Source: Raineyella fluvialis (GTDB taxonomy: Bacteria; Actinomycetota; Actinomycetes; Propionibacteriales; Propionibacteriaceae). From it: DNA of 64,000 nucleotides. The notes beneath the pieces were generated by a model. The model was not told the origin of the DNA, did not search any database, and saw only the letters and a program-made list of their open reading frames with translations. The stretch covers positions 3,286,001-3,350,000 of the forward strand of contig NZ_CP045725.1 in the NCBI RefSeq assembly GCF_009646095.1, in the 5' to 3' direction. Within the stretch, counting starts at the first letter, position 1. Each line of letters opens with the position of its first letter. Made by a program: the position numbers and the translations under genes. This document shows, one piece after another, positions 1 to 64,000 of the stretch.

Positions 1-218
1 AGGTGCTCGAGGTGGGTCTGCTTGGCCCGCCGGGCGGCGTTCCTGGGCGCCCGCTTCAGCAGTACCGTGTCCGCGGCCACGGCGCCCTTCCGGGCCTGCT
101 CGAGCTCGGCGCGGAGCCGGGCCAGCTCGGCCTTCTGGCGGGCGGCTGCCTGCCGGACGGCGGCGTCGATCATCTTCTCGACGGTCGCGCGGTCAAACGT
201 TGTCTTCGGGACGGGCAT
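1..218 (-). CDS. Partial coiled-coil protein of the mobile element
   Basis: The gene starts at ATG 218 and runs off the left edge after about 72 codons. The start follows an AAAGGA ribosome site. The protein begins MPVPKTTFDRATVEKM and continues with Ala/Arg/Glu-rich heptads (residues about 15-50) that predict a helical coiled coil, then a basic stretch. It is the most distal visible gene of the minus-strand set and lies just downstream of a pair of 28-29 bp spaced repeats. I do not recognise the family. Small basic coiled-coil proteins are common in actinobacterial integrative elements, but no function can be assigned. Confidence 0.55.
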   Translation of the reverse strand, partial: MPVPKTTFDRATVEKMIDAAVRQAAARQKAELARLRAELEQARKGAVAADTVLLKRAPRNAARRAKQTHLEH

Positions 219-241
219 CGGGGTTCCTTTCGTAGGCGGTA

Positions 242-287
242 GGGGGCCTCCATGAGGTGTTGTCATTCCGGGGGGCCTCCATGAGGT
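242..287. repeat. Two direct repeats, 17-bp core, 29-bp spacing
   Basis: The 17-bp core GGGGGCCTCCATGAGGT occurs at 242-258 and again exactly at 271-287. It sits in the gap between two small minus-strand genes. The core contains an imperfect inverted repeat (CCTC-CAT-GAGG). On the minus strand it reads as a GGAGG ribosome-site-like sequence, although the real starts lie further downstream. A related set lies at 577-649. Confidence 0.75.
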
Positions 288-296
288 CGGGTGTGT

Positions 297-527
297 CTAG
301 TCGGGCTCGTAGGGGTAGGCGGCGACCGCGGCGAGGAAGGCCCGGGCGGCCGGGTCGGGGGCGGGCCGCTGGTAGCGGCGGCGGGCCGCAAGGACGGCGA
401 GCTGGTCGGTGGTGGTGTTCTGCCCGGCGTCCTGGCGGCGAACCAGGTCGGCGTACAGCCGGTCCAGGTCGGCGAGGGTGCGGGCGTCGTCCTCATCGCG
501 GGTCGCGGGCGAGTCGGGGGCGATCAT
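297..527 (-). CDS. Small hypothetical protein of the element (76 aa)
   Basis: ATG 527 follows an AGGAGA ribosome site. The 76-residue product is acidic at the N-terminus and Ala/Arg-rich and helical afterwards, with no transmembrane segment or Cys. It lies between the two groups of 28-29 bp repeats, so each repeat group occupies one flanking gap. I do not recognise the family. Good start context and codon use support it as a real gene, but only moderately. Confidence 0.5.
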   Translation of the reverse strand: MIAPDSPATRDEDDARTLADLDRLYADLVRRQDAGQNTTTDQLAVLAARRRYQRPAPDPAARAFLAAVAAYPYEPD

Positions 528-576
528 GACGGGTGGTCTCCTGTCTGGCGTAGCGGTTGGGTCCCGGTCATCCCAA

Positions 577-649
577 GGGGGTCTCCATGGGGTTCAGGCG
601 CGCGGGGGGTCTCCATGGGGTTCAGCCATTCCGGGGGTCTCCATGGGGT
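577..649. repeat. Three direct repeats, 17-bp core, 28-bp spacing
   Basis: The core GGGGGTCTCCATGGGGT occurs at 577-593, 605-621 and 633-649, with exact 28-bp spacing. It differs from the 242-287 copies only at two positions (T for C, G for A). Two of the spacers share a CATTCC end. This arrangement looks like an iteron or operator array rather than chance. Confidence 0.8.
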
Positions 650-915
650 CACCTGCGGAACGGGGACGTGATCGGCGGTGTCCTGGGGGCGTTTCGGGGT
701 GTCGGGCGCGACTCGTACCGGACCCCGCCGGGCCAGTCGACGAACGCGGCCCGGACGGCTTCGAGCGCGGCGACGGGGACGACCCACCGCATCCCCCGGC
801 GGTCCCAGCGGCGGCCGGGGATCGTCTGAACCCTTTCCAGTGCCGAGTAGGGCGAGACGATGAGGGCGACGTTCCGGCCGACGGTGACGACGACGGGCCC
901 GGTCTGGTCGGTCAT
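649..915 (-). CDS. Small hypothetical protein of the element (88 aa)
   Basis: The start ATG 915 overlaps the stop of the upstream gene as ATGA, which indicates translational coupling, so I prefer it to the longer 97-residue reading from 942. The product begins MTDQTGPVVVTVGRNVALIV and contains a short beta-rich segment with a WDRRGMRWVVP stretch around residues 38-48. The C-terminus is Pro/Arg-rich. No family is recognised. Its stop lies inside the third 28-bp repeat. Confidence 0.55.
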   Translation of the reverse strand: MTDQTGPVVVTVGRNVALIVSPYSALERVQTIPGRRWDRRGMRWVVPVAALEAVRAAFVDWPGGVRYESRPTPRNAPRTPPITSPFRR

Positions 916-1109
916 CGGGTCACCCCGCGAAAGTACGGGCACGAGTTGTCGTGGTAGGTCGTCACCCGGTAGATGCCGCTGCTGTCGCGGGTCATGGTCT
1001 GGTAGGCGTGGCAGTCGTCACAACCGCCGGGGAACGACCGTCCGACGAGGGCGTCCAGGGCGGCGTTCCCGGGGGCTTTGCGCGCGCGGCGGCGGCTCAC
1101 GCCGAACAC
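912..1109 (-). CDS. Small putative zinc-binding protein (65 aa)
   Basis: The gene starts at GTG 1109 inside the 3' end of the ATPase gene (13-nt overlap) and overlaps the next gene by ATGA. The sequence holds C-x2-C around residues 30-33, a nearby H, and then H-x4-C near residues 53-58. This pattern suits a small treble-clef or zinc-finger fold of the kind many actinophage and plasmid small proteins have. The function is unknown. The coupled overlaps on both sides argue that it is translated. Confidence 0.6.
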   Translation of the reverse strand: MFGVSRRRARKAPGNAALDALVGRSFPGGCDDCHAYQTMTRDSSGIYRVTTYHDNSCPYFRGVTR

Positions 1110-2230
1110 CCCATGTGCATGGTGTCGCCAGCAGCGACAAGGGACGGGTGGAGGGGTTCACCGCACCCCGTGCAGAAGAAGGTGTCCGAAGTGTCCGTTG
1201 TGTCCGTTTGCGCACTCCGCCCTTCCTCGGTTCGGACACTTCGGACACTTCGGACAGTGGTTTCGGACGGGGTGAAGATTCCTCGGCCAGTCTTCGTGAT
1301 CCGTCCGGACTCCGCGAGGCGACGCAGGTACTTACCCGCCTTGTCGGCGTCGATGTCGAGGGCCTCGGCCACGTCGGCGGCTCGGACACCCTCGGGGTGG
1401 GCGTTGACGTGGCGGAGGATGTTGCCCTGATCGTCCCCCAGGTTGCCCTGCTCGCGGCGCGTGGCGGCCTCCCGGGCGGCCTGGGCGAGGTTATCCCCCA
1501 CGACCGTCCACTGCCCGTCGAAGTGGAGCGCGTACTCGTCTTCGTCCACGTCACGCCCCGTGACCCGAATGATCCCGTCAGCCTCCTGCCGCTTCCGGGC
1601 GAGCAACAGAATCGAGTCGGCGGCCCCGGCGATGCCGTTGGTGCCGGACACCTGCTGCACGAAGTCGTCGGCGCCCATCTTCCGGTCGTGGTGGAGTGCC
1701 AGCAGCGCGGACCCGGGCCAGTCGTCCACGATCCGCTTCAACGACGCTGTGAACAGGTAGTCATTCACATAGCCGGACTCCCCCGACCGGGTCGGGGGCA
1801 TCGCCTTGCCCAACGTGTCGAGAATGACCAGGGGTGCGGGGCCGCAGTTCGGGAGCCGCTCCATCCACGCTTCGATGGTGTCCACGACGAGGGCGGGCTT
1901 CACGTCGGTGAGGTAGTCCAGGCCATTGGGCAGCGCCCGACCGAGGGTGAGCTTCCGCATCCGTTCCTGCAGTCGCCGGTCGCCGTCCTCGAGGGCCATC
2001 AGCAGCACGGGCCGGGCCGGTCCGACAGGGACCTTCCCCAGGGCCTTCCCGCCGGACGCAACCGCGAGGGCGAAGTCCAACGACATCCACGACTTGCCCA
2101 TCTTCGGGCCACCGACCAACAGCGAGAACCCTTCGGGAACGATGCCCGGAATCATCCACTGCAGCGGCGGGAACGTCTGCTGGTCGAGCCAGACGGCCGA
2201 CCGCAGTCCTGAGAGCAGCTCGGTGGTCAT
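1097..2230 (-). CDS. RecA-fold (AAA_25/RepA-like) ATPase of the mobile element
   Basis: This is a replication-type ATPase of 377 aa. It has a Walker A motif GGPKMGKS at about residues 38-45, a Walker B-like VILDTLG near residue 135 and a LLALHHDRK sensor stretch near residue 175. These match the RepA/DnaB-like AAA_25 ATPases of actinobacterial plasmids and prophages. A winged-helix-like segment (about 265-310) and a C-terminal zinc ribbon (CTGC... MGCSA) follow. Between them lies a low-complexity linker encoded by an inverted array of 9-bp repeats. ATG 2230 is chosen because GGGGAGG precedes it and it overlaps the upstream stop as ATGA. The likely role is helicase loading or replication of the element; this is inference from family. 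Confidence 0.8.
   Translation of the reverse strand: MTTELLSGLRSAVWLDQQTFPPLQWMIPGIVPEGFSLLVGGPKMGKSWMSLDFALAVASGGKALGKVPVGPARPVLLMALEDGDRRLQERMRKLTLGRALPNGLDYLTDVKPALVVDTIEAWMERLPNCGPAPLVILDTLGKAMPPTRSGESGYVNDYLFTASLKRIVDDWPGSALLALHHDRKMGADDFVQQVSGTNGIAGAADSILLLARKRQEADGIIRVTGRDVDEDEYALHFDGQWTVVGDNLAQAAREAATRREQGNLGDDQGNILRHVNAHPEGVRAADVAEALDIDADKAGKYLRRLAESGRITKTGRGIFTPSETTVRSVRSVRTEEGRSAQTDTTDTSDTFFCTGCGEPLHPSLVAAGDTMHMGCSA
1182..1257. repeat. Inverted array of 9-bp repeats inside the ATPase gene
   Basis: Three tandem copies of GTGTCCGAA/GTGTCCGTT occupy 1182-1208. Three copies of the reverse form TTCGGACAC/G occupy 1231-1257, and a further partial copy follows near 1262. The 27-bp arms are separated by 22 nt. 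In protein they encode VRS-VRS-VRT and TDT-TDT-SDT, a disordered linker. The exact 9-bp period equals three codons, so reading frame alone could keep the period but not the dyad symmetry. This is a candidate iteron origin or protein-binding site. Confidence 0.8.
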
Positions 2231-2682
2231 GCGCCCACCTCCCCGCACTCGGGGTGCGCGGCGTACCAGGCGGCAGCGGCCCGGTCAGCCCGCTCGAGGT
2301 CGGCCTCACGGCGGGCCCTTTCGGCCTCAGCCCGGGCGCGTTCCCGGGCCTGCCGGGCGATCTCGGCACGGACGGCGTTGCCCCACCGGGTGTACTGGGT
2401 GGGGTCCGAGGCCTCTACGTGGACCCGACCCAGGTGCAGCAGCGGCACACCGTCCAACAGGCCGTAGGGCTGGACCCGGGCCCCGAGACGGATGACGACA
2501 TGCGTCCCGGCGGGCGCCTGCTCGCATGCCATCCAGAGGTCGCTGCGGGTGCGGCGGCTGTCGTCGGGTACGTGGACGACCAGGACACCGGTAACGACGG
2601 GGCCTGATACGCTGGCGGTGTCGCGGGTAACGACTTCGAGCCGCTCCGGTCCTGTACCGGGGCGGCTTTCGTATGTGGTCAT
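2227..2682 (-). CDS. Hypothetical protein of the element (151 aa)
   Basis: The start ATG 2682 overlaps the stop of the HTH gene (ATGA), and the stop overlaps the ATPase start, so three genes are coupled. The first ~85 residues look globular and beta-rich (VVTGVLVVHVPD, HVVIRLGARVQPYG). The last ~60 are a strongly charged Arg/Glu/Ala helix, probably a coiled coil. The family is not recognised. Its place between the excisionase-like gene and the ATPase suggests a role in replication or partition accessory functions, which is speculative. Confidence 0.6.
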   Translation of the reverse strand: MTTYESRPGTGPERLEVVTRDTASVSGPVVTGVLVVHVPDDSRRTRSDLWMACEQAPAGTHVVIRLGARVQPYGLLDGVPLLHLGRVHVEASDPTQYTRWGNAVRAEIARQARERARAEAERARREADLERADRAAAAWYAAHPECGEVGA

Positions 2683-2951
2683 GCGACTGCACCCCCGCGG
2701 GTTGCGGCCAGCCGGCCCCCGGTCGGGATGACGGACAAGGCGGCATCGATCTCGTTCAAGTCGACGCGAACGGACTTCGAGCCCATCCGGTAACCCGTGA
2801 TCTCGCCCCGCGCGATCATGTCGCGGACGTGGCGGGTGGAACACACCAGGTACTCAGAGGCCTGGTCGAGGGTGGCGTAGCGGCGTACAGGCGGCAGGTG
2901 ATCCTGAGGGACCTTGAGGCCAGCCCTCTGCGCAGTGGCCTTCGTGGCCAT
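2679..2951 (-). CDS. Excisionase-like helix-turn-helix protein
   Basis: The 90-residue product contains an HTH_17/excisionase-type winged helix: YATLDQASEYLVCSTRHVRDMI (about residues 25-46), then GEITGYRMGSKSVRVDLNEID, where the wing and the R/K contacts are typical. ATG 2951 is preceded by GGAGG at a good distance. Such proteins act as recombination directionality factors, or as regulators of the int gene, in integrative elements. It heads the four-gene overlapping set through the small zinc-binding protein. The fold is confident, and the excisionase role is inference. Confidence 0.75.
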   Translation of the reverse strand: MATKATAQRAGLKVPQDHLPPVRRYATLDQASEYLVCSTRHVRDMIARGEITGYRMGSKSVRVDLNEIDAALSVIPTGGRLAATRGGAVA

Positions 2952-2956
2952 GAAAA

Positions 2957-2997
2957 ACCTCCATGAGGAGTCGCAAGATAGCGACCCTCCATAGAGG
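2957..2997. repeat. Two CCTCCAT-(A)GAGG motifs upstream of the HTH gene
   Basis: CCTCCATGAGG (2958-2968) and CCTCCATAGAGG (2986-2997) share the core of the 28-29 bp repeats further left, again about 28 bp apart. They fall in the leader of the HTH gene, where an element regulator could bind. The first copy also supplies the GGAGG ribosome site on the minus strand. Confidence 0.6.
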
Positions 2998-3074
2998 TTC
3001 GTGATGGCACCTACGCTACACCATGCTGGCGCCGTGTGGAAACCCGGCGCGGGGTGTGTCTCCGTCAGGCGGGG

Positions 3075-3568
3075 TTACGCGCCCCGCAGCCACTCCATCA
3101 GCGACACACCCGACGACGGCGACCAGGACTCCACGGCGATCTCGGCATCCCGGCCCCGAATGTCGGCCAGCAGGGCGCGGACGTCCGGCACGTCGAACTC
3201 CACGACCCTGAGCCGCCACAGTTGCCCCGTGAACCGCTCCAGCTCCCCATCGTCTCTCGTGGCACCGGCAGGTAGAGGCCACAGGACGGCCGGGAGCAGG
3301 TGACCCGCCACCGGGAATGCGTGAACGTGGTCGCGGAGTCCTCATGGGGGCGGGTGAGCAGCTCGGCGGCCGTCTCATCCGCGGTGAACTCGTGGGTGAC
3401 GTTGATCCCGTCATGCGTCCGCAGGATCATGACCGGCCCGTGCGACGGGTTGTCCGGGCAGAGGATGTTCACCGTGGTCCAGCGGGCCCCCTCGGGAGCT
3501 TCCGGCGGGGGTGTGCCCGGTTCCCAGTGGCCAAGCGGCCGGGCGGCCCAGGGGTTGTTCTCGGGCAT
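3075..3568 (-). CDS. Hypothetical protein of the element (frame-broken)
   Basis: The N-terminal part reads from ATG 3568, which shares one base with the integrase stop. The C-terminal part reads in another frame to 3075. Adding one base in the CC pair near 3265 joins them into a 164-residue protein. Visible features are a Pro-rich start, a C...C pair (VTCSRPSC) around residue 95 and a C-terminal helical segment (DVRALLADIRGRDAEIAVE). The family is not recognised. It probably forms an operon with the integrase gene. The break is most likely a sequencing error, because the same kind recurs across the window. Confidence 0.55.
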
Positions 3569-4717
3569 CAGCGGTTGTTCCCTTCGTGGGGGGTGGCGAT
3601 CAGGGCGGACAGGGACGCGGCGATCTCGGCGTCACGGCCCTTCGCGGCGTGCTGGTAGCGCAGCGCGGCCCCGGCGGTGGAGTGACCCAACCGGGCCATC
3701 AGCTCGGCCAGCGTCGCCCCGGTCGACGCGGCAAGGACCGCACCAGTGTGACGCAGGTCATGCCACCTCAAGTCGCTGCGCCCGGCCTTCTCGCGCGCCA
3801 GGCCGTAGACCTTGTACAGAGCCGACTGCCGAAGGTGGCCGCCCCCGCGGCAGGGAACACCAGGCCATCGCGGCCAGGCTGGGCGTAGGCGTCCAGGTGG
3901 TAGGAGAGTATCGGGAGCAGGTGCGGCGGGACGTGTACGTCCCGGATACCGCTGTCGGACTTGGGTGTCCCGACGACGGGCACGACCGACGTCGGGTGAT
4001 CCGGATCGGCGCCCCGGACCCACGTCACGGCCCGGCGGACCCGGATCACACCGCGTTCCACGTCGATGTCGCGGCGGCGGAGTTCGGTCAGCTCGCCGAA
4101 CCTCAGCGCGCACCAGGCGGCCAGCATCACCGCAAGCTGATACTTCGAGGGCATCGCCTCCGCGATCTTCGTCAGCTCGTCCACGGTCGCTGGCCGGGTC
4201 TTGTGGACTGTCTTCGCCGACCCCGCCCCCGGACGTGGCAGGGCTGAGACATGATCAACTGCTCCCCCAGCGCGGTGTTCATGACCGTCCGCAGCAGGCT
4301 GTAGGCGTGGGCCCGTTGAGTCGGGGTGTCCGACCCCAGACCGGACCACCACGACCGGACGACGAGCGGCGTGATGGCAGCTAGCTCGCGGTCCCCGAGG
4401 GTCGGAAGGATCTGCTTGTCGAGCAACTTGCGGTAGTGCTCCCGCGTCCTGGGCTTCAGGTCCCGGTCGGCGAGCCACTGCTCGGCGTACATCCGCAGCG
4501 TCAGGGGCGGTTCCTCGTCGTCCCCGCGAGTCTCGGGCGGGGTCCACGCGCCCCGTTCGACCAGTCGGCGTTCCCCAGCGAGCCACGTCTCCGCGTCTAC
4601 GCGGGCGGTGAATGTGGTGCTGGCGTGGTGCTTCAGCAGGTCGGGCCCCGTGTACTCGGCCTGCAACCGGCCGGAGCGTTGCACCCTGATGGTGCCCCAT
4701 CCACGACGCTTGCCCAT
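3568..4717 (-). CDS. int: Tyrosine recombinase/integrase (two frame breaks)
   Basis: The phage-type integrase sequence is spread over three frames. The N-terminal SAM-like, arm-binding part (MGKRRGWGTIRV... LTLRMYAEQWLADRDLKPRTREHYRKLL) comes first. The catalytic domain then carries ALRFGELTELRRRDID (Arg I), LRWHDLRHTGAVLAA (H-x-x-R) and LGHSTAGAALRYQH (H and Tyr). Adding one G to the G runs at 4226-4230 and 3842-3846 gives a continuous 383-residue protein of normal length. ATG 4717 is used, with GGAGG 10 nt upstream; GTG 4738 is possible. It lies beside the att site, as in AICE and prophage elements. Whether it is really inactive depends on the two breaks, which look like homopolymer errors. 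Confidence 0.85.
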
Positions 4718-4884
4718 TTGCCTGCAACCTCCGTGCACCGTAACCGGGTTGGAACCGTTCCATTTGGCTCCACTTGCCGCAACCGTATCACGGGACTAGA
4801 TTGGGCGTCAGGTCGCCTGAAATGGCGGGTTTCCCTAGCAATCACGCGGACACCGGAGTCCACAGGTTGCGTGCGAGTGGTACA
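4718..4884. promoter_or_regulatory. Integrase upstream region with a short palindrome
   Basis: From 4718 to the next gene at 5241 there are 523 bases without a gene. This part holds the integrase leader and an odd palindrome GGAAC-C-GTTCC at 4751-4761, just upstream of the integrase start, a plausible operator. No clear -35/-10 pair stands out. The att fragment and terminators further right fill most of the remaining gap. Confidence 0.4.
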
Positions 4885-4908
4885 GGTTCGAATCCAGTAC
4901 CGCCCACC
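4885..4908 (+). other. att site: duplicated tRNA 3' end (right end of the element)
   Basis: The sequence reads as the T-loop (TTCGAAT), 3' T-stem, 3' acceptor strand (ACCGCCC), discriminator A and CC of a tRNA. The 5' half of the tRNA is missing. The 5' T-stem base 4884 (A) mismatches where an intact tRNA would pair, so homology to the target probably starts at about 4885. The acceptor strand would fit a tRNA starting GGGCGGT, possibly tRNA-Val. The complete tRNA should lie at the other end of the element, left of the window. Confidence 0.7.
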
Positions 4909-4913
4909 CGCGG

Positions 4914-4955
4914 AAGCCGCTCTGACGAGGTGAAACACACCACGCAGAGCGGCTT
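4914..4955 (+). terminator. Terminator of the original target tRNA
   Basis: A perfect 11-bp inverted repeat (AAGCCGCTCTG / CAGAGCGGCTT) at 4914-4924 and 4945-4955 lies immediately after the att fragment. It is the hairpin expected downstream of the tRNA gene before integration, so bases right of about 4909 are chromosomal. Confidence 0.75.
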
Positions 4956-5240
4956 CCTCCTTTCCCGGAGGCTCGCCGTATGCCCACCAGGCCGGCACAG
5001 GAAGGCCTTCTTCGGCGGGCCAGCCGAGGCCTCGGCACACGGCCCGACGGCGCGTACACCACCGCCACATTCTGGGAGAGGGTCCCAGTCCGTGAGACAT
5101 CGACTTGCACTAGCCATTTCCGGCGGGTGAAAGTTCTCCTATCCACTTTTTGAGACGCCGTCCCAGGACGGCCCTCCTGACCAATACTCCCCCGCCACAT
5201 CTTCGGACGTGTCCGCGGCTGGGGAGGAAAGGAACCGGCA
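4956..5240. other. Chromosomal gap before cbiX
   Basis: No gene is supported here; minus-strand open frames across it are shadows of the tRNA fragment. It contains a small hairpin (GCCGTCC / GGACGGC, 5157-5172) after a short T run and a GGGGAGGAAAGG ribosome site for the next gene. Confidence 0.5.
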
Positions 5241-6056
5241 ATGACGGCCCCGGCCCTCGTCCTGCTCGCCCATGGCCACAGCGATCCGCAGATCGCCGAG
5301 ATCACCCATGCGATGCGGAACGAGCTCATGGCCAGGTGCCCCGAATTGGTCGTACGCGCCGCCTATCTCGGCGGATCCGGCCCCTCCCCCGTACAGGTGG
5401 CCAGCAAACTCGCACGCATGGGCACCGAGGAGGCCGTCTTCGTCCCGCTCGAGGTCGGCTGCGCCTACCGGGCCAGCGTCGTCGCCCGTGACGCGATCGA
5501 TCGGATCGCCGCCGCTGTCCCGGACCTGCGGGTGCAGTTGTCGCGACCGATCGGCCCCGAGCCGGTGCTCCTCACGATGCTCGACCGTACGCTTCGCCAA
5601 GCCCTCAGCGACCACCACGTGACGGAGCTCGACGGGTTGGTCCTGTCCACCGCCGGAACCGAGGACATCCGCAGCAGGGCGCTCCTGGCCCGGCGTACGC
5701 GTCAATGGGGCATGCACCACAAGCTGGCCTGCGTGACCGCCTACGTCGACGAGACCGGCCCTTCGGTCGAGGAGGCCATCCAGAGCCTCTGGAACCAGGG
5801 ACGCCGCCATGTCGCCGTAGGATCGTGGTTCCTCAGCACCTCCGACCTCTGGGCCCATCAGGCGGAGTCCGCGCTGGCGGCCGGTGCGGTGGCGGTGAGC
5901 AGGCCGATGACGGCCGGTCCGGAGGTCGCCGAACTCGCCATGCACCGGTACGTGGTCGGCGCCATGGACCTGATCGATTTCGGGAGCCTGCTGCCGGTGG
6001 ACGAGGACGCCGACGGGCTGGACGAGGTCGCGCAGTTGCACGCCATCGGCGCCTGA
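5241..6056 (+). CDS. Sirohydrochlorin chelatase-like protein (CbiX/SirB family)
   Basis: The 271-residue protein has two CbiX-type halves. The first begins with the metal-site motif VLLAHGHSD (H11, H13) in place of the common HGSR, followed by VRAAYLGGSGPSP. The second half has HKLACVTAYVDETGPSVEEAI and VGSWFLSTSDLW. The family inserts cobalt or iron into sirohydrochlorin for cobalamin or sirohaem. A start at ATG 5241 is supported by AGGAAAGGAACC upstream. It stands alone, without other cobalamin or sirohaem genes next to it. The metal is unknown; a sulfite-reductase sirohaem role would suit the sulfur cluster elsewhere in the window. Confidence 0.75.
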   Translation: MTAPALVLLAHGHSDPQIAEITHAMRNELMARCPELVVRAAYLGGSGPSPVQVASKLARMGTEEAVFVPLEVGCAYRASVVARDAIDRIAAAVPDLRVQLSRPIGPEPVLLTMLDRTLRQALSDHHVTELDGLVLSTAGTEDIRSRALLARRTRQWGMHHKLACVTAYVDETGPSVEEAIQSLWNQGRRHVAVGSWFLSTSDLWAHQAESALAAGAVAVSRPMTAGPEVAELAMHRYVVGAMDLIDFGSLLPVDEDADGLDEVAQLHAIGA

Positions 6057-6111
6057 CGGCCGCCCGGCCCTGGGCCCCGCCACGATCCCCTGTGACCCCG
6101 GTGGCCCGGAT

Positions 6112-6124
6112 TACACTGGCCGGC
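6112..6124 (+). promoter_or_regulatory. Leaderless -10 (TACACT, N7, ATG) for msrB
   Basis: TACACT at 6112-6117 lies 7 nt before ATG 6125, and no ribosome site is present. This fits the leaderless pattern seen at many genes in the window. Confidence 0.55.
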
Positions 6125-6565
6125 ATGAAGTCCCCCCGCCATCAGCCCCCGCAGGAACCGGCCCTGAAGCTGTCGGACCAGGAATGGCGCGCCCGGCTCA
6201 CGGCCGCCGAGTATCACGTGCTGCGCGACGCAGGCACCGAACGTCCGTTCAGCGGTGAATACGAGACCACCACCACGCCGGGCGTGTACCGCTGCCGAGC
6301 CTGTGGCGCGGAATTGTTCCGCAGCACGGAGAAGTTCGACGCCCACTGCGGGTGGCCGGCGTTCTGGTCCCCCCTGGCCAAAGACCGGATCATCGAACTG
6401 GTCGACGACAGCCTCGGGATGCGACGCACGGAGGTGCGCTGCGCGAACTGCGGCTCCCACCTCGGACATGTGTTCGAGGGCGAGGGGTTCGACACGCCCA
6501 CCGACCTGCGCTACTGCATCAACTCGATCAGTCTGACGCTCGAGCCGGGCGACGCACCCGCCTGA
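6125..6565 (+). CDS. msrB: Peptide-methionine (R)-S-oxide reductase
   Basis: The 146-aa protein has the full SelR/MsrB pattern. Zinc ligands are C57-x2-C60 and C106-x2-C109, a C75-containing HCGWPAFW segment is present, and the catalytic cysteine is C131 in RYCINS. It reduces methionine-R-sulfoxide in oxidised proteins, using thioredoxin. ATG 6125 is chosen because the domain starts soon after it and a TACACT hexamer lies 7 nt upstream. It converges on hemQ with a shared terminator. Confidence 0.95.
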   Translation: MKSPRHQPPQEPALKLSDQEWRARLTAAEYHVLRDAGTERPFSGEYETTTTPGVYRCRACGAELFRSTEKFDAHCGWPAFWSPLAKDRIIELVDDSLGMRRTEVRCANCGSHLGHVFEGEGFDTPTDLRYCINSISLTLEPGDAPA

Positions 6566-6584
6566 TCCTCACGGCCGGCGGCCA

Positions 6585-6619
6585 CGACGGTCCGCTCCCA
6601 CGGAGGGGGCGGACCGTCG
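6585..6619. terminator. Bidirectional terminator between msrB and hemQ
   Basis: Perfect 11-bp arms CGACGGTCCGC (6585-6595) and GCGGACCGTCG (6609-6619) with a 13-nt loop lie between convergent genes. Confidence 0.7.
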
Positions 6620-6665
6620 CCGCGGCAGGGGCGGTCGTCAGCGCCGTGCAGGTCAGCCCGGTCGT

Positions 6666-7361
6666 TCAGACCGTGGTGGGATTCCAGCTGCTCACGATCT
6701 CCGGGAGTTCGTAGCGCCGACCGGTGTAGAAGGGCACCTCCAACCGGGTGTGCCGACGGGCCTCCGCCCCACGCAGGTGGCGCATCAGGTCGACGATGCG
6801 GTGCAGTTTGTCAGCCTCGAAAGCCAGGATCCACTCATAGTCCCCCAGCGCGAACGAGGAGACGGTGTTCGCCCGGACGTCCGGGTACTCGCGCGCCATC
6901 ATCCCGTGCTCGGACAACATCCGGCGTCGGTCGTCATCGGGCAGCAGGTACCACTCCAGCGACCGCACGAAGGGGTAGACGACGACGTAGTTGCGGGTCT
7001 CCTCGTCGGCCATGAAGGCCGGGACGTGCCCCTTGTTGAACTCGGCGGGACGGTGCAGGGCCACCTGCGACCAGACCGGTTCGAGCGTACGGCCGAGTGC
7101 TGAGGCCCGCAGCGTGTGGTACGCGGCCTGCACGGTCTCGACGGTGGGGGCATGCCACCACACCAGGAGATCGGCATCGGCGCGCAGCCCGGAGACGTCG
7201 TACCAGCCACGGATGACGAGGTCGTGCTCCTCGTCCTGGAGTCCGTCGAGCGCGGCGAGCGCCTGGTGGGCGGCCCCCGCACCGACGGCGGGGTCGGTCC
7301 GCCGGAAGACCGACCACATGGTGTAGCGGATGGTGTCGTTGATCTCGCGTGCCTTCTTCAC
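6666..7361 (-). CDS. hemQ: Hydrogen peroxide-dependent haem synthase (coprohaem decarboxylase)
   Basis: The 231-aa product belongs to the chlorite dismutase-like HemQ family. It has [20 protein letters not shown], a central [16 protein letters not shown] stretch (catalytic Tyr/Arg region), then [35 protein letters not shown] and a C-terminal [10 protein letters not shown]. HemQ decarboxylates coprohaem to haem b in Gram-positive bacteria. GTG 7361 is chosen, with AGAAAGG upstream. It lies 29 nt after hemE, clearly one operon. hemG is not adjacent, and hemH is at 39380. Confidence 0.92.
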
Positions 7362-7390
7362 GGCAATGCCTTTCTGCTGAGGGAGAGGGG

Positions 7391-8440
7391 TCAGTGTCCC
7401 AGCGCCTCGGCGCGGAGGGCGGGGCCCTCCTCGTGCACGAGGGCCACCAGGCGGGTCAGCACGTCGGGGTCGGCCGTGGCCGGGACTCCGTGGCCGAGAT
7501 TGAAGATGTGACCCGGCGCCGCGGCGCCGGCCCGGATGACGTCCCGGGCGCGTTCGGCGACGACCTCCCACGGTGCCGACAGGAGAGCCGGGTCGAGATT
7601 GCCCTGCACCGCGCGGTCCGGGCCGATCCGCTTGGTGGCGTGGTCGAGGGGCACGCGCCAGTCGACGCCGACGACGTCGGCGCCGGCCGCGCCCATCAAC
7701 CGGAGCAATTCGCCCGTCCCGACCCCGAAGTGGATCCGCGGCACGTCGGCGACCCGGGAGAGGACCGCGGTGGAGTGGGGCTGGACGCGGGTCGCGTAGT
7801 CGTAGGGGGCCAGGCTGCCGGCCCAGGAGTCGAAGAGTTGGACAGCCTGGGCGCCCGCGTCCACCTGGACCCGCAGGAAGGTCGCGGAGATGCGAGCCAG
7901 CCTGGCGCAGAGCTCGTCCCACAGCATCGGCTCGCCGGCCATCAGGGCCTTGGTCCGGGCATAGTCCCTGCTCGGGCCGCCCTCCACCAGGTAGGACGCG
8001 AGGGTGAACGGCGCCCCGGCGAAGCCGATCAGGGCCTTGTGCGCCGGCAGCTCCGCCCGGATCGCACGGATCGCCTCGGCGATGTCCGGGATCGCCGCGG
8101 GGTCGAGCTCCGGCAGTTCGTGGATCTGACGGGCGGTGCGGATCGGCTCGGTGATCACGGGTCCGACACCGGACTTGATCTCCAGATCGACTCCGGCAGC
8201 CGCCAGCGGCACCATGATGTCGGAGAAGAAGATCGCCGCATCGACGTCATGGCGCCGGACGGGCTGCAGGGTGATCTCGGTCACCAGGTCAGGCCGGCGG
8301 CAGGAATCCAGCATGGCGATGCCTTCACGGACGGCGCGGTATTCCGGCAGCGAACGTCCGGCTTGGCGCATGAACCACACGGGAAGGGCGGTACCCTGAC
8401 GGCGATGCGCGGCGGCCAGCAGGCTGGGAGTGTCGGTCAC
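7391..8440 (-). CDS. hemE: Uroporphyrinogen decarboxylase
   Basis: This 349-aa enzyme carries the family signature [14 protein letters not shown] near the N-terminus and [17 protein letters not shown] in the middle. The substrate-binding region includes an essential Asp ([14 protein letters not shown]). It converts uroporphyrinogen III to coproporphyrinogen III. The GTG 8440 start has no ribosome site; GAGGAT lies 6 nt upstream (8447-8452), a variant of the leaderless pattern. It forms an operon with hemQ and is divergent from the DUF3000 gene. Confidence 0.95.
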
Positions 8441-8563
8441 CCCGCCATCCTCGCACGTCGGGCAAGGTGTCCCCGAGGCGTCCGACTCGCCGTTCCGCCG
8501 TACGGGTCGGCGGCACCCGCAAGGGCCCGGCGCGTCGCAGCCGGGCTGGGCGACCGTTCAGAA

Positions 8564-8575
8564 TACCCTACAGGG
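8564..8575 (+). promoter_or_regulatory. Leaderless -10 (TACCCT, N6, GTG) for the DUF3000 gene
   Basis: TACCCT at 8564-8569 is 6 nt before GTG 8576. The GTG frame reaches the DUF3000 domain only if one C is added to the CCCC run at 8610-8613. Confidence 0.45.
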
Positions 8576-9177
8576 GTGGCAGCGCATCCCGACCCCACGG
8601 CGACTCCGACCCCTTCCAGCGGGTGGTCGACGACTTGAGGGCGCACTCGTGGCGTCCGGGTCTGTCGATCGAGGAGGTTCCCTCCCCGCAGCGGGTCGCT
8701 CCGTACGCCGTGGCGTTCTCGGCGGACCTGACCCTGCGTGACCAGGAACTCGGAACGGGACGCCTCGTCATCCTCCATGACCCCGAGGGGGTGGACTCGT
8801 GGCAGGGCACCTTCCGCGTCGTCGCGTACGCCAAGGGCGACGCGGAACCCGAGATGGTCACCGACACGATGGCCGCCGAGGTCGGCTGGTCCTGGCTCTT
8901 GGAGGCGCTCGACTCCCATCACGCCGCGTACGTCGCGCCGAGCGGGAACGTGGCCTGCACCTGGAGCCGCTCCTTCGGGGGGCTGGAACAGCAGTCGCCG
9001 CAGGCCCAGCTGGAGGTCCGGGCCTCCTGGACCCCGGTCCTCGACGCGGACGGCGCCGGGATCGATGCCCACCTGGACGCCTTCGCCGAGTTGCTCTGCG
9101 CGACGTGCGGCATCCCGCCGCTGCCGGAGGGTGTCGTGATGATGACTCCGCTGCGGCAGCGCCGCCAGGAGCGCTGA
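8576..9177 (+). CDS. DUF3000 family protein
   Basis: The body (DDLRAHSWRPGLSIEEVPSPQRVAPYAVAFSADL... GTGRLVILHDPEG...SWQGTFRVVAYAKGDAEPEM... WSWLLEALD) matches the DUF3000 family of Actinobacteria, whose function is unknown. The start is uncertain. The open frame extends upstream to 8467 with a low-complexity Arg-rich N-terminus that is unlike the family. GTG 8576, preceded by TACCCT, gives a 200-residue protein (MAAHPDPTATPTPFQRVVDD...) after adding one C in 8610-8613. It lies directly upstream of the ribonuclease D-like gene (2-nt gap), an arrangement common in actinobacteria. Confidence 0.75.
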
Positions 9178-9179
9178 CC

Positions 9180-10421
9180 GTGGACGAGCCCGACGAGGAT
9201 CTCCCCACGCTGCTCACCCCACGCGACGGGGTCCCGCCCCTGATCGACACTGATGCGGGCTTCGAGGCGATGATCGCCGCCCTGGCCGAGGGTGACGGGC
9301 CGGTCGGTATCGACACCGAGCGGGCGCACGGCTTCCGCTACTACCCGAAGGCTTGGCTGATCCAGCTACGCCGCCACGGCGGGGGCACCTTCCTGCTCGA
9401 CCCGGTGGCGCTTGCCCCGGACGACGAGCTGGCTGACCTGAGCAGCCTGCGCGACGCGATCGGCCAGGCCGAGTGGATCATCCATGCCGCGACGCAGGAC
9501 CTGCCGTGTCTGGTCGAAGTGGGTCTGATGCCGACCCGGCTTTTCGACACCGAGCTGGCGGGACGTCTGCTGGGCTACCCGCGGGTGTCCTTGGGCGCTA
9601 TGGTCGAGCGGTTCTGCGGGGTGCGCCTGCTCAAGGAGCATTCCGCGGCCGATTGGTCCACCCGGCCGCTGCCGGAGGAATGGCTCGTGTACGCCGCCCT
9701 CGACGTCGAGCTGCTCGGCGAGTTGCGCGACGCCATGGCCGCCGAGCTCGTGGCCGCCGGGAAGGACGGGTGGGCGCAGGAGGAGTTCGCGGCTCTGGTC
9801 GCTGATGCCGGGACACCCAGACCGCCGCGGGAGGAGCCCTGGCGGCGGGTCTCCGGACTCCACGACATCCGCGGACGGCGCCAGCTGGCCATCGTCCGCG
9901 AGTTGTGGACGGCGCGCGAGGACCTCGCGGCGCGCCGGGACAAGGCACCGGGGCGCATCCTCCACGATCGCGTGATCATCGCGGCCGCCTCACGTCCCGA
10001 TCTGACCGCCGGCAATCTCGCGGAACTGTCCGGCTTCCGTAAGGGCGTCGCGAAGCGCTACCTCAACGTCTGGTCCGATGCCGTGCGCCGGGTCGAGACG
10101 ATGCGGCCCGAGGACTATCCGTCGGTCCGGGCCGCGCGGCGCGGACCGGGTGCCCCGCGGACCTGGCAGGGACACAACCCGGAGGCGTACGCCAGGTTCG
10201 TCGCGACGCGGGAGGTGCTCGTCCGGATCGCCGAGGAGCACTCCGTCCCGCCGGAGAACCTGCTCAGTCCCGACTCCTGGCACCAGCTCTGCTGGGACCC
10301 TCCGGCCTCACCGTCGCCCGTCGCGATCGACGAACGCCTCACCGAGGCCGGAGCACGACGCTGGCAGCGCGAACTGACCAGGGAGGCCCTCGCGGCCGTC
10401 CTGGCGAGCGACCGAGGCTGA
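9180..10421 (+). CDS. rnd: Ribonuclease D-like 3'-5' exonuclease with HRDC domain
   Basis: The 413-residue protein has a DEDD exonuclease domain: GIDTERAHGF (Exo I, D-x-E), IIHAATQDLPCLVEVG (Exo II) and EEWLVYAALDVELL (Exo III, Y-x3-D). An HRDC domain follows (about 210-290: RRQLAIVRELWTAREDLAARRDKAPGRILHD). It would trim structured RNA 3' ends. GTG 9180 is chosen; AGGAG lies 12 nt upstream, inside the end of the DUF3000 gene. Family length matches actinobacterial RNase D-like proteins. Confidence 0.9.
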   Translation: MDEPDEDLPTLLTPRDGVPPLIDTDAGFEAMIAALAEGDGPVGIDTERAHGFRYYPKAWLIQLRRHGGGTFLLDPVALAPDDELADLSSLRDAIGQAEWIIHAATQDLPCLVEVGLMPTRLFDTELAGRLLGYPRVSLGAMVERFCGVRLLKEHSAADWSTRPLPEEWLVYAALDVELLGELRDAMAAELVAAGKDGWAQEEFAALVADAGTPRPPREEPWRRVSGLHDIRGRRQLAIVRELWTAREDLAARRDKAPGRILHDRVIIAAASRPDLTAGNLAELSGFRKGVAKRYLNVWSDAVRRVETMRPEDYPSVRAARRGPGAPRTWQGHNPEAYARFVATREVLVRIAEEHSVPPENLLSPDSWHQLCWDPPASPSPVAIDERLTEAGARRWQRELTREALAAVLASDRG

Positions 10422-10449
10422 GCCGGCCGATCCCGTCCGACTCAGCCTC
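10414..10449. terminator. Bidirectional terminator between rnd and dxs
   Basis: Perfect arms GAGGCTGAG (10414-10422) and CTCAGCCTC (10441-10449) are followed by a short TT. Two further GGCTCAGTC copies follow up to about 10480. Confidence 0.6.
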
Positions 10450-10475
10450 TTGTCCGGCTCAGTCTCTCGTCAGGC

Positions 10476-12404
10476 TCAGTCCCGCTCGGGACGTACGACC
10501 TCGGTCGGGGAAGGTACGGGCAGGCGATCCAGTCGCAGCATGTGCTCCACCACGGAACGGGCGATGTCCTGACCGGTGAGGCCCAGGTCGGTGAGGATCT
10601 CGCCTCTCGAGCCCTGCGCGAGGTACTGGTCGGGGATCCCGAAGGTCTGGACGGGTGTGGTGATCTCGTGGTCCGCCATCGCCTGCTCGAGCCGGGCGCC
10701 GACTCCACCGACGACGCAGTTGTCCTCGATGGTGACCACGAGGTCGTGGTCCGCGACGAGGCCGAGGAGGTCCTCCCCCACCGGCAGGGCCCAGACCGGG
10801 TCGACCACGGTGGCCGGGATGCCCTGCTGGGTGAGGCGGCGGCCCACGTCGAGGCCGGTGCCGACCATCTGGCCGTACGCGACGACGAGCACTCGCGGCC
10901 GTCCTTCCGAGGAGTAGAGGACGTCGACCTCGCCGCGGTGCGTGATCGCTTCGATGTCGTCGGGCAACTTGTCCTTGGAGAAGCGGATGAGTGAGGGGGC
11001 ATCATCGATGTCGACCGCCGCGTTCAGGGCGTCGCGCAGTCGCTGGCCATCGCGGGGGGCGGCGATGTGCAGCCCTGGCACGACCTGGAACACCGACATG
11101 TCCCACATGCCGTTGTGGCTGGGACCGTCGCTGCCGGTGACGCCCGCCCGGTCCAGGACGAAGGTGACACCGGCCCGGTGCAGACCGACATCCATCAGCA
11201 CCTGGTCGAACGCCCGGTTGAGGAACGTGGAGTAGACCGCCACCACCGGATGGAGTCCCATGGCGGCCATCCCTGCCGCTGAGGTCACCGCGTGCTGCTC
11301 GGCGATGCCGACGTCGAAGGTGCGGTCAGGGTAGGTGGCGGCGAACCGGTTGAGGCCGGTCGGATGCAGCATGGCCGCGGTGATGGCCACGACATCGTCC
11401 CGGCGGCCACCGATCCGGACGAGCTCCTCGGCGAAGACATCGGTCCAGGTCGCCGTGACGATGCTGGAGAGCGGCTCCCCGGTGTGGGCGTCGATCTGGC
11501 CGATGGCGTGGAAGCGGTCCTCCTCGTTCTGTTCGGCCGCCCGGAAGCCATGCCCCTTCTGGGTGAGGCAGTGGACGATCACGGGCCCGCCGAAGTCCTT
11601 GGCCTGGGCCAGGGCCCGCTCCACGGCCGGCTCGTCGTGGCCGTCGATCGGCCCGACGTACTTCAGGCCGAGATCGGCGAAGAGCCCTTGAGGCGCCAGG
11701 ACGTCCTTGAGCCCGATCTTCAGGCCGTGCAGCAGTTCGTACGCCGGTCGCCCGACCAGGGGCGCCCGGCTGACGTTGCGCTTGATCACGTCGAGGAGAT
11801 CCTCGTAGCGCCGGTCGGTCCGCATCACGGCGAGGTGCTGTGCCAGACCGCCGACGGTCGGGGTGTAGGAGCGGCCGTTGTCGTTCACCACGATGACCAG
11901 TGGCAGGTCGTCCTGGACGGCGATGTTGTTGAGCGCCTCCCAGGCCATGCCTCCGGTCAACGCGCCGTCACCGACGAACGCGACGACCGTACGATCCTTC
12001 TCACCGCGGATCTTGAGTGCCTTGGCCATGCCCTCCGCCCACGACAGCGCGGCCGAGGCGTGCGAGTTCTCGACCCAGTCATGCTTCGACTCCTGGCGGC
12101 TGGGATAGCCGGACAGGCCGCCGCGCTGGCGCAGATCGTCGAAACCGCCCTGCCGACCCGTCAGGATCTTGTGGACGTAACTCTGGTGACCGGTGTCGAA
12201 GACGATCGGGTCGTGTGGAGAGGTGAAGGTGCGATGTACGGCCAGGGTGAGCTCGACCACACCGAGATTGGGTCCCAGGTGACCGCCGGTGCGGCTCACG
12301 TGGGTGATGAGGAAGTCACGGATCTCCGCGGCCAACTCGTCCATCTCGGTGCGGGTCAGGTCACCCAGGTCCTCAGGACCCTGGATCCTCTCCAACAATG
12401 GCAT
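10476..12404 (-). CDS. dxs: 1-deoxy-D-xylulose-5-phosphate synthase
   Basis: The 642-aa DXS condenses pyruvate and glyceraldehyde-3-phosphate, the first step of the MEP isoprenoid pathway. It has the thiamine-diphosphate motif [16 protein letters not shown] (about residues 152-167), a histidine-containing [16 protein letters not shown] start region, [15 protein letters not shown] in the second domain and a transketolase C-terminal domain. The length is normal. ATG 12404 is preceded by TAGACT with a 7-nt spacer and no ribosome site, so the mRNA is probably leaderless. Confidence 0.97.
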
Positions 12405-12417
12405 GCTGATCAGTCTA
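12405..12417 (-). promoter_or_regulatory. Leaderless -10 (TAGACT, N7, ATG) for dxs
   Basis: On the minus strand TAGACT covers 12417-12412, 7 nt before ATG 12404. Confidence 0.6.
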
Positions 12418-12464
12418 AGGCGCGACCCTTGGGATCCTCGACATTCACGGTTCCACCGGCATAC

Positions 12465-13048
12465 TCACAGCCTCGGCACGAACGCCATACCGCGCAGCGC
12501 GTCGTCCACCAGACCGATGCCGTCACGGATCGTTCGCAGCCTCACCAACTCCTCCCGCCACGTGCGCACCGCCTCCTCGACCACCTGCGGCTCGACCTGG
12601 TCCCGCAGACTGAGCCGGGCGCGCGCCAGTCCCTCCTCCGATGCCCGCACCTGGGCCTCGACGACCTGGGCGGCGAACTGCGCGAGCACCACAGGGTGGC
12701 GCCGCAGCACCGGGTACCCCCGGAAATCCGCCGGACAGCAATCGAGGAGGAAGGCGATCGCACTGCGCTCCCAGTCGTCCACCCCAGGTGGCAGCACCGA
12801 GACCGGCCAGCCTGCCGGGAGGAAGGGCCGTCCGGACCCCCGCCCCGCGGGGCAGGTCCCTCCCCCACACCCCTGGTCACCCGGGCGTCCGCCCTGTCCC
12901 GGCCCGGGTGACGTCCCTCTTCTCCTGAGCGCCGCTGCGTCCAGGCCTCGGACGACTGCGGGCTGACGGCGCGCGGATCGCGACCCGGCGCCCCGGACGG
13001 ACGATCCCCCGGCGGCGGCGAAACGTAGTCACCTCGCGGATACCCCAT
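12465..13048 (-). CDS. Conserved actinobacterial hypothetical protein (frame-broken)
   Basis: A strong ribosome site (GGAGGAGGAG) precedes ATG 13048. The first ~70 residues (MGYPRGDYVSPPPGDRPS...) are Pro/Gly/Arg-rich and disordered. Adding one G to the run at 12837-12841 joins this to DDWERSAIAFLLDCCPADFRGYPVLRRHPVVLAQFAAQ... GLVDDALRGM, an all-helical domain, for 194 residues in total. The helical part resembles an uncharacterised actinobacterial family that I recall but cannot name. It lies 60 bp from dxs on the same strand and could be co-transcribed with it only from its own promoter. Confidence 0.6.
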
Positions 13049-13276
13049 GGCCACTCCTCCTCCACCATTAATCGTACGCATGTTCGTAGCGTAGGCAAAG
13101 GCGCTGACAGTGGCACGGGCGGACCGCGACAGCGCAGCCCCGACTTCCCCCGCCCGACTCCGAGGCGGTATCATGCATCACAAGCTAACTGGTTGTCCGA
13201 TACTCTCGGAGCGCCCGCCCGTCTCTCCGGCTCCGGCCGGGACCAACGACCCTCGAGGACGACAAGGAAGGCTCCG
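13049..13276. promoter_or_regulatory. Divergent promoter region before the ABC exporter genes
   Basis: This gap of 228 bases between divergent genes is AT-richer at both ends (near 13065 and 13170-13200). A GACAAGGAAGG ribosome site precedes ATG 13277. No convincing operator was identified. Confidence 0.35.
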
Positions 13277-13990
13277 ATGCTGGAGATCTCACACCTCACC
13301 CACCGCTTCGGCAGCACGCTGGCGGTGGACGATCTCACCCTGACCGTCCCCGCCGGGCGGATCACCGGGTTCATCGGCCACAACGGCGCGGGGAAGTCGA
13401 CCACCCTGCGCGCGGCGGCCGGCATCCTGCCGTTCAACGCGGGTGCCATCGCGGTCGACGGGCACGACGTCCGTACCGATCCGATCGCGGCGAAGCGCGC
13501 CAGTGCCTTCCTGCCGGACAACCCCGATCTCTACGACTTCATGACCGGTCTGGATTTCCTGGCCTTCATCGCCGACCTCTATCGCATCCCGCGAGCCGAG
13601 CGTCGCGACCGCATCGGCTTCTACGCCGAGGCGTACGACATGACGGGCAACCTCGGCGGGGTGATCGGGGGCTACAGCCATGGCATGAAGCAGAAGCTCG
13701 CCCTGATCAGCGCCTTCCTGCGCCGCCCTCGCCTGCTGTTGCTGGACGAGCCCTTCGTCGGGCTCGACCCGTTGGCATCCCACACGCTCAAGGAGCACCT
13801 GCGCGCGCTGTGCCGCGACGGCGGCGCCGTCCTCTTCTCCACCCACGTCCTCGAGGTCGCCCAGACCCTCTGCGACGACATCGCCATCATCCGTCAGGGG
13901 CGCCTGGTGGTGAGCGGCCCCACCGCGACGGTGACCCGGGACGCTTCCCTCGAGGACGTGTTCCTCGAGCTGCAGGAGAACGCCCGATGA
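13277..13990 (+). CDS. ABC transporter ATP-binding protein
   Basis: The 237-aa ATPase has Walker A GHNGAGKST (about 37-45), Q-loop-region LPDNPDLYDFMTG, signature GYSHGMKQKLALISAFL, Walker B LLLLDEPFVGLDP and H-loop FSTHVLEVAQ. It resembles ABC-2 type exporter ATPases. ATG 13277 has AAGGAAGG upstream, so the longer open frame from 13193 is rejected. Its stop overlaps the next gene as ATGA. The substrate is unknown. Confidence 0.9.
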   Translation: MLEISHLTHRFGSTLAVDDLTLTVPAGRITGFIGHNGAGKSTTLRAAAGILPFNAGAIAVDGHDVRTDPIAAKRASAFLPDNPDLYDFMTGLDFLAFIADLYRIPRAERRDRIGFYAEAYDMTGNLGGVIGGYSHGMKQKLALISAFLRRPRLLLLDEPFVGLDPLASHTLKEHLRALCRDGGAVLFSTHVLEVAQTLCDDIAIIRQGRLVVSGPTATVTRDASLEDVFLELQENAR

Positions 13991-15578
13991 CCCCGATCGT
14001 GGCTCTCACCCGGATCCAGTTGTGGGGCCTGCTGGTGGGGATGGGCGGGCGGACGCGCACCCGGCGCCGCTGGTCGGTGGCCGCTCTGGTGTCCATCGTC
14101 TCCCTCGCCACCCTGGGGCTCAGCGGCGTCTACTCCTTCGGCCTGGCGACCCTGCTCGGCAGGGTGGGCGCGGCCGATCTCGTCCTGGTGATCATGCCGG
14201 CCCTGGCCGCCTTCGGCGCCATCTCGGCCGGCACTTTCGGGGTCAGCAGGTCCGTCCTCGGCGGCCGGGACGACACCCTGTTGCTCAGCCTGCCGCTCCA
14301 CCCGCGCACCATCGCCCTGGCGAAACTGGCCGCCGTGGCACTGCAGAACGCGTTGCTGCTCGTGCTCGTCACCGTCCCCGCGGGATTGGCGTACGCAGGG
14401 CAGGTCGCCGTCCCGGGGTGGTTCTGGCCGGTTCTGCTCGCCGGGGCACTGGTCCTCGCCCTCGGGGTGACTGGCCTGTCGATGGCCCTGGCGCTGCTCA
14501 TCACCCTGGTCGCCCCCGGCGTCGTGGACGCACGGTGGTCAACGTGGTCATCCTCGTCGCCACGGTGGCGCTCTCGCTGGCCCCGTTCCCCGCCGCCCAG
14601 CGGGTCCGCACCCTGCTGGCATCCGACCCGGCCGCGGTCCGCGAAGCCCTGCGCCCGTGGGCCTGGGGATTCATGGCCCTGCGGGATGTCGCCGTCGACG
14701 GGTCGCCCGGTGCCGCGGCCCTGCTCCTGGCCCTCGGCCTCGTCCCGTTCGTCGCCGTCGCGTGGCTGGTGTCGGTGACGTACGTTCCGCTGCTCGCCGG
14801 GCGCACCGATGTCGCCCCCGCGGCCCGGCGGGTACGCATCGAGACCCTGGACGTGCGCTCCCCCTTCGCGGCACTGCTCCGTCGGGAGGCCCATCGCTTC
14901 CTCACCAGCACGATCTATGTGGTGAACAGCGGCTTCGGGGTCGTCATGCTGCTGGCCGGCGCCGGATGGCTGCTCTTCTCGGGCGGTCTGCCAGAGCCGC
15001 TGCGCGCTCTGGCCGTCGCCCTCGAGGTCCCCCTGCCGATCCTCGCCGCGGTCACCTTGGTCCTGCCCGTGTCGATGACCTGCACCACGGCCCCCAGCAT
15101 CTCCCTGGAGGGGGACCGGTTGTGGATCCTTCGGGGCGCACCGCTCGACCCGCTGGAGGTCCTGGCCGCCAAGGCCACGCTCAACCTTCTCGTCGTGCTC
15201 CCGGCGCTCCTCCCGGCGGGGCTGGTGCTCGCGGTGTTGAGCGGCGCCGGTCCACTCGACGGGCTGCTGATCCTGCTGATCGGCATCCTCGTCACCGTGG
15301 CCGTGGCGGAGTTCGGTCTGGTCACCAACCTGGTCTGGCCGGTGCTCGATGCCCCCAGTGATGCCGTGGTGGTGAAGCAGAGCGTGAGTGTGCTGGCCGC
15401 GCTGGTCGGCGGATTCGTCGGCTGTGTCGCACTGACCGGCGTCGGGCTGGTCGCGGCGCCTGCAGTGGGCTCCACCGGGGCACTGGTGCTGATGGTGCTG
15501 GCCGCGGGTGTCACGGCCCTGCTGCTCTTCGGGGTGCTACGTGGCTGGGGGGTACGCGCCTTCGGCCGGCTGGGCTGA
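13987..15578 (+). CDS. ABC-2 type transporter permease (frame-broken)
   Basis: This large permease partners the preceding ATPase (ATGA overlap). Adding one G at 14526-14527 joins the N-terminal frame (MTPIVALTRIQLWGLLVG..., transmembrane segments about 35-60, 70-95, 130-195) to the C-terminal frame (RTVVNVVILVATVALSLAPF..., more hydrophobic helices to LLLFGVLRGWGVRAFGRLG). The result is 530 residues with roughly 10-12 membrane spans. It probably exports a hydrophobic substrate, but nothing shows which. The break is most likely a homopolymer error. Confidence 0.8.
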
Positions 15579-15610
15579 ACTGTTGCGGGTGGACCGGTGG
15601 GCCGGGTCGA

Positions 15611-15922
15611 TCAACCCCAGCCCAGCAGCCGGGTGATGGCCGCGGCGAGCGCGCCCAGGACCACCACGAGCAGGAAGGGCGCTCGGACCCACAAGGCCAG
15701 CGCGGCGACCCCGAGGGCGACCAGCCGGGCGTCCAGGACCAGGCCCTGGCCGTGGGCGAAGGTGTTCGTCACCACCAGGGCCGCGAGCAGACCGACGGTC
15801 AGCACCATCGTCAGTCTGGTCATCGCCGGCTGCTGCAGCACCCGGTCGGGCACCAGGTAGCCCGACAACTTCAGCGCGTACGCCGCGACGCAGGCCAACA
15901 GGATCCAGGCCCACACCGTCAT
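15611..15922 (-). CDS. azlD: AzlD branched-chain amino acid export subunit
   Basis: The 103-aa, four-helix membrane protein (MTVWAWILLACVAAYALKLSGYLVP... LLVVVLGALAAAITRLLGWG) matches the AzlD/BrnE small subunit. ATG 15922 overlaps the azlC stop as ATGA, so the two are co-translated. AzlCD (BrnFE) exports branched-chain amino acids and, in some species, methionine. Confidence 0.9.
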   Translation of the reverse strand: MTVWAWILLACVAAYALKLSGYLVPDRVLQQPAMTRLTMVLTVGLLAALVVTNTFAHGQGLVLDARLVALGVAALALWVRAPFLLVVVLGALAAAITRLLGWG

Positions 15923-16617
15923 CTGCGCTCCTCCTTCGCCCCGCGGGGCCGGCCGGGCCCCCACAGCGACCAGAGCACGGCCACGACGGCGGCAACCAGG
16001 ATCGGGATCCCCGCCGGCACGAAAGGGGTCGCCACAGCGGTCGCCAACCCGCACACCACGGCGATCGAGCCGGCCTCACGGGTGCGGAGACGGGGCCACA
16101 GCAGACCCAGGAAGGCGGCGACGGCGGCCCCGTCGAGGCCCCACGCCCGGGGATCCCCCAGCGAGGATCCGATCAGGGCACCGACGAGGGTGAAGGCGTT
16201 CCACAGCACGAAGACACCGACACCGGCGGTCCAGAACCCGCGTCGCGTCTCCCCCGGGTCACTCCGACTGGATCCCACCGCCGTCGACTCGTCGATCGTC
16301 ACCTGGGCGGCCACGTACCGCCGCCAGCCCCGCGGCCGCAGCAAGGCATTCATCGACACCCCGTAGACGGCGTTGCGCACGCCCAGCAGGGTCGCGGCGA
16401 GGGCAGCCGTGCCGCCGGCACCGCCACCGGCGATCGTGCCGATGAAGGCGAATTGCGACCCTCCGGTGAACATCAGGACCGAGAGCGCGCAGGTCTGGAG
16501 GAGGCTCAACCCGGAAGCCACCGAGAGCGCCCCGAAGGAGATCCCATAGAGCCCCGTCGCCGCCGAGACCGACAGTCCCAGCCGCACCGCGGGGGACGTC
16601 AGAGGGGAGGCCAGCAC
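15919..16617 (-). CDS. azlC: AzlC branched-chain amino acid export permease
   Basis: This 232-residue membrane protein has the AzlC/BrnF features: GISFGALSVASGLSLLQTCALSVLMFTGGSQFAFIG near the N-terminus and RNAVYGVSMNALLRPRGW. It works with the overlapping azlD product. The start is GTG 16617, preceded by TAGACT and 7 nt. The stop codon of the upstream amidase gene (TAG) is part of that hexamer, so the promoter lies in the amidase 3' end. Confidence 0.9.
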   Translation of the reverse strand: MLASPLTSPAVRLGLSVSAATGLYGISFGALSVASGLSLLQTCALSVLMFTGGSQFAFIGTIAGGGAGGTAALAATLLGVRNAVYGVSMNALLRPRGWRRYVAAQVTIDESTAVGSSRSDPGETRRGFWTAGVGVFVLWNAFTLVGALIGSSLGDPRAWGLDGAAVAAFLGLLWPRLRTREAGSIAVVCGLATAVATPFVPAGIPILVAAVVAVLWSLWGPGRPRGAKEERR

Positions 16618-16630
16618 CTCGCGAAGTCTA
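16618..16630 (-). promoter_or_regulatory. Leaderless -10 (TAGACT, N7, GTG) for azlC
   Basis: TAGACT reads 16630-16625 on the minus strand; its first three bases are the amidase stop codon. Confidence 0.55.
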
Positions 16631-18175
16631 GGCGAACGCGGGAACGCCGCCGGCCAGGAGTCGACGGGTGAGCCCCACCAGAGCGTGGTCGCCTCCGACC
16701 GGACCGATCAGGCTCAGGCCGACCGGAAGCCGCCGCCGGGTGGCGAGTGGCAGGGTGAGCGTCGGAAGTCCCCCGAGTGCCGCGATCCCGGTGAGGAGCG
16801 ACGTCCGTTGACGTCCGCGTCGTCCTGCCGCCCCGCCCAGATCGCGGGTCGGCGCGACCGTCGCGGTGGTGGGGACGAGCAACACCCCATTGCCGATGAG
16901 CTCTGCCACGGCAGCCCGCGCTGCTGCCTGCGCCCGGCGCACCGCGTCCCCCCGGTCGGCGCCCACCGCTCGACCGGCGCGCAGCACCGCCCCGGCCTCG
17001 GGGCCGAGGTCGTCCTGGTGGGCGAGGGCCCAGGGACCGTACTGCGCCGCGGCCTCGACCTGCCTGGTGTCGCGGAACGTGTCCGCCCAGCCTTCCACCG
17101 TGGTCCGGGGCAGGTCGATCATCCGCATCGGCAGCACCGCGCTGTCCCACCGCTCCGTGATCGTCTCGATCGCCCGGACGACATCAGGATCGGCCAGCTC
17201 CAGCAGACTGCGGGCGAGCAGGACCTCGTCGGGCTCGCGGTGGCCGGCTTCCGGAAGCAGGACATCGGCGACGGCAGCCAGCGTTGCGAGGTCGCGCCCG
17301 ACCCATCCGATGGCGTCGAGGGAGGGCGCGACGGTGGTGACCCCGTCGGTGGAGACAAGCCCGTGGGTCGTCCGCAACCCGAAGAGTCCTTGGTAGGAGG
17401 CGGGTACCAGGAGCGATCCACCGCTGTCCGTGCCGAGGCCGATGTCGGCCTGGCCGTGGGCGACCGCCGCGGTCACGCCGGACATCGCCCCGCCCGGGAT
17501 GCGGTCCACCGCCCGGATGTTGAGCGGCATCCCCACGGGCCCGGCGCCGGAGGTGCCGAGGGCCAGTTCGTCGAGCTGGGCCAGCCCGACCAGCGCGGCG
17601 CCCGCCTCCAGCGTGGCCTCGACGACGGGAGCGGAGACCGAGGCCGTCGCGGCCTCGGTGAGCACGGCGTCACTGCCGAGCCCGCTGCGATGTCCCGCGA
17701 CCCCGATGACATCGGCGACCGCAAGCCGGAGGCCGTCGAGGACTCCCGACCCCTGGGGCGCGACGAGCGGCGTGCCGGCCTCGCGCCAGATCCTCGGGTC
17801 GAGGGCGGGGACGGGAGCATCGACGTGGGCCGAGGCGATGCGCCAGCCCTCCGCCGTGTTCTCCCACAGGAGGGTCATCAGCCCGCGTCCGCCGCCCGGC
17901 GCGCGGTGGGTGACCGTGATCAGGGTGCCGTCGGGACCGATCTCGCGCAGGTGGGACTGGACCAGTCCGGCGATCGCCGGGAGGGGGTCGGCCCGGACCG
18001 CCTCAACGATCGCGGCGAAGCCCACCACCATGCCACCCCCGCGACCGAGCAGCGTCTGCTCACCGGGCAGGAAGAAGCGCTCGACCAGGCGAGGATCGCC
18101 GGCACCGAGGGCGGCGACGAAGTCACGGAAGGTGGGAGCCAGATCGGCGTCGTGGCTCGGCATGCGCGGCGTCAC
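16628..18175 (-). CDS. AtzH-like/amidase fusion with altered catalytic residues
   Basis: Residues about 8-125 form an AtzH/NTF2-like domain (FRDFVAALGAGDPRLVERFF... VTHRAPGGGRGLMTLLWENTAEGWRIASAHVD). Residues about 150-510 are an amidase-signature (AS) fold. The nucleophile motif TDSGGSLLVPAS is kept. However, the segment matching the usual V-K-D of the catalytic Lys reads LAVADVIGVAG (Lys to Ala), and the GGSSGG cis-Ser motif reads GGAMSG. AS enzymes use a Ser-cisSer-Lys triad, so hydrolysis is doubtful. GTG 18175 is chosen because TACGGT lies 6 nt upstream, giving 515 aa. Confidence 0.8.
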   Translation of the reverse strand: MTPRMPSHDADLAPTFRDFVAALGAGDPRLVERFFLPGEQTLLGRGGGMVVGFAAIVEAVRADPLPAIAGLVQSHLREIGPDGTLITVTHRAPGGGRGLMTLLWENTAEGWRIASAHVDAPVPALDPRIWREAGTPLVAPQGSGVLDGLRLAVADVIGVAGHRSGLGSDAVLTEAATASVSAPVVEATLEAGAALVGLAQLDELALGTSGAGPVGMPLNIRAVDRIPGGAMSGVTAAVAHGQADIGLGTDSGGSLLVPASYQGLFGLRTTHGLVSTDGVTTVAPSLDAIGWVGRDLATLAAVADVLLPEAGHREPDEVLLARSLLELADPDVVRAIETITERWDSAVLPMRMIDLPRTTVEGWADTFRDTRQVEAAAQYGPWALAHQDDLGPEAGAVLRAGRAVGADRGDAVRRAQAAARAAVAELIGNGVLLVPTTATVAPTRDLGGAAGRRGRQRTSLLTGIAALGGLPTLTLPLATRRRLPVGLSLIGPVGGDHALVGLTRRLLAGGVPAFA

Positions 18176-18187
18176 GCCACCACCGTA
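18176..18187 (-). promoter_or_regulatory. Leaderless -10 (TACGGT, N6, GTG) for the amidase-like gene
   Basis: TACGGT reads 18187-18182 on the minus strand, 6 nt before GTG 18175. Confidence 0.5.
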
Positions 18188-18230
18188 GCGCCCAGCCACG
18201 TCGGCGTCCGTGCCGAGCGTCGAGGACGCC

Positions 18231-18266
18231 GGAGCCGGCCGGGTGGTGTCCCACCCGACCGGCTCC
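18231..18266 (-). terminator. acnA terminator
   Basis: A 16-bp hairpin with one mismatch (18231-18246 with 18251-18266, loop TGTC) lies downstream of the acnA stop. Confidence 0.65.
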
Positions 18267-18302
18267 GATCAGTTCAACGCAGCGACCTCAATCGGTCAGA
18301 TT

Positions 18303-20980
<2,678 letters not shown>

Positions 20981-21006
20981 GAATACAGCTCCCTCGACAG
21001 TTTTCT

Positions 21007-21021
21007 CTTGACGTCAAGATA
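21007..21021 (-). promoter_or_regulatory. acnA promoter with 12-bp palindrome
   Basis: A TATCTT -10-like hexamer (21021-21016 on the minus strand) overlaps the perfect palindrome CTTGACGTCAAG (21007-21018). The site straddles the expected transcription start, about 30 nt before ATG 20980, as a repressor operator would. Confidence 0.5.
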
Positions 21022-21201
21022 CCACGGTTTTCCCGTGCTTCCCCGATCCAAGCACGTCACCGCCGTCCGCGCAGCCCGCCCCGGAACATCACCCCGATCC
21101 ACACCGAAGCACGGCACACCGACGGGGACCGCGTCACCGGACCCCACTGCGCGTCCTCTCAGCACCATCGGTTAGCGTCATCGGACCATCACAGTGCGGG
21201 A

Positions 21202-22987
<1,786 letters not shown>

Positions 22988-23041
22988 AGCGCGTCCCAGG
23001 CGGGGCATCAGCGACCCACACCCAGCGTCAGAGGCGGCCCC

Positions 23042-23053
23042 TAGGCTGCGGCC
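23042..23053 (+). promoter_or_regulatory. Leaderless -10 (TAGGCT, N6, ATG)
   Basis: TAGGCT at 23042-23047 lies 6 nt before ATG 23054 of the small protein gene. Confidence 0.5.
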
Positions 23054-23347
23054 ATGTCCTCGCGCATCTCGTCCGACTTCGGCTCCCTCGGGGACCGCAC
23101 GGGTGGGACGGCGCGGGGACCTGCCGCGGCCACGGAGGAGGGCCGCACCCGCTGGGTCGAAGTCGATGACGGGAGGTGGCTGCCGGGCGTTCTGGTGTCC
23201 TGGTCCCACTCCCCCGGCGGCTGGCTGGCCCTGGTGGCCTGGGTCGACGAGGAGCGACTCACCGTGGCCACGGTTCCGAGCACCAGGGTGCGCCCGGTTC
23301 GCCGGGCCGTGGCGCCGACGCCGTACAAGCCGCATCCCGGCCCGTAG
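23054..23347 (+). CDS. Small hypothetical protein (97 aa)
   Basis: The protein has a disordered N-terminus (about 35 residues) and then a compact beta-rich domain (WVEVDDGRWLPGVLVSWSHSPGGWLALVAWVDEERLTVATVPSTRVRPV) that resembles a small SH3-like barrel. The family is not recognised. The start is supported by TAGGCT 6 nt upstream. It lies 66 bp after thiC and 9 bp before the Rrf2 gene. Confidence 0.6.
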   Translation: MSSRISSDFGSLGDRTGGTARGPAAATEEGRTRWVEVDDGRWLPGVLVSWSHSPGGWLALVAWVDEERLTVATVPSTRVRPVRRAVAPTPYKPHPGP

Positions 23348-23356
23348 GATGACGAT
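23345..23356 (+). promoter_or_regulatory. Leaderless -10 (TAGGAT, N6, GTG) for the rrf2 gene
   Basis: TAGGAT at 23345-23350 overlaps the stop of the previous gene and is 6 nt before GTG 23357. Confidence 0.55.
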
Positions 23357-23815
23357 GTGAACCTCTCAGCGCGCACCGAGTACGCCGTCCGCGCGATGGT
23401 GCACTTGGCGACCGCCGATCCGGCCGAGCCGATGACCTTGGACTCCGTCGCCCAGCAGGAGGACCTGCCGCGCAAGTTCATGGAGGCGATCTTCGCCGAC
23501 CTGCGGCGGGCCGGGCTGATCACCAGCCTGCGGGGATCTCGCGGCGGCTACTTCCTGGCCCGTAGCGGTGACGCCATCACCATCGGCGACATCATGCGGG
23601 CCGTCGACGGGCCTCTCTGGGAGGTGCGCGGGCTGCGCCCCCAGGACACCGAGTATCGCGGCGTCACCCAGCACCTGCCGACCCTGTGGGTGGCGGTGCG
23701 CGCCTCCCTGCGCGCGGTGTTGGATTCGACCTCGCTCTCCCAGCTCGCCAGCGGGCATTTCAACGATCGCGTGACGGCACTGACCGCCGATGACGGCGCC
23801 TGGACCAACCACTGA
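23357..23815 (+). CDS. Rrf2-family transcriptional regulator without cysteines
   Basis: The 152-aa protein has the Rrf2 winged helix (NLSARTEYAVRAMVHLATADP... VAQQEDLPRKFMEAIFADLRRAGLITSLRGSRGGYFLAR). It contains no Cys at all, so it cannot hold an IscR-type Fe-S cluster through the usual three Cys. It therefore resembles CymR, the cysteine-metabolism repressor that works with CysK. It sits directly upstream of, and in line with, the organosulfur cluster and is its best candidate regulator. The link is inference. Confidence 0.85.
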   Translation: MNLSARTEYAVRAMVHLATADPAEPMTLDSVAQQEDLPRKFMEAIFADLRRAGLITSLRGSRGGYFLARSGDAITIGDIMRAVDGPLWEVRGLRPQDTEYRGVTQHLPTLWVAVRASLRAVLDSTSLSQLASGHFNDRVTALTADDGAWTNH

Positions 23816-23835
23816 GGCTTTGCCCTTACCCGCCG

Positions 23836-23854
23836 CGTGCCATGACTCGGCACG
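23836..23854 (+). terminator. Small hairpin after the rrf2 gene
   Basis: Arms CGTGCC (23836-23841) and GGCACG (23849-23854) with a 7-nt loop; a weak terminator candidate. Confidence 0.4.
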
Positions 23855-23892
23855 GCCAACCGACCTGAGCGGCACTTTATACCCCTTATTCC

Positions 23893-23939
23893 TACATCTT
23901 TAGTGATGTATTGACTCGCCTTATTGTTCTGGCTAACGT
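23893..23939 (+). promoter_or_regulatory. Promoter and palindromic operator of the organosulfur cluster
   Basis: TTGACT (23911-23916) and TAACGT (23934-23939) are separated by exactly 17 bp, a good sigma-A promoter. Directly upstream lies the perfect palindrome TACATC-N6-GATGTA (23893-23910), abutting the -35 box in an unusually AT-rich stretch (23878-23935). This is the likely binding site of the adjacent Rrf2 regulator. Confidence 0.65.
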
Positions 23940-23980
23940 CGAGGCCACGAAGCCCATCGCCTCCCTCGAAAGGCCGCCCC

Positions 23981-24526
23981 ATGACCCAACTGCTCACCGT
24001 CTCCGGCAGTCCATCGGCCACCTCCCGGGGAAACGCCCTCGCCCGGCTCGTCGGCGCCCAGCTGACCGGCAATGGACACTACGTGGACCACCTCGCCGTC
24101 CGGGACCTGCCGGCCGACGCGCTGCTGCACGCCGACTTCGCTGATCCGGCCATCCGAGCCAGCCAGGACGCAGTCGCCAGCGCCGAAGGCCTGGTCATCG
24201 TGACACCGGTCTACAAGGCGTCCTTCTCCGGGGCTCTCAAGGCATGGCTGGACCTGCTGCCACAGACGGCGCTCGACGGCAAGACCGTGCTACCGCTGGC
24301 GACCAGCGGCTCCCTCGCCCACGCCCTCGCCCTCGACTACGCCCTGCGGCCGGTGCTCCAGGCCCTCGGCGCCCGCCACGTCGTGCAGAGCCACCTCGTC
24401 ACCGACACCCAGATCGCGGTCCAGGCGGACGGCACCGTACGCCTCCACGAATCGGCGGTGGAACGGCTCGACGCCGCCGTCGAGGCGTTCTCCACCGCCC
24501 TGCCGTACGTCTCCGCCGCCGCGTGA
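23981..24526 (+). CDS. ssuE: NADPH-dependent FMN reductase (SsuE-like)
   Basis: This 181-aa flavodoxin-fold reductase (LLTVSGSPSATSRGNALARLV as the FMN-phosphate loop, VIVTPVYKASFSGALKAWLDLLP for the isoalloxazine site) supplies reduced flavin to two-component monooxygenases. ATG 23981 is preceded by GAAAGG. It is the first gene of the cluster and lies 18 bp before the SsuD gene, the usual pairing. Confidence 0.85.
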   Translation: MTQLLTVSGSPSATSRGNALARLVGAQLTGNGHYVDHLAVRDLPADALLHADFADPAIRASQDAVASAEGLVIVTPVYKASFSGALKAWLDLLPQTALDGKTVLPLATSGSLAHALALDYALRPVLQALGARHVVQSHLVTDTQIAVQADGTVRLHESAVERLDAAVEAFSTALPYVSAAA

Positions 24527-24544
24527 CACCGAGAGGACCCCACC

Positions 24545-25693
24545 ATGCTCGACGTCAACTGGTTCCTGCCGACCTACGGAGACTCCCGCGGGATCGTCGG
24601 TGGCGGCCACGGGCAACCGGCCCGGACCGCCTCGAAGGATCGCCCGGCCACCCTCAGCTACTTGTCCCGGATCGCCACCGCCGCCGACGACCTGGGCTTC
24701 GAGGGCCTGCTCGTGCCGACCGGAGCCTGGTGCGAGGACGCCTGGGTGACGGCCGCCATGCTCGCGGCCATCACCGAGCGGATCAAGTTCCTGATCGCGC
24801 TGAGGCCCGGGGCGATCAGCCCGACCCTCGCCGCCCAGATGGCTTCCACCTTCCAGTGGCAGTCCCGCGGCCGGCTGCTGCTCAACGTGGTCACCGGCGG
24901 CGAATCACACGAACAGCGGGCGTACGGGGATCACGAGGACAAGGCGAGCCGGTACGCCCGCTGTGACGAGTTCCTGCGGGTCGTCAACGCGCTGTGGCAG
25001 TCCGAGAAGCCGGTCAGCTTCCGGGGCGCGTACTTCGACATCGAGGACGCCACCCTGCAACGACTGCCCGACCCGCGGCCACCGCTCTATTTCGGCGGAT
25101 CCTCCGGACCGGCGGGGCCGGTCTTCGCCGACAACTGCGACGTCTACCTGACCTGGGGCGAACCGCCGGCCGCGGTCCGGCGCAAGGTCGAGTGGATCCG
25201 CGGTCTGGCGGAGGAACGCGGTCGCACCGTCGAGTTCGGCATCCGGCTGCACGTGATCACCCGGGACACCTCCGCGGCGGCCTGGGCCGAGGCCCAGCGG
25301 CTGCTCGACGGTGTCTCCCCCGAGCAGATCGCCCGGGTGCAGGCAGGGCTCCGACGCTCTGAGTCCGAGGGACAGCAACGGATGCTGGAACTCAACCGGG
25401 GCACCAAGGACGGACTCGAGGTCTCCCCCAACCTGTGGGCAGGCGTCGGACTCGTCCGCGGCGGCGCCGGCACGGCGCTCGTCGGGTCGCACACCGAGGT
25501 CGCGGACCGGCTCGAGGAGTACGCCGAGCTGGGCCTGACGAAGTTCGTGCTGAGCGGTTACCCGCATCTCGAGGAAGCCTATTGGTTCGGCGAGGGTGTC
25601 CTGCCGATCCTCGAGGAGCGTGGCCTGTGGAAGCACCCCGGACGGCCCGGCGCCGCACCGGTCAGCCATGTTCCGTTCGCCGCGGCGATCTGA
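24545..25693 (+). CDS. ssuD: FMNH2-dependent alkanesulfonate monooxygenase (SsuD-like)
   Basis: This 382-residue luciferase-like monooxygenase has FLIALRPGAISPTLAAQMASTFQWQSRGRLLLNVVTGG, typical of SsuD. It also has a Cys in GAWCEDAW and the R-x-H pair in FGIRLHVI, which correspond to known SsuD active-site positions. It releases sulfite from alkanesulfonates. It could also be the close relative SfnG (dimethylsulfone). ssuABC genes are absent from this cluster; the importer at the end is MetNIQ-like. Confidence 0.85.
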   Translation: MLDVNWFLPTYGDSRGIVGGGHGQPARTASKDRPATLSYLSRIATAADDLGFEGLLVPTGAWCEDAWVTAAMLAAITERIKFLIALRPGAISPTLAAQMASTFQWQSRGRLLLNVVTGGESHEQRAYGDHEDKASRYARCDEFLRVVNALWQSEKPVSFRGAYFDIEDATLQRLPDPRPPLYFGGSSGPAGPVFADNCDVYLTWGEPPAAVRRKVEWIRGLAEERGRTVEFGIRLHVITRDTSAAAWAEAQRLLDGVSPEQIARVQAGLRRSESEGQQRMLELNRGTKDGLEVSPNLWAGVGLVRGGAGTALVGSHTEVADRLEEYAELGLTKFVLSGYPHLEEAYWFGEGVLPILEERGLWKHPGRPGAAPVSHVPFAAAI

Positions 25694-25701
25694 GCCGGGA
25701 C

Positions 25702-26926
25702 ATGACGACAACCGGCATCCCGGCGAGGACCGGACAGCACGCGCCGACCGTTCCCGTCCTCGATGCGGACAGCGCACGGATGATCGCCCGGGGGCTCGCG
25801 GCCACGTACACGGACAGGGCAGCGCACCGTGATCTCCACCGGGAGCTCCCGGCACCGGAGATCGAGTCCCTGAGCGCCAGCGGCCTCCTGGCGCTGGGAG
25901 TCCCGACCGCCTTCGGCGGCGCCGGCGCCGGCGCCGCGACCGTGGCCGAGGTGCTCCGCATCCTGGCCACCGCCGATCCGAACATCGCCCAGATCCCCCA
26001 CTCCCACTTCGTGTATCTCAACCTGGTGCGACTCGCCGCGCCACCAGACCTGCAGGAGGAGATCTTCTCCGCCGTGTTGCAGGGAGCACGGCTCGGCAAC
26101 GCCCAGTCCGAGCTCGGTGGTCCGACCGCTCTCTCGGTCACCACCCGGCTCAGCCCGGACGCCGCCGGCGGCTACCGGCTGACCGGCCGCAAGGGCTACG
26201 CCACCGGCGCGTTGTTCGCGACCTGGATCCCGGTTCTCGCAGGCCTGGCCGGCACCGATGACCAGGTGGTCGCCTTCGTGCCTCGCGACGCCCCGGGCGT
26301 GACCGTGATCGACGACTGGGACGGCATCGGCCAGCGCACCACCGCCAGCGGCCAGGTTCACCTCGATGACGTCGCGGTGCCCGCCCACCGGGTGATCAGC
26401 CGCCGGGCGGCGGTGTCCGGACCGTACGGCTACGGGGCGTACGCCCAGTTGTTGCACGGTGCCATCGACGCCGGGATCGCGGAGGGGGCACTTGCCGAGG
26501 CCGCGGCGTTCGTCCGGACGACGGCGCGCCCGCATCACGAGGCCGCGGTGGGACGCGCGGTCGATGACCCCTCACCATCCAGCGCGTGGGCGAGCTCGAG
26601 GTGCGACTCCGTGCCGCCGCGGCCCAGCTGCGAGTGGCCGCCGAGCAGTCGACGCCGTGCAGACGACCCCGGACGAGGACCTGGCCACGGAGGCGACCCT
26701 GGCGGTCGCGGCCCTCAAGATCCTCGCCACCGAGGCGGCCCTGGCTGCGGCCGAGGGCGGCTTCGAGATCTCCGGCACCCGCGCCGCAGGACGTACGTAC
26801 GACTACGACCGGCACTGGCGCAATGCCCGCACCCACACGCTGCACGACCCGGTGCGCTGGAAGTACCAGCACCTCGGCCGATACCGCCTTACCGGCGAAC
26901 GACCGCCACGTACCGGGACGCTGTGA
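25702..26926 (+). CDS. SfnB/DszC-type flavin monooxygenase, acyl-CoA dehydrogenase fold (two frame breaks)
   Basis: The sequence has the acyl-CoA dehydrogenase fold (SASGLLALGVPTAFGGAGAG, GNAQSELGGPTALSVTTRLS, TGRKGYATGALFATWIPVLAG, VTVIDDWDGIGQRTTASGQVHLDDVAVP). It lacks acyl-CoA specificity signs and ends DYDRHWRNARTHTLHDPVRWKYQHLGRY, the DszC/SfnB-like C-terminus. Adding one C at 26568-26571 and one G at 26645 gives 408 continuous residues. Such proteins use reduced flavin to oxidise sulfur or other heteroatoms of organosulfur compounds. ATG 25702 follows the ssuD stop by 8 nt. Confidence 0.8.
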
Positions 26927-27044
26927 TCGCGTCCGCCCGCCGCAGCCGGCCATCGGTCCCGCCGCACGGCACCCCCCGCCCAAAAGCACCTGCCCGACCG
27001 ACACCCGATCCACAGAGACCTGATCCAGGAAGACCGAGGCCCCG

Positions 27045-28504
27045 ATGACCGACCGACCCGCCCGGACCCCCGGGCGCGAGATCCTCTTCAACGCGTTCGA
27101 CATGAACTGCGTCGCCCACCAGTCCCCCGGCCTGTGGCGTCATCCCGACGACCGGGCCCGTACGTACACCACGCTCGGCTACTGGACCGACCTGGCCCGC
27201 ACCCTCGAGCGTGGCCTGTTCGACGGCCTGTTCCTCGCCGATGTCCTCGGCACGTACGACGTCTACGGGGCGAGCAACGAGGGGCCCCTGCGAACCGGCG
27301 CCCAGGTCCCCGTCAACGATCCGATCCTGCTGGTTTCGGCCATGGCCGCGGTCACCGAGCACCTCGGCTTCGGGGTGACAGCGGGCACGGCGTACGAGCA
27401 CCCGTACCCGTTCGCCCGGCGGCTGGCGACCCTCGACCATCTCACCGAGGGCCGGGTGGGTTGGAACGTCGTCACCGGCTACCTCCCATCCGCGGCGCAG
27501 AACCTGGGTCACCGCGACCAGATGTCCCACGACGAGCGCTATGACCACGCCGACGAGTACCTCGAGGTGGTGTACAAGCTGCTCGAGGGCTCCTGGGAGG
27601 ACGACGCGGTGCTCGACGACAGCGTGAAGGGGTTCGTCGACCCGGCGAAGGTCCACGCCATCAACCACCACGGCCGCTGGTTCGACGTGCCCGGTATCGC
27701 GATCACCGAACCGAGCCCTCAGCGGATGCCAGTGGTCTACCAGGCAGGCACCTCGCCACGGGGAGTGACGTTCGCCGGCGAGAACGCGGAGGCGGTGTTC
27801 ATCAGCTCGCCCACCGTCGACATCATGCGTGACAGCGTCCGGAAGGTCCGGGCCGCTGCCGTTGCTGCCGGACGGGACCCGCAGGCCATCCGGGTATTCG
27901 CCATGAACACGATCATCACCGCCGCCACCGACGAGGAGGCGTGGGCGAAGTTCGAGGAGTATCGCCACTATGCCGATCCGGAGGGTGCACTGGTGCTGCT
28001 GTCCGGATGGACCGGGGTCGACCTGTCACGGTTCGGCCTGGACGAGCCGGTCGGCACTGTGGAATCCAACGCCATCCGGTCGGCGGTGGAGACCATCCTC
28101 GGCGCCCGGCGAGAGGACGGCCGTCCATGGACGGTCCGGGACTTCAGCGAGTACATCGGTGTGGGCGGATTCGGGCCGATCCTCGTCGGCTCGGGGCCAC
28201 GGTGGCCCACAAGCTGGCTGCGCTGCAGGACGAGACCGACGTCGACGGCTTCAACCTGGCGTACGCCATCACGCCCGGCACGTTCGAGGACATCGTCGAG
28301 TTCGTGGTGCCGCAGCTGCAGGATCTCGGGCGCTACAAGACGGCCTACACCCCCGGAACGCTGCGCCACAAGCTGTTCGGACGCGGCGACCGGCTCCCGA
28401 CGGACCATCGCGGCAGCCGGTTCCGGATCGGCGGCGACCTGTCCACCGCCTCGGACCACCTGGAGTCGATCACCTCCCAGCTCGCCGGGGTCGCCCGGCC
28501 CTGA
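27045..28504 (+). CDS. NtaA/SnaA/DszA-family flavin monooxygenase (frame-broken)
   Basis: This 486-residue luciferase-like enzyme (after adding one G at 28193-28196) has EILFNAFDMNCVAHQSPGLWRHPDDR, GRVGWNVVTGYLPSAAQNLG and DERYDHADEYLEVVYKLLEGSWEDDAVLDD. All are hallmarks of the NTA/pristinamycin/DBT-sulfone monooxygenase family. The C-terminus (YKTAYTPGTLRHKLFGRGDRLP) is intact in the shifted frame. It probably uses FMNH2 from SsuE to cleave C-S or C-N bonds. Its neighbours suggest sulfur release, but the substrate is unknown. Confidence 0.85.
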
Positions 28505-28582
28505 CCCTGTCCCGGTCCGCTCCCGACCAGCGGGTCCGCCCCGCTGAGGCTCCCACCCTCTTCCCACCCCTGGAGAAACCCC

Positions 28583-29887
28583 ATGACCACCGCACAGCTC
28601 CGCCGCCTCACCGGCCCCACCGCTCGCCCCGCGCTGCTGGCCGCCGCACAGCGCCTGATCCCGGTGTTCGACGAGCTCGCCGCCGGCGCCGTCGCCCGGG
28701 AGGCCGACCACGTGATCGACCACGACGCGATCGACCGGCTCCGCGCCGCCGGCTACACCACCCTGCGGATCCCGACGGAGTTCGGCGGCGCCGGACTCGG
28801 ACTGGCCGAGTTCTACCCCTTCGTCATCGAGCTCGGCGCCGCCGATCCCAACCTGGTGCAGGCCCTCCGGGCGCATCTGCTGTGCGTCGAACAGCTGCTG
28901 GCCGCTCCGCAGGGCGAACGACGCGCCCGGTGGTTGCAGCGCATCGGTGCCGGAGCGGTGGTCGGCAACGCCGTCACCGAGGTTGACAACCGGGTCGGCC
29001 AGGTCACCACCCGGGTGTCCCGCGACGGCGACGCTTTCCGGCTGGACGGAACGAAGTACTACAGCACCGGAAGTCTCTACGCCGACTGGATCCAGGTCCA
29101 TGCCGAGGACGAGGAGGGCCGCAGCGTGTGGGCTTTCGTCCCGTCGGACGCCCCCGGCGTCACGATGACGGACGATTGGGACGGCTTCGGCCAGCAACTG
29201 ACGGCATCTGGCACGACAGTCTTCACCGGCGTCCCGGTGGCCGCCGACGAGGTCGTGTCGAGCCCCTACAGCACAGCGGCGAGCCACGCCCAGGCGCTGG
29301 CCCAGTCCGTCCACCTGGCCAACCTCGCCGGGATCGCCCAGTCGATCGTCCGCGACGCCACAGCGTACGTGGCCGGCCGGACCCGTTCCTACAGCCACGC
29401 CAACACCCCATTGCCGCGCCACGATCCCCAGGTGCAACAGGTCATCGGTGAGCTGTCGGCCACCGCGTACGCCGCGCGGGCGATCTTCCTGACGTTCGTC
29501 GACGAGCTGGCCGAGGTCCAGCACCGGGTGGCCGCGGGCGTCGCGACCGACGACGACTACACAGCGATCGACATCAGCGCCTACCAGGCCCAGCTCGCCA
29601 TCGCGCCGAGTGTGCTGCGCGCCGCCACCCAGCTGTTCGAGGTCGGCGGCGCCTCCCAGACCAGCAGGGCGCGCGGACTCGACCGGCACTGGCGCAACGC
29701 ACGGGTCCTGGCCCAGCACAACCCGCTCATCTTTCGTGCCCGGCTCGCCGGATCGCATCTGCTCAACGGCGGCCATCGCGCCGTCCAGTACACGGTCGGG
29801 ACCGCTCCCGCTGCGGTTGGCGCTCCCGCCGCGACCAGCAGCACGGCCGGTGCCGCCGCGGACAGCGGATTCCCCGTCGGCAGCTGA
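28583..29887 (+). CDS. DszC/SfnB-like flavin-dependent monooxygenase
   Basis: This 434-residue protein has the acyl-CoA dehydrogenase fold (LRAAGYTTLRIPTEFGGAGLGLAEF, VGNAVTEVDNRVGQVTTRVS, LDGTKYYSTGSLYADWIQVHA, FGQQLTASGTTVFTGVPVAADEV and the C-terminal LDRHWRNARVLAQHNPLIFRARLAG). The extra length is a low-complexity Ala/Gly tail. DszC and SfnB relatives oxygenate thiophenes or sulfones with reduced flavin. ATG 28583 has GGAGAAACC upstream. It is intact, unlike its neighbours on either side in this assembly. Confidence 0.85.
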   Translation: MTTAQLRRLTGPTARPALLAAAQRLIPVFDELAAGAVAREADHVIDHDAIDRLRAAGYTTLRIPTEFGGAGLGLAEFYPFVIELGAADPNLVQALRAHLLCVEQLLAAPQGERRARWLQRIGAGAVVGNAVTEVDNRVGQVTTRVSRDGDAFRLDGTKYYSTGSLYADWIQVHAEDEEGRSVWAFVPSDAPGVTMTDDWDGFGQQLTASGTTVFTGVPVAADEVVSSPYSTAASHAQALAQSVHLANLAGIAQSIVRDATAYVAGRTRSYSHANTPLPRHDPQVQQVIGELSATAYAARAIFLTFVDELAEVQHRVAAGVATDDDYTAIDISAYQAQLAIAPSVLRAATQLFEVGGASQTSRARGLDRHWRNARVLAQHNPLIFRARLAGSHLLNGGHRAVQYTVGTAPAAVGAPAATSSTAGAAADSGFPVGS

Positions 29888-29905
29888 CCAGCAGTCCGGC
29901 GCACC

Positions 29906-29953
29906 CAAAGCACCCGTCACTCAAAGCCCCCGTCACGCAAAGCCCCCACCAAA
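29906..29953 (+). repeat. Three tandem 16-bp repeats between two flavoprotein genes
   Basis: Units CAAAGCACCCGTCACT, CAAAGCCCCCGTCACG and CAAAGCCCCCACCAAA start at 29906, 29922 and 29938. They occupy the short gap before the third flavoprotein gene. Meaning unknown; possibly replication slippage. Confidence 0.7.
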
Positions 29954-29983
29954 GCCCGCGCTCCACCCGAAAGTGAGACCCCG

Positions 29984-31231
29984 ATGACCGAGATCCTGCA
30001 GACCCCGCCCACCACCGACCAACTGCGGGCGCACTTCGCGCCGGTACTGGCGCGCATCCACGCCGGCGCCGTCGACCGGGAACGGGACCGGATCCTGCCG
30101 TTCGACGAGATCCGCGAGCTGGCCGCCGCCGGTTTCGGCCGACTGAGGATCCCGACCGACCGGGGCGGCTTCGGGGCCTCCTTCGAGCAGCTCATCGAGG
30201 TGCTGATCGACGTCGCGACCGCCGACAGCAACATCGCCCAGGCACTGCGTGGCCACCTCGGCTTCGTCGAGGACGTGCTGGTCTCGCCGGATGCGGACTT
30301 CCGGGCGTTCTGGATCCAGGAGATCGCGGCCGGAGCCCTGGTCGGCAACGCTGAGACGGAGAAGGCCGGCAATTACGGCAACCCTGCCACCCGGGTGGTC
30401 GAGACCGACGGCCGATTCCTGCTGAATGGCACGAAGTACTACACCACCGGGACCCTCTACTCCGACTGGACGCGGGTCACCGCGGAGCTGGTCGGCGCGG
30501 ACGGCGACGCCACCCTGATCCATCTCGCGGCCAGAACGGACGACCCTGGTGTCACCACCGTCGACGACTGGGACGGGTTCGGGCAGCGGCTCACCGCCTC
30601 GGGCACCACGACCTTCCTCGACGTGCCGGTCGACCCCCGGTTCTTCGTGCCGCTCGGCAGCCAGCAGACCCTCATCTGGCCGATCTACCAGCTCGACCTG
30701 CTGGCGAGCCTGGTCGGCATCGCCGAAGCGGCGACGGCCGAGATCATCGCCTTCCTCCGGCAGAAGGGCCGCAACGCCTGGAACCCGACCGTCGCCCCCA
30801 CCCAGGACCCGGCCGCCCTGTATGCCGTGGGCTCCGTCCGGGGCCGCACCGGGCTGGTGCGCGCCGCCGTCGTCGACGCCGCCCGTCGGCTCGGCGCGGC
30901 CCTCGACCAGCACCAGGCCGGGCACCTGGACGAATCCGACTTCGACGACGTCGACGCGTACGTCGCGCAGTTGTGGCCGGTCGTCATCGAAGACGTCCTG
31001 CGGATCACCTCCGAGATCTTCGAGGTCGGCGGGGCTTCGGCGACGGCCAGCGGACGGCAGCTGGACCGGTTGTGGCGCAACGCACGCACGATCGCGTCGA
31101 ACAACCCCAGCTTCCACCAGACCCTGGCCGTGGGCGACCACGCGCTGAACGGCGTCCCGGTGAGCACCTTCATCCACAACGCGCTGGCCCCGATCCAGCC
31201 CGCCGCGACGGTCGCGGCGCCCAGCGCCTGA
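29984..31231 (+). CDS. Third DszC/SfnB-like flavin-dependent monooxygenase
   Basis: This 415-aa acyl-CoA dehydrogenase-fold protein has LAAAGFGRLRIPTDRGGFGASFEQLIEV, TATADSNIAQ-type N-terminal helices, LNGTKYYTTGTLYSDWTRVTAEL, DDWDGFGQRLTASGTTTFLDVPV and LDRLWRNARTIASNNPSFHQ at the C-terminus. It is clearly paralogous to the two preceding flavoproteins. It probably takes reduced flavin to oxidise an organosulfur (or C-N) substrate, and it may pair with the DszA-type enzyme encoded next. Confidence 0.85.
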   Translation: MTEILQTPPTTDQLRAHFAPVLARIHAGAVDRERDRILPFDEIRELAAAGFGRLRIPTDRGGFGASFEQLIEVLIDVATADSNIAQALRGHLGFVEDVLVSPDADFRAFWIQEIAAGALVGNAETEKAGNYGNPATRVVETDGRFLLNGTKYYTTGTLYSDWTRVTAELVGADGDATLIHLAARTDDPGVTTVDDWDGFGQRLTASGTTTFLDVPVDPRFFVPLGSQQTLIWPIYQLDLLASLVGIAEAATAEIIAFLRQKGRNAWNPTVAPTQDPAALYAVGSVRGRTGLVRAAVVDAARRLGAALDQHQAGHLDESDFDDVDAYVAQLWPVVIEDVLRITSEIFEVGGASATASGRQLDRLWRNARTIASNNPSFHQTLAVGDHALNGVPVSTFIHNALAPIQPAATVAAPSA

Positions 31232-31332
31232 CCTCACCGGTGGCCGCACCGCAGTGGGCGGCCACCGGCCCACCCTCGCACGGACGCGCCCGCTCCGTGC
31301 GGCCCGCCCGGACTTGCCGACAGGACCTCCCG

Positions 31333-32697
31333 ATGGCCGACCAGCCTCTCGCCTTCAACGCCTTCCTGATGAACACCCCCAGCCACATCCACCACGGACA
31401 GTGGCGTCACCCCGACGCGCACCAGGTCGAGTTCAACAGCCTGCGGTTCTGGGTCGACCTGGCCCGTACGCTCGAGGAGGGGCTCTTCGACGCAATGTTC
31501 TTCGCCGACGTCACCGGCCTCTACGGACCCCCGGACGGCCGGTTCGCGGACAACGTGACCGAGGGTCTGCAGATCCCATCCAACGACCCGGCAGTGCTCC
31601 TCAGCGCGCTGGCGCTGGCCACCGAGCACATCGGCCTGGCCTACACCTCGAACATCATGCAGAACCCGCCGTTCAACTTCGCCCGGCAGATCTCCACCCT
31701 CGACCACCTCACCGGCGGACGGGTGGCCTGGAACATCGTCACCTCCACCCAGGAGAACGCGGCGCGCAACTTCGACCTTGCCGGCCTGTTGGACCACGAC
31801 GCGCGCTATGACTGGGCCGACGAGTACCTCGATGTGCTCTACAAGCTCTGGGAGGGCTCCTGGGACGAGGACGCGGTCGTGCTGGATCGGGCGGGCAATC
31901 GGTACGCCGACCCGGCAAAGGTGCACAAGATCCACCACCGCAGTGCGCGATACAGCGTCGAGGGGCCGCATCTGGTCGCACCGTCGCCGCAGCGCACCCC
32001 ACTGCTCTTCCAGGCGGGCGGATCGGCTCGGGGCATCGCGTTCGCGGCTCGCCATGCCGAGGCCGTCTTCATCACCACTCCGGATCCGGACGTCGCCCGG
32101 GAGCACATCGCCACCACGCGCCGCCTTGCCACGGAGCTGGGCCGACGGCCCGATGACCTGCGGTTCTTCCAGGGCCTGACCTTCGTCGTGGGCGAGGACC
32201 AGTCCGAGGTCGAGGCCAAGCTGGCCGACTACGAGGCGTACGCGTCGATCCTCGGCTACCAACTGCACACCGCCCTCGGGACACTGCCGGACGGCTCGCA
32301 CCTACCCGACGACACTCCACTGCGGGCCATCGCCAACAACGGCGGGCGCGGGCACGTGGACTGGGTGAGCGCGACCGTCGATGGTCGCGAACCCACCCTG
32401 GGCGACCTGGTGAACAGCCGGGTGCGCCGCGGACTGGTCGCCGGCACGCCCGAGCAGATCGCCGACGTCCTCGCCGACTACCGCGACGCCGGAGTGGACG
32501 GCATCAACGTCATCAACTGGCGGCTCCCCGGCACGTACGAGGAGTTCACCCGTCTACTACTGCCCACGCTCCAGCGTCGTGGCCTGGCCAAGCTGGCGTA
32601 CGCGCCCGGCACCCTGCGCCACAGGATCTTCGGGACCGACCGGCTCCCCGATCGCCATCCGGCCGCCCGCTACCGCGGCGCGTACGCCGGCAACTGA
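31333..32697 (+). CDS. Second NtaA/SnaA/DszA-family flavin monooxygenase
   Basis: The 454-aa luciferase-like protein reads LAFNAFLMNTPSHIHHGQWRHPDAHQ, TGGRVAWNIVTSTQENAARNFDLAGL, ARYDWADEYLDVLYKLWEGSWDEDAVVLD, SPQRTPLLFQAGGSARGIAFAARHAEAVFI and GTLRHRIFGTDRLP. These are standard for the NtaA/DszA family. A second copy with clear divergence suggests a different substrate from the 27045 enzyme. ATG 31333 follows GACAGGACC; the frame opens further upstream but without a family match. Confidence 0.87.
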   Translation: MADQPLAFNAFLMNTPSHIHHGQWRHPDAHQVEFNSLRFWVDLARTLEEGLFDAMFFADVTGLYGPPDGRFADNVTEGLQIPSNDPAVLLSALALATEHIGLAYTSNIMQNPPFNFARQISTLDHLTGGRVAWNIVTSTQENAARNFDLAGLLDHDARYDWADEYLDVLYKLWEGSWDEDAVVLDRAGNRYADPAKVHKIHHRSARYSVEGPHLVAPSPQRTPLLFQAGGSARGIAFAARHAEAVFITTPDPDVAREHIATTRRLATELGRRPDDLRFFQGLTFVVGEDQSEVEAKLADYEAYASILGYQLHTALGTLPDGSHLPDDTPLRAIANNGGRGHVDWVSATVDGREPTLGDLVNSRVRRGLVAGTPEQIADVLADYRDAGVDGINVINWRLPGTYEEFTRLLLPTLQRRGLAKLAYAPGTLRHRIFGTDRLPDRHPAARYRGAYAGN

Positions 32698-32748
32698 CCA
32701 AACCCCACCCCTACCGGGAAACACCCGGGAAGAACAGGAAGAGGAACA

Positions 32749-33654
32749 ATGCCCCAGCCCATCGCCCTGCTGAAGGCCGCCGTCGTCGCTGTGTCCCTGG
32801 CGCTGCTCACCGCCTGCAGCGCCGGGAACGCCACCGAACCCAAGTCCGCGGGCCTGCCCACCGACCTGAAGACCGTCAGGATCGGCGTCTCCGATGGAGC
32901 GGAGCCCTACTGGCAGGTCTACGCCCACACCGTGAAAGAGCAGACCGGCGTCACCGTCGAGTTCCAGAACTTCTCCGACTACAACCAGCCCAATCCGGCG
33001 CTGGACCAGAAGCAGCTCGACCTCAACGAGTTCCAGCACCTGCAGTACTTGGCCACGTACAACGTGAAGAACGGCAAATCGCTCCAGCCGATCGGCTCGA
33101 CCGCCATCTACCCCTTGCCGCTGTACTCGAAGAAACACCACAGTCTCGCCGAGATCCCCAGCGGGGGGCAGATCGCCGTGCCCAACGACCCGACCAACCT
33201 GTCCCGCTCCCTCGTCGTCCTGGAGCAGGCGGGCCTGATCACGGTCAGGGGCGGCGCCAACTCGACCTCCACGCCGGCAGAGATCGACCGATCGGCCTCC
33301 CGGGTGACGGTCGTCCCGGTCGACGCGAAGGTCACCGCCCAGAACCTCGACTCGCTGGACGGAGCCATCGTGAACAACAACTACGCCACGGCGGCCAAAC
33401 TCTCCCAGGACCTCATCCTCGCGAAGGACGACCCGACCGCCCAGGCCTCCGCGGCGTACCTCAACGCCTTCGTGGCGCGACCGGAGGACAAGGACAACCC
33501 GACCCTGCTGAAGATCGCGGCGATCTACCACGATCCGACGGTCCAGGAAGCCGTCCGTAAGGATCTGGGGTCCGGAACCTTCCTCAAGCAGGACCCCGCT
33601 GCCCTCCAGGCCAGCCTGGCGACGATCCAACAGCGCATCGCCTCCAAGCAGTGA
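32749..33654 (+). CDS. metQ: MetQ/NlpA-family substrate-binding lipoprotein
   Basis: The 301-aa protein has a lipoprotein signal (LALLTACS, modified Cys about residue 22) and the NlpA fold: TVRIGVSDGAEPYWQVYAHTVKEQTGVTVEFQNFSDYNQPNPALDQKQLDLNEFQHLQYLATYN, VPNDPTNLSRSLVVLEQAGLI and DGAIVNNNYA. MetQ proteins bind methionine. Homologues in sulfur clusters may bind other organosulfur compounds. GAAGAGGAACA before ATG 32749 is a good ribosome site. It is the first gene of the importer and overlaps the longer reading of metN by GTGA. Confidence 0.9.
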   Translation: MPQPIALLKAAVVAVSLALLTACSAGNATEPKSAGLPTDLKTVRIGVSDGAEPYWQVYAHTVKEQTGVTVEFQNFSDYNQPNPALDQKQLDLNEFQHLQYLATYNVKNGKSLQPIGSTAIYPLPLYSKKHHSLAEIPSGGQIAVPNDPTNLSRSLVVLEQAGLITVRGGANSTSTPAEIDRSASRVTVVPVDAKVTAQNLDSLDGAIVNNNYATAAKLSQDLILAKDDPTAQASAAYLNAFVARPEDKDNPTLLKIAAIYHDPTVQEAVRKDLGSGTFLKQDPAALQASLATIQQRIASKQ

Positions 33655-33701
33655 CGCGCACTCCTCCGATCTCCCGACTCCTCTGCCCCGGAAGGACCCC
33701 T

Positions 33702-34856
33702 GTGACGGCCATCGTCAGCCTTCGTCACGTCTCCAGGACGTTCACGCCCCGACGGCGCTCCTCGACCGCCCCGGCGGTCACTGCTGTCGACGACGTCAGC
33801 CTCGACGTCGAGGCCGGTAGCGTGACCGGGATCATCGGGCACTCCGGGGCCGGGAAGTCGACGCTTGTCCGGCTGATCAACGCCCTCGAACTGCCCGACA
33901 GCGGTGCGGTGGAGGTCGGCGGGCGCGAGGTGACGTCGCTGAGCGAGCGGGAGTTGCGGCGACTGCGCTCCTCCATCGGGATGATCTTCCAGCAGTTCAA
34001 CCTGTTTGGATCGCGAACGGTCGAGCAGAACGTCGAGTACCCGCTGCGGATCGCCGGCTGGGACAGGGCCGAGCGGTCCCGTCGGGTCGCCGAACTACTC
34101 GCGTACGTCGGCATGTCCGGGGCAGCGCACCGGTTCCCCGGACAGCTGTCGGGCGGCCAGAAGCAACGGGTCGGGATCGCCCGGGCACTCGCCACCAGGC
34201 CATCCCTCCTGCTGGCCGACGAGGCCACCAGCGCCTTGGACCCGAACACCACCGCAGAGGTCCTCGAGCTGCTGCAGCGGGTGAATCGCGACACGGGCAC
34301 CACGATCGTCGTGATCACCCACGAGATGAACGTCGTACGCTCGATCTGCGACACGGTCGCGGTGATGGAACACGGCCGCCTGCTCGACCACGGCCCGGTC
34401 TACGACGTCTTCGCCCACCCACGGTTCCCGGAGACCCGACGCTTCATCGAGTCCACGATCCAGGACGCGCCGACCGCGGCCACGATCGACCGGCTCCGGG
34501 CCCATCATCCCGGCACGTTCGTGACGGTTTCCATCGTCGACTCCGCTGCCGCGTCCGCCGGTCCGTCCGCGCAGCAGCAGGTGCTCGAGACGCTGGCCCG
34601 CCACCGGAGCGTGAGCAGCGGCGTCGTCTTCGGCGCGGTCGTCGAGATCGCCGAGCGCCCGTACGGGTCACTCACCTATGCGCTCGACGGGTCACCCGAC
34701 GCGGTCCGAGCACTGGTCGACGACCTGGCGGCGAGCACCAGTGTGACGGTCTGGCCGGCCGTGACGCCGGACGGCGACGCGGCGCCACCACAACCGGGCG
34801 GACCCGCCCTCGTCACCACGCCTGACCGCCTCGAGGTGAAGGGCGGCCGACGATGA
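33702..34856 (+). CDS. metN: MetN-type ABC importer ATP-binding protein
   Basis: The 384-residue ATPase has Walker A GHSGAGKST, GMIFQQFNLFGSRTVEQNV, signature LSGGQKQRVGIARALA, Walker B LLADEATSALDP and H-loop THEMNVV. A C-terminal NIL-type regulatory domain (about 270-345) is followed by a short extra tail. GTG 33702 is preferred over GTG 33651 because GGAAGGA lies 6 nt upstream and the homology begins there. NIL domains in MetN bind methionine for feedback inhibition. Confidence 0.9.
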   Translation: MTAIVSLRHVSRTFTPRRRSSTAPAVTAVDDVSLDVEAGSVTGIIGHSGAGKSTLVRLINALELPDSGAVEVGGREVTSLSERELRRLRSSIGMIFQQFNLFGSRTVEQNVEYPLRIAGWDRAERSRRVAELLAYVGMSGAAHRFPGQLSGGQKQRVGIARALATRPSLLLADEATSALDPNTTAEVLELLQRVNRDTGTTIVVITHEMNVVRSICDTVAVMEHGRLLDHGPVYDVFAHPRFPETRRFIESTIQDAPTAATIDRLRAHHPGTFVTVSIVDSAAASAGPSAQQQVLETLARHRSVSSGVVFGAVVEIAERPYGSLTYALDGSPDAVRALVDDLAASTSVTVWPAVTPDGDAAPPQPGGPALVTTPDRLEVKGGRR

Positions 34857-35512
34857 TCGACTGGACCATTATGGGACCACTCCTGGGGCAGTCCGTGGTC
34901 CAGACCCTGCAGATGGTGTCCCTGACGATGCTGGTGGGGGCGGTGGCCGGGACCCTCATCGGGATCCTGCTCTACGCGACCAGACCCGGCAACCTGCTGG
35001 AGCATCGGGTGCTGTTCGCCGCCGTCAACCTGCTGGTCAATGTCGTGCGGCCGATCCCGTTCGTCATCTTCATCTCCTTGGTGCAACCGTTGTCACTCGC
35101 ACTGACGGGTCGCTCGGTGGGAACGCAGGCGGCGATCCTCCCGATGACCCTGATGGCCTCGGTCGTGGTCGGCCGCATTGTCGAACAGAACCTCGTCGGG
35201 ATCGACGCCGGGCTGGTCGAGGCCGCCCGGGCGATGGGCGTCTCCCGGACCAGGGTGCTGCTCGACGTGGTGGTCAGGGAGTCCATCGGACCCCTGGTCC
35301 TCGGCTACACCTTCGTCTTCATCGGCGTGGTCGACATGTCCGCGGTCGCCGGCTACATCGGTGGCGGCGGCCTCGGGGACCTGGCGATCACGTACGGCTA
35401 CCAGCAGTTCAACTACGCCGTCACCCTGCTCGCGGTGGTGGTGATCATCGTGATCGTTCAACTCGCCCAGGTGATCGGCAACCGACTGGCTCACCGGGTG
35501 ATGCACCACTGA
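34853..35512 (+). CDS. metI: MetI-type ABC importer permease
   Basis: The 219-aa permease has about five membrane spans and the EAA loop GIDAGLVEAARAMGVSRTRVLLDVVVRESIGPLVLGYT. It overlaps metN as ATGA and completes the MetNIQ transporter. It is the last gene of the cluster, closed by a terminator shared with the convergent RNA methyltransferase gene. Confidence 0.92.
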   Translation: MIDWTIMGPLLGQSVVQTLQMVSLTMLVGAVAGTLIGILLYATRPGNLLEHRVLFAAVNLLVNVVRPIPFVIFISLVQPLSLALTGRSVGTQAAILPMTLMASVVVGRIVEQNLVGIDAGLVEAARAMGVSRTRVLLDVVVRESIGPLVLGYTFVFIGVVDMSAVAGYIGGGGLGDLAITYGYQQFNYAVTLLAVVVIIVIVQLAQVIGNRLAHRVMHH

Positions 35513-35520
35513 GCCCTCTT

Positions 35521-35554
35521 GCCGGCTCAGCCGAGCAGCAGCGGCTGGGCCGGC
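35521..35554. terminator. Bidirectional terminator between metI and the RNA methyltransferase gene
   Basis: Arms GCCGGCTCAGCC (35521-35532) and GGCTGGGCCGGC (35543-35554) pair with a single G-U, around a 10-nt loop. Confidence 0.65.
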
Positions 35555-36742
35555 TCAGGCGGGTACGCAGATGGCCACGCACTCCACGTGATGCGTGTTC
35601 GGGAACAGGTCGAAGGCCCGCAAAGAGGACAGCTCGTACCCCTGGCGGCGCAACCGCCCCAGGTCACGACCCAGTGCCGCCGGATCACACGCGACGTAGG
35701 CGATCGCCCGCGGATTGCGGTCTGCCACCGCATCGACGACGTCCTTGCCCGCCCCGGTCCGCGGTGGGTCGAGCACCACGAGGTCGGTCGACCTGGGCAT
35801 CCGCCGCAGGAGGCGGTCGACCCGGCCGGCGGTGAAGCGCGCCTCCGGCACGTTCTCCCCCGCCAACTCGATGGCGCGCCGGTCCACCTCCACGCCCCAC
35901 ATCTGCACCCCGGCGGCACTCAGCGCGCCGGCGAAGAGGCCGACTCCACAGTAGAGATCGAATCCCCGCTCGCCGGCCTGCGGAGCGAGCCCCTCCATCA
36001 CGGCCCCGACCAGGGTGTCGGCGGCGTGGGGATGCACCTGCCAGAACCCGTCGGCATCGACCCGCCAGTCCCGCTCGACAGCATGTTCGACGAGGTCCTG
36101 GGGCCCCTGCGTGACGACTCCGTCGATCATCACGGTGGACGTCCCGCTCCAGTCCGTCACGACGCGCAGGGCGTGCTCATCGGTGTCAGGCAGTGCCGCT
36201 GCCAACGCGTGCGGGTCAGGCTGTGCCGGGACGGCCAGGGGGCAGCCCTCGGAGGGGACGTCGATCAGGTCGTTGCTCCGATGTACTCGCATCGCGGAGC
36301 GTCCCGAGTGTGCAACGTACGCCATCCGCGTCCGCCACCCGAACATCCCGCCAGGCAACTCCTCCACCACGACGTCGAGATCGAGGCCCGCCAGGTGCGA
36401 GAGCTGCTCGCGGACCACGCTGGCCTTCAACTCGCGCTGCGTGGAGGGATCGGCGTGCTGGAAGTCGCATCCGCCACACATCCCCGGTCCGGCGACCGGG
36501 CAACGAGGGGTGATCCGCGCGGGGTCGGCCCGCAGCACCTCCACGGCATCACCGCGCCAGAAGCGATCGTGTGACGTGTCGGTCAGGCGGACGCGCACCG
36601 TCTCGCCGGGCAACGCGTGGCGGACGAACACCACACGGCCCTCCAGGCGACCCACGCAGTGGCCGCCGTGGGCCACGGCACCGACGTCGACGGGGCCGAC
36701 GACCGTTCCCGGTGCGGCGGTGACCAGCGCATCCTCGGCCAT
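35555..36742 (-). CDS. RNA 5-methyluridine methyltransferase (TrmA/RlmD family)
   Basis: This 395-aa SAM-dependent methyltransferase carries an N-terminal TRAM domain, then cluster cysteines (CPVAGPGMCGGCDF), an SAM-site region FDLYCGVGLFAGAL, DPPRTGAGKDVVDA and the catalytic Cys in YVACDPAALGRDL. It forms m5U in rRNA or tRNA; which one cannot be said from sequence. It follows the DUF3710 gene by a few bases on the minus strand and probably belongs to the dut operon. Confidence 0.88.
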   Translation of the reverse strand: MAEDALVTAAPGTVVGPVDVGAVAHGGHCVGRLEGRVVFVRHALPGETVRVRLTDTSHDRFWRGDAVEVLRADPARITPRCPVAGPGMCGGCDFQHADPSTQRELKASVVREQLSHLAGLDLDVVVEELPGGMFGWRTRMAYVAHSGRSAMRVHRSNDLIDVPSEGCPLAVPAQPDPHALAAALPDTDEHALRVVTDWSGTSTVMIDGVVTQGPQDLVEHAVERDWRVDADGFWQVHPHAADTLVGAVMEGLAPQAGERGFDLYCGVGLFAGALSAAGVQMWGVEVDRRAIELAGENVPEARFTAGRVDRLLRRMPRSTDLVVLDPPRTGAGKDVVDAVADRNPRAIAYVACDPAALGRDLGRLRRQGYELSSLRAFDLFPNTHHVECVAICVPA

Positions 36743-36745
36743 GGC

Positions 36746-37600
36746 TCAGCCCTGGATCGCGGTGGACTGGCCGCTGGGATCCGGTGGCAGCGTACGACGC
36801 TGTCCCTCAGCGTTCGACTGCGCCTGCGCTTGCGCTTCGGCCTCCGCCTCGGCCTGGGTCGCGGCGCGGATCTGCTCCTCGAGCTCGGGCGGAAGGGTCA
36901 GCGGGATGATGCTGCCCGGAGGCATCGGCAGGTCACCGCGGCGGACGACGGTGTCCCGCAGGACCTCGCGCAGCTCTGCCGTGACCGCCTCGTCGGCATA
37001 GTCGATCGCGGCCCGGCCGTACACGACCGCGCGCAGCGCCCAGCGCGGCCCCTCGATCATCAACATCCGGGTCGGCTGCAGCCCTTGCTGGCCGTCCGGG
37101 GTGACGACAGGCATCATCCGGCGCACCTCGACGCCGAACGGGCCCTCGGCCAGTTCGGCGGTCCCACCCTCGTGCCGGGCGACGTCCATGACCTCGCTGC
37201 GCACGTCGGCCCACAGCCCGCCGCTGCGGGGAGCGGCGTAGACGCTCAGCTCCATCGCCGATTCGCCGTGCATCAGCAGGACGGCGGTGGCCCGGGCGGA
37301 CGTCTGTTCCACCTGGAAGCGGACCTCCATGCCGTCGATCGGTGTGATGACGAGCGCTCCGAGGTCCATCCGGCCGACCGGGTCACCGTCGAGGTCGACC
37401 TCGTCGATGTCGAAGGGGCCGTCCGTGCGCCAGTCGCGGGCGTCGACAGCGGCCCAGGCGTCCGCCGCTTCGGCGTCGCCGCGCCAGTCGACCTGCTGGT
37501 CGGCCTCTGCGCCGGCGGCGTCGGTGTCCGGGATGTCCGGGCGCTCATCCTCGGGCTCGGCCTCGTCGTGCCCGCCCTTGCGCCTGCGTCCGAAGATCAT
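36746..37600 (-). CDS. DUF3710 family protein
   Basis: The 284-aa protein starts [25 protein letters not shown] and has the DUF3710 core [59 protein letters not shown]... [14 protein letters not shown] Gln/Ala/Glu-rich tail follows. DUF3710 is almost always found next to dut in Actinobacteria. Its function is unknown. ATG 37600 overlaps the dut stop (ATGA). Confidence 0.88.
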
Positions 37601-38049
37601 GCGTTCTCCTGTCCTGCGGACGACCGGGTGCCGGTCGAACCGTGTCCCTCGGTGCCCCGTTCCGAGACCGGCAATGCGGTGACCTCGGTGAAGACGGCCC
37701 GCAGCACCGGCTGGATCACCAGCTGGGCGATGCGATCACCGCGATGGATCCGGATACTGCGGTGCCGGTCGGTGTTGATCAGGCACACCTTGACCTCACC
37801 ACGATAACCGGCGTCAACAGTACCGGGCGCGTTGACGATGCTCAGCCCCTCGCGCGCCGCCAGCCCCGAGCGGGGATGGACGAAGGCCGCGGTTCCGGCC
37901 GGGATGGCCAGTGCGATACCGGTGCCGACGAGTCGACGCTCCCCCGGTGGCAACTCGACGTCCTCGGCAGCGTGCAGGTCGGCACCCGCGTCCAGCGCCC
38001 GAGCGTACGAGGGCGTCGGCAACTCCGGGTCGAGGCGGACGATCTGCAC
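37597..38049 (-). CDS. dut: dUTP diphosphatase
   Basis: The 150-aa trimeric dUTPase hydrolyses dUTP to dUMP. It has motif 1 DAGADLHA, motif 2 [11 protein letters not shown], motif 3 [13 protein letters not shown] and motif 4 [16 protein letters not shown] 38049 with AGGAGG upstream gives the usual length. A longer reading from GTG 38103, overlapping the DUF3093 stop, is possible. It is part of an overlapping set DUF3093-dut-DUF3710. Confidence 0.93.
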
Positions 38050-38099
38050 CGCCACCTCCTGCTCCCCGGCGCCGATCCCCGCACCGAGCCCGAGCCCGC

Positions 38100-38543
38100 T
38101 CACCGTCCGGCCGCCCGGCGGATCGCGTCGGCGAGCTCTTCGGGGTGGCGCGAACTGACCAGCCAATAAGGGTGCGGGTCGGCCGGATCGGCGAGGGTCA
38201 CCTCGACGACGCGCCGGATGTAGGGCCGGGTGACGAGGAAGGCCCGAGGATCGGCCCCCGTCCCCAACCGGTCCCGCGACTCGTCGACCGACAAGGCTCG
38301 GGCATCGGCCACGTAGGGCCATCCGAGCTGATGGCGGCCGACGTGCAGGCCGGCAGGCTCGACGCGCACCCGAGCACTCCCCGCGGCGGCAGCTCCGGCG
38401 GCCAGCGCCACCAGGCCGAGAGTGACGGCGCCGGCGATCTGCGGCGGCTGGTAGACGAAGTAGACGACGGCGACGGAGAGGATGAGTCCGGCGATCACCA
38501 CGATCCACCACCACGACAGCATCAGTCGTTCGCGATATGCCAC
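38100..38543 (-). CDS. DUF3093 family membrane protein
   Basis: The 147-aa protein starts VAYRERL, the conserved DUF3093 opening, followed by two membrane helices ([40 protein letters not shown]). A soluble C-terminal domain contains [47 protein letters not shown] 38543 lies 6 nt after TTAGGT, close to the leaderless pattern. The frame continues upstream without family match. Function unknown; the dut linkage is conserved in actinobacteria. Confidence 0.85.
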
Positions 38544-38628
38544 GGACCTACCTAACCATCTCCTTGCCCGGGCGAGGCACGACCGCCCTAGGATGGACCC
38601 AACGCCCGATCGCACCGAAGGGACTCGA

Positions 38629-38916
38629 ATGGCCATCGCCGAGACACTCGTCTACAAGGCCTACACAGCACTCGCCACCACGGTCGCCACGGTGGTGGCG
38701 CACAAGGCCCTGACGGCGGGCTGGCAGTACGTCACCGGCGAGGAGCCGCCGGAACCGACCGATCCCGATGCCAACCTCACCTCCGCGGTGTTGTGGGCCC
38801 TGGCGAGCGCCGCGGGAGTGGCCGTCGCCCAGGTCGTCGCGCACCGCGTCGGTACCCGCTACCTCTTCACGCGGGGGCAGAAGTTCAAGCCGCATCGCAT
38901 CGGCGTGAAGGTCTGA
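38629..38916 (+). CDS. DUF4235 family protein
   Basis: The 95-aa protein (MAIAETLVYKAYTALATTVATVVAHKALTAGWQYVTGEEPPEP... AVLWALASAAGVAVAQVVAHRVGTRY) fits DUF4235, with two predicted membrane helices. ATG 38629 has GAAGGGA upstream. A TAGGAT hexamer at 38589-38594 suggests a short 5' leader. It is divergent from the dut operon and ends at a strong hairpin. Confidence 0.85.
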   Translation: MAIAETLVYKAYTALATTVATVVAHKALTAGWQYVTGEEPPEPTDPDANLTSAVLWALASAAGVAVAQVVAHRVGTRYLFTRGQKFKPHRIGVKV

Positions 38917-38931
38917 TCTCATCCACGTACG

Positions 38932-38967
38932 CCCAGGGGCCCAGGTGTCATCACCTGGGCCCCTGGG
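38932..38967. terminator. Strong bidirectional hairpin terminator
   Basis: A perfect 16-bp stem (38932-38947 with 38952-38967) and TCAT loop lie between the convergent DUF4235 and DUF4193 genes. No T tract follows. Confidence 0.75.
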
Positions 38968-38998
38968 GCACGTCACCGCTCGTCGCGTCGGCTGACGC

Positions 38999-39301
38999 TC
39001 AGCTGCTGACACAGTCCGTGCAGTAGATCAGGTCGCCGTCGATCTTGGCGATCTGGCTCCGCTTGCGCACGAGGAAGCAGCTGGCGCAGGTGAACTCGTC
39101 CTGCTGCTTCGGCAGGACCTTGACGGTCAGCTCCTCGTGGGAAAGGTCGGCGCCGGGGAGCTCGAACGACTCAGCGGCAGCGACCTCGTCCTCGTCCACG
39201 ACGCCCGACTGCTGGTCGTTGCGCCGGTTCTTGAGGGCCTCGAGCGAGTCCTCGCTCACTTCCTCCTCGGACTTGCGAGGAGCGTCGTAATCAGTGGCCA
39301 T
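38999..39301 (-). CDS. DUF4193 zinc-ribbon protein
   Basis: The 100-aa protein starts MATDYDAPRKSEEE, has an acidic middle region and ends with a zinc ribbon: TCASCFLVRKRSQIAKIDGDLIYCTDC (two C-x2-C pairs). This is the DUF4193 family of Actinobacteria, of unknown function. ATG 39301 has GGGGAAGG upstream. Confidence 0.9.
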   Translation of the reverse strand: MATDYDAPRKSEEEVSEDSLEALKNRRNDQQSGVVDEDEVAAAESFELPGADLSHEELTVKVLPKQQDEFTCASCFLVRKRSQIAKIDGDLIYCTDCVSS

Positions 39302-39379
39302 GCCTGCCTTCCCCATCACAGCCCCGCGGTCTGCGGGCCATCTCGGTGGATCAATACAGGGGCATTCATACCATGCCTG

Positions 39380-40447
39380 TCAAGTCCCGGATCGTCGGCG
39401 CTCCGCGGAAGCCGGGCGGCCCGGCCGTACGGGACGGGGGCAGCAGCCCTCCGGGCAGGGCCGGGGATCGGCGGCGGTGCTGACGAGCCGGTCCACCAGG
39501 CCGCTCACGAAGGCCGGATGGACGCCGGCGGTCGCAGCCCGGGCCATCTCCAGGCCCAGGCGCTCCGCCGTGGCGGCCGCCTCGACGTCGAGGTCGTACA
39601 CCACTTCCATGTGGTCGCTCATGAAGCCGATCGGCGCGACGACGACCGCCCCGACCCCACGTTCCGCCAAGGCCTGCAGCGCGTCGTTGACGTCGGGTTC
39701 CAGCCACGGCACCGCCGCCGGTCCGGACCGGGAGCAGTAGGCCAGCCCACTGTCGGGACGCGTACCCGTCTCCTCGGCAAGGGCGCCGAGGATGCGGTCC
39801 GCCACAGCCTCCAACGAGGCGACGTACGCTCCGCCGGGGTTCCCTTCCCGCTCGGCCGAGCCGACAGGGCCTGAGGTCCGCGCCATCGAGAGGGGGATCG
39901 AGTGGGCGACGAACAGGATGTACGGATCCTGTCGCCCCCGGGCGGCCAGCGCGTCACGCGCGTCGCGCACCGCCTCGAGGTTGGCCGTCACGAAGCCCTG
40001 GTCCTCCCCGAACGGGAGGACCTTGTCCACCCGCAGCCCCGGCGGGCAGTGCAGGGCGATGTCCTCGAGGTACTGCCGGCAGCCGGAGTACGAGGGATGG
40101 GCGCTGGTGGCGAGGGCGAGCACCCGGCGCGCACCGCTGTCCGCGAGGTCGGTGAGGACGTCGGCCACGTACGGCGCCCAGTTCCGGTTGCCCCAGACCA
40201 GCGGGATGTCGAGGCCCCGGGCGTCCAGTTCAGAGCGGAGGGCCGCCAGCAGAGCGCGGTTCTGGTCGTTGATCGGGCTACGGCCTCCGAAGAGCCGGTA
40301 GTGGCGGCCGACCTCCTCGAGCCGCGCGTCGGGGATGTCCTTGCCGCGGGTGACGTTGCGGAGGAACGGTACGACGTCCTCCTGTCGTTCCGGGCCCCCG
40401 AAGGAGAGGAGCAGGACGGCGTCGTACGTGGACAGGGCAGAGGTCAC
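39380..40447 (-). CDS. hemH: Ferrochelatase (coproporphyrin III type)
   Basis: The 355-aa chelatase has VLLSFGGPERQEDVVPFL, GRSPINDQNRALLAAL, RDPYILFVAHSIPLSMA (iron-site His) and PWLEPDVNDALQALAERGVGAVVVAPIGFMSDHMEVVYDLDVEA (second conserved site). With HemQ present, it most likely inserts iron into coproporphyrin III (CpfC). GTG 40447 lies 6 nt after TAGACT. It is divergent from sepH. Confidence 0.95.
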   Translation of the reverse strand: MTSALSTYDAVLLLSFGGPERQEDVVPFLRNVTRGKDIPDARLEEVGRHYRLFGGRSPINDQNRALLAALRSELDARGLDIPLVWGNRNWAPYVADVLTDLADSGARRVLALATSAHPSYSGCRQYLEDIALHCPPGLRVDKVLPFGEDQGFVTANLEAVRDARDALAARGRQDPYILFVAHSIPLSMARTSGPVGSAEREGNPGGAYVASLEAVADRILGALAEETGTRPDSGLAYCSRSGPAAVPWLEPDVNDALQALAERGVGAVVVAPIGFMSDHMEVVYDLDVEAAATAERLGLEMARAATAGVHPAFVSGLVDRLVSTAADPRPCPEGCCPRPVRPGRPASAERRRSGT

Positions 40448-40459
40448 TCCGCGAGTCTA
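40448..40459 (-). promoter_or_regulatory. Leaderless -10 (TAGACT, N6, GTG) for hemH
   Basis: TAGACT reads 40459-40454 on the minus strand, 6 nt before GTG 40447. Confidence 0.6.
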
Positions 40460-40498
40460 GGTTGAGGGTTTCAACTGGGGAGCGTCGGTCCACCGGGG

Positions 40499-40511
40499 TA
40501 TCTTGGCCCGC
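40499..40511 (+). promoter_or_regulatory. Leaderless -10 (TATCTT, N7, ATG) for sepH
   Basis: TATCTT at 40499-40504 is 7 nt before ATG 40512. Confidence 0.55.
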
Positions 40512-41456
40512 ATGGACAGCTCTTTGACACTGCGCGAGATCCAGGACCGGTTGCGGTCCGGGTCGAGTGTCGAGGAGGTCGCCCTGGAGGCGGGCGTGGA
40601 GCCCGCCGAGCTCGCGGGCTACGCCGTCCCGATCGTCGCCGAGCGGGAGCACATCGCCGATCTCGCCCGCGCCGCCAACGTCCGGCGCGCCGGCGAGTCT
40701 CCGGCCCATCGCGGCCTCGAGGCTGTCGTCACAGAGCGGCTCCGTGCGCTGGACCTCGATCCACGAGAGGTGGAGTGGTCGGCGGTACGCGTGGAACGCC
40801 GCCACTGGCAGGTGATCGCGGTGCTGACCGAGGACGAGGAGTCGCACCGGGCCGTCTTCAATTTCGACCTGGACGGGCGCTACTCGGTCGCGGCGAACGA
40901 GGCGGCACGCTGGATGCTGGGTGAGTCCCCGTTGCCCCCGCTGGATCTGGACACCGAACCCACCGTCGAGTTGACCGAGGAGGAGCGGCGGGCGCGGATG
41001 GCCCTTGCCGACGACTTCGACGAGGACTGGGACGACGACGGCCCCACCGAGATGGACGCGCTCAACGAGATGATGAGCGAGTACGAGGACACCCTCTCCG
41101 GGTACGAAGACACCCTCAGCATCCTGCGCGGCTTCGGTGGGGACCGCGAGGCGTATGCGGGCCCGCGGCTGGTCCCCGACCCCGCGGACGACGAGGCTGC
41201 CTCCGACGAGGACCGCTACGGCCCCTCGGAACGGTCAGAGGACGACAGTGACCCCGGCGCCGCCGCTCGCCGGCCGTCGAATCGGGCGGCTTCGCGAGCC
41301 GCCGCCCAGCGCCGTCCCCGCCCCGACTCCGATCAGCCGCCCCTGGTCGAGAGCGATGTCCCGGTGCCCCGTAAGCGGACACCACGCAAGCGCGCGCATG
41401 TACCCAGCTGGGACGAGATCGTCTTCGGCAGTGGCTCCGACGGCCAGGATTCCTGA
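40512..41456 (+). CDS. sepH: Septation protein SepH
   Basis: The 314-aa protein begins with the DUF3071/SepH domain: LTLREIQDRLRSGSSVEEVALEAGVEPAELAGYAVPIVAEREHIADLA, containing the helix-turn-helix, then WSAVRVERRHWQVIAVL... FNFDLDGRYSVAANEAARWM. An acidic linker and a basic C-terminus (PRKRTPRKRAHVPSWDEIVFG) follow. SepH stimulates FtsZ assembly at sporulation or vegetative septa in actinobacteria. ATG 40512 is chosen over the earlier TTG because of the family start and TATCTT spacing. Confidence 0.9.
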   Translation: MDSSLTLREIQDRLRSGSSVEEVALEAGVEPAELAGYAVPIVAEREHIADLARAANVRRAGESPAHRGLEAVVTERLRALDLDPREVEWSAVRVERRHWQVIAVLTEDEESHRAVFNFDLDGRYSVAANEAARWMLGESPLPPLDLDTEPTVELTEEERRARMALADDFDEDWDDDGPTEMDALNEMMSEYEDTLSGYEDTLSILRGFGGDREAYAGPRLVPDPADDEAASDEDRYGPSERSEDDSDPGAAARRPSNRAASRAAAQRRPRPDSDQPPLVESDVPVPRKRTPRKRAHVPSWDEIVFGSGSDGQDS

Positions 41457-41477
41457 CGGCTCAGAGCACCGTCCGGA

Positions 41478-42320
41478 TCAGTCCTCCCCCACCGCCACCG
41501 GCCGCGCGGGGTCGCTGATCCAGTCGCTCCAGGACCCGCCGTAGACCGCCACGCCCTCGCCGAGCCCGGCATGACGCAGCGCCAGCAGCGTCCGCATCGC
41601 CGTCAGCCCGGAGCCACAGGACAGGACGTCCCCCGGCTCGATGTCGGCGAACCGGCGGCGCAGCTGCTGAGCGGGCAGGAACAGGCCGTCGGCGCCGAAC
41701 TCGTCCGCGCCGGGACGGTTCTCGGCCCCCGGGATGTGGCCGGCGACGGGGTCGATCGTCTCGTTCTCGCCGCGGAAGCGATCGGCGCCCCGCACGTCGA
41801 GCAGCCGGTGGCCCGCGCGCAGCGCGTCCATGGCCCCGTCGGCGTCGACAATGGGCAACCGTCCACCGGCACCGGTGAGGTCACCCGGCGGGACCGTGAC
41901 CTCCCCGGTGGCGAGGGGCAGCCCGGCGGCCGACCACGCCGCAATGCCGCCGTCCAGCACCCGCACGTCGGGGTGGCCGAGATCCTCCAGCAGCCACCAC
42001 ACCCGGGCCGCCCCGAGCTGGCTCCCGCCGTCGTACACGACGACCGGACGGTCGACGCGGACCCCGGCGGCACGGAGCACGCGCAGGACCGAGTCGTGGT
42101 CGGCCAGCGGGTGGCGGCCACCCTCCCCTCGTGGGCCACGGGGCCCGGACAGTGCGTGCTCGACGTCGACGTGGGCGGCCCCCGGCAGGTGGCCGGCCAG
42201 GTACTCCGCATGGGCGTCGGGGCCGACGAGGTTGAACCGGGCGTCGACCAGCACCGGTGGGGCGTCGGCCGTCAGCAGGGTCGCAACCTCAGCGGCGCGG
42301 ACCAAGGGGTCACGGGTCAT
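41478..42320 (-). CDS. Rhodanese-type sulfurtransferase
   Basis: The 280-aa protein has two rhodanese domains. The C-terminal one holds the active loop CGSGLTA with the persulfide Cys, near VAVYGGSWSDWISDP. The N-terminal domain has LVDARFNLVGPDAHAEYLAGHLPGAAHVDVEH. It moves sulfane sulfur from thiosulfate or mercaptopyruvate to an acceptor. It overlaps tdk by ATGA, so it is co-translated from the upstream phosphodiesterase-tdk genes. A link to the organosulfur cluster is possible but not shown. Confidence 0.9.
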   Translation of the reverse strand: MTRDPLVRAAEVATLLTADAPPVLVDARFNLVGPDAHAEYLAGHLPGAAHVDVEHALSGPRGPRGEGGRHPLADHDSVLRVLRAAGVRVDRPVVVYDGGSQLGAARVWWLLEDLGHPDVRVLDGGIAAWSAAGLPLATGEVTVPPGDLTGAGGRLPIVDADGAMDALRAGHRLLDVRGADRFRGENETIDPVAGHIPGAENRPGADEFGADGLFLPAQQLRRRFADIEPGDVLSCGSGLTAMRTLLALRHAGLGEGVAVYGGSWSDWISDPARPVAVGED

Positions 42321-43048
42321 GGCTGGTTCCTCCCGTCGGTGGGTGCCGGCTCCTCCGGTCCCCCGAGTTCCTCTTGTCCGGGGCCGCCCAGCGGCAGCGG
42401 CTCGGCGGGCGAGCCGAGCGCGACGACCTTGCGGGTGGTGCCGCTGCGGTGGTGCTTGCGACAGAGCACTTCGTACGCCAGGACGCCCTGACCTGCTCCG
42501 GCACCATCCTCGGTGCGGCCGCCCACGTCGCCGACCACCTTCTGGTCACCCTCGGTGACGATCCATCCGTCGACCGTCCGGGTGTTGGTGGTGGCTTTCG
42601 CGCCGCACCAGCACAGCGGGGTGACCTGCAGCGTCTCCAGGCGGTCGGCCAGCTCGACCAGTCGGCGCGAGCCCGGGAAGATCTCGGTCCGGAAGTCGGT
42701 CAGCAAGCCGAACGCGTACACGTCGAGCTCGAGGTCGTCGACGATCCGGGCCAGCTGGTCCACGTGCGCGGGCCGGTAGAACTGCGCCTCGTCGCAGATG
42801 AGGTACTCCAGTCGTTCGCCGTGGGTCAGCAGCCCGATGACGTGGTGCCAGAAGTCGAAGTCATCGCTCACCTCGACGGCGCGCCGGGTCAGCCCGAGGC
42901 GCGAGGTGACGACCGCCGGCCCCGAGCGGTCCTCACAGGTGAAGACCGCCCCCCGGCGCCCGCCGGTGGTCAGGGTGTGATCCAACTGCAGCGCGAGGGT
43001 CGACTTGCCGGATTCCATCACTCCAGTGAAGAAGACCAGCTCGGCCAT
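42317..43048 (-). CDS. tdk: Thymidine kinase
   Basis: The 243-aa enzyme has P-loop FFTGVMESGKST, LICDEAQFYRPAHVDQLARI, the lasso/substrate region LETLQVTPLCWCGAKATTNTRTVDG and zinc ligands (C-W-C and CRKHH). It salvages thymidine to dTMP. A Pro/Gly/Glu-rich tail of about 30 residues extends the usual length. Its start follows the phosphodiesterase stop directly. Confidence 0.95.
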   Translation of the reverse strand: MAELVFFTGVMESGKSTLALQLDHTLTTGGRRGAVFTCEDRSGPAVVTSRLGLTRRAVEVSDDFDFWHHVIGLLTHGERLEYLICDEAQFYRPAHVDQLARIVDDLELDVYAFGLLTDFRTEIFPGSRRLVELADRLETLQVTPLCWCGAKATTNTRTVDGWIVTEGDQKVVGDVGGRTEDGAGAGQGVLAYEVLCRKHHRSGTTRKVVALGSPAEPLPLGGPGQEELGGPEEPAPTDGRNQP

Positions 43049-44218
43049 TCAGTCCACCACCAGAGGCACGTACATCTCCCCGGCGGTGAGGGAACCGTGC
43101 ATGCCCACGAGACTGAGCTCGCCGGGCAGCCGCCGGGTCATCACCGCCCAGTCCTCGAGCATCGCCACCACGACGTCGCCGTAACGGGGCAGCACCTCGG
43201 GATCGACGTCGCCGAACCAGCCCTCGGCGACCGCATCCTCGCGGAGGCGGACCAGGGCGTGGTCTCCGACCTCCTGGCGCCAACGCTCTGCCACCGCCCG
43301 AGCCCTTCCCGGCACGGTGTAGACCTGCCGGAAGCGACCCTCGCCGGCGACCATCTCGACGTCGCCCTGCAGCGCGGGGACGTCCTCGACGATGACGCGG
43401 TGCTCCTCGGGGATGTCGATCATGCCGTGGTCGCCGGTGACGACGATGCGTACGTCGGCGGGTAGCTCGTCGCGGAAACGCTCGATCAACGCGTCGATCC
43501 GGCGCAGTTGGTGGCGCCACTCGCCGGAATCGACGCCGGCGGTATGGCCAGTGTGGTCGAGCTCACGTTCGTACGCGTACACCACACCACGGGGACCGGC
43601 GGTGGCGGCGCGGACCACCGCCTCCACCCGCTGGTCCTCGTCCCGCTCCTGATGGATGGGGAAGAATCGGGGGCCGGCGAGGGCGACCTGGGTCAGCCCG
43701 GAGCCCTCGAACCGCGCCGGAGCCACCATGCCGACCGCGAGACCGGCGTCGGCGAGGGCCTGCAGGCGGGTCGGGTGGGGTTGCAGGGAGACGGGATCGT
43801 CCTCCCCGTCCCAGGAGAGCATGTTGAGGAAGGCGCCGGTACGCGGATGCCGGGCGGAGTAACCGACGATTCCGTGCCGCCCGGGGACCAGGCCGGTGCC
43901 GAGGCTGGTCAGGCTGGTGACGGTGGTCGAGGGCAGACCGCTGGTGAAGCCGTCGAACGGCGCATGATCACCCTCCCCGCGCAGCAACGACGCCAGGTAC
44001 GGGGCGTGGTCGGCGTGGTCGGCGAGCTGGAGCGCGCCGAGTCCGTCGACCAGCACCAGCACCCAGCGGTCCGCCTCGGGCAGCCCGAGGACGTCCGGTC
44101 CGGCCTGGCCCAGCCGGGCGCCGATCGCCGGCAGCAGGTCACACAGGGACCCGCGCCCGTACTGCGGCAACGTCACCTGACCGGACGCGGGGTACATGGG
44201 TCCCGCGACAGACCTCAT
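43049..44218 (-). CDS. Alkaline phosphatase superfamily phosphodiesterase
   Basis: The 389-aa protein has VLVLVDGLGALQL (first metal Asp), the nucleophile Thr in GLPSTTVTSLTSLGTGLVPGRHGIVGY, HTAGVDSGEWRHQLRRID and VTGDHGMIDIP. This is the type I nucleotide pyrophosphatase/phosphodiesterase fold. There is no signal peptide, so it should be cytoplasmic. The substrate is unknown. ATG 44218 overlaps the DUF5998 stop. Confidence 0.85.
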   Translation of the reverse strand: MRSVAGPMYPASGQVTLPQYGRGSLCDLLPAIGARLGQAGPDVLGLPEADRWVLVLVDGLGALQLADHADHAPYLASLLRGEGDHAPFDGFTSGLPSTTVTSLTSLGTGLVPGRHGIVGYSARHPRTGAFLNMLSWDGEDDPVSLQPHPTRLQALADAGLAVGMVAPARFEGSGLTQVALAGPRFFPIHQERDEDQRVEAVVRAATAGPRGVVYAYERELDHTGHTAGVDSGEWRHQLRRIDALIERFRDELPADVRIVVTGDHGMIDIPEEHRVIVEDVPALQGDVEMVAGEGRFRQVYTVPGRARAVAERWRQEVGDHALVRLREDAVAEGWFGDVDPEVLPRYGDVVVAMLEDWAVMTRRLPGELSLVGMHGSLTAGEMYVPLVVD

Positions 44219-44801
44219 GAGACGTTCGACGACTGCTGCAGCGCCAGCCCGAACCGGAGGAGTTGGGCCACTCCCTCGGCGCCGTCCGCGTCGCTGCTCA
44301 TCCGCATCACCAGGTCGTCACCGACGAGTTGGCCCGTCAGTCCGTGGTCCGCGTCGCAGTCGGGGTTGTCACAGGTGGCCGGCTCGAGGTCGATCCGCGA
44401 GGCGAAGCCCCACGCCACCGTGAGCAGCGCCTCCTGGACGCCCGCCTGACCGGGACGGTAGGTGCTCGGCTCGTTGACGATGCGGCTCAGACTGACCGAG
44501 GAGATCCGGCTCAACCCGACGACCTCGCTCGTCGACGCGGCCTGGGCCCCGCGCCCGGACTGGCGTCGGCGTCGTCGGTGTGGTTGATGATCAGCCGGGT
44601 GGGTGTGAGCACCGCCACGGTCACGTGACGGTGGATGCCGTCGGGGGTGATCGTGGGTTCGTGCTGGACGACGTAGGAGACCATCTCCTCCGTGCCCAGC
44701 GAGATCATCACGCTGTCATGGACGAGGGCCGGAAAGTAACCGCACGCCTCGATAGCGGCCCTGAGTTCGTCCGCGCCCGTCAGCTGTTCCGATCCAGTCA
44801 C
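44215..44801 (-). CDS. DUF5998 family protein (frame-broken)
   Basis: The N-terminal frame (LRAAIEACGYFPALVHDSVMISLGTEEMVSYVVQHEPTI... VTVAVLTPTRLIINHTDD) and the C-terminal frame (LSRISSVSLSRIVNEPSTYRPGQ... CDNPDCDADHGLTGQLVGDDLVMRMSSDADG) join when one G is added to the run at 44547-44550. The result is 195 residues, the normal DUF5998 length. Function unknown. GTG 44801 is chosen; GAAGAT lies 6 nt upstream, as at hemE. Its stop overlaps the phosphodiesterase start. Confidence 0.85.
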
Positions 44802-44901
44802 CCGGCCATCTTCGCACATCGGGTGGAACCACCGGATCCCCGAAAGTGATCGGCCACCCCGTCGGGCGGCCCGCGGATGACGTGGTGCCCGGTCGTGTGT
44901 G

Positions 44902-44914
44902 TAGTGTCGGGGCC
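44902..44914 (+). promoter_or_regulatory. Leaderless -10 (TAGTGT, N7, ATG) for the APP1-like gene
   Basis: TAGTGT at 44902-44907 is 7 nt before ATG 44915. Confidence 0.55.
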
Positions 44915-45973
44915 ATGTCGCGATCGTTCTTCGCTGCCCGCGTCGAGGAGGCGTTGAATCGTGCGGTGGGCCGATTCCTGCGCCGCCGCGGCTGGAAGGA
45001 ACGCGTCGTCGCCTACACCGGCTACGGCGATCCGACCTTCGTGCGGGTGATGGCGCGACTGATCCTCGTCCCCGAGCGCTCCGCGTCCGGGGCCTTCGGC
45101 CGCGAACTGCTCAAGCGCCGCGGCTGGCGCAACTTCCTCGCCCTCCCGGTCGTCCGGGGCACCATCGTGGTGCACACCTCGCGAGGCCCGATCGAGGTCC
45201 GCACCGATCGCTCCGGCTACATCGACGTGCGTCTGGAGAACGGGTCGCTGGAGCCTGGCTGGCGGAAGGTGGAACTGTCCACGACCGACGGCCGCCGTAC
45301 CAGCGCAGACATCCAGGTCATCGATCCCCGCACCGACTTCGGGATCATCTCCGACATCGACGACACGATCATCTCCACGATGCTGCCCCGCCTGATGCTG
45401 GCAGCCTGGAACTCCTTGGTGGTGCACGAATCGGCCCGCCAGGCCGTCCCGGGGATGGCCCGGCTCTACCGCGACCTGCTGGCGGAGCACCCGGGGGCTC
45501 CGCTGGTCTTCGTCTCCACCGGGTCATGGAACACCCAACCGACGCTCAACCGCTTCCTGCACTCCCGGCGCTTCCCACTGGGCGCGATGCTGCTCACCGA
45601 CTGGGGCCCGACCTCCACCGGATGGTTCCGCTCCGGACGCGAACACAAGGAGCGCGAGGTACGCCAACTCGCCGAGGACTTCCCGAACATCCGCTGGGTG
45701 CTGGTCGGTGACGACGGGCAGCACGACCCCGCCATCTATGGCCGCTTCACCCTCGAGTACCCCGATCACGTCCGGGTCGTGGCCATCCGCCAGTTGACCC
45801 CCGCGGAGCAGGTGCTGGCGCACGGTACGCTCGACGCTCTGGAGAGCGAGCAGATGGATCGTTCACACTCCGTACCGTGGGTGGCCGGCCAGGACGGCTG
45901 GGAGATCCACGTAAAGCTGGACGCGGCGCTCTCCGGGGAGGACCCGGGAGGGCACCGGGTCGACACGCCGTAG
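44915..45973 (+). CDS. APP1-like (DUF2183) phosphatase-domain protein
   Basis: The 352-aa protein has the DUF2183 catalytic domain with the HAD-type motif FGIISDIDDTIISTMLP (about residues 143-160), VFVSTGSWNTQPTLNRFLHSRRFPLGAMLLTDWG and WVLVGDDGQHDPAIYGRF. The family includes fungal phosphatidate phosphatase App1, so lipid phosphate hydrolysis is plausible; bacterial substrates are unproven. An N-terminal domain (about 1-120) is beta-rich. It is divergent from the DUF5998 gene. Confidence 0.88.
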   Translation: MSRSFFAARVEEALNRAVGRFLRRRGWKERVVAYTGYGDPTFVRVMARLILVPERSASGAFGRELLKRRGWRNFLALPVVRGTIVVHTSRGPIEVRTDRSGYIDVRLENGSLEPGWRKVELSTTDGRRTSADIQVIDPRTDFGIISDIDDTIISTMLPRLMLAAWNSLVVHESARQAVPGMARLYRDLLAEHPGAPLVFVSTGSWNTQPTLNRFLHSRRFPLGAMLLTDWGPTSTGWFRSGREHKEREVRQLAEDFPNIRWVLVGDDGQHDPAIYGRFTLEYPDHVRVVAIRQLTPAEQVLAHGTLDALESEQMDRSHSVPWVAGQDGWEIHVKLDAALSGEDPGGHRVDTP

Positions 45974-46063
45974 CCCCGGTCCCTCGGGACCGACCCGCAG
46001 CAGCGACAATTCCCCTTGTCGACGCGGGTCCCTGACCCGCCGGGGCAGAAGGGAAGGGACGCG

Positions 46064-48553
46064 ATGGCCCGCAGGAGCACCACGGTCGACGAGGAGGAGT
46101 TCGAGGAACACGTCATCGACGTCGATGTCTCCGACGAGATGCAGTCGTCGTTCCTCGAGTACGCCTACTCGGTCATCTACGCCCGGGCCCTTCCCGACGC
46201 CCGTGACGGCCTCAAGCCGGTCCAGCGGCGCATCCTCTACTCGATGAACGAGATGGGCCTGCGGCCCGACCGTGCCCACGTCAAGTGCGCCCGCGTCGTC
46301 GGGGAGGTGATGGGCAAGTACCACCCGCACGGTGACAGCGCCATCTATGACGCCCTGGTCCGGCTTGGCCAGCCATGGGCCATGCGCCTGCCGATGGTGG
46401 ACTCGCACGGCAACTTCGGCTCCCTGGACGCCGGCCCCGCGGCGATGCGCTACACGGAGTGCCGGATGGCCCCCGCTGCGCTGACCATGACCGACGGTCT
46501 GGACCTCGACACGGTCGATTTCCGCCCCAACTACGACGGCCACGAGACCGAGCCGGCGGTCCTGCCCGCATCCTTCCCCAACCTGTTGGTCAATGGCTCC
46601 ACCGGGATCGCCGTGGGCATGGCGACCAACATCCCACCGCACAACCTGATCGAGGTCGTCCACGCCCTGCGTCACCTCCTCGCCCATCCCGAGGCGGACC
46701 TGGACGCCGTGATGCGGTTCATCCCGGGACCGGACTTCGCCTCCGGCGGCACCATCGTCGGCCTCGAAGGCATCCGCGACGCGTACGAAACGGGCCGTGG
46801 CACCTTCCGGATCCGGGCCAAGGCCCGGATCGAGCAGATCAGCGCACGTCGCCAGGGCATCGTGGTGACCGAACTGCCACCGATGATCGGGCCCGAGAAG
46901 ATCATCGAGCAGATCAAGGTGCTGGTGCAGTCCAAGAAGCTGCAAGGGGTCTCCGACGTCAAGGACCTCTCGGATCTGCAGCACCCGACCCGGCTCGTCA
47001 TCGAGGTGAAGAACGGATTCCATCCCGAGGCGCTGCTCGAACAGCTGTACCGGCGGACCAAGCTGGAGGACTCCTTCGGCATCAACACGGTGGCGCTGGT
47101 CGACGGCCAGCCCCGCACCCTCAGCCTCATCGAGGCGCTGCAGGTCTACCTGGAGCACCGGCTCGAGGTCACCCTGCGCCGGTCCCTGTACCAGCGGGCC
47201 CGCGCCGAGGAGCGCCTGCACCTGGTCGAGGGCCTGCTGATCGCCATCCTCGACATCGACGACGTGATCGCGATCGTTCGACGGTCCGAGGACGCCGGCG
47301 AGGCGAAGGCGGCCCTGATCGAGGCCTTCGACCTCAGTGACGTCCAGGCGACGTACATCCTCGACATGCAGTTGCGCCGGCTGACCCGGTACTCACGGCT
47401 GGAGCTCGAGGGCGAGCGCGACGAACTGACCACACGGATCGCGGCGTTGACCGAGATCATCGAGTCGGACGAGAAGCTCCGCGGCCTCGTCGGCGACGAA
47501 CTGGCCGCCGTCGCCACGGCCCACGGCGACGCGCGCCGCACGGTGCTGCTGTCCTCCGCCGGCGTCTCCACGGCGGCCGCCGCCCCGATCGAGGTGGCCG
47601 ACGAGCCGTGCTGGGTGATCGCCTCGGCGACCGGGCTGCTCGCCCGCACCTCCGACGCCTCCCCCTTGCCGGGCGCCGGACCCCGCACCGGTCACGACGT
47701 CCTCGCGGCGGTCGTCCGGACGACCGCCCGGTCCCAGATCGGCGTCGTCACCTCGACGGGGCTGGTGCACAAGCTGTCCGCCTTGGATCTCCCGGTGCTG
47801 CCGCGGACCGCGTCGGCGCCTCATCTGCAGGGTGGCTCCCAGCTCTCTGAACTGCTGCCCCTGGAGCCCGGTGAGGAGCTCCGTGCCCTCGTCCCGCTCG
47901 ACCCGGACTCCCCCGGCCTGGCGATCGGCACCCGTCAGGGTGTTGTCAAGGTGGTCCGACCCGAGATCCTCGGGCGCTCGGAGTGGGAGGTGATCCGGCT
48001 GGACGCCGGCGACGAGGTCGCGGGTGCGGTGTGGCTCGGGGGGCTGCCCGGCGCCGAGCTGTGCTTCATCACCTCAGACGCGCAGTTGCTGCACTTCCCG
48101 CTCGACGCCGTGCGTCCGCAGGGACGCACCGGCGGCGGAGTGGCGGGGATCAAGCTGACCCCCGGGGCTCGCGTGGTCTTCTTCGGCGCCGTGCCATCGA
48201 CTGGTTCGGTCGTCGTCACCGTCGCCTCGACGGCCGGCGCGCTGCCGGGTGGCGGGACCGGCAGCGTGAAGGTGGCCCCGTTCGAGGAGTTCCCCGGCAA
48301 GGGCCGGGCCACGCAGGGCGTCCGGTGCCACCGCTTCCTGAAGGGCGAGGACGAACTGCAGCTGGCGTGGGCCGGACCTACCCCCGCCATCGCCTGCGCC
48401 GGGTCCGGTGCTCCCATCGACCTGCCACCGGCCGACGGGAGGCGGGACGGATCGGGACACCCGGTCCCCCAGCCGATCCTCGCCATCGGGAGCCGGACCT
48501 TCGCCGTGCCGTCCTCGGGTGAGACACACCACATCGCCGGACCGGCGGAGTAA
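46064..48553 (+). CDS. parC: Topoisomerase IV/gyrase-type subunit A
   Basis: The 829-residue type IIA topoisomerase subunit has [33 protein letters not shown], the quinolone-region helix [14 protein letters not shown] and the active-site Tyr in [11 protein letters not shown] coiled-coil gate (about 370-480) and a C-terminal beta-pinwheel follow. It lacks a clear GyrA-box QRRGG-type motif, which favours ParC. ATG 46064 has AAGGGAAGGGA upstream. Its partner gene is at 52611 on the other strand. Confidence 0.85.
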
Positions 48554-48563
48554 CGTCGGCGCC
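48551..48563 (+). promoter_or_regulatory. Leaderless -10 (TAACGT, N7, ATG) for the carbonic anhydrase
   Basis: TAACGT at 48551-48556 overlaps the parC stop codon TAA and is 7 nt before ATG 48564. Confidence 0.5.
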
Positions 48564-49067
48564 ATGCCTCACGATGACTTCGCCGATCTGCTCGCCAGCA
48601 ACGCGCACTACGCCGACTCGTTCACCGACAGTGGGTTCGACGGGATCGCCAAGGCGGGTGTCCTGATGGTCACCTGCATGGACTCCCGCATCAAGCCGCT
48701 GGAGATGATCGGGCTGCGTCTGGGCGATGCCAAGATCCTGCGCACGCCCGGTGGCCGCGTCACCCCCGACGCTCTCATCGGCTGCATCCTCGGCGTGCAC
48801 CTGCTCAATGTCAACCGGATCATGGTCGTCCCCCACAGCCGCTGCGCGGTGGGCTCTGGCGACGACAAGTTCCTGGCCGACAAGGTCCGCAACGCGACCG
48901 GTGCGGACATCTCGGGCATGGTGCTCGGCAGCACCCCGGACCAGGAGGCAGGGCTGCGCTTCGACGTCGAGCTGCTCCGTTCGCACCCCCTGATGGCGGG
49001 CCGCGAGGTCTTGGTCGGCGGCTTCTACTACGACGTCGATTCCGGCCGCCTCGAGCAGCGCCTCTGA
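48564..49067 (+). CDS. Beta-class carbonic anhydrase
   Basis: The 167-aa protein has zinc ligands Cys and Asp in VTCMDSRIKP and His/Cys in VPHSRCAVGSG, with RTPGGRVTPDALIGCILGVHLLNV between. This is a short, actinobacterial-type beta carbonic anhydrase that interconverts CO2 and bicarbonate. The final region (GREVLVGGFYYDVDSGRLEQR) matches the family. It starts 11 nt after the parC stop. Confidence 0.92.
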   Translation: MPHDDFADLLASNAHYADSFTDSGFDGIAKAGVLMVTCMDSRIKPLEMIGLRLGDAKILRTPGGRVTPDALIGCILGVHLLNVNRIMVVPHSRCAVGSGDDKFLADKVRNATGADISGMVLGSTPDQEAGLRFDVELLRSHPLMAGREVLVGGFYYDVDSGRLEQRL

Positions 49068-49076
49068 CCACCGCCT

Positions 49077-49104
49077 GCCCCGCCCGGTCCTGACCGGGCG
49101 GGGC
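49077..49104 (+). terminator. Terminator after the carbonic anhydrase gene
   Basis: Perfect 13-bp arms (49077-49089 and 49092-49104) leave a 2-nt tip, so the inner pairs would open. Confidence 0.65.
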
Positions 49105-49114
49105 GGGTCGCCAA

Positions 49115-49162
49115 CGAAGGGCCGTCGCGGTCCTCCTCCGGGAGGACGGTGGCGGCCCTTCG
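49115..49162 (+). terminator. Second compound hairpin
   Basis: Outer arms CGAAGGGCCG / CGGCCCTTCG (49115-49124, 49153-49162) enclose an inner GTCCTCC / GGAGGAC hairpin. Confidence 0.65.
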
Positions 49163-49245
49163 TCGTGCCTCGCGCCGCTGAGCGTTCCTCTGCGGGACTC
49201 CCCGACTTGACCCGTCCCACGGATCGCCGACATACTCACCGTGTC

Positions 49246-49264
49246 TTAGGTAAGGCTCACCTTA
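49246..49264. promoter_or_regulatory. IdeR/DtxR-type iron box before efeUOB
   Basis: TTAGGTAAGGCTCACCTTA is a 19-bp near-palindrome (14 of 19 positions symmetric) of the TTAGGTTAGCCTAACCTAA class bound by DtxR/IdeR. It ends 37 bp before the efeU start, so iron-replete repression is likely. Confidence 0.8.
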
Positions 49265-49301
49265 CTTAGTCTTACCTCACCCGATTCCGATGGAGGCAAT
49301 G

Positions 49302-50167
49302 ATGCTGGGCAACTTCCTGATCGGCCTGCGCGAGGGGCTGGAGGCGGCGCTGGTCGTCGTCATCCTCCTCGCCTATCTGGTCAAGACCGATCGGCGGTCA
49401 CTCATCCCGGGGATCTGGGGGGCGCGGGCCTGGCGGTCGCCGTCTCGTTGGCCTTCGGCGCGATCCTCACCTTCGGGCCGAGCGGCCTGTCCTTCGAGGC
49501 CCAGGAGATCATCGGCGGTTCGCTCTCGCTGGTGGCCGTCGGCCTGGTGACCTGGATGATCTTCTGGATGGCCCGGCACGCGAAGCACCTCTCCGGTGAA
49601 CTCAAGGGCAGCATCGACAACCACGCCGCCTCCGGACGCGGGGGCATGGTCCTGGTCGCCCTCCTGGCGGTCGGCCGCGAGGGTCTGGAGACCGCACTGT
49701 TCCTCTGGGCCGCCACGCGGGCCGCGGCGGGGACGTCCGAGGGCGGCTGGGTGCCCCTGACCGGTGCCGCGCTCGGCCTCGTGAGCGCCATCCTCATCGG
49801 CTGGCTCATCTACCGAGGTGCCCTGCGCCTGGACCTCGGCATGTTCTTCACCTGGACGGGTGCCTTCCTCATCCTCGTCGCCGCGGGCGTACTCGCCTAC
49901 GCCTTCCACGATCTCCAGGAAGGCGGCCTGGTCCCCGGCCTCGACGCCGTCGCCTGGGACATCAGCGGACTCGTCCCGCCCACCTCGATCGTCGGCTCCG
50001 TCCTCAAGGGCGTCTTCAACTTCACCCCGAGCCCGACCCTGCTCGAGGCGGCCGCCTGGATCGTGTACGTCGCGATCGTCCTGCCGCTGTACTTCATCCG
50101 CCTCCACCGCGGCCACCAGACCAGCACCGAGTCCACCACCGCCACCACCGAAGGAGTCCACGCATGA
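49302..50167 (+). CDS. efeU: Iron permease EfeU (frame-broken)
   Basis: This FTR1-family permease has the R-E-x-x-E motif twice: [21 protein letters not shown] near the N-terminus and [14 protein letters not shown] after residue 120. It has about seven membrane spans. Adding one G to the run at 49417-49422 restores [18 protein letters not shown] and a 288-aa product. ATG 49302 is chosen from three close ATGs because GGAGG lies 5 nt upstream. It imports iron with EfeO and EfeB. Confidence 0.88.
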
Positions 50168-51339
50168 CCTCCCGCCCCACCCGCTCGATGGTGCTGCTCG
50201 GCGGCACCGCGCTCGCCGTCGCCCTCACCGCCGGATGCACCCGCAACGTCTCGACCGCCGCGCCGGCCACCGGCACCGGTGCCGTCGCCGTCACGTCCAC
50301 CGACGACGCCTGCCGGCTCGCGACCACCTCGGTGCCCGCGGGCAAGGTCACCTTCGACGTCACCAACAAGGGGACGAAGGTCACCGAGTTCTACCTCTAC
50401 GCCGCCGACGGCAAGCGCATCCTCGGTGAGGCCGAGAACATCGCCCCCGGCCTCACCCGCAGCCTCGTCGTCACCGCCGCGGAGGGCAGCTACCTGACCG
50501 CCTGCAAGCCGGGTATGACCGGAGACGGGATCCGCGCCGCCTTCACCGTCACCGCCTCCCACGAAGCGGTCGCCGCGCCCGCCGGCGACCAGGAGCTCGC
50601 CGGCCAGGCCAAGGCCGCGTACGCCACCTACATCCGTGCCGAGGCGGACCAGTTGCTCGAGGGCACCAAGGAGTACGCCGAGCTCTACAAGGCCGGAAAG
50701 GACGACGAGGCCCGGGAGGAGTACGCCGAGGCACGTACGCACTGGGAGCGGATGGAGCCCGTCGCCGAGTCCTTCGGGGATCTGGATCCACGGATGGACG
50801 CCCGTGAGGCCGATCTCGAGCCCGGGCAGGAGTGGACCGGCTGGCATGCCATGGAGAAGGACCTCTGGCAGCCCGCGGGCGGCGGCCACACCGCCCTGAC
50901 CCCCGCGCAGCGCGCGAAGCTGGCCGATCAACTGGTCACGGACACCGAGGAGCTGCACCGCCGCACCCGCGACATGGCCTTCACCCTCGACCAGATCGGC
51001 AACGGCGCGAAGAGCCTCCTCGACGAGGTGGCCACGGGCAAGGTGACCGGGGAGGAGGAGACCTGGTCGCACACCGACCTGTGGGACTTCCAGGCGAACA
51101 TCGACGGCGCCAAGGAGGCGTACGAGACGCTCCACCCGCTCCTGCAGCAGCGCAACCCCCAGCTCGACCAGGAGATCGACGAACGCTTCGACGCCCTGCA
51201 GGCCCTGCTTGACACCCACCGCAAGGGCGACGGGTTCGTCGGCTACGACACCCTGTCCAAGGACCAGGTGAAGCGCCTGTCCGATGCCGTCAACGCACTC
51301 TCCGAGCCCCTCTCCCGGATGACCGGGGCGGTGCTCTGA
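50164..51339 (+). CDS. efeO: EfeO periplasmic-type iron-binding lipoprotein
   Basis: The 391-aa protein has a lipoprotein signal (LAVALTAGC, Cys about residue 21). It has an N-terminal cupredoxin domain (AVTSTDDACRLATTSVPAGKVTFDVTNKGTKVTEFYLY) and a C-terminal M75/imelysin domain with the metal motif HxxE in GWHAMEKDLW. It overlaps efeU as ATGA. The role is binding and possibly oxidising iron for transfer to EfeU. Confidence 0.93.
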   Translation: MTSRPTRSMVLLGGTALAVALTAGCTRNVSTAAPATGTGAVAVTSTDDACRLATTSVPAGKVTFDVTNKGTKVTEFYLYAADGKRILGEAENIAPGLTRSLVVTAAEGSYLTACKPGMTGDGIRAAFTVTASHEAVAAPAGDQELAGQAKAAYATYIRAEADQLLEGTKEYAELYKAGKDDEAREEYAEARTHWERMEPVAESFGDLDPRMDAREADLEPGQEWTGWHAMEKDLWQPAGGGHTALTPAQRAKLADQLVTDTEELHRRTRDMAFTLDQIGNGAKSLLDEVATGKVTGEEETWSHTDLWDFQANIDGAKEAYETLHPLLQQRNPQLDQEIDERFDALQALLDTHRKGDGFVGYDTLSKDQVKRLSDAVNALSEPLSRMTGAVL

Positions 51340-51353
51340 TGGAGGCCGGTCTG

Positions 51354-52601
51354 ATGCAGGTCGGTCGCCGGGGCTTCCTCGGGCTCGCCGGGGCCGGTGC
51401 CGCCGGGGCAGCGGTCGCCCTGGGAGCTCAGGCCGGACTCGGCCAACGCCGCACGGGCGCTCCGGCCGCAGGGATGTACGCCTTCGAGGGGCCGCATCAG
51501 GCCGGCATCGTCACCCCGGCCCAGGACCGGATGTACTTCGCGTCCTTCGACGTCACCACCCGGTCCCGGGAGCGGCTCGTCGCCCTGCTCCAGGACTGGA
51601 CCCGCGCGGCCCGGGAGCTGACGGCGGGACGCGAGGTGGGTGGCGGGACGCTGCCGTACGCCGACCCGCCGGCCGACACCGGCGAGGCGATCGGCCTGCC
51701 GGCCTCGGGTCTGACGCTGACCTTCGGTGTCGGCCCGTCGCTGTTCACCGGAGCGGACGGGACGGACCGGTTCGGGCTCGGCGGCCGCCGGCCGGCCGCA
51801 CTGGAGACCCTGCCGCACTTCCCCAAGGACCACCTGGACCCTTCGCGCAGCGACGGGGACCTGTGTGTCCAGGCCTGCGCCGACGACCCCCAGGTGGCGT
51901 TCCACGCCATTCGCAACCTGACCCGACTCGCCTTCGGGACGGCGGCGCTGCGCTGGAGCCAGCTCGGCTTCGGCCGGACGTCCTCGACCAGCAGCTCACA
52001 GGAGACGCCGCGGAACCTCTTCGGGTTCAAGGACGGGACGGCGAACCTCAAGGCCGAGGAGAGCGGCGAACTCGACCGGCACCTCTGGGTGGCCGCCGGG
52101 GACGACCCGAGGGCCGATTGGCTGGCCGGCGGGACCTACCTGGTGGCCCGCCGGATCTCGATGCGGATCGAGACCTGGGACCGGACCAGTCTGCGTGAAC
52201 AGGAGGGCATCTTCGGACGTGACCGGGCCCAAGGGGCTCCCCTGTCCGGTGGCCGGGAGTTCGACAGGCCCGACTTCACCGCCACCAGTCGTGACGGGGC
52301 TCCGCTGATCGCCACCGGCAGTCATGTCCGACTGGCCCACCCGTCCCAGAACGACGGGCACCGGATGCTGCGCAGGGGCTACAACTACACCGACGGCGAC
52401 ACGTCGCTGGGCCGCATGGACGCCGGTCTGTTCTTCGTCGCCTTCGTCCGCGACCCGGCCCGTCAGTACATCCCGCTGCAGAACACATTGGCCCGGCAGG
52501 ACGCCCTCACCGAGTACCTGCAGCACACCGGGTCGGGGCTGTTCGCCTGCCCGCCCGGCGTCGGCCCCGACGGCTGGATCGGCGAGGGACTGTTCGCCTG
52601 A
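51354..52601 (+). CDS. efeB: EfeB Dyp-type haem peroxidase (Tat-exported)
   Basis: The 415-aa protein begins with a twin-arginine signal (GRRGFLGLAGAGAAGAAVALG). It has the Dyp-type motif GFKDGT, the proximal-side segment HVRLAHPSQNDGHRMLRRGYNY and FFVAFVRDP. The second GGAGG-spaced ATG (51354) is preferred over ATG 51339, which overlaps the efeO stop. EfeB oxidises ferrous iron or extracts iron from haem. Confidence 0.93.
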   Translation: MQVGRRGFLGLAGAGAAGAAVALGAQAGLGQRRTGAPAAGMYAFEGPHQAGIVTPAQDRMYFASFDVTTRSRERLVALLQDWTRAARELTAGREVGGGTLPYADPPADTGEAIGLPASGLTLTFGVGPSLFTGADGTDRFGLGGRRPAALETLPHFPKDHLDPSRSDGDLCVQACADDPQVAFHAIRNLTRLAFGTAALRWSQLGFGRTSSTSSSQETPRNLFGFKDGTANLKAEESGELDRHLWVAAGDDPRADWLAGGTYLVARRISMRIETWDRTSLREQEGIFGRDRAQGAPLSGGREFDRPDFTATSRDGAPLIATGSHVRLAHPSQNDGHRMLRRGYNYTDGDTSLGRMDAGLFFVAFVRDPARQYIPLQNTLARQDALTEYLQHTGSGLFACPPGVGPDGWIGEGLFA

Positions 52602-52610
52602 CGCGGCCGC

Positions 52611-54701
52611 TCAGACGTCGATGTGCTCCTGGTCGAGCCGGTAGGCGCCATCCACGATGAACTCCTTGCGGGGTGCGACCTCACTGCCCATCAGCATCTC
52701 GAAGACCTGCTCGGCCCCCTCGGCATCGTCGAGGGTGAGCCGGCGCAGCGTACGACGCCGAGGATCCATCGTGGTCTCCATCAACTGGTCGGCGTCCATC
52801 TCACCCAGGCCCTTGTACCGCTGCGGCTCCTTGAACCGGATGCCCTTCTTCGTCAGCTCCGCGCGCTTGCGCTCGTACTCGGCGTCGGAATAGGTGTAGA
52901 GGTACTTCTCCTGGCCCTTCTTCGGATTGGTGAGTTCGAACCGGTGCAGCGGCGGCACGGCGCTGTAGACGTGACCCTGCTCGATCATCGGTCGCATGTA
53001 GCGGAAGAACAGCGTCGCCAGCAGCGTCCGGATGTGGGCGCCGTCGGAGTCGGCGTCCGCCATGAAGATGACCTTGCCGTAGCGGCTGGCGTCGATGTCG
53101 AACGTACGTCCCGATCCGGCCCCGACCACCTGGATGATCGAGGCGCACTCGGCGTTCTTCAGCATGTCGGTGATCGACGCCTTCTGCACGTTGAGGATCT
53201 TGCCGCGGATCGGCAGCAGGGCCTGGTACTCGGCGTTCCTGGCCCGCTGGGCGGTGCCGAGCGCGGAGTCGCCCTCCACGATGAACAACTCGCACCGGTC
53301 GACGTCGTTGCTGCGGCAGTCCTTGAGCTTCGCCGGCAGGGTCGAGGACTCCAGCGCGTTCTTGCGGCGCTGAGCCTCCTTGTGGATCCTGGCCTGTACC
53401 CGGGTCCGCGAGGCGGCGACGATCTTCTCCAGCACCGTACGTGCCTGCTGCTTGTCGTCACGGCGGGTGGAAGAGAAGTACTTCCCCAGCTCGGCCTCCA
53501 CCACTCGGGCCACGATCCGGGACACGGCGGGCGTGCCGAGCACCTCCTTGGTCTGGCCCTCGAACTGCGGTTCGGCCAGGCGCACCGTGACCACGGTGGT
53601 GAGCCCCTCCAGGACGTCGTCCTTGGCGACCTCCTCGCCGCTCTTCAGCAGCCTGGTGCCCTCGAGGGCGCGGCCGACCGCCCGCACCAGACCACGGTCG
53701 TAGCCTTGGACGTGGGTGCCGCCCGACGGTGTCGCGATGATGTTCACGAACGACTTGGTGATGGTGTCGTAGCCGGTCCCCCAGCGCAGCGCGATGTCCA
53801 CCCCCAGGTCGCGCGTGACGTCGGTCGGGGTCATGTGGCCGCGGTCGTCGAGGACCGGCACCGTCTCCTCGAACGTGTCGTGGCCCTGCAGGCGGATGAC
53901 ATCGGTGAGGGGCGGGTCCTGGGCCAGGAAATCGCAGAACTCCGAGATACCCCCCTCGTGATGGAAGACCTCGACCTGCGGCGCGTCCCCGCGCGCGTCG
54001 GTCACCTCGATCCGCAGCCCCGGCACCAGGAAGCTGGTCTGCCGTGCCCGGGCATACAGGTCGGGCAACGAGAGCTTGGCGTCCTTGAGGAAGATGTTGT
54101 GGTCGGGCCAGTAGCGGATCCGCGTACCGGTCGCCCCCTTGGGAGCCCGGCCCGCCTTGACCAGCCCACCCCCCGGGGTGAACGCGGCGTCGGGGCCCTC
54201 CCCCGCGAAGCTGCCGGGCGTGCCGTGCCGGAAGGACATCGTCCACCGGGAGCCGTTGCGCGCCACCTCCACGTCCAGCCGGCTGGACAGGGCGTTCACC
54301 ACCGACGCGCCCACGCCGTGCAGGCCGCCCGAGGCACCGTACGATCCGGAGCCGAACTTGCCGCCCGCATGCAGTTTGGTCAGCACCACCTCGACACCGC
54401 TGAGGCCGGTGCGCGGTTCGGTGTCGACCGGGATCCCTCGGGCGTGGTCGGTCACCGTGATCGCGCCGTTTGCCCCCAGCAGCACCTCGATGGCGTCACC
54501 GAAGCCCGCCAGCGCCTCGTCCACCGCATTGTCGATGATCTCCCACAGGCAGTGCATCAGGCCCTTGGTGTCGGTCGACCCGATGTACATGGCAGGACGC
54601 TTGCGCACCGCCTCCAGCCCCTCCAGCACCATCAGGCTGCGAGCGTCGTACGCGCGGGGTTCCGCGGAATGGGATTCGGAGAGGGGGACGGAGCTCGGCA
54701 C
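52611..54701 (-). CDS. parE: Topoisomerase IV/gyrase-type subunit B
   Basis: The 696-aa ATPase subunit has LEAVRKRPAMYIGSTD, the N-box IIDNAVDEALAGF, GGLHGVGASVVNALS and the Toprim motifs FIVEGDSALGTAQRARNAEYQALLPIRGKILNV and VIFMADADSDGAHIRTLL. IGSTDTKGLMH is typical of ParE over GyrB. GTG 54701 is preceded by TAGGCT and 6 nt. It is convergent with efeUOB and pairs with parC at 46064. Confidence 0.88.
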   Translation of the reverse strand: MPSSVPLSESHSAEPRAYDARSLMVLEGLEAVRKRPAMYIGSTDTKGLMHCLWEIIDNAVDEALAGFGDAIEVLLGANGAITVTDHARGIPVDTEPRTGLSGVEVVLTKLHAGGKFGSGSYGASGGLHGVGASVVNALSSRLDVEVARNGSRWTMSFRHGTPGSFAGEGPDAAFTPGGGLVKAGRAPKGATGTRIRYWPDHNIFLKDAKLSLPDLYARARQTSFLVPGLRIEVTDARGDAPQVEVFHHEGGISEFCDFLAQDPPLTDVIRLQGHDTFEETVPVLDDRGHMTPTDVTRDLGVDIALRWGTGYDTITKSFVNIIATPSGGTHVQGYDRGLVRAVGRALEGTRLLKSGEEVAKDDVLEGLTTVVTVRLAEPQFEGQTKEVLGTPAVSRIVARVVEAELGKYFSSTRRDDKQQARTVLEKIVAASRTRVQARIHKEAQRRKNALESSTLPAKLKDCRSNDVDRCELFIVEGDSALGTAQRARNAEYQALLPIRGKILNVQKASITDMLKNAECASIIQVVGAGSGRTFDIDASRYGKVIFMADADSDGAHIRTLLATLFFRYMRPMIEQGHVYSAVPPLHRFELTNPKKGQEKYLYTYSDAEYERKRAELTKKGIRFKEPQRYKGLGEMDADQLMETTMDPRRRTLRRLTLDDAEGAEQVFEMLMGSEVAPRKEFIVDGAYRLDQEHIDV

Positions 54702-55020
54702 GGTCAGAGCCTACCTTTCCGTCACCGAGACCCCCGCCGGCGACATGCCTGTCAACGCGTCACAGGATCGAGACACGTCCGTCATCGTCAGGCGCTGGTG
54801 TCGTTGGTCCACGGCGGTAGTCTCGGTGGGAACAAGGACGAGCGGGCGTACGTTGCATCTCCAAGAGCGCGCATGACCAACAACGATGCGCGCATCACCG
54901 ATCGAGACCACCACGGCCTCCCGCGGGATCATCCGCAGCGACGCCACGACGGCACCACCCGCAACTCCGAGTTCACCGCCCCGGCGCACCGGCCACCCGG
55001 CCGAGAAAGTGAGGCCCATC
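54702..55020. promoter_or_regulatory. Divergent gap before the DUF7455 gene (parE -10 and a hairpin)
   Basis: No gene is supported in these 319 bases. It holds the leaderless parE hexamer TAGGCT (54713-54708 on the minus strand) and a perfect 8-bp inverted repeat GCGCGCAT / ATGCGCGC (54867-54874, 54886-54893) that could be an operator or leader hairpin. The rest looks unstructured. Confidence 0.5.
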
Positions 55021-55224
55021 ATGAGCACGACGACCACCACGGTCCAGGATCCCGCACTGACCGCTGCCGACCGCTGCGACCGCTGCGGCTCGAAGGCCTA
55101 TCTCCGGGTAACCCTCGCCAGCGGCGGGGAGCTTCTCTTCTGCGCCCACCACGCCAAGGAACACGCGGAGGCGTTGGCCAAGGTTGCGGCCCGGATCCAG
55201 GACGAGACGCACCTGCTGTCCTGA
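55021..55224 (+). CDS. DUF7455 zinc-ribbon protein
   Basis: The 67-aa protein ALTAADRCDRCGSKAYLRVTLASGGELLFCAHHAKEH carries C-x2-C and C-x2-H zinc ligands. It belongs to the small DUF7455 family found in Actinobacteria near sigA and topoisomerase genes. Its function is unknown. ATG 55021 follows GAGAAAGTGAGG. It ends at a strong T-tailed terminator. Confidence 0.9.
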   Translation: MSTTTTTVQDPALTAADRCDRCGSKAYLRVTLASGGELLFCAHHAKEHAEALAKVAARIQDETHLLS

Positions 55225-55255
55225 CCGACCACGAGGTCCACAGCTCAGATACACG

Positions 55256-55289
55256 ACTCCCCGTCGCCCTTCGGGCGGCGGGGAGTTTT
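55256..55289 (+). terminator. Rho-independent terminator with T tract
   Basis: A 14-bp stem with one G-U (55256-55269 with 55273-55286), a 3-nt loop and TTTT form one of the clearest terminators in the window. Confidence 0.88.
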
Positions 55290-55324
55290 CCGTGCTGCGG
55301 GACCGGTCGCCCGGCCGCGCCCAC

Positions 55325-56218
55325 TCAGGAGGCGCTGCCCTGGGTGGCGCAGGTCCCGTTCGAGATCGGCCCGGCGGTGACCGGGTGGGAGGAGTCGGGG
55401 TCGACGATGACCTGGCCGGGACCGGTGATCCTGTCCATGCACGTCGCGGAGGCGGCCCGACCGGCCGCCGCACCGTCGATCCACACGTCCAGCCGGGTAG
55501 AGGCGCCGGACTTGGCACCGAGGTGACAGGCCCCGCAGATGTCCTCGACGATCAGGTAGCGCTGGAGCTTCGGGACGTAGAAGCGGGTGCCGGGCTGCCA
55601 GTCCATGCTGCTGGTCCGGCCACCGCTACCGGTGAAGCCGACCGCCACGGTGATCGGATCGGCGTAAGTGCCGGTGCCACCCGCCTTCGCGTGCAGCACC
55701 GAGTTCGAGACGGCGGCCGACCCTGCGGGCGAGTTGTCCCAGTAGGAGTAGCCGGTCAGGTACGCACTGACGGTACGTTCCTTCGTCGCGGCCGGTGGTG
55801 TGCTCGACGGCTCGGAGGGGGCGGGAGCAGACGTGGGCGTGGACGACGTGGTCGGCGTGGACGACGCCGAGGGCGAGGGCGAAGACGTCACCTCGGTCAA
55901 GGGCGGCCGCTCGGTGGAGCGACTGGTGCCGACGGTGTCCTCACGGTCGATGGCCACCGCCGTGGCCGGGGAGGCCTCGGGCGAGCGCGCCTCGCCCGGT
56001 CGGACCAGGACCCCGGTCAGACCGGCGGCGGCCACGAGGACCGCCGCGGTCGTCACTGCGAGCCGACGAACCACCCGCGCCGATCGGCGTGGAGAGGCCG
56101 CGGGAACCTCCTCGTCGAGGAGATGTCGCGCGGGTTGCCCAGCCCGGTCGGCCGGGCCGAGCAGGTCTGCTGGGGTCCCCGCTCGGGCGCAGGACAGGGC
56201 GCGGCGGGCTTTGCTCAC
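55325..56218 (-). CDS. Membrane-anchored double-psi beta-barrel protein
   Basis: The 297-aa protein has a basic cytoplasmic N-terminus, one membrane segment (about 50-72, LAVTTAAVLVAAAGLTGVLV), and a Ser/Thr/Pro-rich linker. The extracellular domain reads TVSAYLTGYSYWDNSPAGSAAVSNSVLHAKAGGTGTYADPITVAVGF... GTRFYVPKLQRYLIVEDICGACHLG... TRLDVWIDG, which looks like the double-psi beta-barrel/3D-domain fold of RlpA-like proteins. Four Cys may form disulfides. It is likely cell-wall acting, but the catalytic role is unproven. GTG 56218 is preferred, with GAGAGG upstream. Confidence 0.7.
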   Translation of the reverse strand: MSKARRALSCARAGTPADLLGPADRAGQPARHLLDEEVPAASPRRSARVVRRLAVTTAAVLVAAAGLTGVLVRPGEARSPEASPATAVAIDREDTVGTSRSTERPPLTEVTSSPSPSASSTPTTSSTPTSAPAPSEPSSTPPAATKERTVSAYLTGYSYWDNSPAGSAAVSNSVLHAKAGGTGTYADPITVAVGFTGSGGRTSSMDWQPGTRFYVPKLQRYLIVEDICGACHLGAKSGASTRLDVWIDGAAAGRAASATCMDRITGPGQVIVDPDSSHPVTAGPISNGTCATQGSAS

Positions 56219-56369
56219 GTGGTGCCTCTCGATCACAGGTGGTCGAGAACGAAACTACGTCAAGATGAGCAAAGATCACAATTTGGACACATTCGGATCA
56301 CGTTTCAGCATCTGTCTGTGCCACAGGCCGGAAAAGCCAGTGGCCCGAGCCGGTGTCGGCTCCTGACGC

Positions 56370-56413
56370 ACGGTGCCCCCGCCGCGACCCGGAGGTCGCA
56401 GCGGGGGCACCGT
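56370..56413 (-). terminator. sigA terminator
   Basis: A 13-bp perfect outer stem (56370-56382, 56401-56413) encloses a 6-bp inner hairpin; it lies just downstream of the sigA stop. Confidence 0.75.
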
Positions 56414-56436
56414 AGCTGGGATTGAGGCCCGATACG

Positions 56437-57789
56437 TCAGTCGAGGTAATCCCGCAGCACCTGGGAGCGGGACGGGTGACGCAGCTTCGACATGGTCTTC
56501 GACTCGATCTGGCGGATCCGCTCGCGGGTCACGCCGTACACCTTGCCGATCTCGTCCAGCGTCTTCGGCTGACCGTCGGTCAGGCCGAAGCGCATCGACA
56601 CCACGCCCGCCTCACGCTCGGACAACGTGTCGAGCACGTCGTGCAACTGCTCCTGCAACAGCGTGAAGCTGACCGCGTCCGCCGGGACGACCGCCTCGGA
56701 GTCCTCGATCAGGTCGCCGAACTCCGAGTCGCCGTCCTCACCGAGGGGGGTGTGCAGCGAGATGGGCTCACGCCCGTACTTCTGCACCTCGATGACCTTC
56801 TCAGGGGTCATGTCGAGCTCCTTGGCGAGCTCGTCCGGCGTGGGTTCGCGACCGAGGTCCTGCAGCATCTGCCGCTGGACACGGGCGAGCTTGTTGATCA
56901 CCTCGACCATGTGGACGGGGATACGGATCGTCCGGGCCTGGTCGGCCATCGCGCGAGTGATGGCCTGCTTGATCCACCACGTGGCGTACGTGGAGAACTT
57001 GTAGCCCTTGGTGTAGTCGAACTTCTCGACCGCACGGATGAGACCGAGGTTGCCCTCCTGGATCAGGTCCAGGAACAGCATGCCGCGGCCGGTGTAGCGC
57101 TTGGCCAGCGACACCACCAGACGGAGATTCGCCTCGAGCAGGTGGTTCTTGGCGTTGTGGCCGTCGTTGGCGATCCACTCGTAGTCGCCCAGGTCGTTGG
57201 GCGAGAGCTTCCCGTTGTCCTCACCGAGCTTCTCCTCGGCGAAGAGGCCGGCCTCGATCCGCTTGGCGAGCTCGACCTCCTGGGCAGCGTTCAGCAGGGC
57301 GACCTTGCCGATCTGCTTGAGGTAGTCCTTCACCGGGTCCGCCGTCGCACCGGCGACGGTCACCTGGATCTCGGGCTCGTCCGAGTCGTCGGACTCGGCC
57401 AGGCTGAAGCCCTCCTCCTCGTTGATCTGCTTCTCGTCGACCTCGGCCTCTTCGACCTTGAATTCCTTGTCATCGACCTCATCGAGGTGCCGGCCCTTCT
57501 CGCCGCCACCGATGGTGATCTCGAGCTCGTCACCCACTCGGGTCGCCTCGACCGTGGTGTCGACCGTCTTCCGGGCGGCGGTCTTGCGGGCCGTCGTCTT
57601 CTTCGCGGTGGTCTTCTTGGCTGCAGCCTTCTTGACCGGCGCGGCCGCGCCGGCAGCGGCGGTCTTCCGCGTGGTGCCGGTCCCGTTGGCCGTCTTCGCG
57701 GTGGTCCGGTGAGCCGCCGCCTTGCGAGCGGGACCCTGCGAACCCCCCACCGTCGGTTCGGAGGAGTTTTCCTCAGCAGCTGATGACAC
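56437..57789 (-). CDS. sigA: Primary sigma factor RpoD/SigA
   Basis: The 450-aa sigma-70 has a Lys/Ala/Thr-rich N-terminus typical of actinobacteria, then region 1.2 ([32 protein letters not shown]), regions 2.1-2.4 ([76 protein letters not shown]), regions 3 and 4.1-4.2 ([41 protein letters not shown]). It is essential. GTG 57789 with GAGAGG upstream is used; an in-frame ATG at 57897 is rejected because there is no ribosome site. Confidence 0.96.
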
Positions 57790-57978
57790 AGACAACCTCT
57801 CTGCTTGGTGTCTCGGAGAACACGGGCGCGCAGAACCAGACCGGTCGATGCGCAGACCTGCAGGCCATTGTGACACGCCGGGGCAAACCGGGGCCAATGG
57901 AAATGGTCCGCCGCCACCATCCCCTGCGACCGTAAGGGATCGCCTGGGGCGGCTCAGGCTCCCGTCATCGTGGTCGGC

Positions 57979-58344
57979 TCAGCTGCACTTGACCGTGACG
58001 ACCGGGCAGGGCGCCTCGAGCAGGACGCGCTCGGCCGTGTGCCCCAGGTTCAATCGGCCCTCAGCCGTCCGGCGGCGCAGCCCGATGACGATGGCCGGTG
58101 CACCGCAGCCGTCCCCGGGCAGGGCCGGACAGGCGGCCCGGAGCATGGCGTCGGCGAAGTCGTCCCCGGGCCCGCACTGCTCCCATTCCCAGGTCAGTCC
58201 GTCCAACAGCTCTCGGACCCCGTCCGGGACGGGATCACGGCTCACCACATGCAGGACGGTCCCGTCATGGCGGGCTCGCATCACGCCATGGGCGAGAGCT
58301 GCCCGGCCTTCATCCGACGACGAATGGGCCACCACGGTACACAC
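57979..58344 (-). CDS. Universal stress protein-like protein
   Basis: The sequence VCTVVAHSSSDEGRAALAHGVMRARHDGTVLHVV... PAIVIGLRRRTAEGRLNLGHTAERVLLEAPCPVVTVKCS has the UspA fold, including the LGHTAERVLLEAPCPVVTV end. The ATP-binding G-x2-G-x9-G-S motif is degenerate, so it may not bind ATP. The start is uncertain: GTG 58344 (121 aa) begins with the domain, while ATG 58422 (147 aa) overlaps the ligase gene. Confidence 0.7.
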   Translation of the reverse strand: MCTVVAHSSSDEGRAALAHGVMRARHDGTVLHVVSRDPVPDGVRELLDGLTWEWEQCGPGDDFADAMLRAACPALPGDGCGAPAIVIGLRRRTAEGRLNLGHTAERVLLEAPCPVVTVKCS

Positions 58345-58400
58345 GCTCGAAAGGGCCTTTCCCAGCTCGCTGCGCGGCGTTCCCCGGGCGCCGTCTCGAA

Positions 58401-59894
58401 TCATTCGGACGACAGTGGCCACTCGTGGACGGGGAGATTCGACCTCATCAGATCCACGTACGAGGCGAGCATAGCCCTCAGGGCCGCCCTGCGGTCGAGC
58501 CCGTCCGCTTCGCGGGCGGCGACATGGGCCACCTGCCAGCTGGAGCCGTTGCGGCCGCGCAGGCAGCGGCGCTCGATGATGCCGAGCAGCCGATCGATCT
58601 CCTCCCCCGCCACCCCGCGATCAGCGAGGCCCTCGGCGGCCAGCGGCAGCAGCGTCCGCACCACCAACTCCTGCCCCGGAACCTGGCCGACACCCGGCCA
58701 GTACTGCTCAGCGCGGATGCCGTCGCGCACCGCCGCGCGGAAATTGTCCTCGGCCGCGCGGAACGACATCTTGGCCCACAACGGAGCGTCCTGGTGGGCC
58801 AGCGCATGGACCAGTCCGGCGAAGAACGCGACGTTCGCGAGGGTATCGACCACCGTGGGCCCGCCGGGTAGCACCCGGTTCTCCACCCGCAGGTGCGGCC
58901 GGCCGTCCGGCGCGGAGAAGATCGGCCGGTTCCAGCGGTAGATGGTGCCGTTGTGCAGGTTCAGCTCGGTCAGCCGCGGCACCCGCCCCGCCTCGAGCTC
59001 CGCCTCGGGATCCTCGGCGCCGGTGATGGGCAGCAGGGCCGTGAAGTAGCGCCGGTTCTCCTCGAAGAGGTCGAAGATCGAGTCCACCCAGCGCTCGCCG
59101 AACCACACCCGGGGCCGTACGCCCTGGGCGACCAGCTCGGCGCTGCGGGTGTCGGTGCTCTGCTCGAACAACGGCACGCGGGTCTCGGCGACCAGGTGGC
59201 GCCCGAAGAGGAAAGGCGAGTTCGCCCCGACGACGATCTGTGCTCCCGCGATGGCCTGGGCGGCGTTCCAGTGGGCGGCGAACTCGTCCGGGCTGACCTG
59301 CAGGTGCACCTGGGTGGAGGTGCAGGCCGCCTCCGGCATGATCGAGTCGGTTTCGATGCTGAGATGCTCGGCACCCCTGATGTCGATCAGGATGTTCTCC
59401 TGGCGTGACTCGAGGATCTGGTCGTTCAGCAGCAGGTAGCGGCCGCCGCCGGAGATGTTCGCGATGTCCAGATGGCGCGGTTCGAGAGTGGGCAGGGTCC
59501 CGATCATCACCACGGACGGGCGCACCGTGAGGTCGGCGGCATCGACCCGTGTCTGCGCGTGGCTGAGGATCTCGGCGACGTCCTGTTCGAACGAGCTCAG
59601 CCCGTGCGGCCCCAGGGCCCGCGGTTCGACGTTGAGCTCGATGTTGAACCGGCCGAGTTCGGTGGTGAAACGGTCGTCGTCGATGGCCTCCAGGACCTGG
59701 GCGTTGACCATCGCGGGCCGCATCCGGTCGTCGACCAGATTGAGCTCCACCTCCAGTCCCGCCAGCTTGGGCTCGGTGACGAACTCCACCTCCTCGAGCA
59801 GACGACCCAGCACGGCCACGTCCCTGGCCACCTTGCGCCGGTACCGACTCCGGTCACGACGGTCGAAGGTGCGGATCTCGACTTCGGCTCCCAT
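58401..59894 (-). CDS. GCS2-type glutamate-cysteine ligase-like enzyme
   Basis: The 497-residue GCS2-family protein has GLEVELNLVDDRMRPAMVNAQVLEAI, FNIELNVEPRALGPHGLSSFEQDVAEIL, ACTSTQVHLQVSPDEFAAHWNAAQ, a long substrate region and VENRVLPGGPTVVDTLANVAFF. The family makes gamma-glutamylcysteine or related amine ligations; in actinobacteria, some members serve ergothioneine or remain unassigned. ATG 59894 is chosen over the longer start because the MGAEVEIR... opening follows it. Its true substrate is unknown. Confidence 0.85.
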   Translation of the reverse strand: MGAEVEIRTFDRRDRSRYRRKVARDVAVLGRLLEEVEFVTEPKLAGLEVELNLVDDRMRPAMVNAQVLEAIDDDRFTTELGRFNIELNVEPRALGPHGLSSFEQDVAEILSHAQTRVDAADLTVRPSVVMIGTLPTLEPRHLDIANISGGGRYLLLNDQILESRQENILIDIRGAEHLSIETDSIMPEAACTSTQVHLQVSPDEFAAHWNAAQAIAGAQIVVGANSPFLFGRHLVAETRVPLFEQSTDTRSAELVAQGVRPRVWFGERWVDSIFDLFEENRRYFTALLPITGAEDPEAELEAGRVPRLTELNLHNGTIYRWNRPIFSAPDGRPHLRVENRVLPGGPTVVDTLANVAFFAGLVHALAHQDAPLWAKMSFRAAEDNFRAAVRDGIRAEQYWPGVGQVPGQELVVRTLLPLAAEGLADRGVAGEEIDRLLGIIERRCLRGRNGSSWQVAHVAAREADGLDRRAALRAMLASYVDLMRSNLPVHEWPLSSE

Positions 59895-60018
59895 GGCTCC
59901 ATCATTCTGGGCATGCGGGCCATGGCGCAAAGGATCCCCCGCACCACGCGTCCGTTGCGAGCAAGCTCACAGGATCCGTCCTGGACACAGCTCCCTCCGA
60001 TCCCGTCCCCGCGGGCCC

Positions 60019-60030
60019 TAGGGTGGGGTC
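60019..60030 (+). promoter_or_regulatory. Leaderless -10 (TAGGGT, N6, GTG) for the oligopeptidase gene
   Basis: TAGGGT at 60019-60024 is 6 nt before GTG 60031. Confidence 0.55.
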
Positions 60031-62301
60031 GTGTTCGACTCCGCCGATACCCGCCCCAGCGGCGCTCCCCGGGCCGCGCGTCTCCCCCGGGAACGTACGC
60101 ACCACGGCCGTACGTTCCTCGACCCGTACGAATGGCTCCGGGACGACGATCCCGCGGTGACCGCCTACCTGCGGGCGGAGAACGACTGGTTCGACGCCTG
60201 CACGGCGGAGCAGGAGCCGTTGCGGCGCTCGATCGTCGCCGACATCGCGGCGCGGACCCAGCAGACCGACCTCAGTGTCCCGGTCCGCGTGGTGCACCAG
60301 ACCGCGGACGGGCCGCGGACGTACTGGTACTACCGCAGGTTCGTCGAGGGTGACAGCTATCCCGTCCAGGTCCGGCTGCGGACCGAGAGCGGTCCCGACG
60401 AGCTCCCGCCACGTCCGGATGACGCGCCGGAGGGCGAAGAGGTCCTGCTTGACCTGAATGCACGCGCCGAGGGCCACGACTTCTACCAGGTCGGCCTTCT
60501 GGAGGTGTCTCCGGACGGGAGTCTGCTCGCCTGGTCGGAGGACACGACCGGTGATGAGCGCTTCACGGTGCGGTTCCGTGACCTCGTCACCGGGGAGGAG
60601 GTTGCCGACACGCTGGAGGAGGCCGCCTGGGGCGGGGTCTGGGCGGGCAACGCGGCGCTGGTCTTCACCCGCTGCGACGCGGCGTGGCGGCCCTTCGAGG
60701 TGGTCGTGCACGAGCTCGGGACCGCTCCCGAGGAGGACCGGGTCGTACTGAGGGAGACCGACGAGCGCTTCTGGCTGTCGGTCGACGAGTCGCGCGACCA
60801 CCGCTGGGTCGTCATCACCTCCTCGAGCAAGGACAGCTCGGAGTGCTCCCTGCTCTCCGCCGCGGCACCGTACGAGGCGCCGCACGTCGTCCTGCCCCGC
60901 ACCCCGGGGGTCGAGTACGACGTGGAAGCCGGGCCGGACCGGCTGTGGATCATCCACAACGCCACCCTGGGCGGGGAACGAGCCGTGGACTTCGCCATGG
61001 CCACCGCCGCCTTCAACGCCACCGCGTTGAGCGACTGGACGCCGATGATCCGGCCCTGCCCTGGCGTCCGCCTGCTCGGCGTGGATGCGTACGACACCCA
61101 CGTGGTCGTCCATCTGCGCCACGGCGGCGCCCTCGACGCCTACGTGGTGCCCACCACCGCGCTGCCCGAGGCCGGGCCGGCCGACGCCGGGCGGCCCGTC
61201 GAGTCCGCGCCTCCTGCCGACCGGATCCCGGGTCTTTCGATCGCCGCAGCACTGGCCGGTGTCGGCTCCGGGGGGCGGTCCGACGTGACCTCGCAGCCGA
61301 TGACGGTCCAGGCGATGTCCCTGCCCGAGCTGGCGCCACGCCGGGTCCGGGCAGTGCTCACCTCGCTGGTCGACCCCCAGACCGTGGTGGAGTGCGACCT
61401 GGACCCGACCGGCGAGCTGAGCGGGCGCCCGGTCCATGTCCTGCGGCGTACGCCCGTCCTGGACCACCCCGAGCACGGGCCCTTCCGCGCCGAGGACTAT
61501 GTCCAGTCGCGACTGTGGGCCACGGCCGACGACGGCACCCAGGTGCCGATGTCGGTCGTGCACCGTCGCGAGGTCCCGCTGGACGGCAGCGCTCCCGCGG
61601 TCCTCTACGGCTACGGGGCCTACGAGATCAGCATCGACCCCGAGTTCAGCATCTCGCGCCTGTCACTGCTCGACCGTGGCTTCGTCGTCGCCCTGGCCCA
61701 CGTCCGTGGCGGCGGTGAGCTGGGCCGCGCCTGGTACGACGACGGCCGCCTGCTGAACAAGCGCCACACCTTCACCGACTTCGTCGCCTGCGCCCACCGG
61801 CTGGTCGAGGCCCGCTACACGTCGTCCTCGCGCCTGGTCGCCGAGGGTGGCAGCGCCGGCGGTCTGCTGATGGGTGCCGTAGCGAACCTGGCCCCCGACG
61901 ACTTCGCCGGGATCCTCGCCGAGGTCCCGTTCGTCGACCCGCTCACCTCGATGCTGATGCCCGAGCTCCCCCTGACCGTGACCGAGTGGGACGAGTGGGG
62001 CGACCCGCTGACCGACCCGGTCGTCCACGACTACATGGCCGGCTACTCGCCGTACGAGAACGTGGCCCACCGCCACTATCCCCGGATCCTCGCCACCAGT
62101 GGCCTGCACGACACCAGGGTGTCGTACGTGGAACCGGCGAAGTGGGTCGCGGCGCTGCGCCACACCGCGATGAATGACGACGCCGAGATCCTGCTGCGGG
62201 TGGAGATGGAGGCCGGTCACGGCGGGGTGTCGGGCCGCTACGAGGGCTGGGCCGAGCGCGCCCGCGAACTGGCCTGGATGATCACCGTCGCCGGCGCGTA
62301 G
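60031..62301 (+). CDS. ptrB: Oligopeptidase B (prolyl oligopeptidase family, S9A)
   Basis: The 756-residue protein has the N-terminal beta-propeller (about 90-460) and the C-terminal hydrolase. YGYGAYEISIDPEFSISRLSLLDRGFVVALAHVRGGGELGRAWYDDGRLLNKRHTFTDF precedes the nucleophile motif GGSAGGLLMGAVANL; the Asp (HDTRVSY) and His (EAGHGG) complete the triad. Oligopeptidase B cuts small peptides after Lys/Arg in the cytoplasm. GTG 60031 is used with the TAGGGT hexamer upstream. Confidence 0.92.
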   Translation: MFDSADTRPSGAPRAARLPRERTHHGRTFLDPYEWLRDDDPAVTAYLRAENDWFDACTAEQEPLRRSIVADIAARTQQTDLSVPVRVVHQTADGPRTYWYYRRFVEGDSYPVQVRLRTESGPDELPPRPDDAPEGEEVLLDLNARAEGHDFYQVGLLEVSPDGSLLAWSEDTTGDERFTVRFRDLVTGEEVADTLEEAAWGGVWAGNAALVFTRCDAAWRPFEVVVHELGTAPEEDRVVLRETDERFWLSVDESRDHRWVVITSSSKDSSECSLLSAAAPYEAPHVVLPRTPGVEYDVEAGPDRLWIIHNATLGGERAVDFAMATAAFNATALSDWTPMIRPCPGVRLLGVDAYDTHVVVHLRHGGALDAYVVPTTALPEAGPADAGRPVESAPPADRIPGLSIAAALAGVGSGGRSDVTSQPMTVQAMSLPELAPRRVRAVLTSLVDPQTVVECDLDPTGELSGRPVHVLRRTPVLDHPEHGPFRAEDYVQSRLWATADDGTQVPMSVVHRREVPLDGSAPAVLYGYGAYEISIDPEFSISRLSLLDRGFVVALAHVRGGGELGRAWYDDGRLLNKRHTFTDFVACAHRLVEARYTSSSRLVAEGGSAGGLLMGAVANLAPDDFAGILAEVPFVDPLTSMLMPELPLTVTEWDEWGDPLTDPVVHDYMAGYSPYENVAHRHYPRILATSGLHDTRVSYVEPAKWVAALRHTAMNDDAEILLRVEMEAGHGGVSGRYEGWAERARELAWMITVAGA

Positions 62302-62340
62302 TTCGCCCGGGCCCGGGTAAGAACATCATTGACGGGTCAA

Positions 62341-62369
62341 CCCTGATCGGTCACAGGCCCAGATCAGGG
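62341..62369 (+). promoter_or_regulatory. Inverted repeat before the sigma factor gene
   Basis: Perfect 8-bp arms CCCTGATC (62341-62348) and GATCAGGG (62362-62369) may terminate ptrB or serve as an operator. TTGACGGGTCAA (62329-62340) lies immediately before it. Confidence 0.45.
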
Positions 62370-62448
62370 TCGGCTCAGGGTCGGCTCGGGAATGAATTCC
62401 ACGCTGAGGGACGTTGAATGTCCGTAGGTAACGGAAAGGGGCCCTCCT

Positions 62449-63422
62449 GTGGCTACGACGCGCACACGCACCAGCGATGGCATCGACGGCAAGGACGCGG
62501 TCGGTCTCTACCTCGACGGCATTGCGAAGACCGCACTGCTGAGCGCCGAGGAGGAAGTCGCCCTCGCGAAAAAGATCGAACTCGGCCTCTACGCCGAACA
62601 TATTCTGTCCGGCGACGTCACGACTGCCGAGCGGCGTGCCGCCGCAGCCGAACGCGACGGGCTGACGCTGCGGCGGCCGACCGTCCAGGAGCTCGAGTTC
62701 CTCGTGGCCGAGGGGAGCAGGCGATGCAGCGGTTCGTCCAGGCCAACCTGCGCCTGGTGGTGTCGGTGGCCCGTAAGTACGGTCGCGGCCAGATGCCGTT
62801 GCTGGACCTCGTCCAGGAGGGCAACACCGGCCTGATCCGTGCGGTCGAGAAGTTCGACTACAGCAAGGGATTCAAGTTCTCGACGTACGCCACCTGGTGG
62901 GTCCGTCAGTCCATCTCCCGGGGTATCGCCCAGCAGGGACGCATCGTCCGGCTCCCCGTCCACGTGGCCGAACAGGTCAACCAGGTCGGGGCCGTGCGCC
63001 GCACCCTCGAGCGCGCCCTGGGGCGTGAGCCGGAGCTGGCCGAGATCGCCGCCGAGATGGGCCTGGAGGAGGAGAAGGTCATCGACCTGATCCGCTTCGG
63101 CCATGACCACGTCAGCCTGGACGCCCCGGTGGAGCAGGACGGCGACACCGCCCTGGGTGACCTGATCGCCCGTGAGCCCATGCCCGGACCAGACGAGGTC
63201 GTCCTGGACGCCGAGGACCACGCGCTCCTCGAGGACCTGCTGTCGACCCTCGACGACCGGTCGGCCGATGTCGTCCGCCGCCGCTATGGGCTGCTCGACG
63301 GCCGGCAGGCGAAACTCGCCGATATCGGCGCCGTCTGGGGGATCACCGCCGAGCGGGTCCGACAGATCGAACGGCACGCGATCACGCAGCTCCGCGTCCG
63401 GAGCGAGGAAATGGCTGCCTGA
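62449..63422 (+). CDS. sigB: Group 2 sigma-70 factor (SigB/HrdD-like, frame-broken)
   Basis: The N-terminal frame from GTG 62449 ([36 protein letters not shown]) joins the second frame ([87 protein letters not shown]) when one G is added at 62712-62715. The result is a 324-residue sigma with regions 1.2, 2, 3 and 4 ([27 protein letters not shown]). It lacks the long SigA N-terminus. AAAGGGG precedes the start. It is probably a stationary-phase or stress sigma factor. Confidence 0.9.
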
Positions 63423-63429
63423 CAACCGA

Positions 63430-63498
63430 CCACCACGTCGGTCGCTACGAGAAATCGACCGGCGTGGTGGGGTGCTGTGCGCCCCACCACGCCGGTCG
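63430..63498. terminator. Three-arm alternating hairpin between sigB and tesB
   Basis: Arm B (63456-63472) can pair with arm A (63430-63444, 15 bp, one G-U) or with arm C (63482-63498, 17 bp, perfect). It lies between convergent genes, so each transcript may use its own hairpin. Confidence 0.75.
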
Positions 63499-63527
63499 TC
63501 CACGTCCGGGCCCGGTTCGCAGCCGGC

Positions 63528-64000
63528 TCAGGATCTGCGGATGAGCCCTTCCTGGGCCTGGGTCGAGACCAGCTCCCCGTCCTGGAAGACGCGCCCCAGG
63601 GCGAGTCCGACGGCCATTGACGCCGATGGCGAGACCTGTTCGAAGAGCATCCAGTCATCGACCCGGATGGGCCGGTGGAACCACGTGGAGTGATCGAGCG
63701 AGACGGCCGTCAGCTCCGGGCTGAAGCTCACCCCATGGGTGACCAGGGTGGTCGACAGCAGCGAGACGTCCGACAGATAGGCCAGGATGCAGTCGTGCAG
63801 TCGCTGGTTGACCACCGGGTCGGTGCCGACGTCGGGGATGGTTCCGTTGGTGCGGTACCAGAAGCGCTGGGCGGACGGATGGGCCGAGTTCTCCTTGGCC
63901 TCGCCCACCCAGCGGATGTCCAGGACGCCCCACTCCTCGTCGACGTCGAGGAACGGTAGGCCGAGCCGCCGGTAGACCCGCTCGGTTTCGGGACCGCCGT
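63528..64000 (-). CDS. tesB: Acyl-CoA thioesterase II, 3' part
   Basis: The gene runs off the right edge, so only its C-terminal ~156 residues are visible. They read GGPETERVYRRLGLPFLDVDEEWGVLDIRWVGEAKENSAHPSAQRFWYRTNGT... ILAYLSDVSLLSTTL... VSLDHSTWFHRPIRVDDWMLFEQVSPSASMAVGLALGRVFQDGELVSTQAQEGLIR, the second hotdog domain of TesB. The conserved catalytic Asp, Ser/Thr and Gln are present. It hydrolyses medium- to long-chain acyl-CoA. Confidence 0.9.
   Translation of the reverse strand, partial: GGPETERVYRRLGLPFLDVDEEWGVLDIRWVGEAKENSAHPSAQRFWYRTNGTIPDVGTDPVVNQRLHDCILAYLSDVSLLSTTLVTHGVSFSPELTAVSLDHSTWFHRPIRVDDWMLFEQVSPSASMAVGLALGRVFQDGELVSTQAQEGLIRRS

Follow-up and report, generated by a model that had tools for sequence, protein, structure and literature searches.

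A predicted sulfur-starvation locus of Raineyella fluvialis: flavin-dependent monooxygenases, a methionine-type importer and a CymR-like Rrf2 regulator beside a recurring promoter box

The genes rrf2, ssuE, ssuD, sfnB1, ntaA1, sfnB2, sfnB3, ntaA2, metQ, metN and metI follow one another on the + strand of the 64-kb stretch of Raineyella fluvialis DNA analysed here (the window). The first, rrf2 (23357..23815), encodes a CymR-like Rrf2 regulator of 152 residues (Pfam Rrf2, 115.5 bits) that is free of cysteine, as the first-pass annotation had stated. It is followed by a predicted operator (23888..23911, + strand), with ATTCCTAC as its left half and an imperfect dyad, which lies directly upstream of, and touches, the -35 element of a promoter-like TTGACT-17-TAACGT (23911..23939, + strand) read by eye, whose -10 is weak. 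The FMN reductase gene ssuE (23981..24526; TIGR03567, 213.2 bits against a cut-off of 164.05), with its ATG start at 23981 picked by conservation, precedes ssuD (24545..25693), an alkanesulfonate monooxygenase gene whose product is identical to E. coli SsuD at 185 of 366 aligned residues. Three SfnB/DszC-fold monooxygenases, sfnB1 (25702..26926), sfnB2 (28583..29887) and sfnB3 (29984..31231), are interspersed with two NtaA/DmoA-family monooxygenases, ntaA1 (27045..28504) and ntaA2 (31333..32697). The block ends with metQ (32749..33654), a methionine-type binding lipoprotein, metN (33651..34856), an ABC ATPase with a NIL domain (Pfam ABC_tran; NIL, 29.6 bits against a cut-off of 24), and the permease gene metI (34853..35512). 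Open reading frames and family searches agree with the coordinates, gene order, single direction and families first assigned; the reading frames of rrf2, ssuE, ssuD, sfnB2, sfnB3, ntaA2, metQ, metN and metI are uninterrupted, and each product matches its family. The five SfnB/NtaA-type flavoprotein genes had been placed in the right families, but two of them, sfnB1 and ntaA1, are not intact in the sequence, and the described alternation of DszC and DszA types holds only roughly, the actual order being SfnB-NtaA-SfnB-SfnB-NtaA. Similar SfnB/NtaA/MetQ neighbourhoods were found in other genomes at 5 of 80 loci, and the cluster thus belongs to an already known kind.

A consensus promoter scan returned nothing promoter-like, the ssuE promoter included, and terminator-like sites were no more frequent than by chance (three, each on the - strand, against an expectation of 2.9); the scans therefore neither support nor break a single transcript. 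An Rfam search of 18000-40000 gave nothing at the gathering cut-off that would point to RNA control.

The flavin enzymes were compared with equivalog models and solved structures. SsuD scores 436.5 bits, below the TIGR03565 cut-off of 518.2, and conserves all four active-site residues of E. coli SsuD, C54, H228, R297 and Y331 (precursor numbering is one higher). In a scan of sfnB2 and sfnB3, both products fell below the SfnB equivalog TIGR04022 (265 and 225.5 bits; cut-off 430.9) and the DszC equivalog NF043015 (115.2 and 119.7 bits; cut-off 850). Both NtaA proteins exceed the NtaA/DmoA family cut-off of 279.7 (TIGR03860, 444.4 and 470.7). Ranked against solved structures, NtaA1 is closest to DmoA, and NtaA2 to HcbA1, LadA and DmoA. 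For both proteins DszA comes only fifth, B. subtilis YtnJ (CmoJ) stands below DmoA, LadA, HcbA1, riboflavin lyase and DszA, and the NTA/EDTA monooxygenases rank well under DmoA, LadA and HcbA1. By rank, neither DszA nor NTA monooxygenase is nearest to the two NtaA-type enzymes, and the grouping with NTA-type enzymes that the first-pass annotation had named as a refutation does not appear in this ranking. The DszC-fold and DszA-family enzymes with an FMN reductase recall the Dsz 4S pathway, from which the block differs by the absence of a DszB-type gene, by its low DszC scores and by the rank of DszA.

At the ssuE promoter lies a box, AWYCCTAY, with an imperfect dyad; the copy at 23888-23911 is the sole one in the window. 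Position 2 of the box was widened to W only after inspection of the sites. The TTGAC of the promoter is conserved in genus-mate G003 and in sister species G001. Of the longer sequence ATTCCTACATCTTTAG the 3.65-Mb genome contains exactly two copies, one at ssuE and the other before a separate ssuCBA-ssuD2 operon, and allowing up to three mismatches adds no further site; a reversed-pattern control likewise found two places within three mismatches. A 28-base element is present at the ssuE and ssuCBA loci of G000, G003 and G001, giving six sites with 0-3 mismatches to the consensus. The shorter ATTCCTAY has 15 genomic copies against one for its reversed control. Three of these precede ssuE, ssuCBA and a sulfate-binding-protein gene; the remaining 12 are not at genes recognised as sulfur genes, and five of the 12 lie inside reading frames of the filtered list, one of them antisense. 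The recurrence of AWYCCTAY from the ssuE promoter to ssuCBA and the sulfate-binding-protein gene is the new observation here.

Within the genus, the ssuCBA box was found in three species and that of the sulfate-binding-protein gene in two; G002, where rrf2 adjoins thiC and has no cluster gene beside it, carries the latter. The sulfate-binding genes fetched for G003 and G001 have AAACCTAG and AAACCTAT in place of the box, and none was found upstream of SiR-cysH or the second metQ. A search with the palindromic AWYCCTAYN7ATRGG at up to one mismatch remained near control level (2 against 2 in G000; 15 against 11 in four genus genomes), indicating that the right half is degenerate at the genus sites.

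The regulator itself is the only Rrf2 match above the Pfam cut-off in the genome, the other match being partial and under the cut-off (20.8 bits). Its closest solved structure is CymR (2y75), and 22 of 23 aligned Rrf2 sequences lack a cysteine that could ligate an Fe-S cluster. In Bacillus and Staphylococcus, CymR represses cysteine metabolism, and the available text of PMC3828012 places the ssu sulfonate genes among its targets in B. subtilis. The protein described here differs in its actinobacterial host and its score of 96.2 bits, below the cut-off of 195 for the CymR equivalog NF047409, and its box is one derived here. A second likeness is the actinobacterial Rrf2 protein IGTS8_peg394 of Rhodococcus qingshengii, which was detected only when dibenzothiophene was supplied and was put forward as a possible global regulator of sulfur metabolism; the portion of that desulfurization study available to us states that no sulfur genes adjoin it and gives no operator (PMC8557817), whereas in the present locus regulator gene, sulfur genes and box stand together.

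Outside the genus, 19 rrf2 loci were fetched, five of which were chosen for sulfate, sulfonate-type or TauE neighbours. In G267, G020 and G248, rrf2 is the last gene of a sulfate CysPTWA-type operon, these three operons being homologous to one another; in G157 it comes after an SsuABC-type operon, and in G222 it faces a TauE/SafE permease gene. AWYCCTAY lies upstream in all five chosen loci, accounting for five of only six copies there (0.04 expected), although the G157 box is inside the longest SsuA-like reading frame and counts as upstream only if an internal start, chosen by us, is accepted. The stricter ATYCCTAY is found at three of the five promoters and is otherwise absent from those loci. 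Four of these sulfur-linked orthologues are the closest fetched (58-61% identical), and that of G157 is 50% identical. The other 14 loci (39-51% identical; few neighbours family-scanned) have no recognised sulfur operon beside rrf2; three of their orthologues, at 51%, stand above that of G157, and six of the 14 loci contain AWYCCTAY copies. Genus g26, in the same family as the window's genome, includes genomes with and genomes without rrf2 at the threshold applied. Linked sulfur genes with a common promoter box, the pattern expected of a CymR-like regulator, are thus present in the genus and in 5 of the 19 outside loci.

A different sulfur regulator, for example of the ROK type, might bind the box, with Rrf2 as an unrelated neighbour. 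This is rather unlikely: the thiC-linked rrf2 of G002 and the 14 outside loci speak for it, but the four closest outgroup orthologues and one at 50% sit with box-bearing sulfur transport genes, the closest solved relative is CymR, nearly all aligned sequences lack the Fe-S cysteine, and no further regulator gene was seen beside the two ssu loci (ssuCBA neighbours scanned in part). Solely from adjacency and co-occurrence, we infer that Rrf2 binds the box, and the box distribution together with the rrf2 context predicts a CymR-like sulfur regulon. The sulfur-type Rrf2 regulator proposed at first thereby gains support, both from the box common to ssuCBA and the sulfate-binding-protein promoter and from the outside loci beside sulfur transport genes. 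A broader claim, at slightly under an even chance, is that this Rrf2, below the CymR family cut-off, may be a sulfur-starvation master regulator of Propionibacteriales that uses an AWYCCTAY-N7-RTNG box and controls sulfate uptake jointly with sulfonate and organosulfur scavenging where these are present. With a conserved box linking the Rrf2 family to genes for sulfate, sulfonate and organosulfur compounds, regulator and regulon can be tested concretely and cheaply, and the predicted response to sulfur starvation lends itself to a direct test.

There is good support for reading the block as a locus for sulfur scavenging under starvation, and the original proposal of one such locus is strengthened by the shared box and the rrf2 orthologue context. 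Probably it is an operon, putatively a single transcription unit, under CymR-like Rrf2 control, with MetNIQ as a parallel methionine-type importer. When reduced sulfur is ample, a predicted Rrf2 dimer on the box would block the ssuE promoter; upon sulfur shortage Rrf2 would be released, by analogy with CymR, which in Bacillus acts together with CysK and is relieved when cysteine is low. FMNH2 made by SsuE would be common to the group D (SfnB1-3) and group C (NtaA1, NtaA2, SsuD) monooxygenases. By homology, SfnB-type enzymes may oxidise thioethers or sulfinates stepwise, NtaA/DmoA types may cleave C-S bonds, and SsuD would convert the resulting alkanesulfonate to sulfite, to be reduced by the separate sulfite reductase of a SiR-CysH-CysD-CysN block. 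Sulfonates would enter through the separate boxed ssuCBA operon.

Comparable assemblages are known. The available text of PMC8557817 reports that a CymR/Rrf2 protein, MetQ, MetN, SsuD and an NtaA-type protein are commoner in Rhodococcus IGTS8 on dibenzothiophene than on sulfate, and that of PMC11852219 an increase of sfnB, two acyl-CoA dehydrogenases and an NtaA/DmoA protein in Gordonia 135 on dibenzothiophene. In Acinetobacter baylyi ADP1, group D enzymes convert DMS to DMSO and DMSO2, later enzymes yield sulfite via SsuD, and one reductase serves all DMS-assimilation monooxygenases (PMC13352529); five oxygenases with one reductase are therefore a less unusual set than it had seemed. Its sulfone step is performed by an SfnG homologue, where the present block has NtaA/DmoA types, and the main text of that paper contains neither 'metN' nor 'Rrf2'. 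The same source states that no group C enzyme oxidises DMS in Acinetobacter, which counts against our preferred explanation.

Salvage of S-alkylcysteine or other thioether amino acids, with MetNIQ importing S-substituted amino acids and the SfnB and NtaA types oxidising and dealkylating them, as CmoO and CmoJ do in Bacillus according to the accessible part of PMC10863075, is improbable. It would suit the Met-type pocket of MetQ and the fact that the solved structures related to NtaA1 and to NtaA2 include YtnJ, but YtnJ ranks low there, no block gene matches an N-acetyltransferase or deacetylase, and SsuED with the box common to ssuCBA indicate sulfonates.

The interrupted genes could instead mark a locus losing its function. 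Relative to G003, sfnB1 carries two single-base deletions and the adjacent ntaA1 one. However, sfnB1 is open in G003 and ntaA1 in both G003 and G001, and frame changes also affect 3 of the 25 genes compared from outside the cluster, against 2 of 10 within it (5 of the 35 window genes open in G003 and comparable, sfnB2 left out). Since breaks occur outside the cluster as well and both genes are open in a near relative, errors in the assembly are a likelier cause than decay. The dN/dS values of the readable 5' parts against G003, 0.23 for sfnB1 and 0.06 for ntaA1, also tell against decay. Over the block, in favour of the preferred explanation, dN/dS is 0.06-0.23 against G003 for 10 genes (metN left out, sfnB1 and ntaA1 by those parts) and 0.12-0.27 against G001 for six genes. 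We give decay little likelihood.

The importer falls below its NCBIfam cut-offs (MetN, 287 bits of 499.7; MetQ/NlpA, 140 of 228.85 and 142.7 of 374; MetI, 145 of 212), while MetQ keeps all seven methionine-contact residues; these were taken from the available text of PMC6739813, as was the N229/N238 equivalence, the other six being placed by motif. MetNIQ would thus be a parallel route for methionine or a closely related thioether amino acid, and would not be the sulfonate importer; methionine uptake can in this way be told apart from sulfonate uptake in composite loci. A broad organosulfur importer standing in for SsuABC is quite improbable, for although a gap of 51 bases separates ntaA2 from the co-directional metQ and MetQ-like pockets at other SfnB loci are often altered, the intact pocket, the boxed ssuCBA-ssuD2 operon and G001, whose locus retains the oxygenases but has no metNIQ, all speak against the earlier idea of a methionine-class transporter 'instead of SsuABC'. 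One altered pocket is that of Cupriavidus neocaledonicus L116, changed at three of the seven positions, N238 included; in that locus ssuD, rrf2 and a second NtaA-type gene were undetected, and ssuE, three SfnB genes, one NtaA-type gene and metQ-metN-metI run in a single direction, as here. As a minor point, the real start of metN possibly lies downstream of 33651.

The sulfur-scavenging cluster of Raineyella fluvialis is a genuine locus of ordinary enzyme kinds, and the regulon proposed around it is specific and testable. Its genes (rrf2, ssuE, ssuD, sfnB1, ntaA1, sfnB2, sfnB3, ntaA2, metQ, metN and metI) occupy window positions 23357..35512 on the forward strand; these limits, set by the first-pass annotation, proved exact, the first base being the start of the Rrf2 gene and the last the metI stop. 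Pfam and NCBIfam scans bore out the annotated families of 10 of the 11 genes (Rrf2, SsuE, SsuD-like, NtaA/DmoA-family, SfnB/DszC-fold, MetQ/NlpA and MetI-type permease), with a NIL domain on MetN, and sfnB1, left out of these, was assigned through its similarity to sfnB2 and sfnB3 and to solved DszC and MsuC. The left neighbor is thiC; on the right, on the opposite strand, lie a TRAM/RNA-methyltransferase-like, a DUF3710 and a dUTPase-like gene. The genome is a single contig of 3.65 Mb.

The oxygenases were ranked against solved structures, whose molecule names come from the match listings. The rankings express homology, not substrates; the short names DmoA, LadA, HcbA1, MsuC and TdsC are our own presumed equivalents. 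The proposed DszC-type kinship held for SfnB1 (DszC 99.6, MsuC 93.6 bits), SfnB2 (TdsC 115.7, an unnamed probable monooxygenase, 8cda, 113.6, MsuC 106.4) and SfnB3 (DszC 107.6, TdsC 98, MsuC 86.5), but the two proteins described as DszA/NtaA-type score higher with DmoA, LadA and HcbA1 than with DszA. The readable 379 residues of NtaA1 match dimethyl-sulfide monooxygenase DmoA at 441 bits, alkane monooxygenase LadA at 388 and hexachlorobenzene dehalogenase HcbA1 at 297, followed by riboflavin lyase (250), DszA (247), YtnJ (192), nitrilotriacetate monooxygenase (184) and EDTA monooxygenase (116). NtaA2 is led by HcbA1 (415), LadA (385) and DmoA (361), ahead of riboflavin lyase (248), DszA (235), YtnJ (227), nitrilotriacetate monooxygenase (180) and EDTA monooxygenase (133). 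In an alignment with E. coli SsuD, 185 of 366 residues of the cluster protein are identical, and four active-site residues, whose labels we assume, are conserved. In published work, enzymes of these kinds are induced or used in the absence of sulfate (PMC8557817, PMC11852219, PMC13352529).

Similar gene sets occur elsewhere. Among 80 SfnB-related loci from named genomes (the best 80 of 432 relatives), an NtaA-type gene is present at 43, two or more SfnB genes at 29 and a MetQ-like gene at nine; MetQ, NtaA and at least two SfnB genes share a stretch at five of these best 80 (L094, L116, L127, L136 and L144), all in Proteobacteria. The Cupriavidus locus L116 reads ssuE-SfnB-SfnB-SfnB-NtaA-metQ-metN-metI, and a Propionibacteriaceae MAG (L068) shares the oxygenase set at 61-80% identity.

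MetNIQ had been read as importing the organosulfur substrates in place of SsuABC, a proposal that found no support. A study of N. meningitidis MetQ lists the methionine contacts Y81, F98, H100, Y103, R156, N213 and N238 (PMC6739813), and the cluster MetQ keeps all seven. The genome also holds a second metQNI, whose MetQ keeps six of the seven, a separate permease-ATPase-binding-protein-ssuD set, here named ssuCBA-ssuD2, and a SiR-cysH-cysD-cysN block, which with a CbiX-type chelatase gene runs in one direction (L019 5887-11988, genome position 3.15 Mb). The best explanation of these findings is that MetNIQ, beside the oxygenases, imports methionine or a thioether amino acid and does not stand in for SsuABC. 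Among the nine MetQ-like proteins at other SfnB loci, one keeps 7/7 contacts and two keep 6/7.

Single-base deletions interrupt two cluster genes, sfnB1 and ntaA1, as compared with the genus-mate G003, where the same cluster is open. Frame changes affect 5 of 35 compared window genes, all open in G003: two of the ten cluster genes and three of the 25 beyond it (18306-20980, 44218-44819 and 62380-63419). Since these three change frame too, an indel-prone assembly is suggested, and the breaks are probably assembly indels rather than real. The dN/dS is 0.06-0.23 against G003 (ten genes, metN left out, readable parts only of sfnB1 and ntaA1) and 0.12-0.27 against a second genus-mate, G001 (six genes). 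G001 has the cluster without metNIQ at this locus, and the ntaA2 and TrmA-like flanks lie ~43 bases apart there (L014), so metNIQ was gained or lost as one unit. A third genus-mate, G002, has thiC and rrf2; the other cluster proteins found no match in the 20-kb stretch around them, and the best SfnB2 match in its whole genome reaches only 3.7e-6.

A perfect 6-6-6 palindrome upstream of ssuE was the start point of a genome search, which returned one exact copy and 36 further places at two mismatches (control, 4), one of the 36 directly upstream of ssuCBA. There the similarity to the ssuE upstream DNA extends past the palindrome through the promoter, and a 28-base element recurs at ssuE and ssuCBA in R. 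fluvialis, G003 and G001 (six sites, 0-3 mismatches to consensus). The 16-mer ATTCCTAYATCTTTAG has two copies at up to three mismatches, both exact and both at these promoters, its reversed control likewise finding two places within three mismatches; the same search found none in G002. All six sites keep ATYCCTAY, a stricter form of the predicted operator word AWYCCTAY, and not all keep the palindrome. At ssuE this box (23888..23911) abuts the -35.

The box also stands before a sulfate-binding-protein gene, 63 bases ahead of the likely ATG and 42 ahead of the longest frame; a luciferase-like/FMN-reductase pair adjoins the gene on the same strand (L022 1405-4549, 1441.4-1444.5 kb). It precedes the sulfate-binding gene of G002 as well, overlapping a TATAAT word in both genomes. 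The gene fetched from G003 and G001 carries AAACCTAG and AAACCTAT in place of the box and resembles, in upstream and leader sequence, a second R. fluvialis gene (2726318-2727013, L174) with a related AAACCTAC element upstream; G003 has a second such gene too. The whole genome has 15 copies of ATTCCTAY (control, 1): three lie at the ssuE, ssuCBA and sulfate-binding-protein promoters, and the other 12 at no gene recognized as a sulfur gene, as judged without family search. The fetched stretch around SiR-CysH-CysD-CysN holds no AWYCCTAY. Two more ATTCCTAC copies (L185, 2082856; L177, 142906) precede predicted genes by 23 and 41 bases; neither gene is known to be connected with sulfur.

Rrf2 matches at E<=1e-20 occur in 176 of 293 genomes of the order, and 20 of these loci were fetched, that of G002 and 19 outside the genus. 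In G267, G020 and G248 (58-61% identical), rrf2 comes after sulfate-binding-protein, CysT, CysW and CysA genes; the first three G267 products, those scanned, pass NCBIfam cut-offs, and the G020 and G248 sets match the G267 set at 71-87% identity. The G222 orthologue (59%) faces the gene of a TauE/SafE permease; that of G157 (50%) comes after an SsuABC-type set. At the other 14 loci (39-51%, three at 51%), limited queries and few family scans recognized no sulfur operon beside rrf2. AWYCCTAY lies upstream in all five sulfur-linked cases, where its density in these loci would predict 0.04. The five loci were picked for their neighbors, the W was admitted after the sites had been seen, the three sulfate operons are homologous to each other, and the G157 box lies upstream only of an internal start that we chose. 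The five loci hold six copies in total; ATYCCTAY accounts for three of the five cases and has no further copy there.

Our search, which most subscription journals lay outside, found no published account of this operator in actinobacteria. Across 13 aligned sites, A1 and C4-C5-T6-A7 are invariant and the far half is conserved at T17 (10/13), G19 (11/13), A23 (10/13) and T24 (12/13), and the predicted operator is an imperfect dyad, the form a dimer would use.
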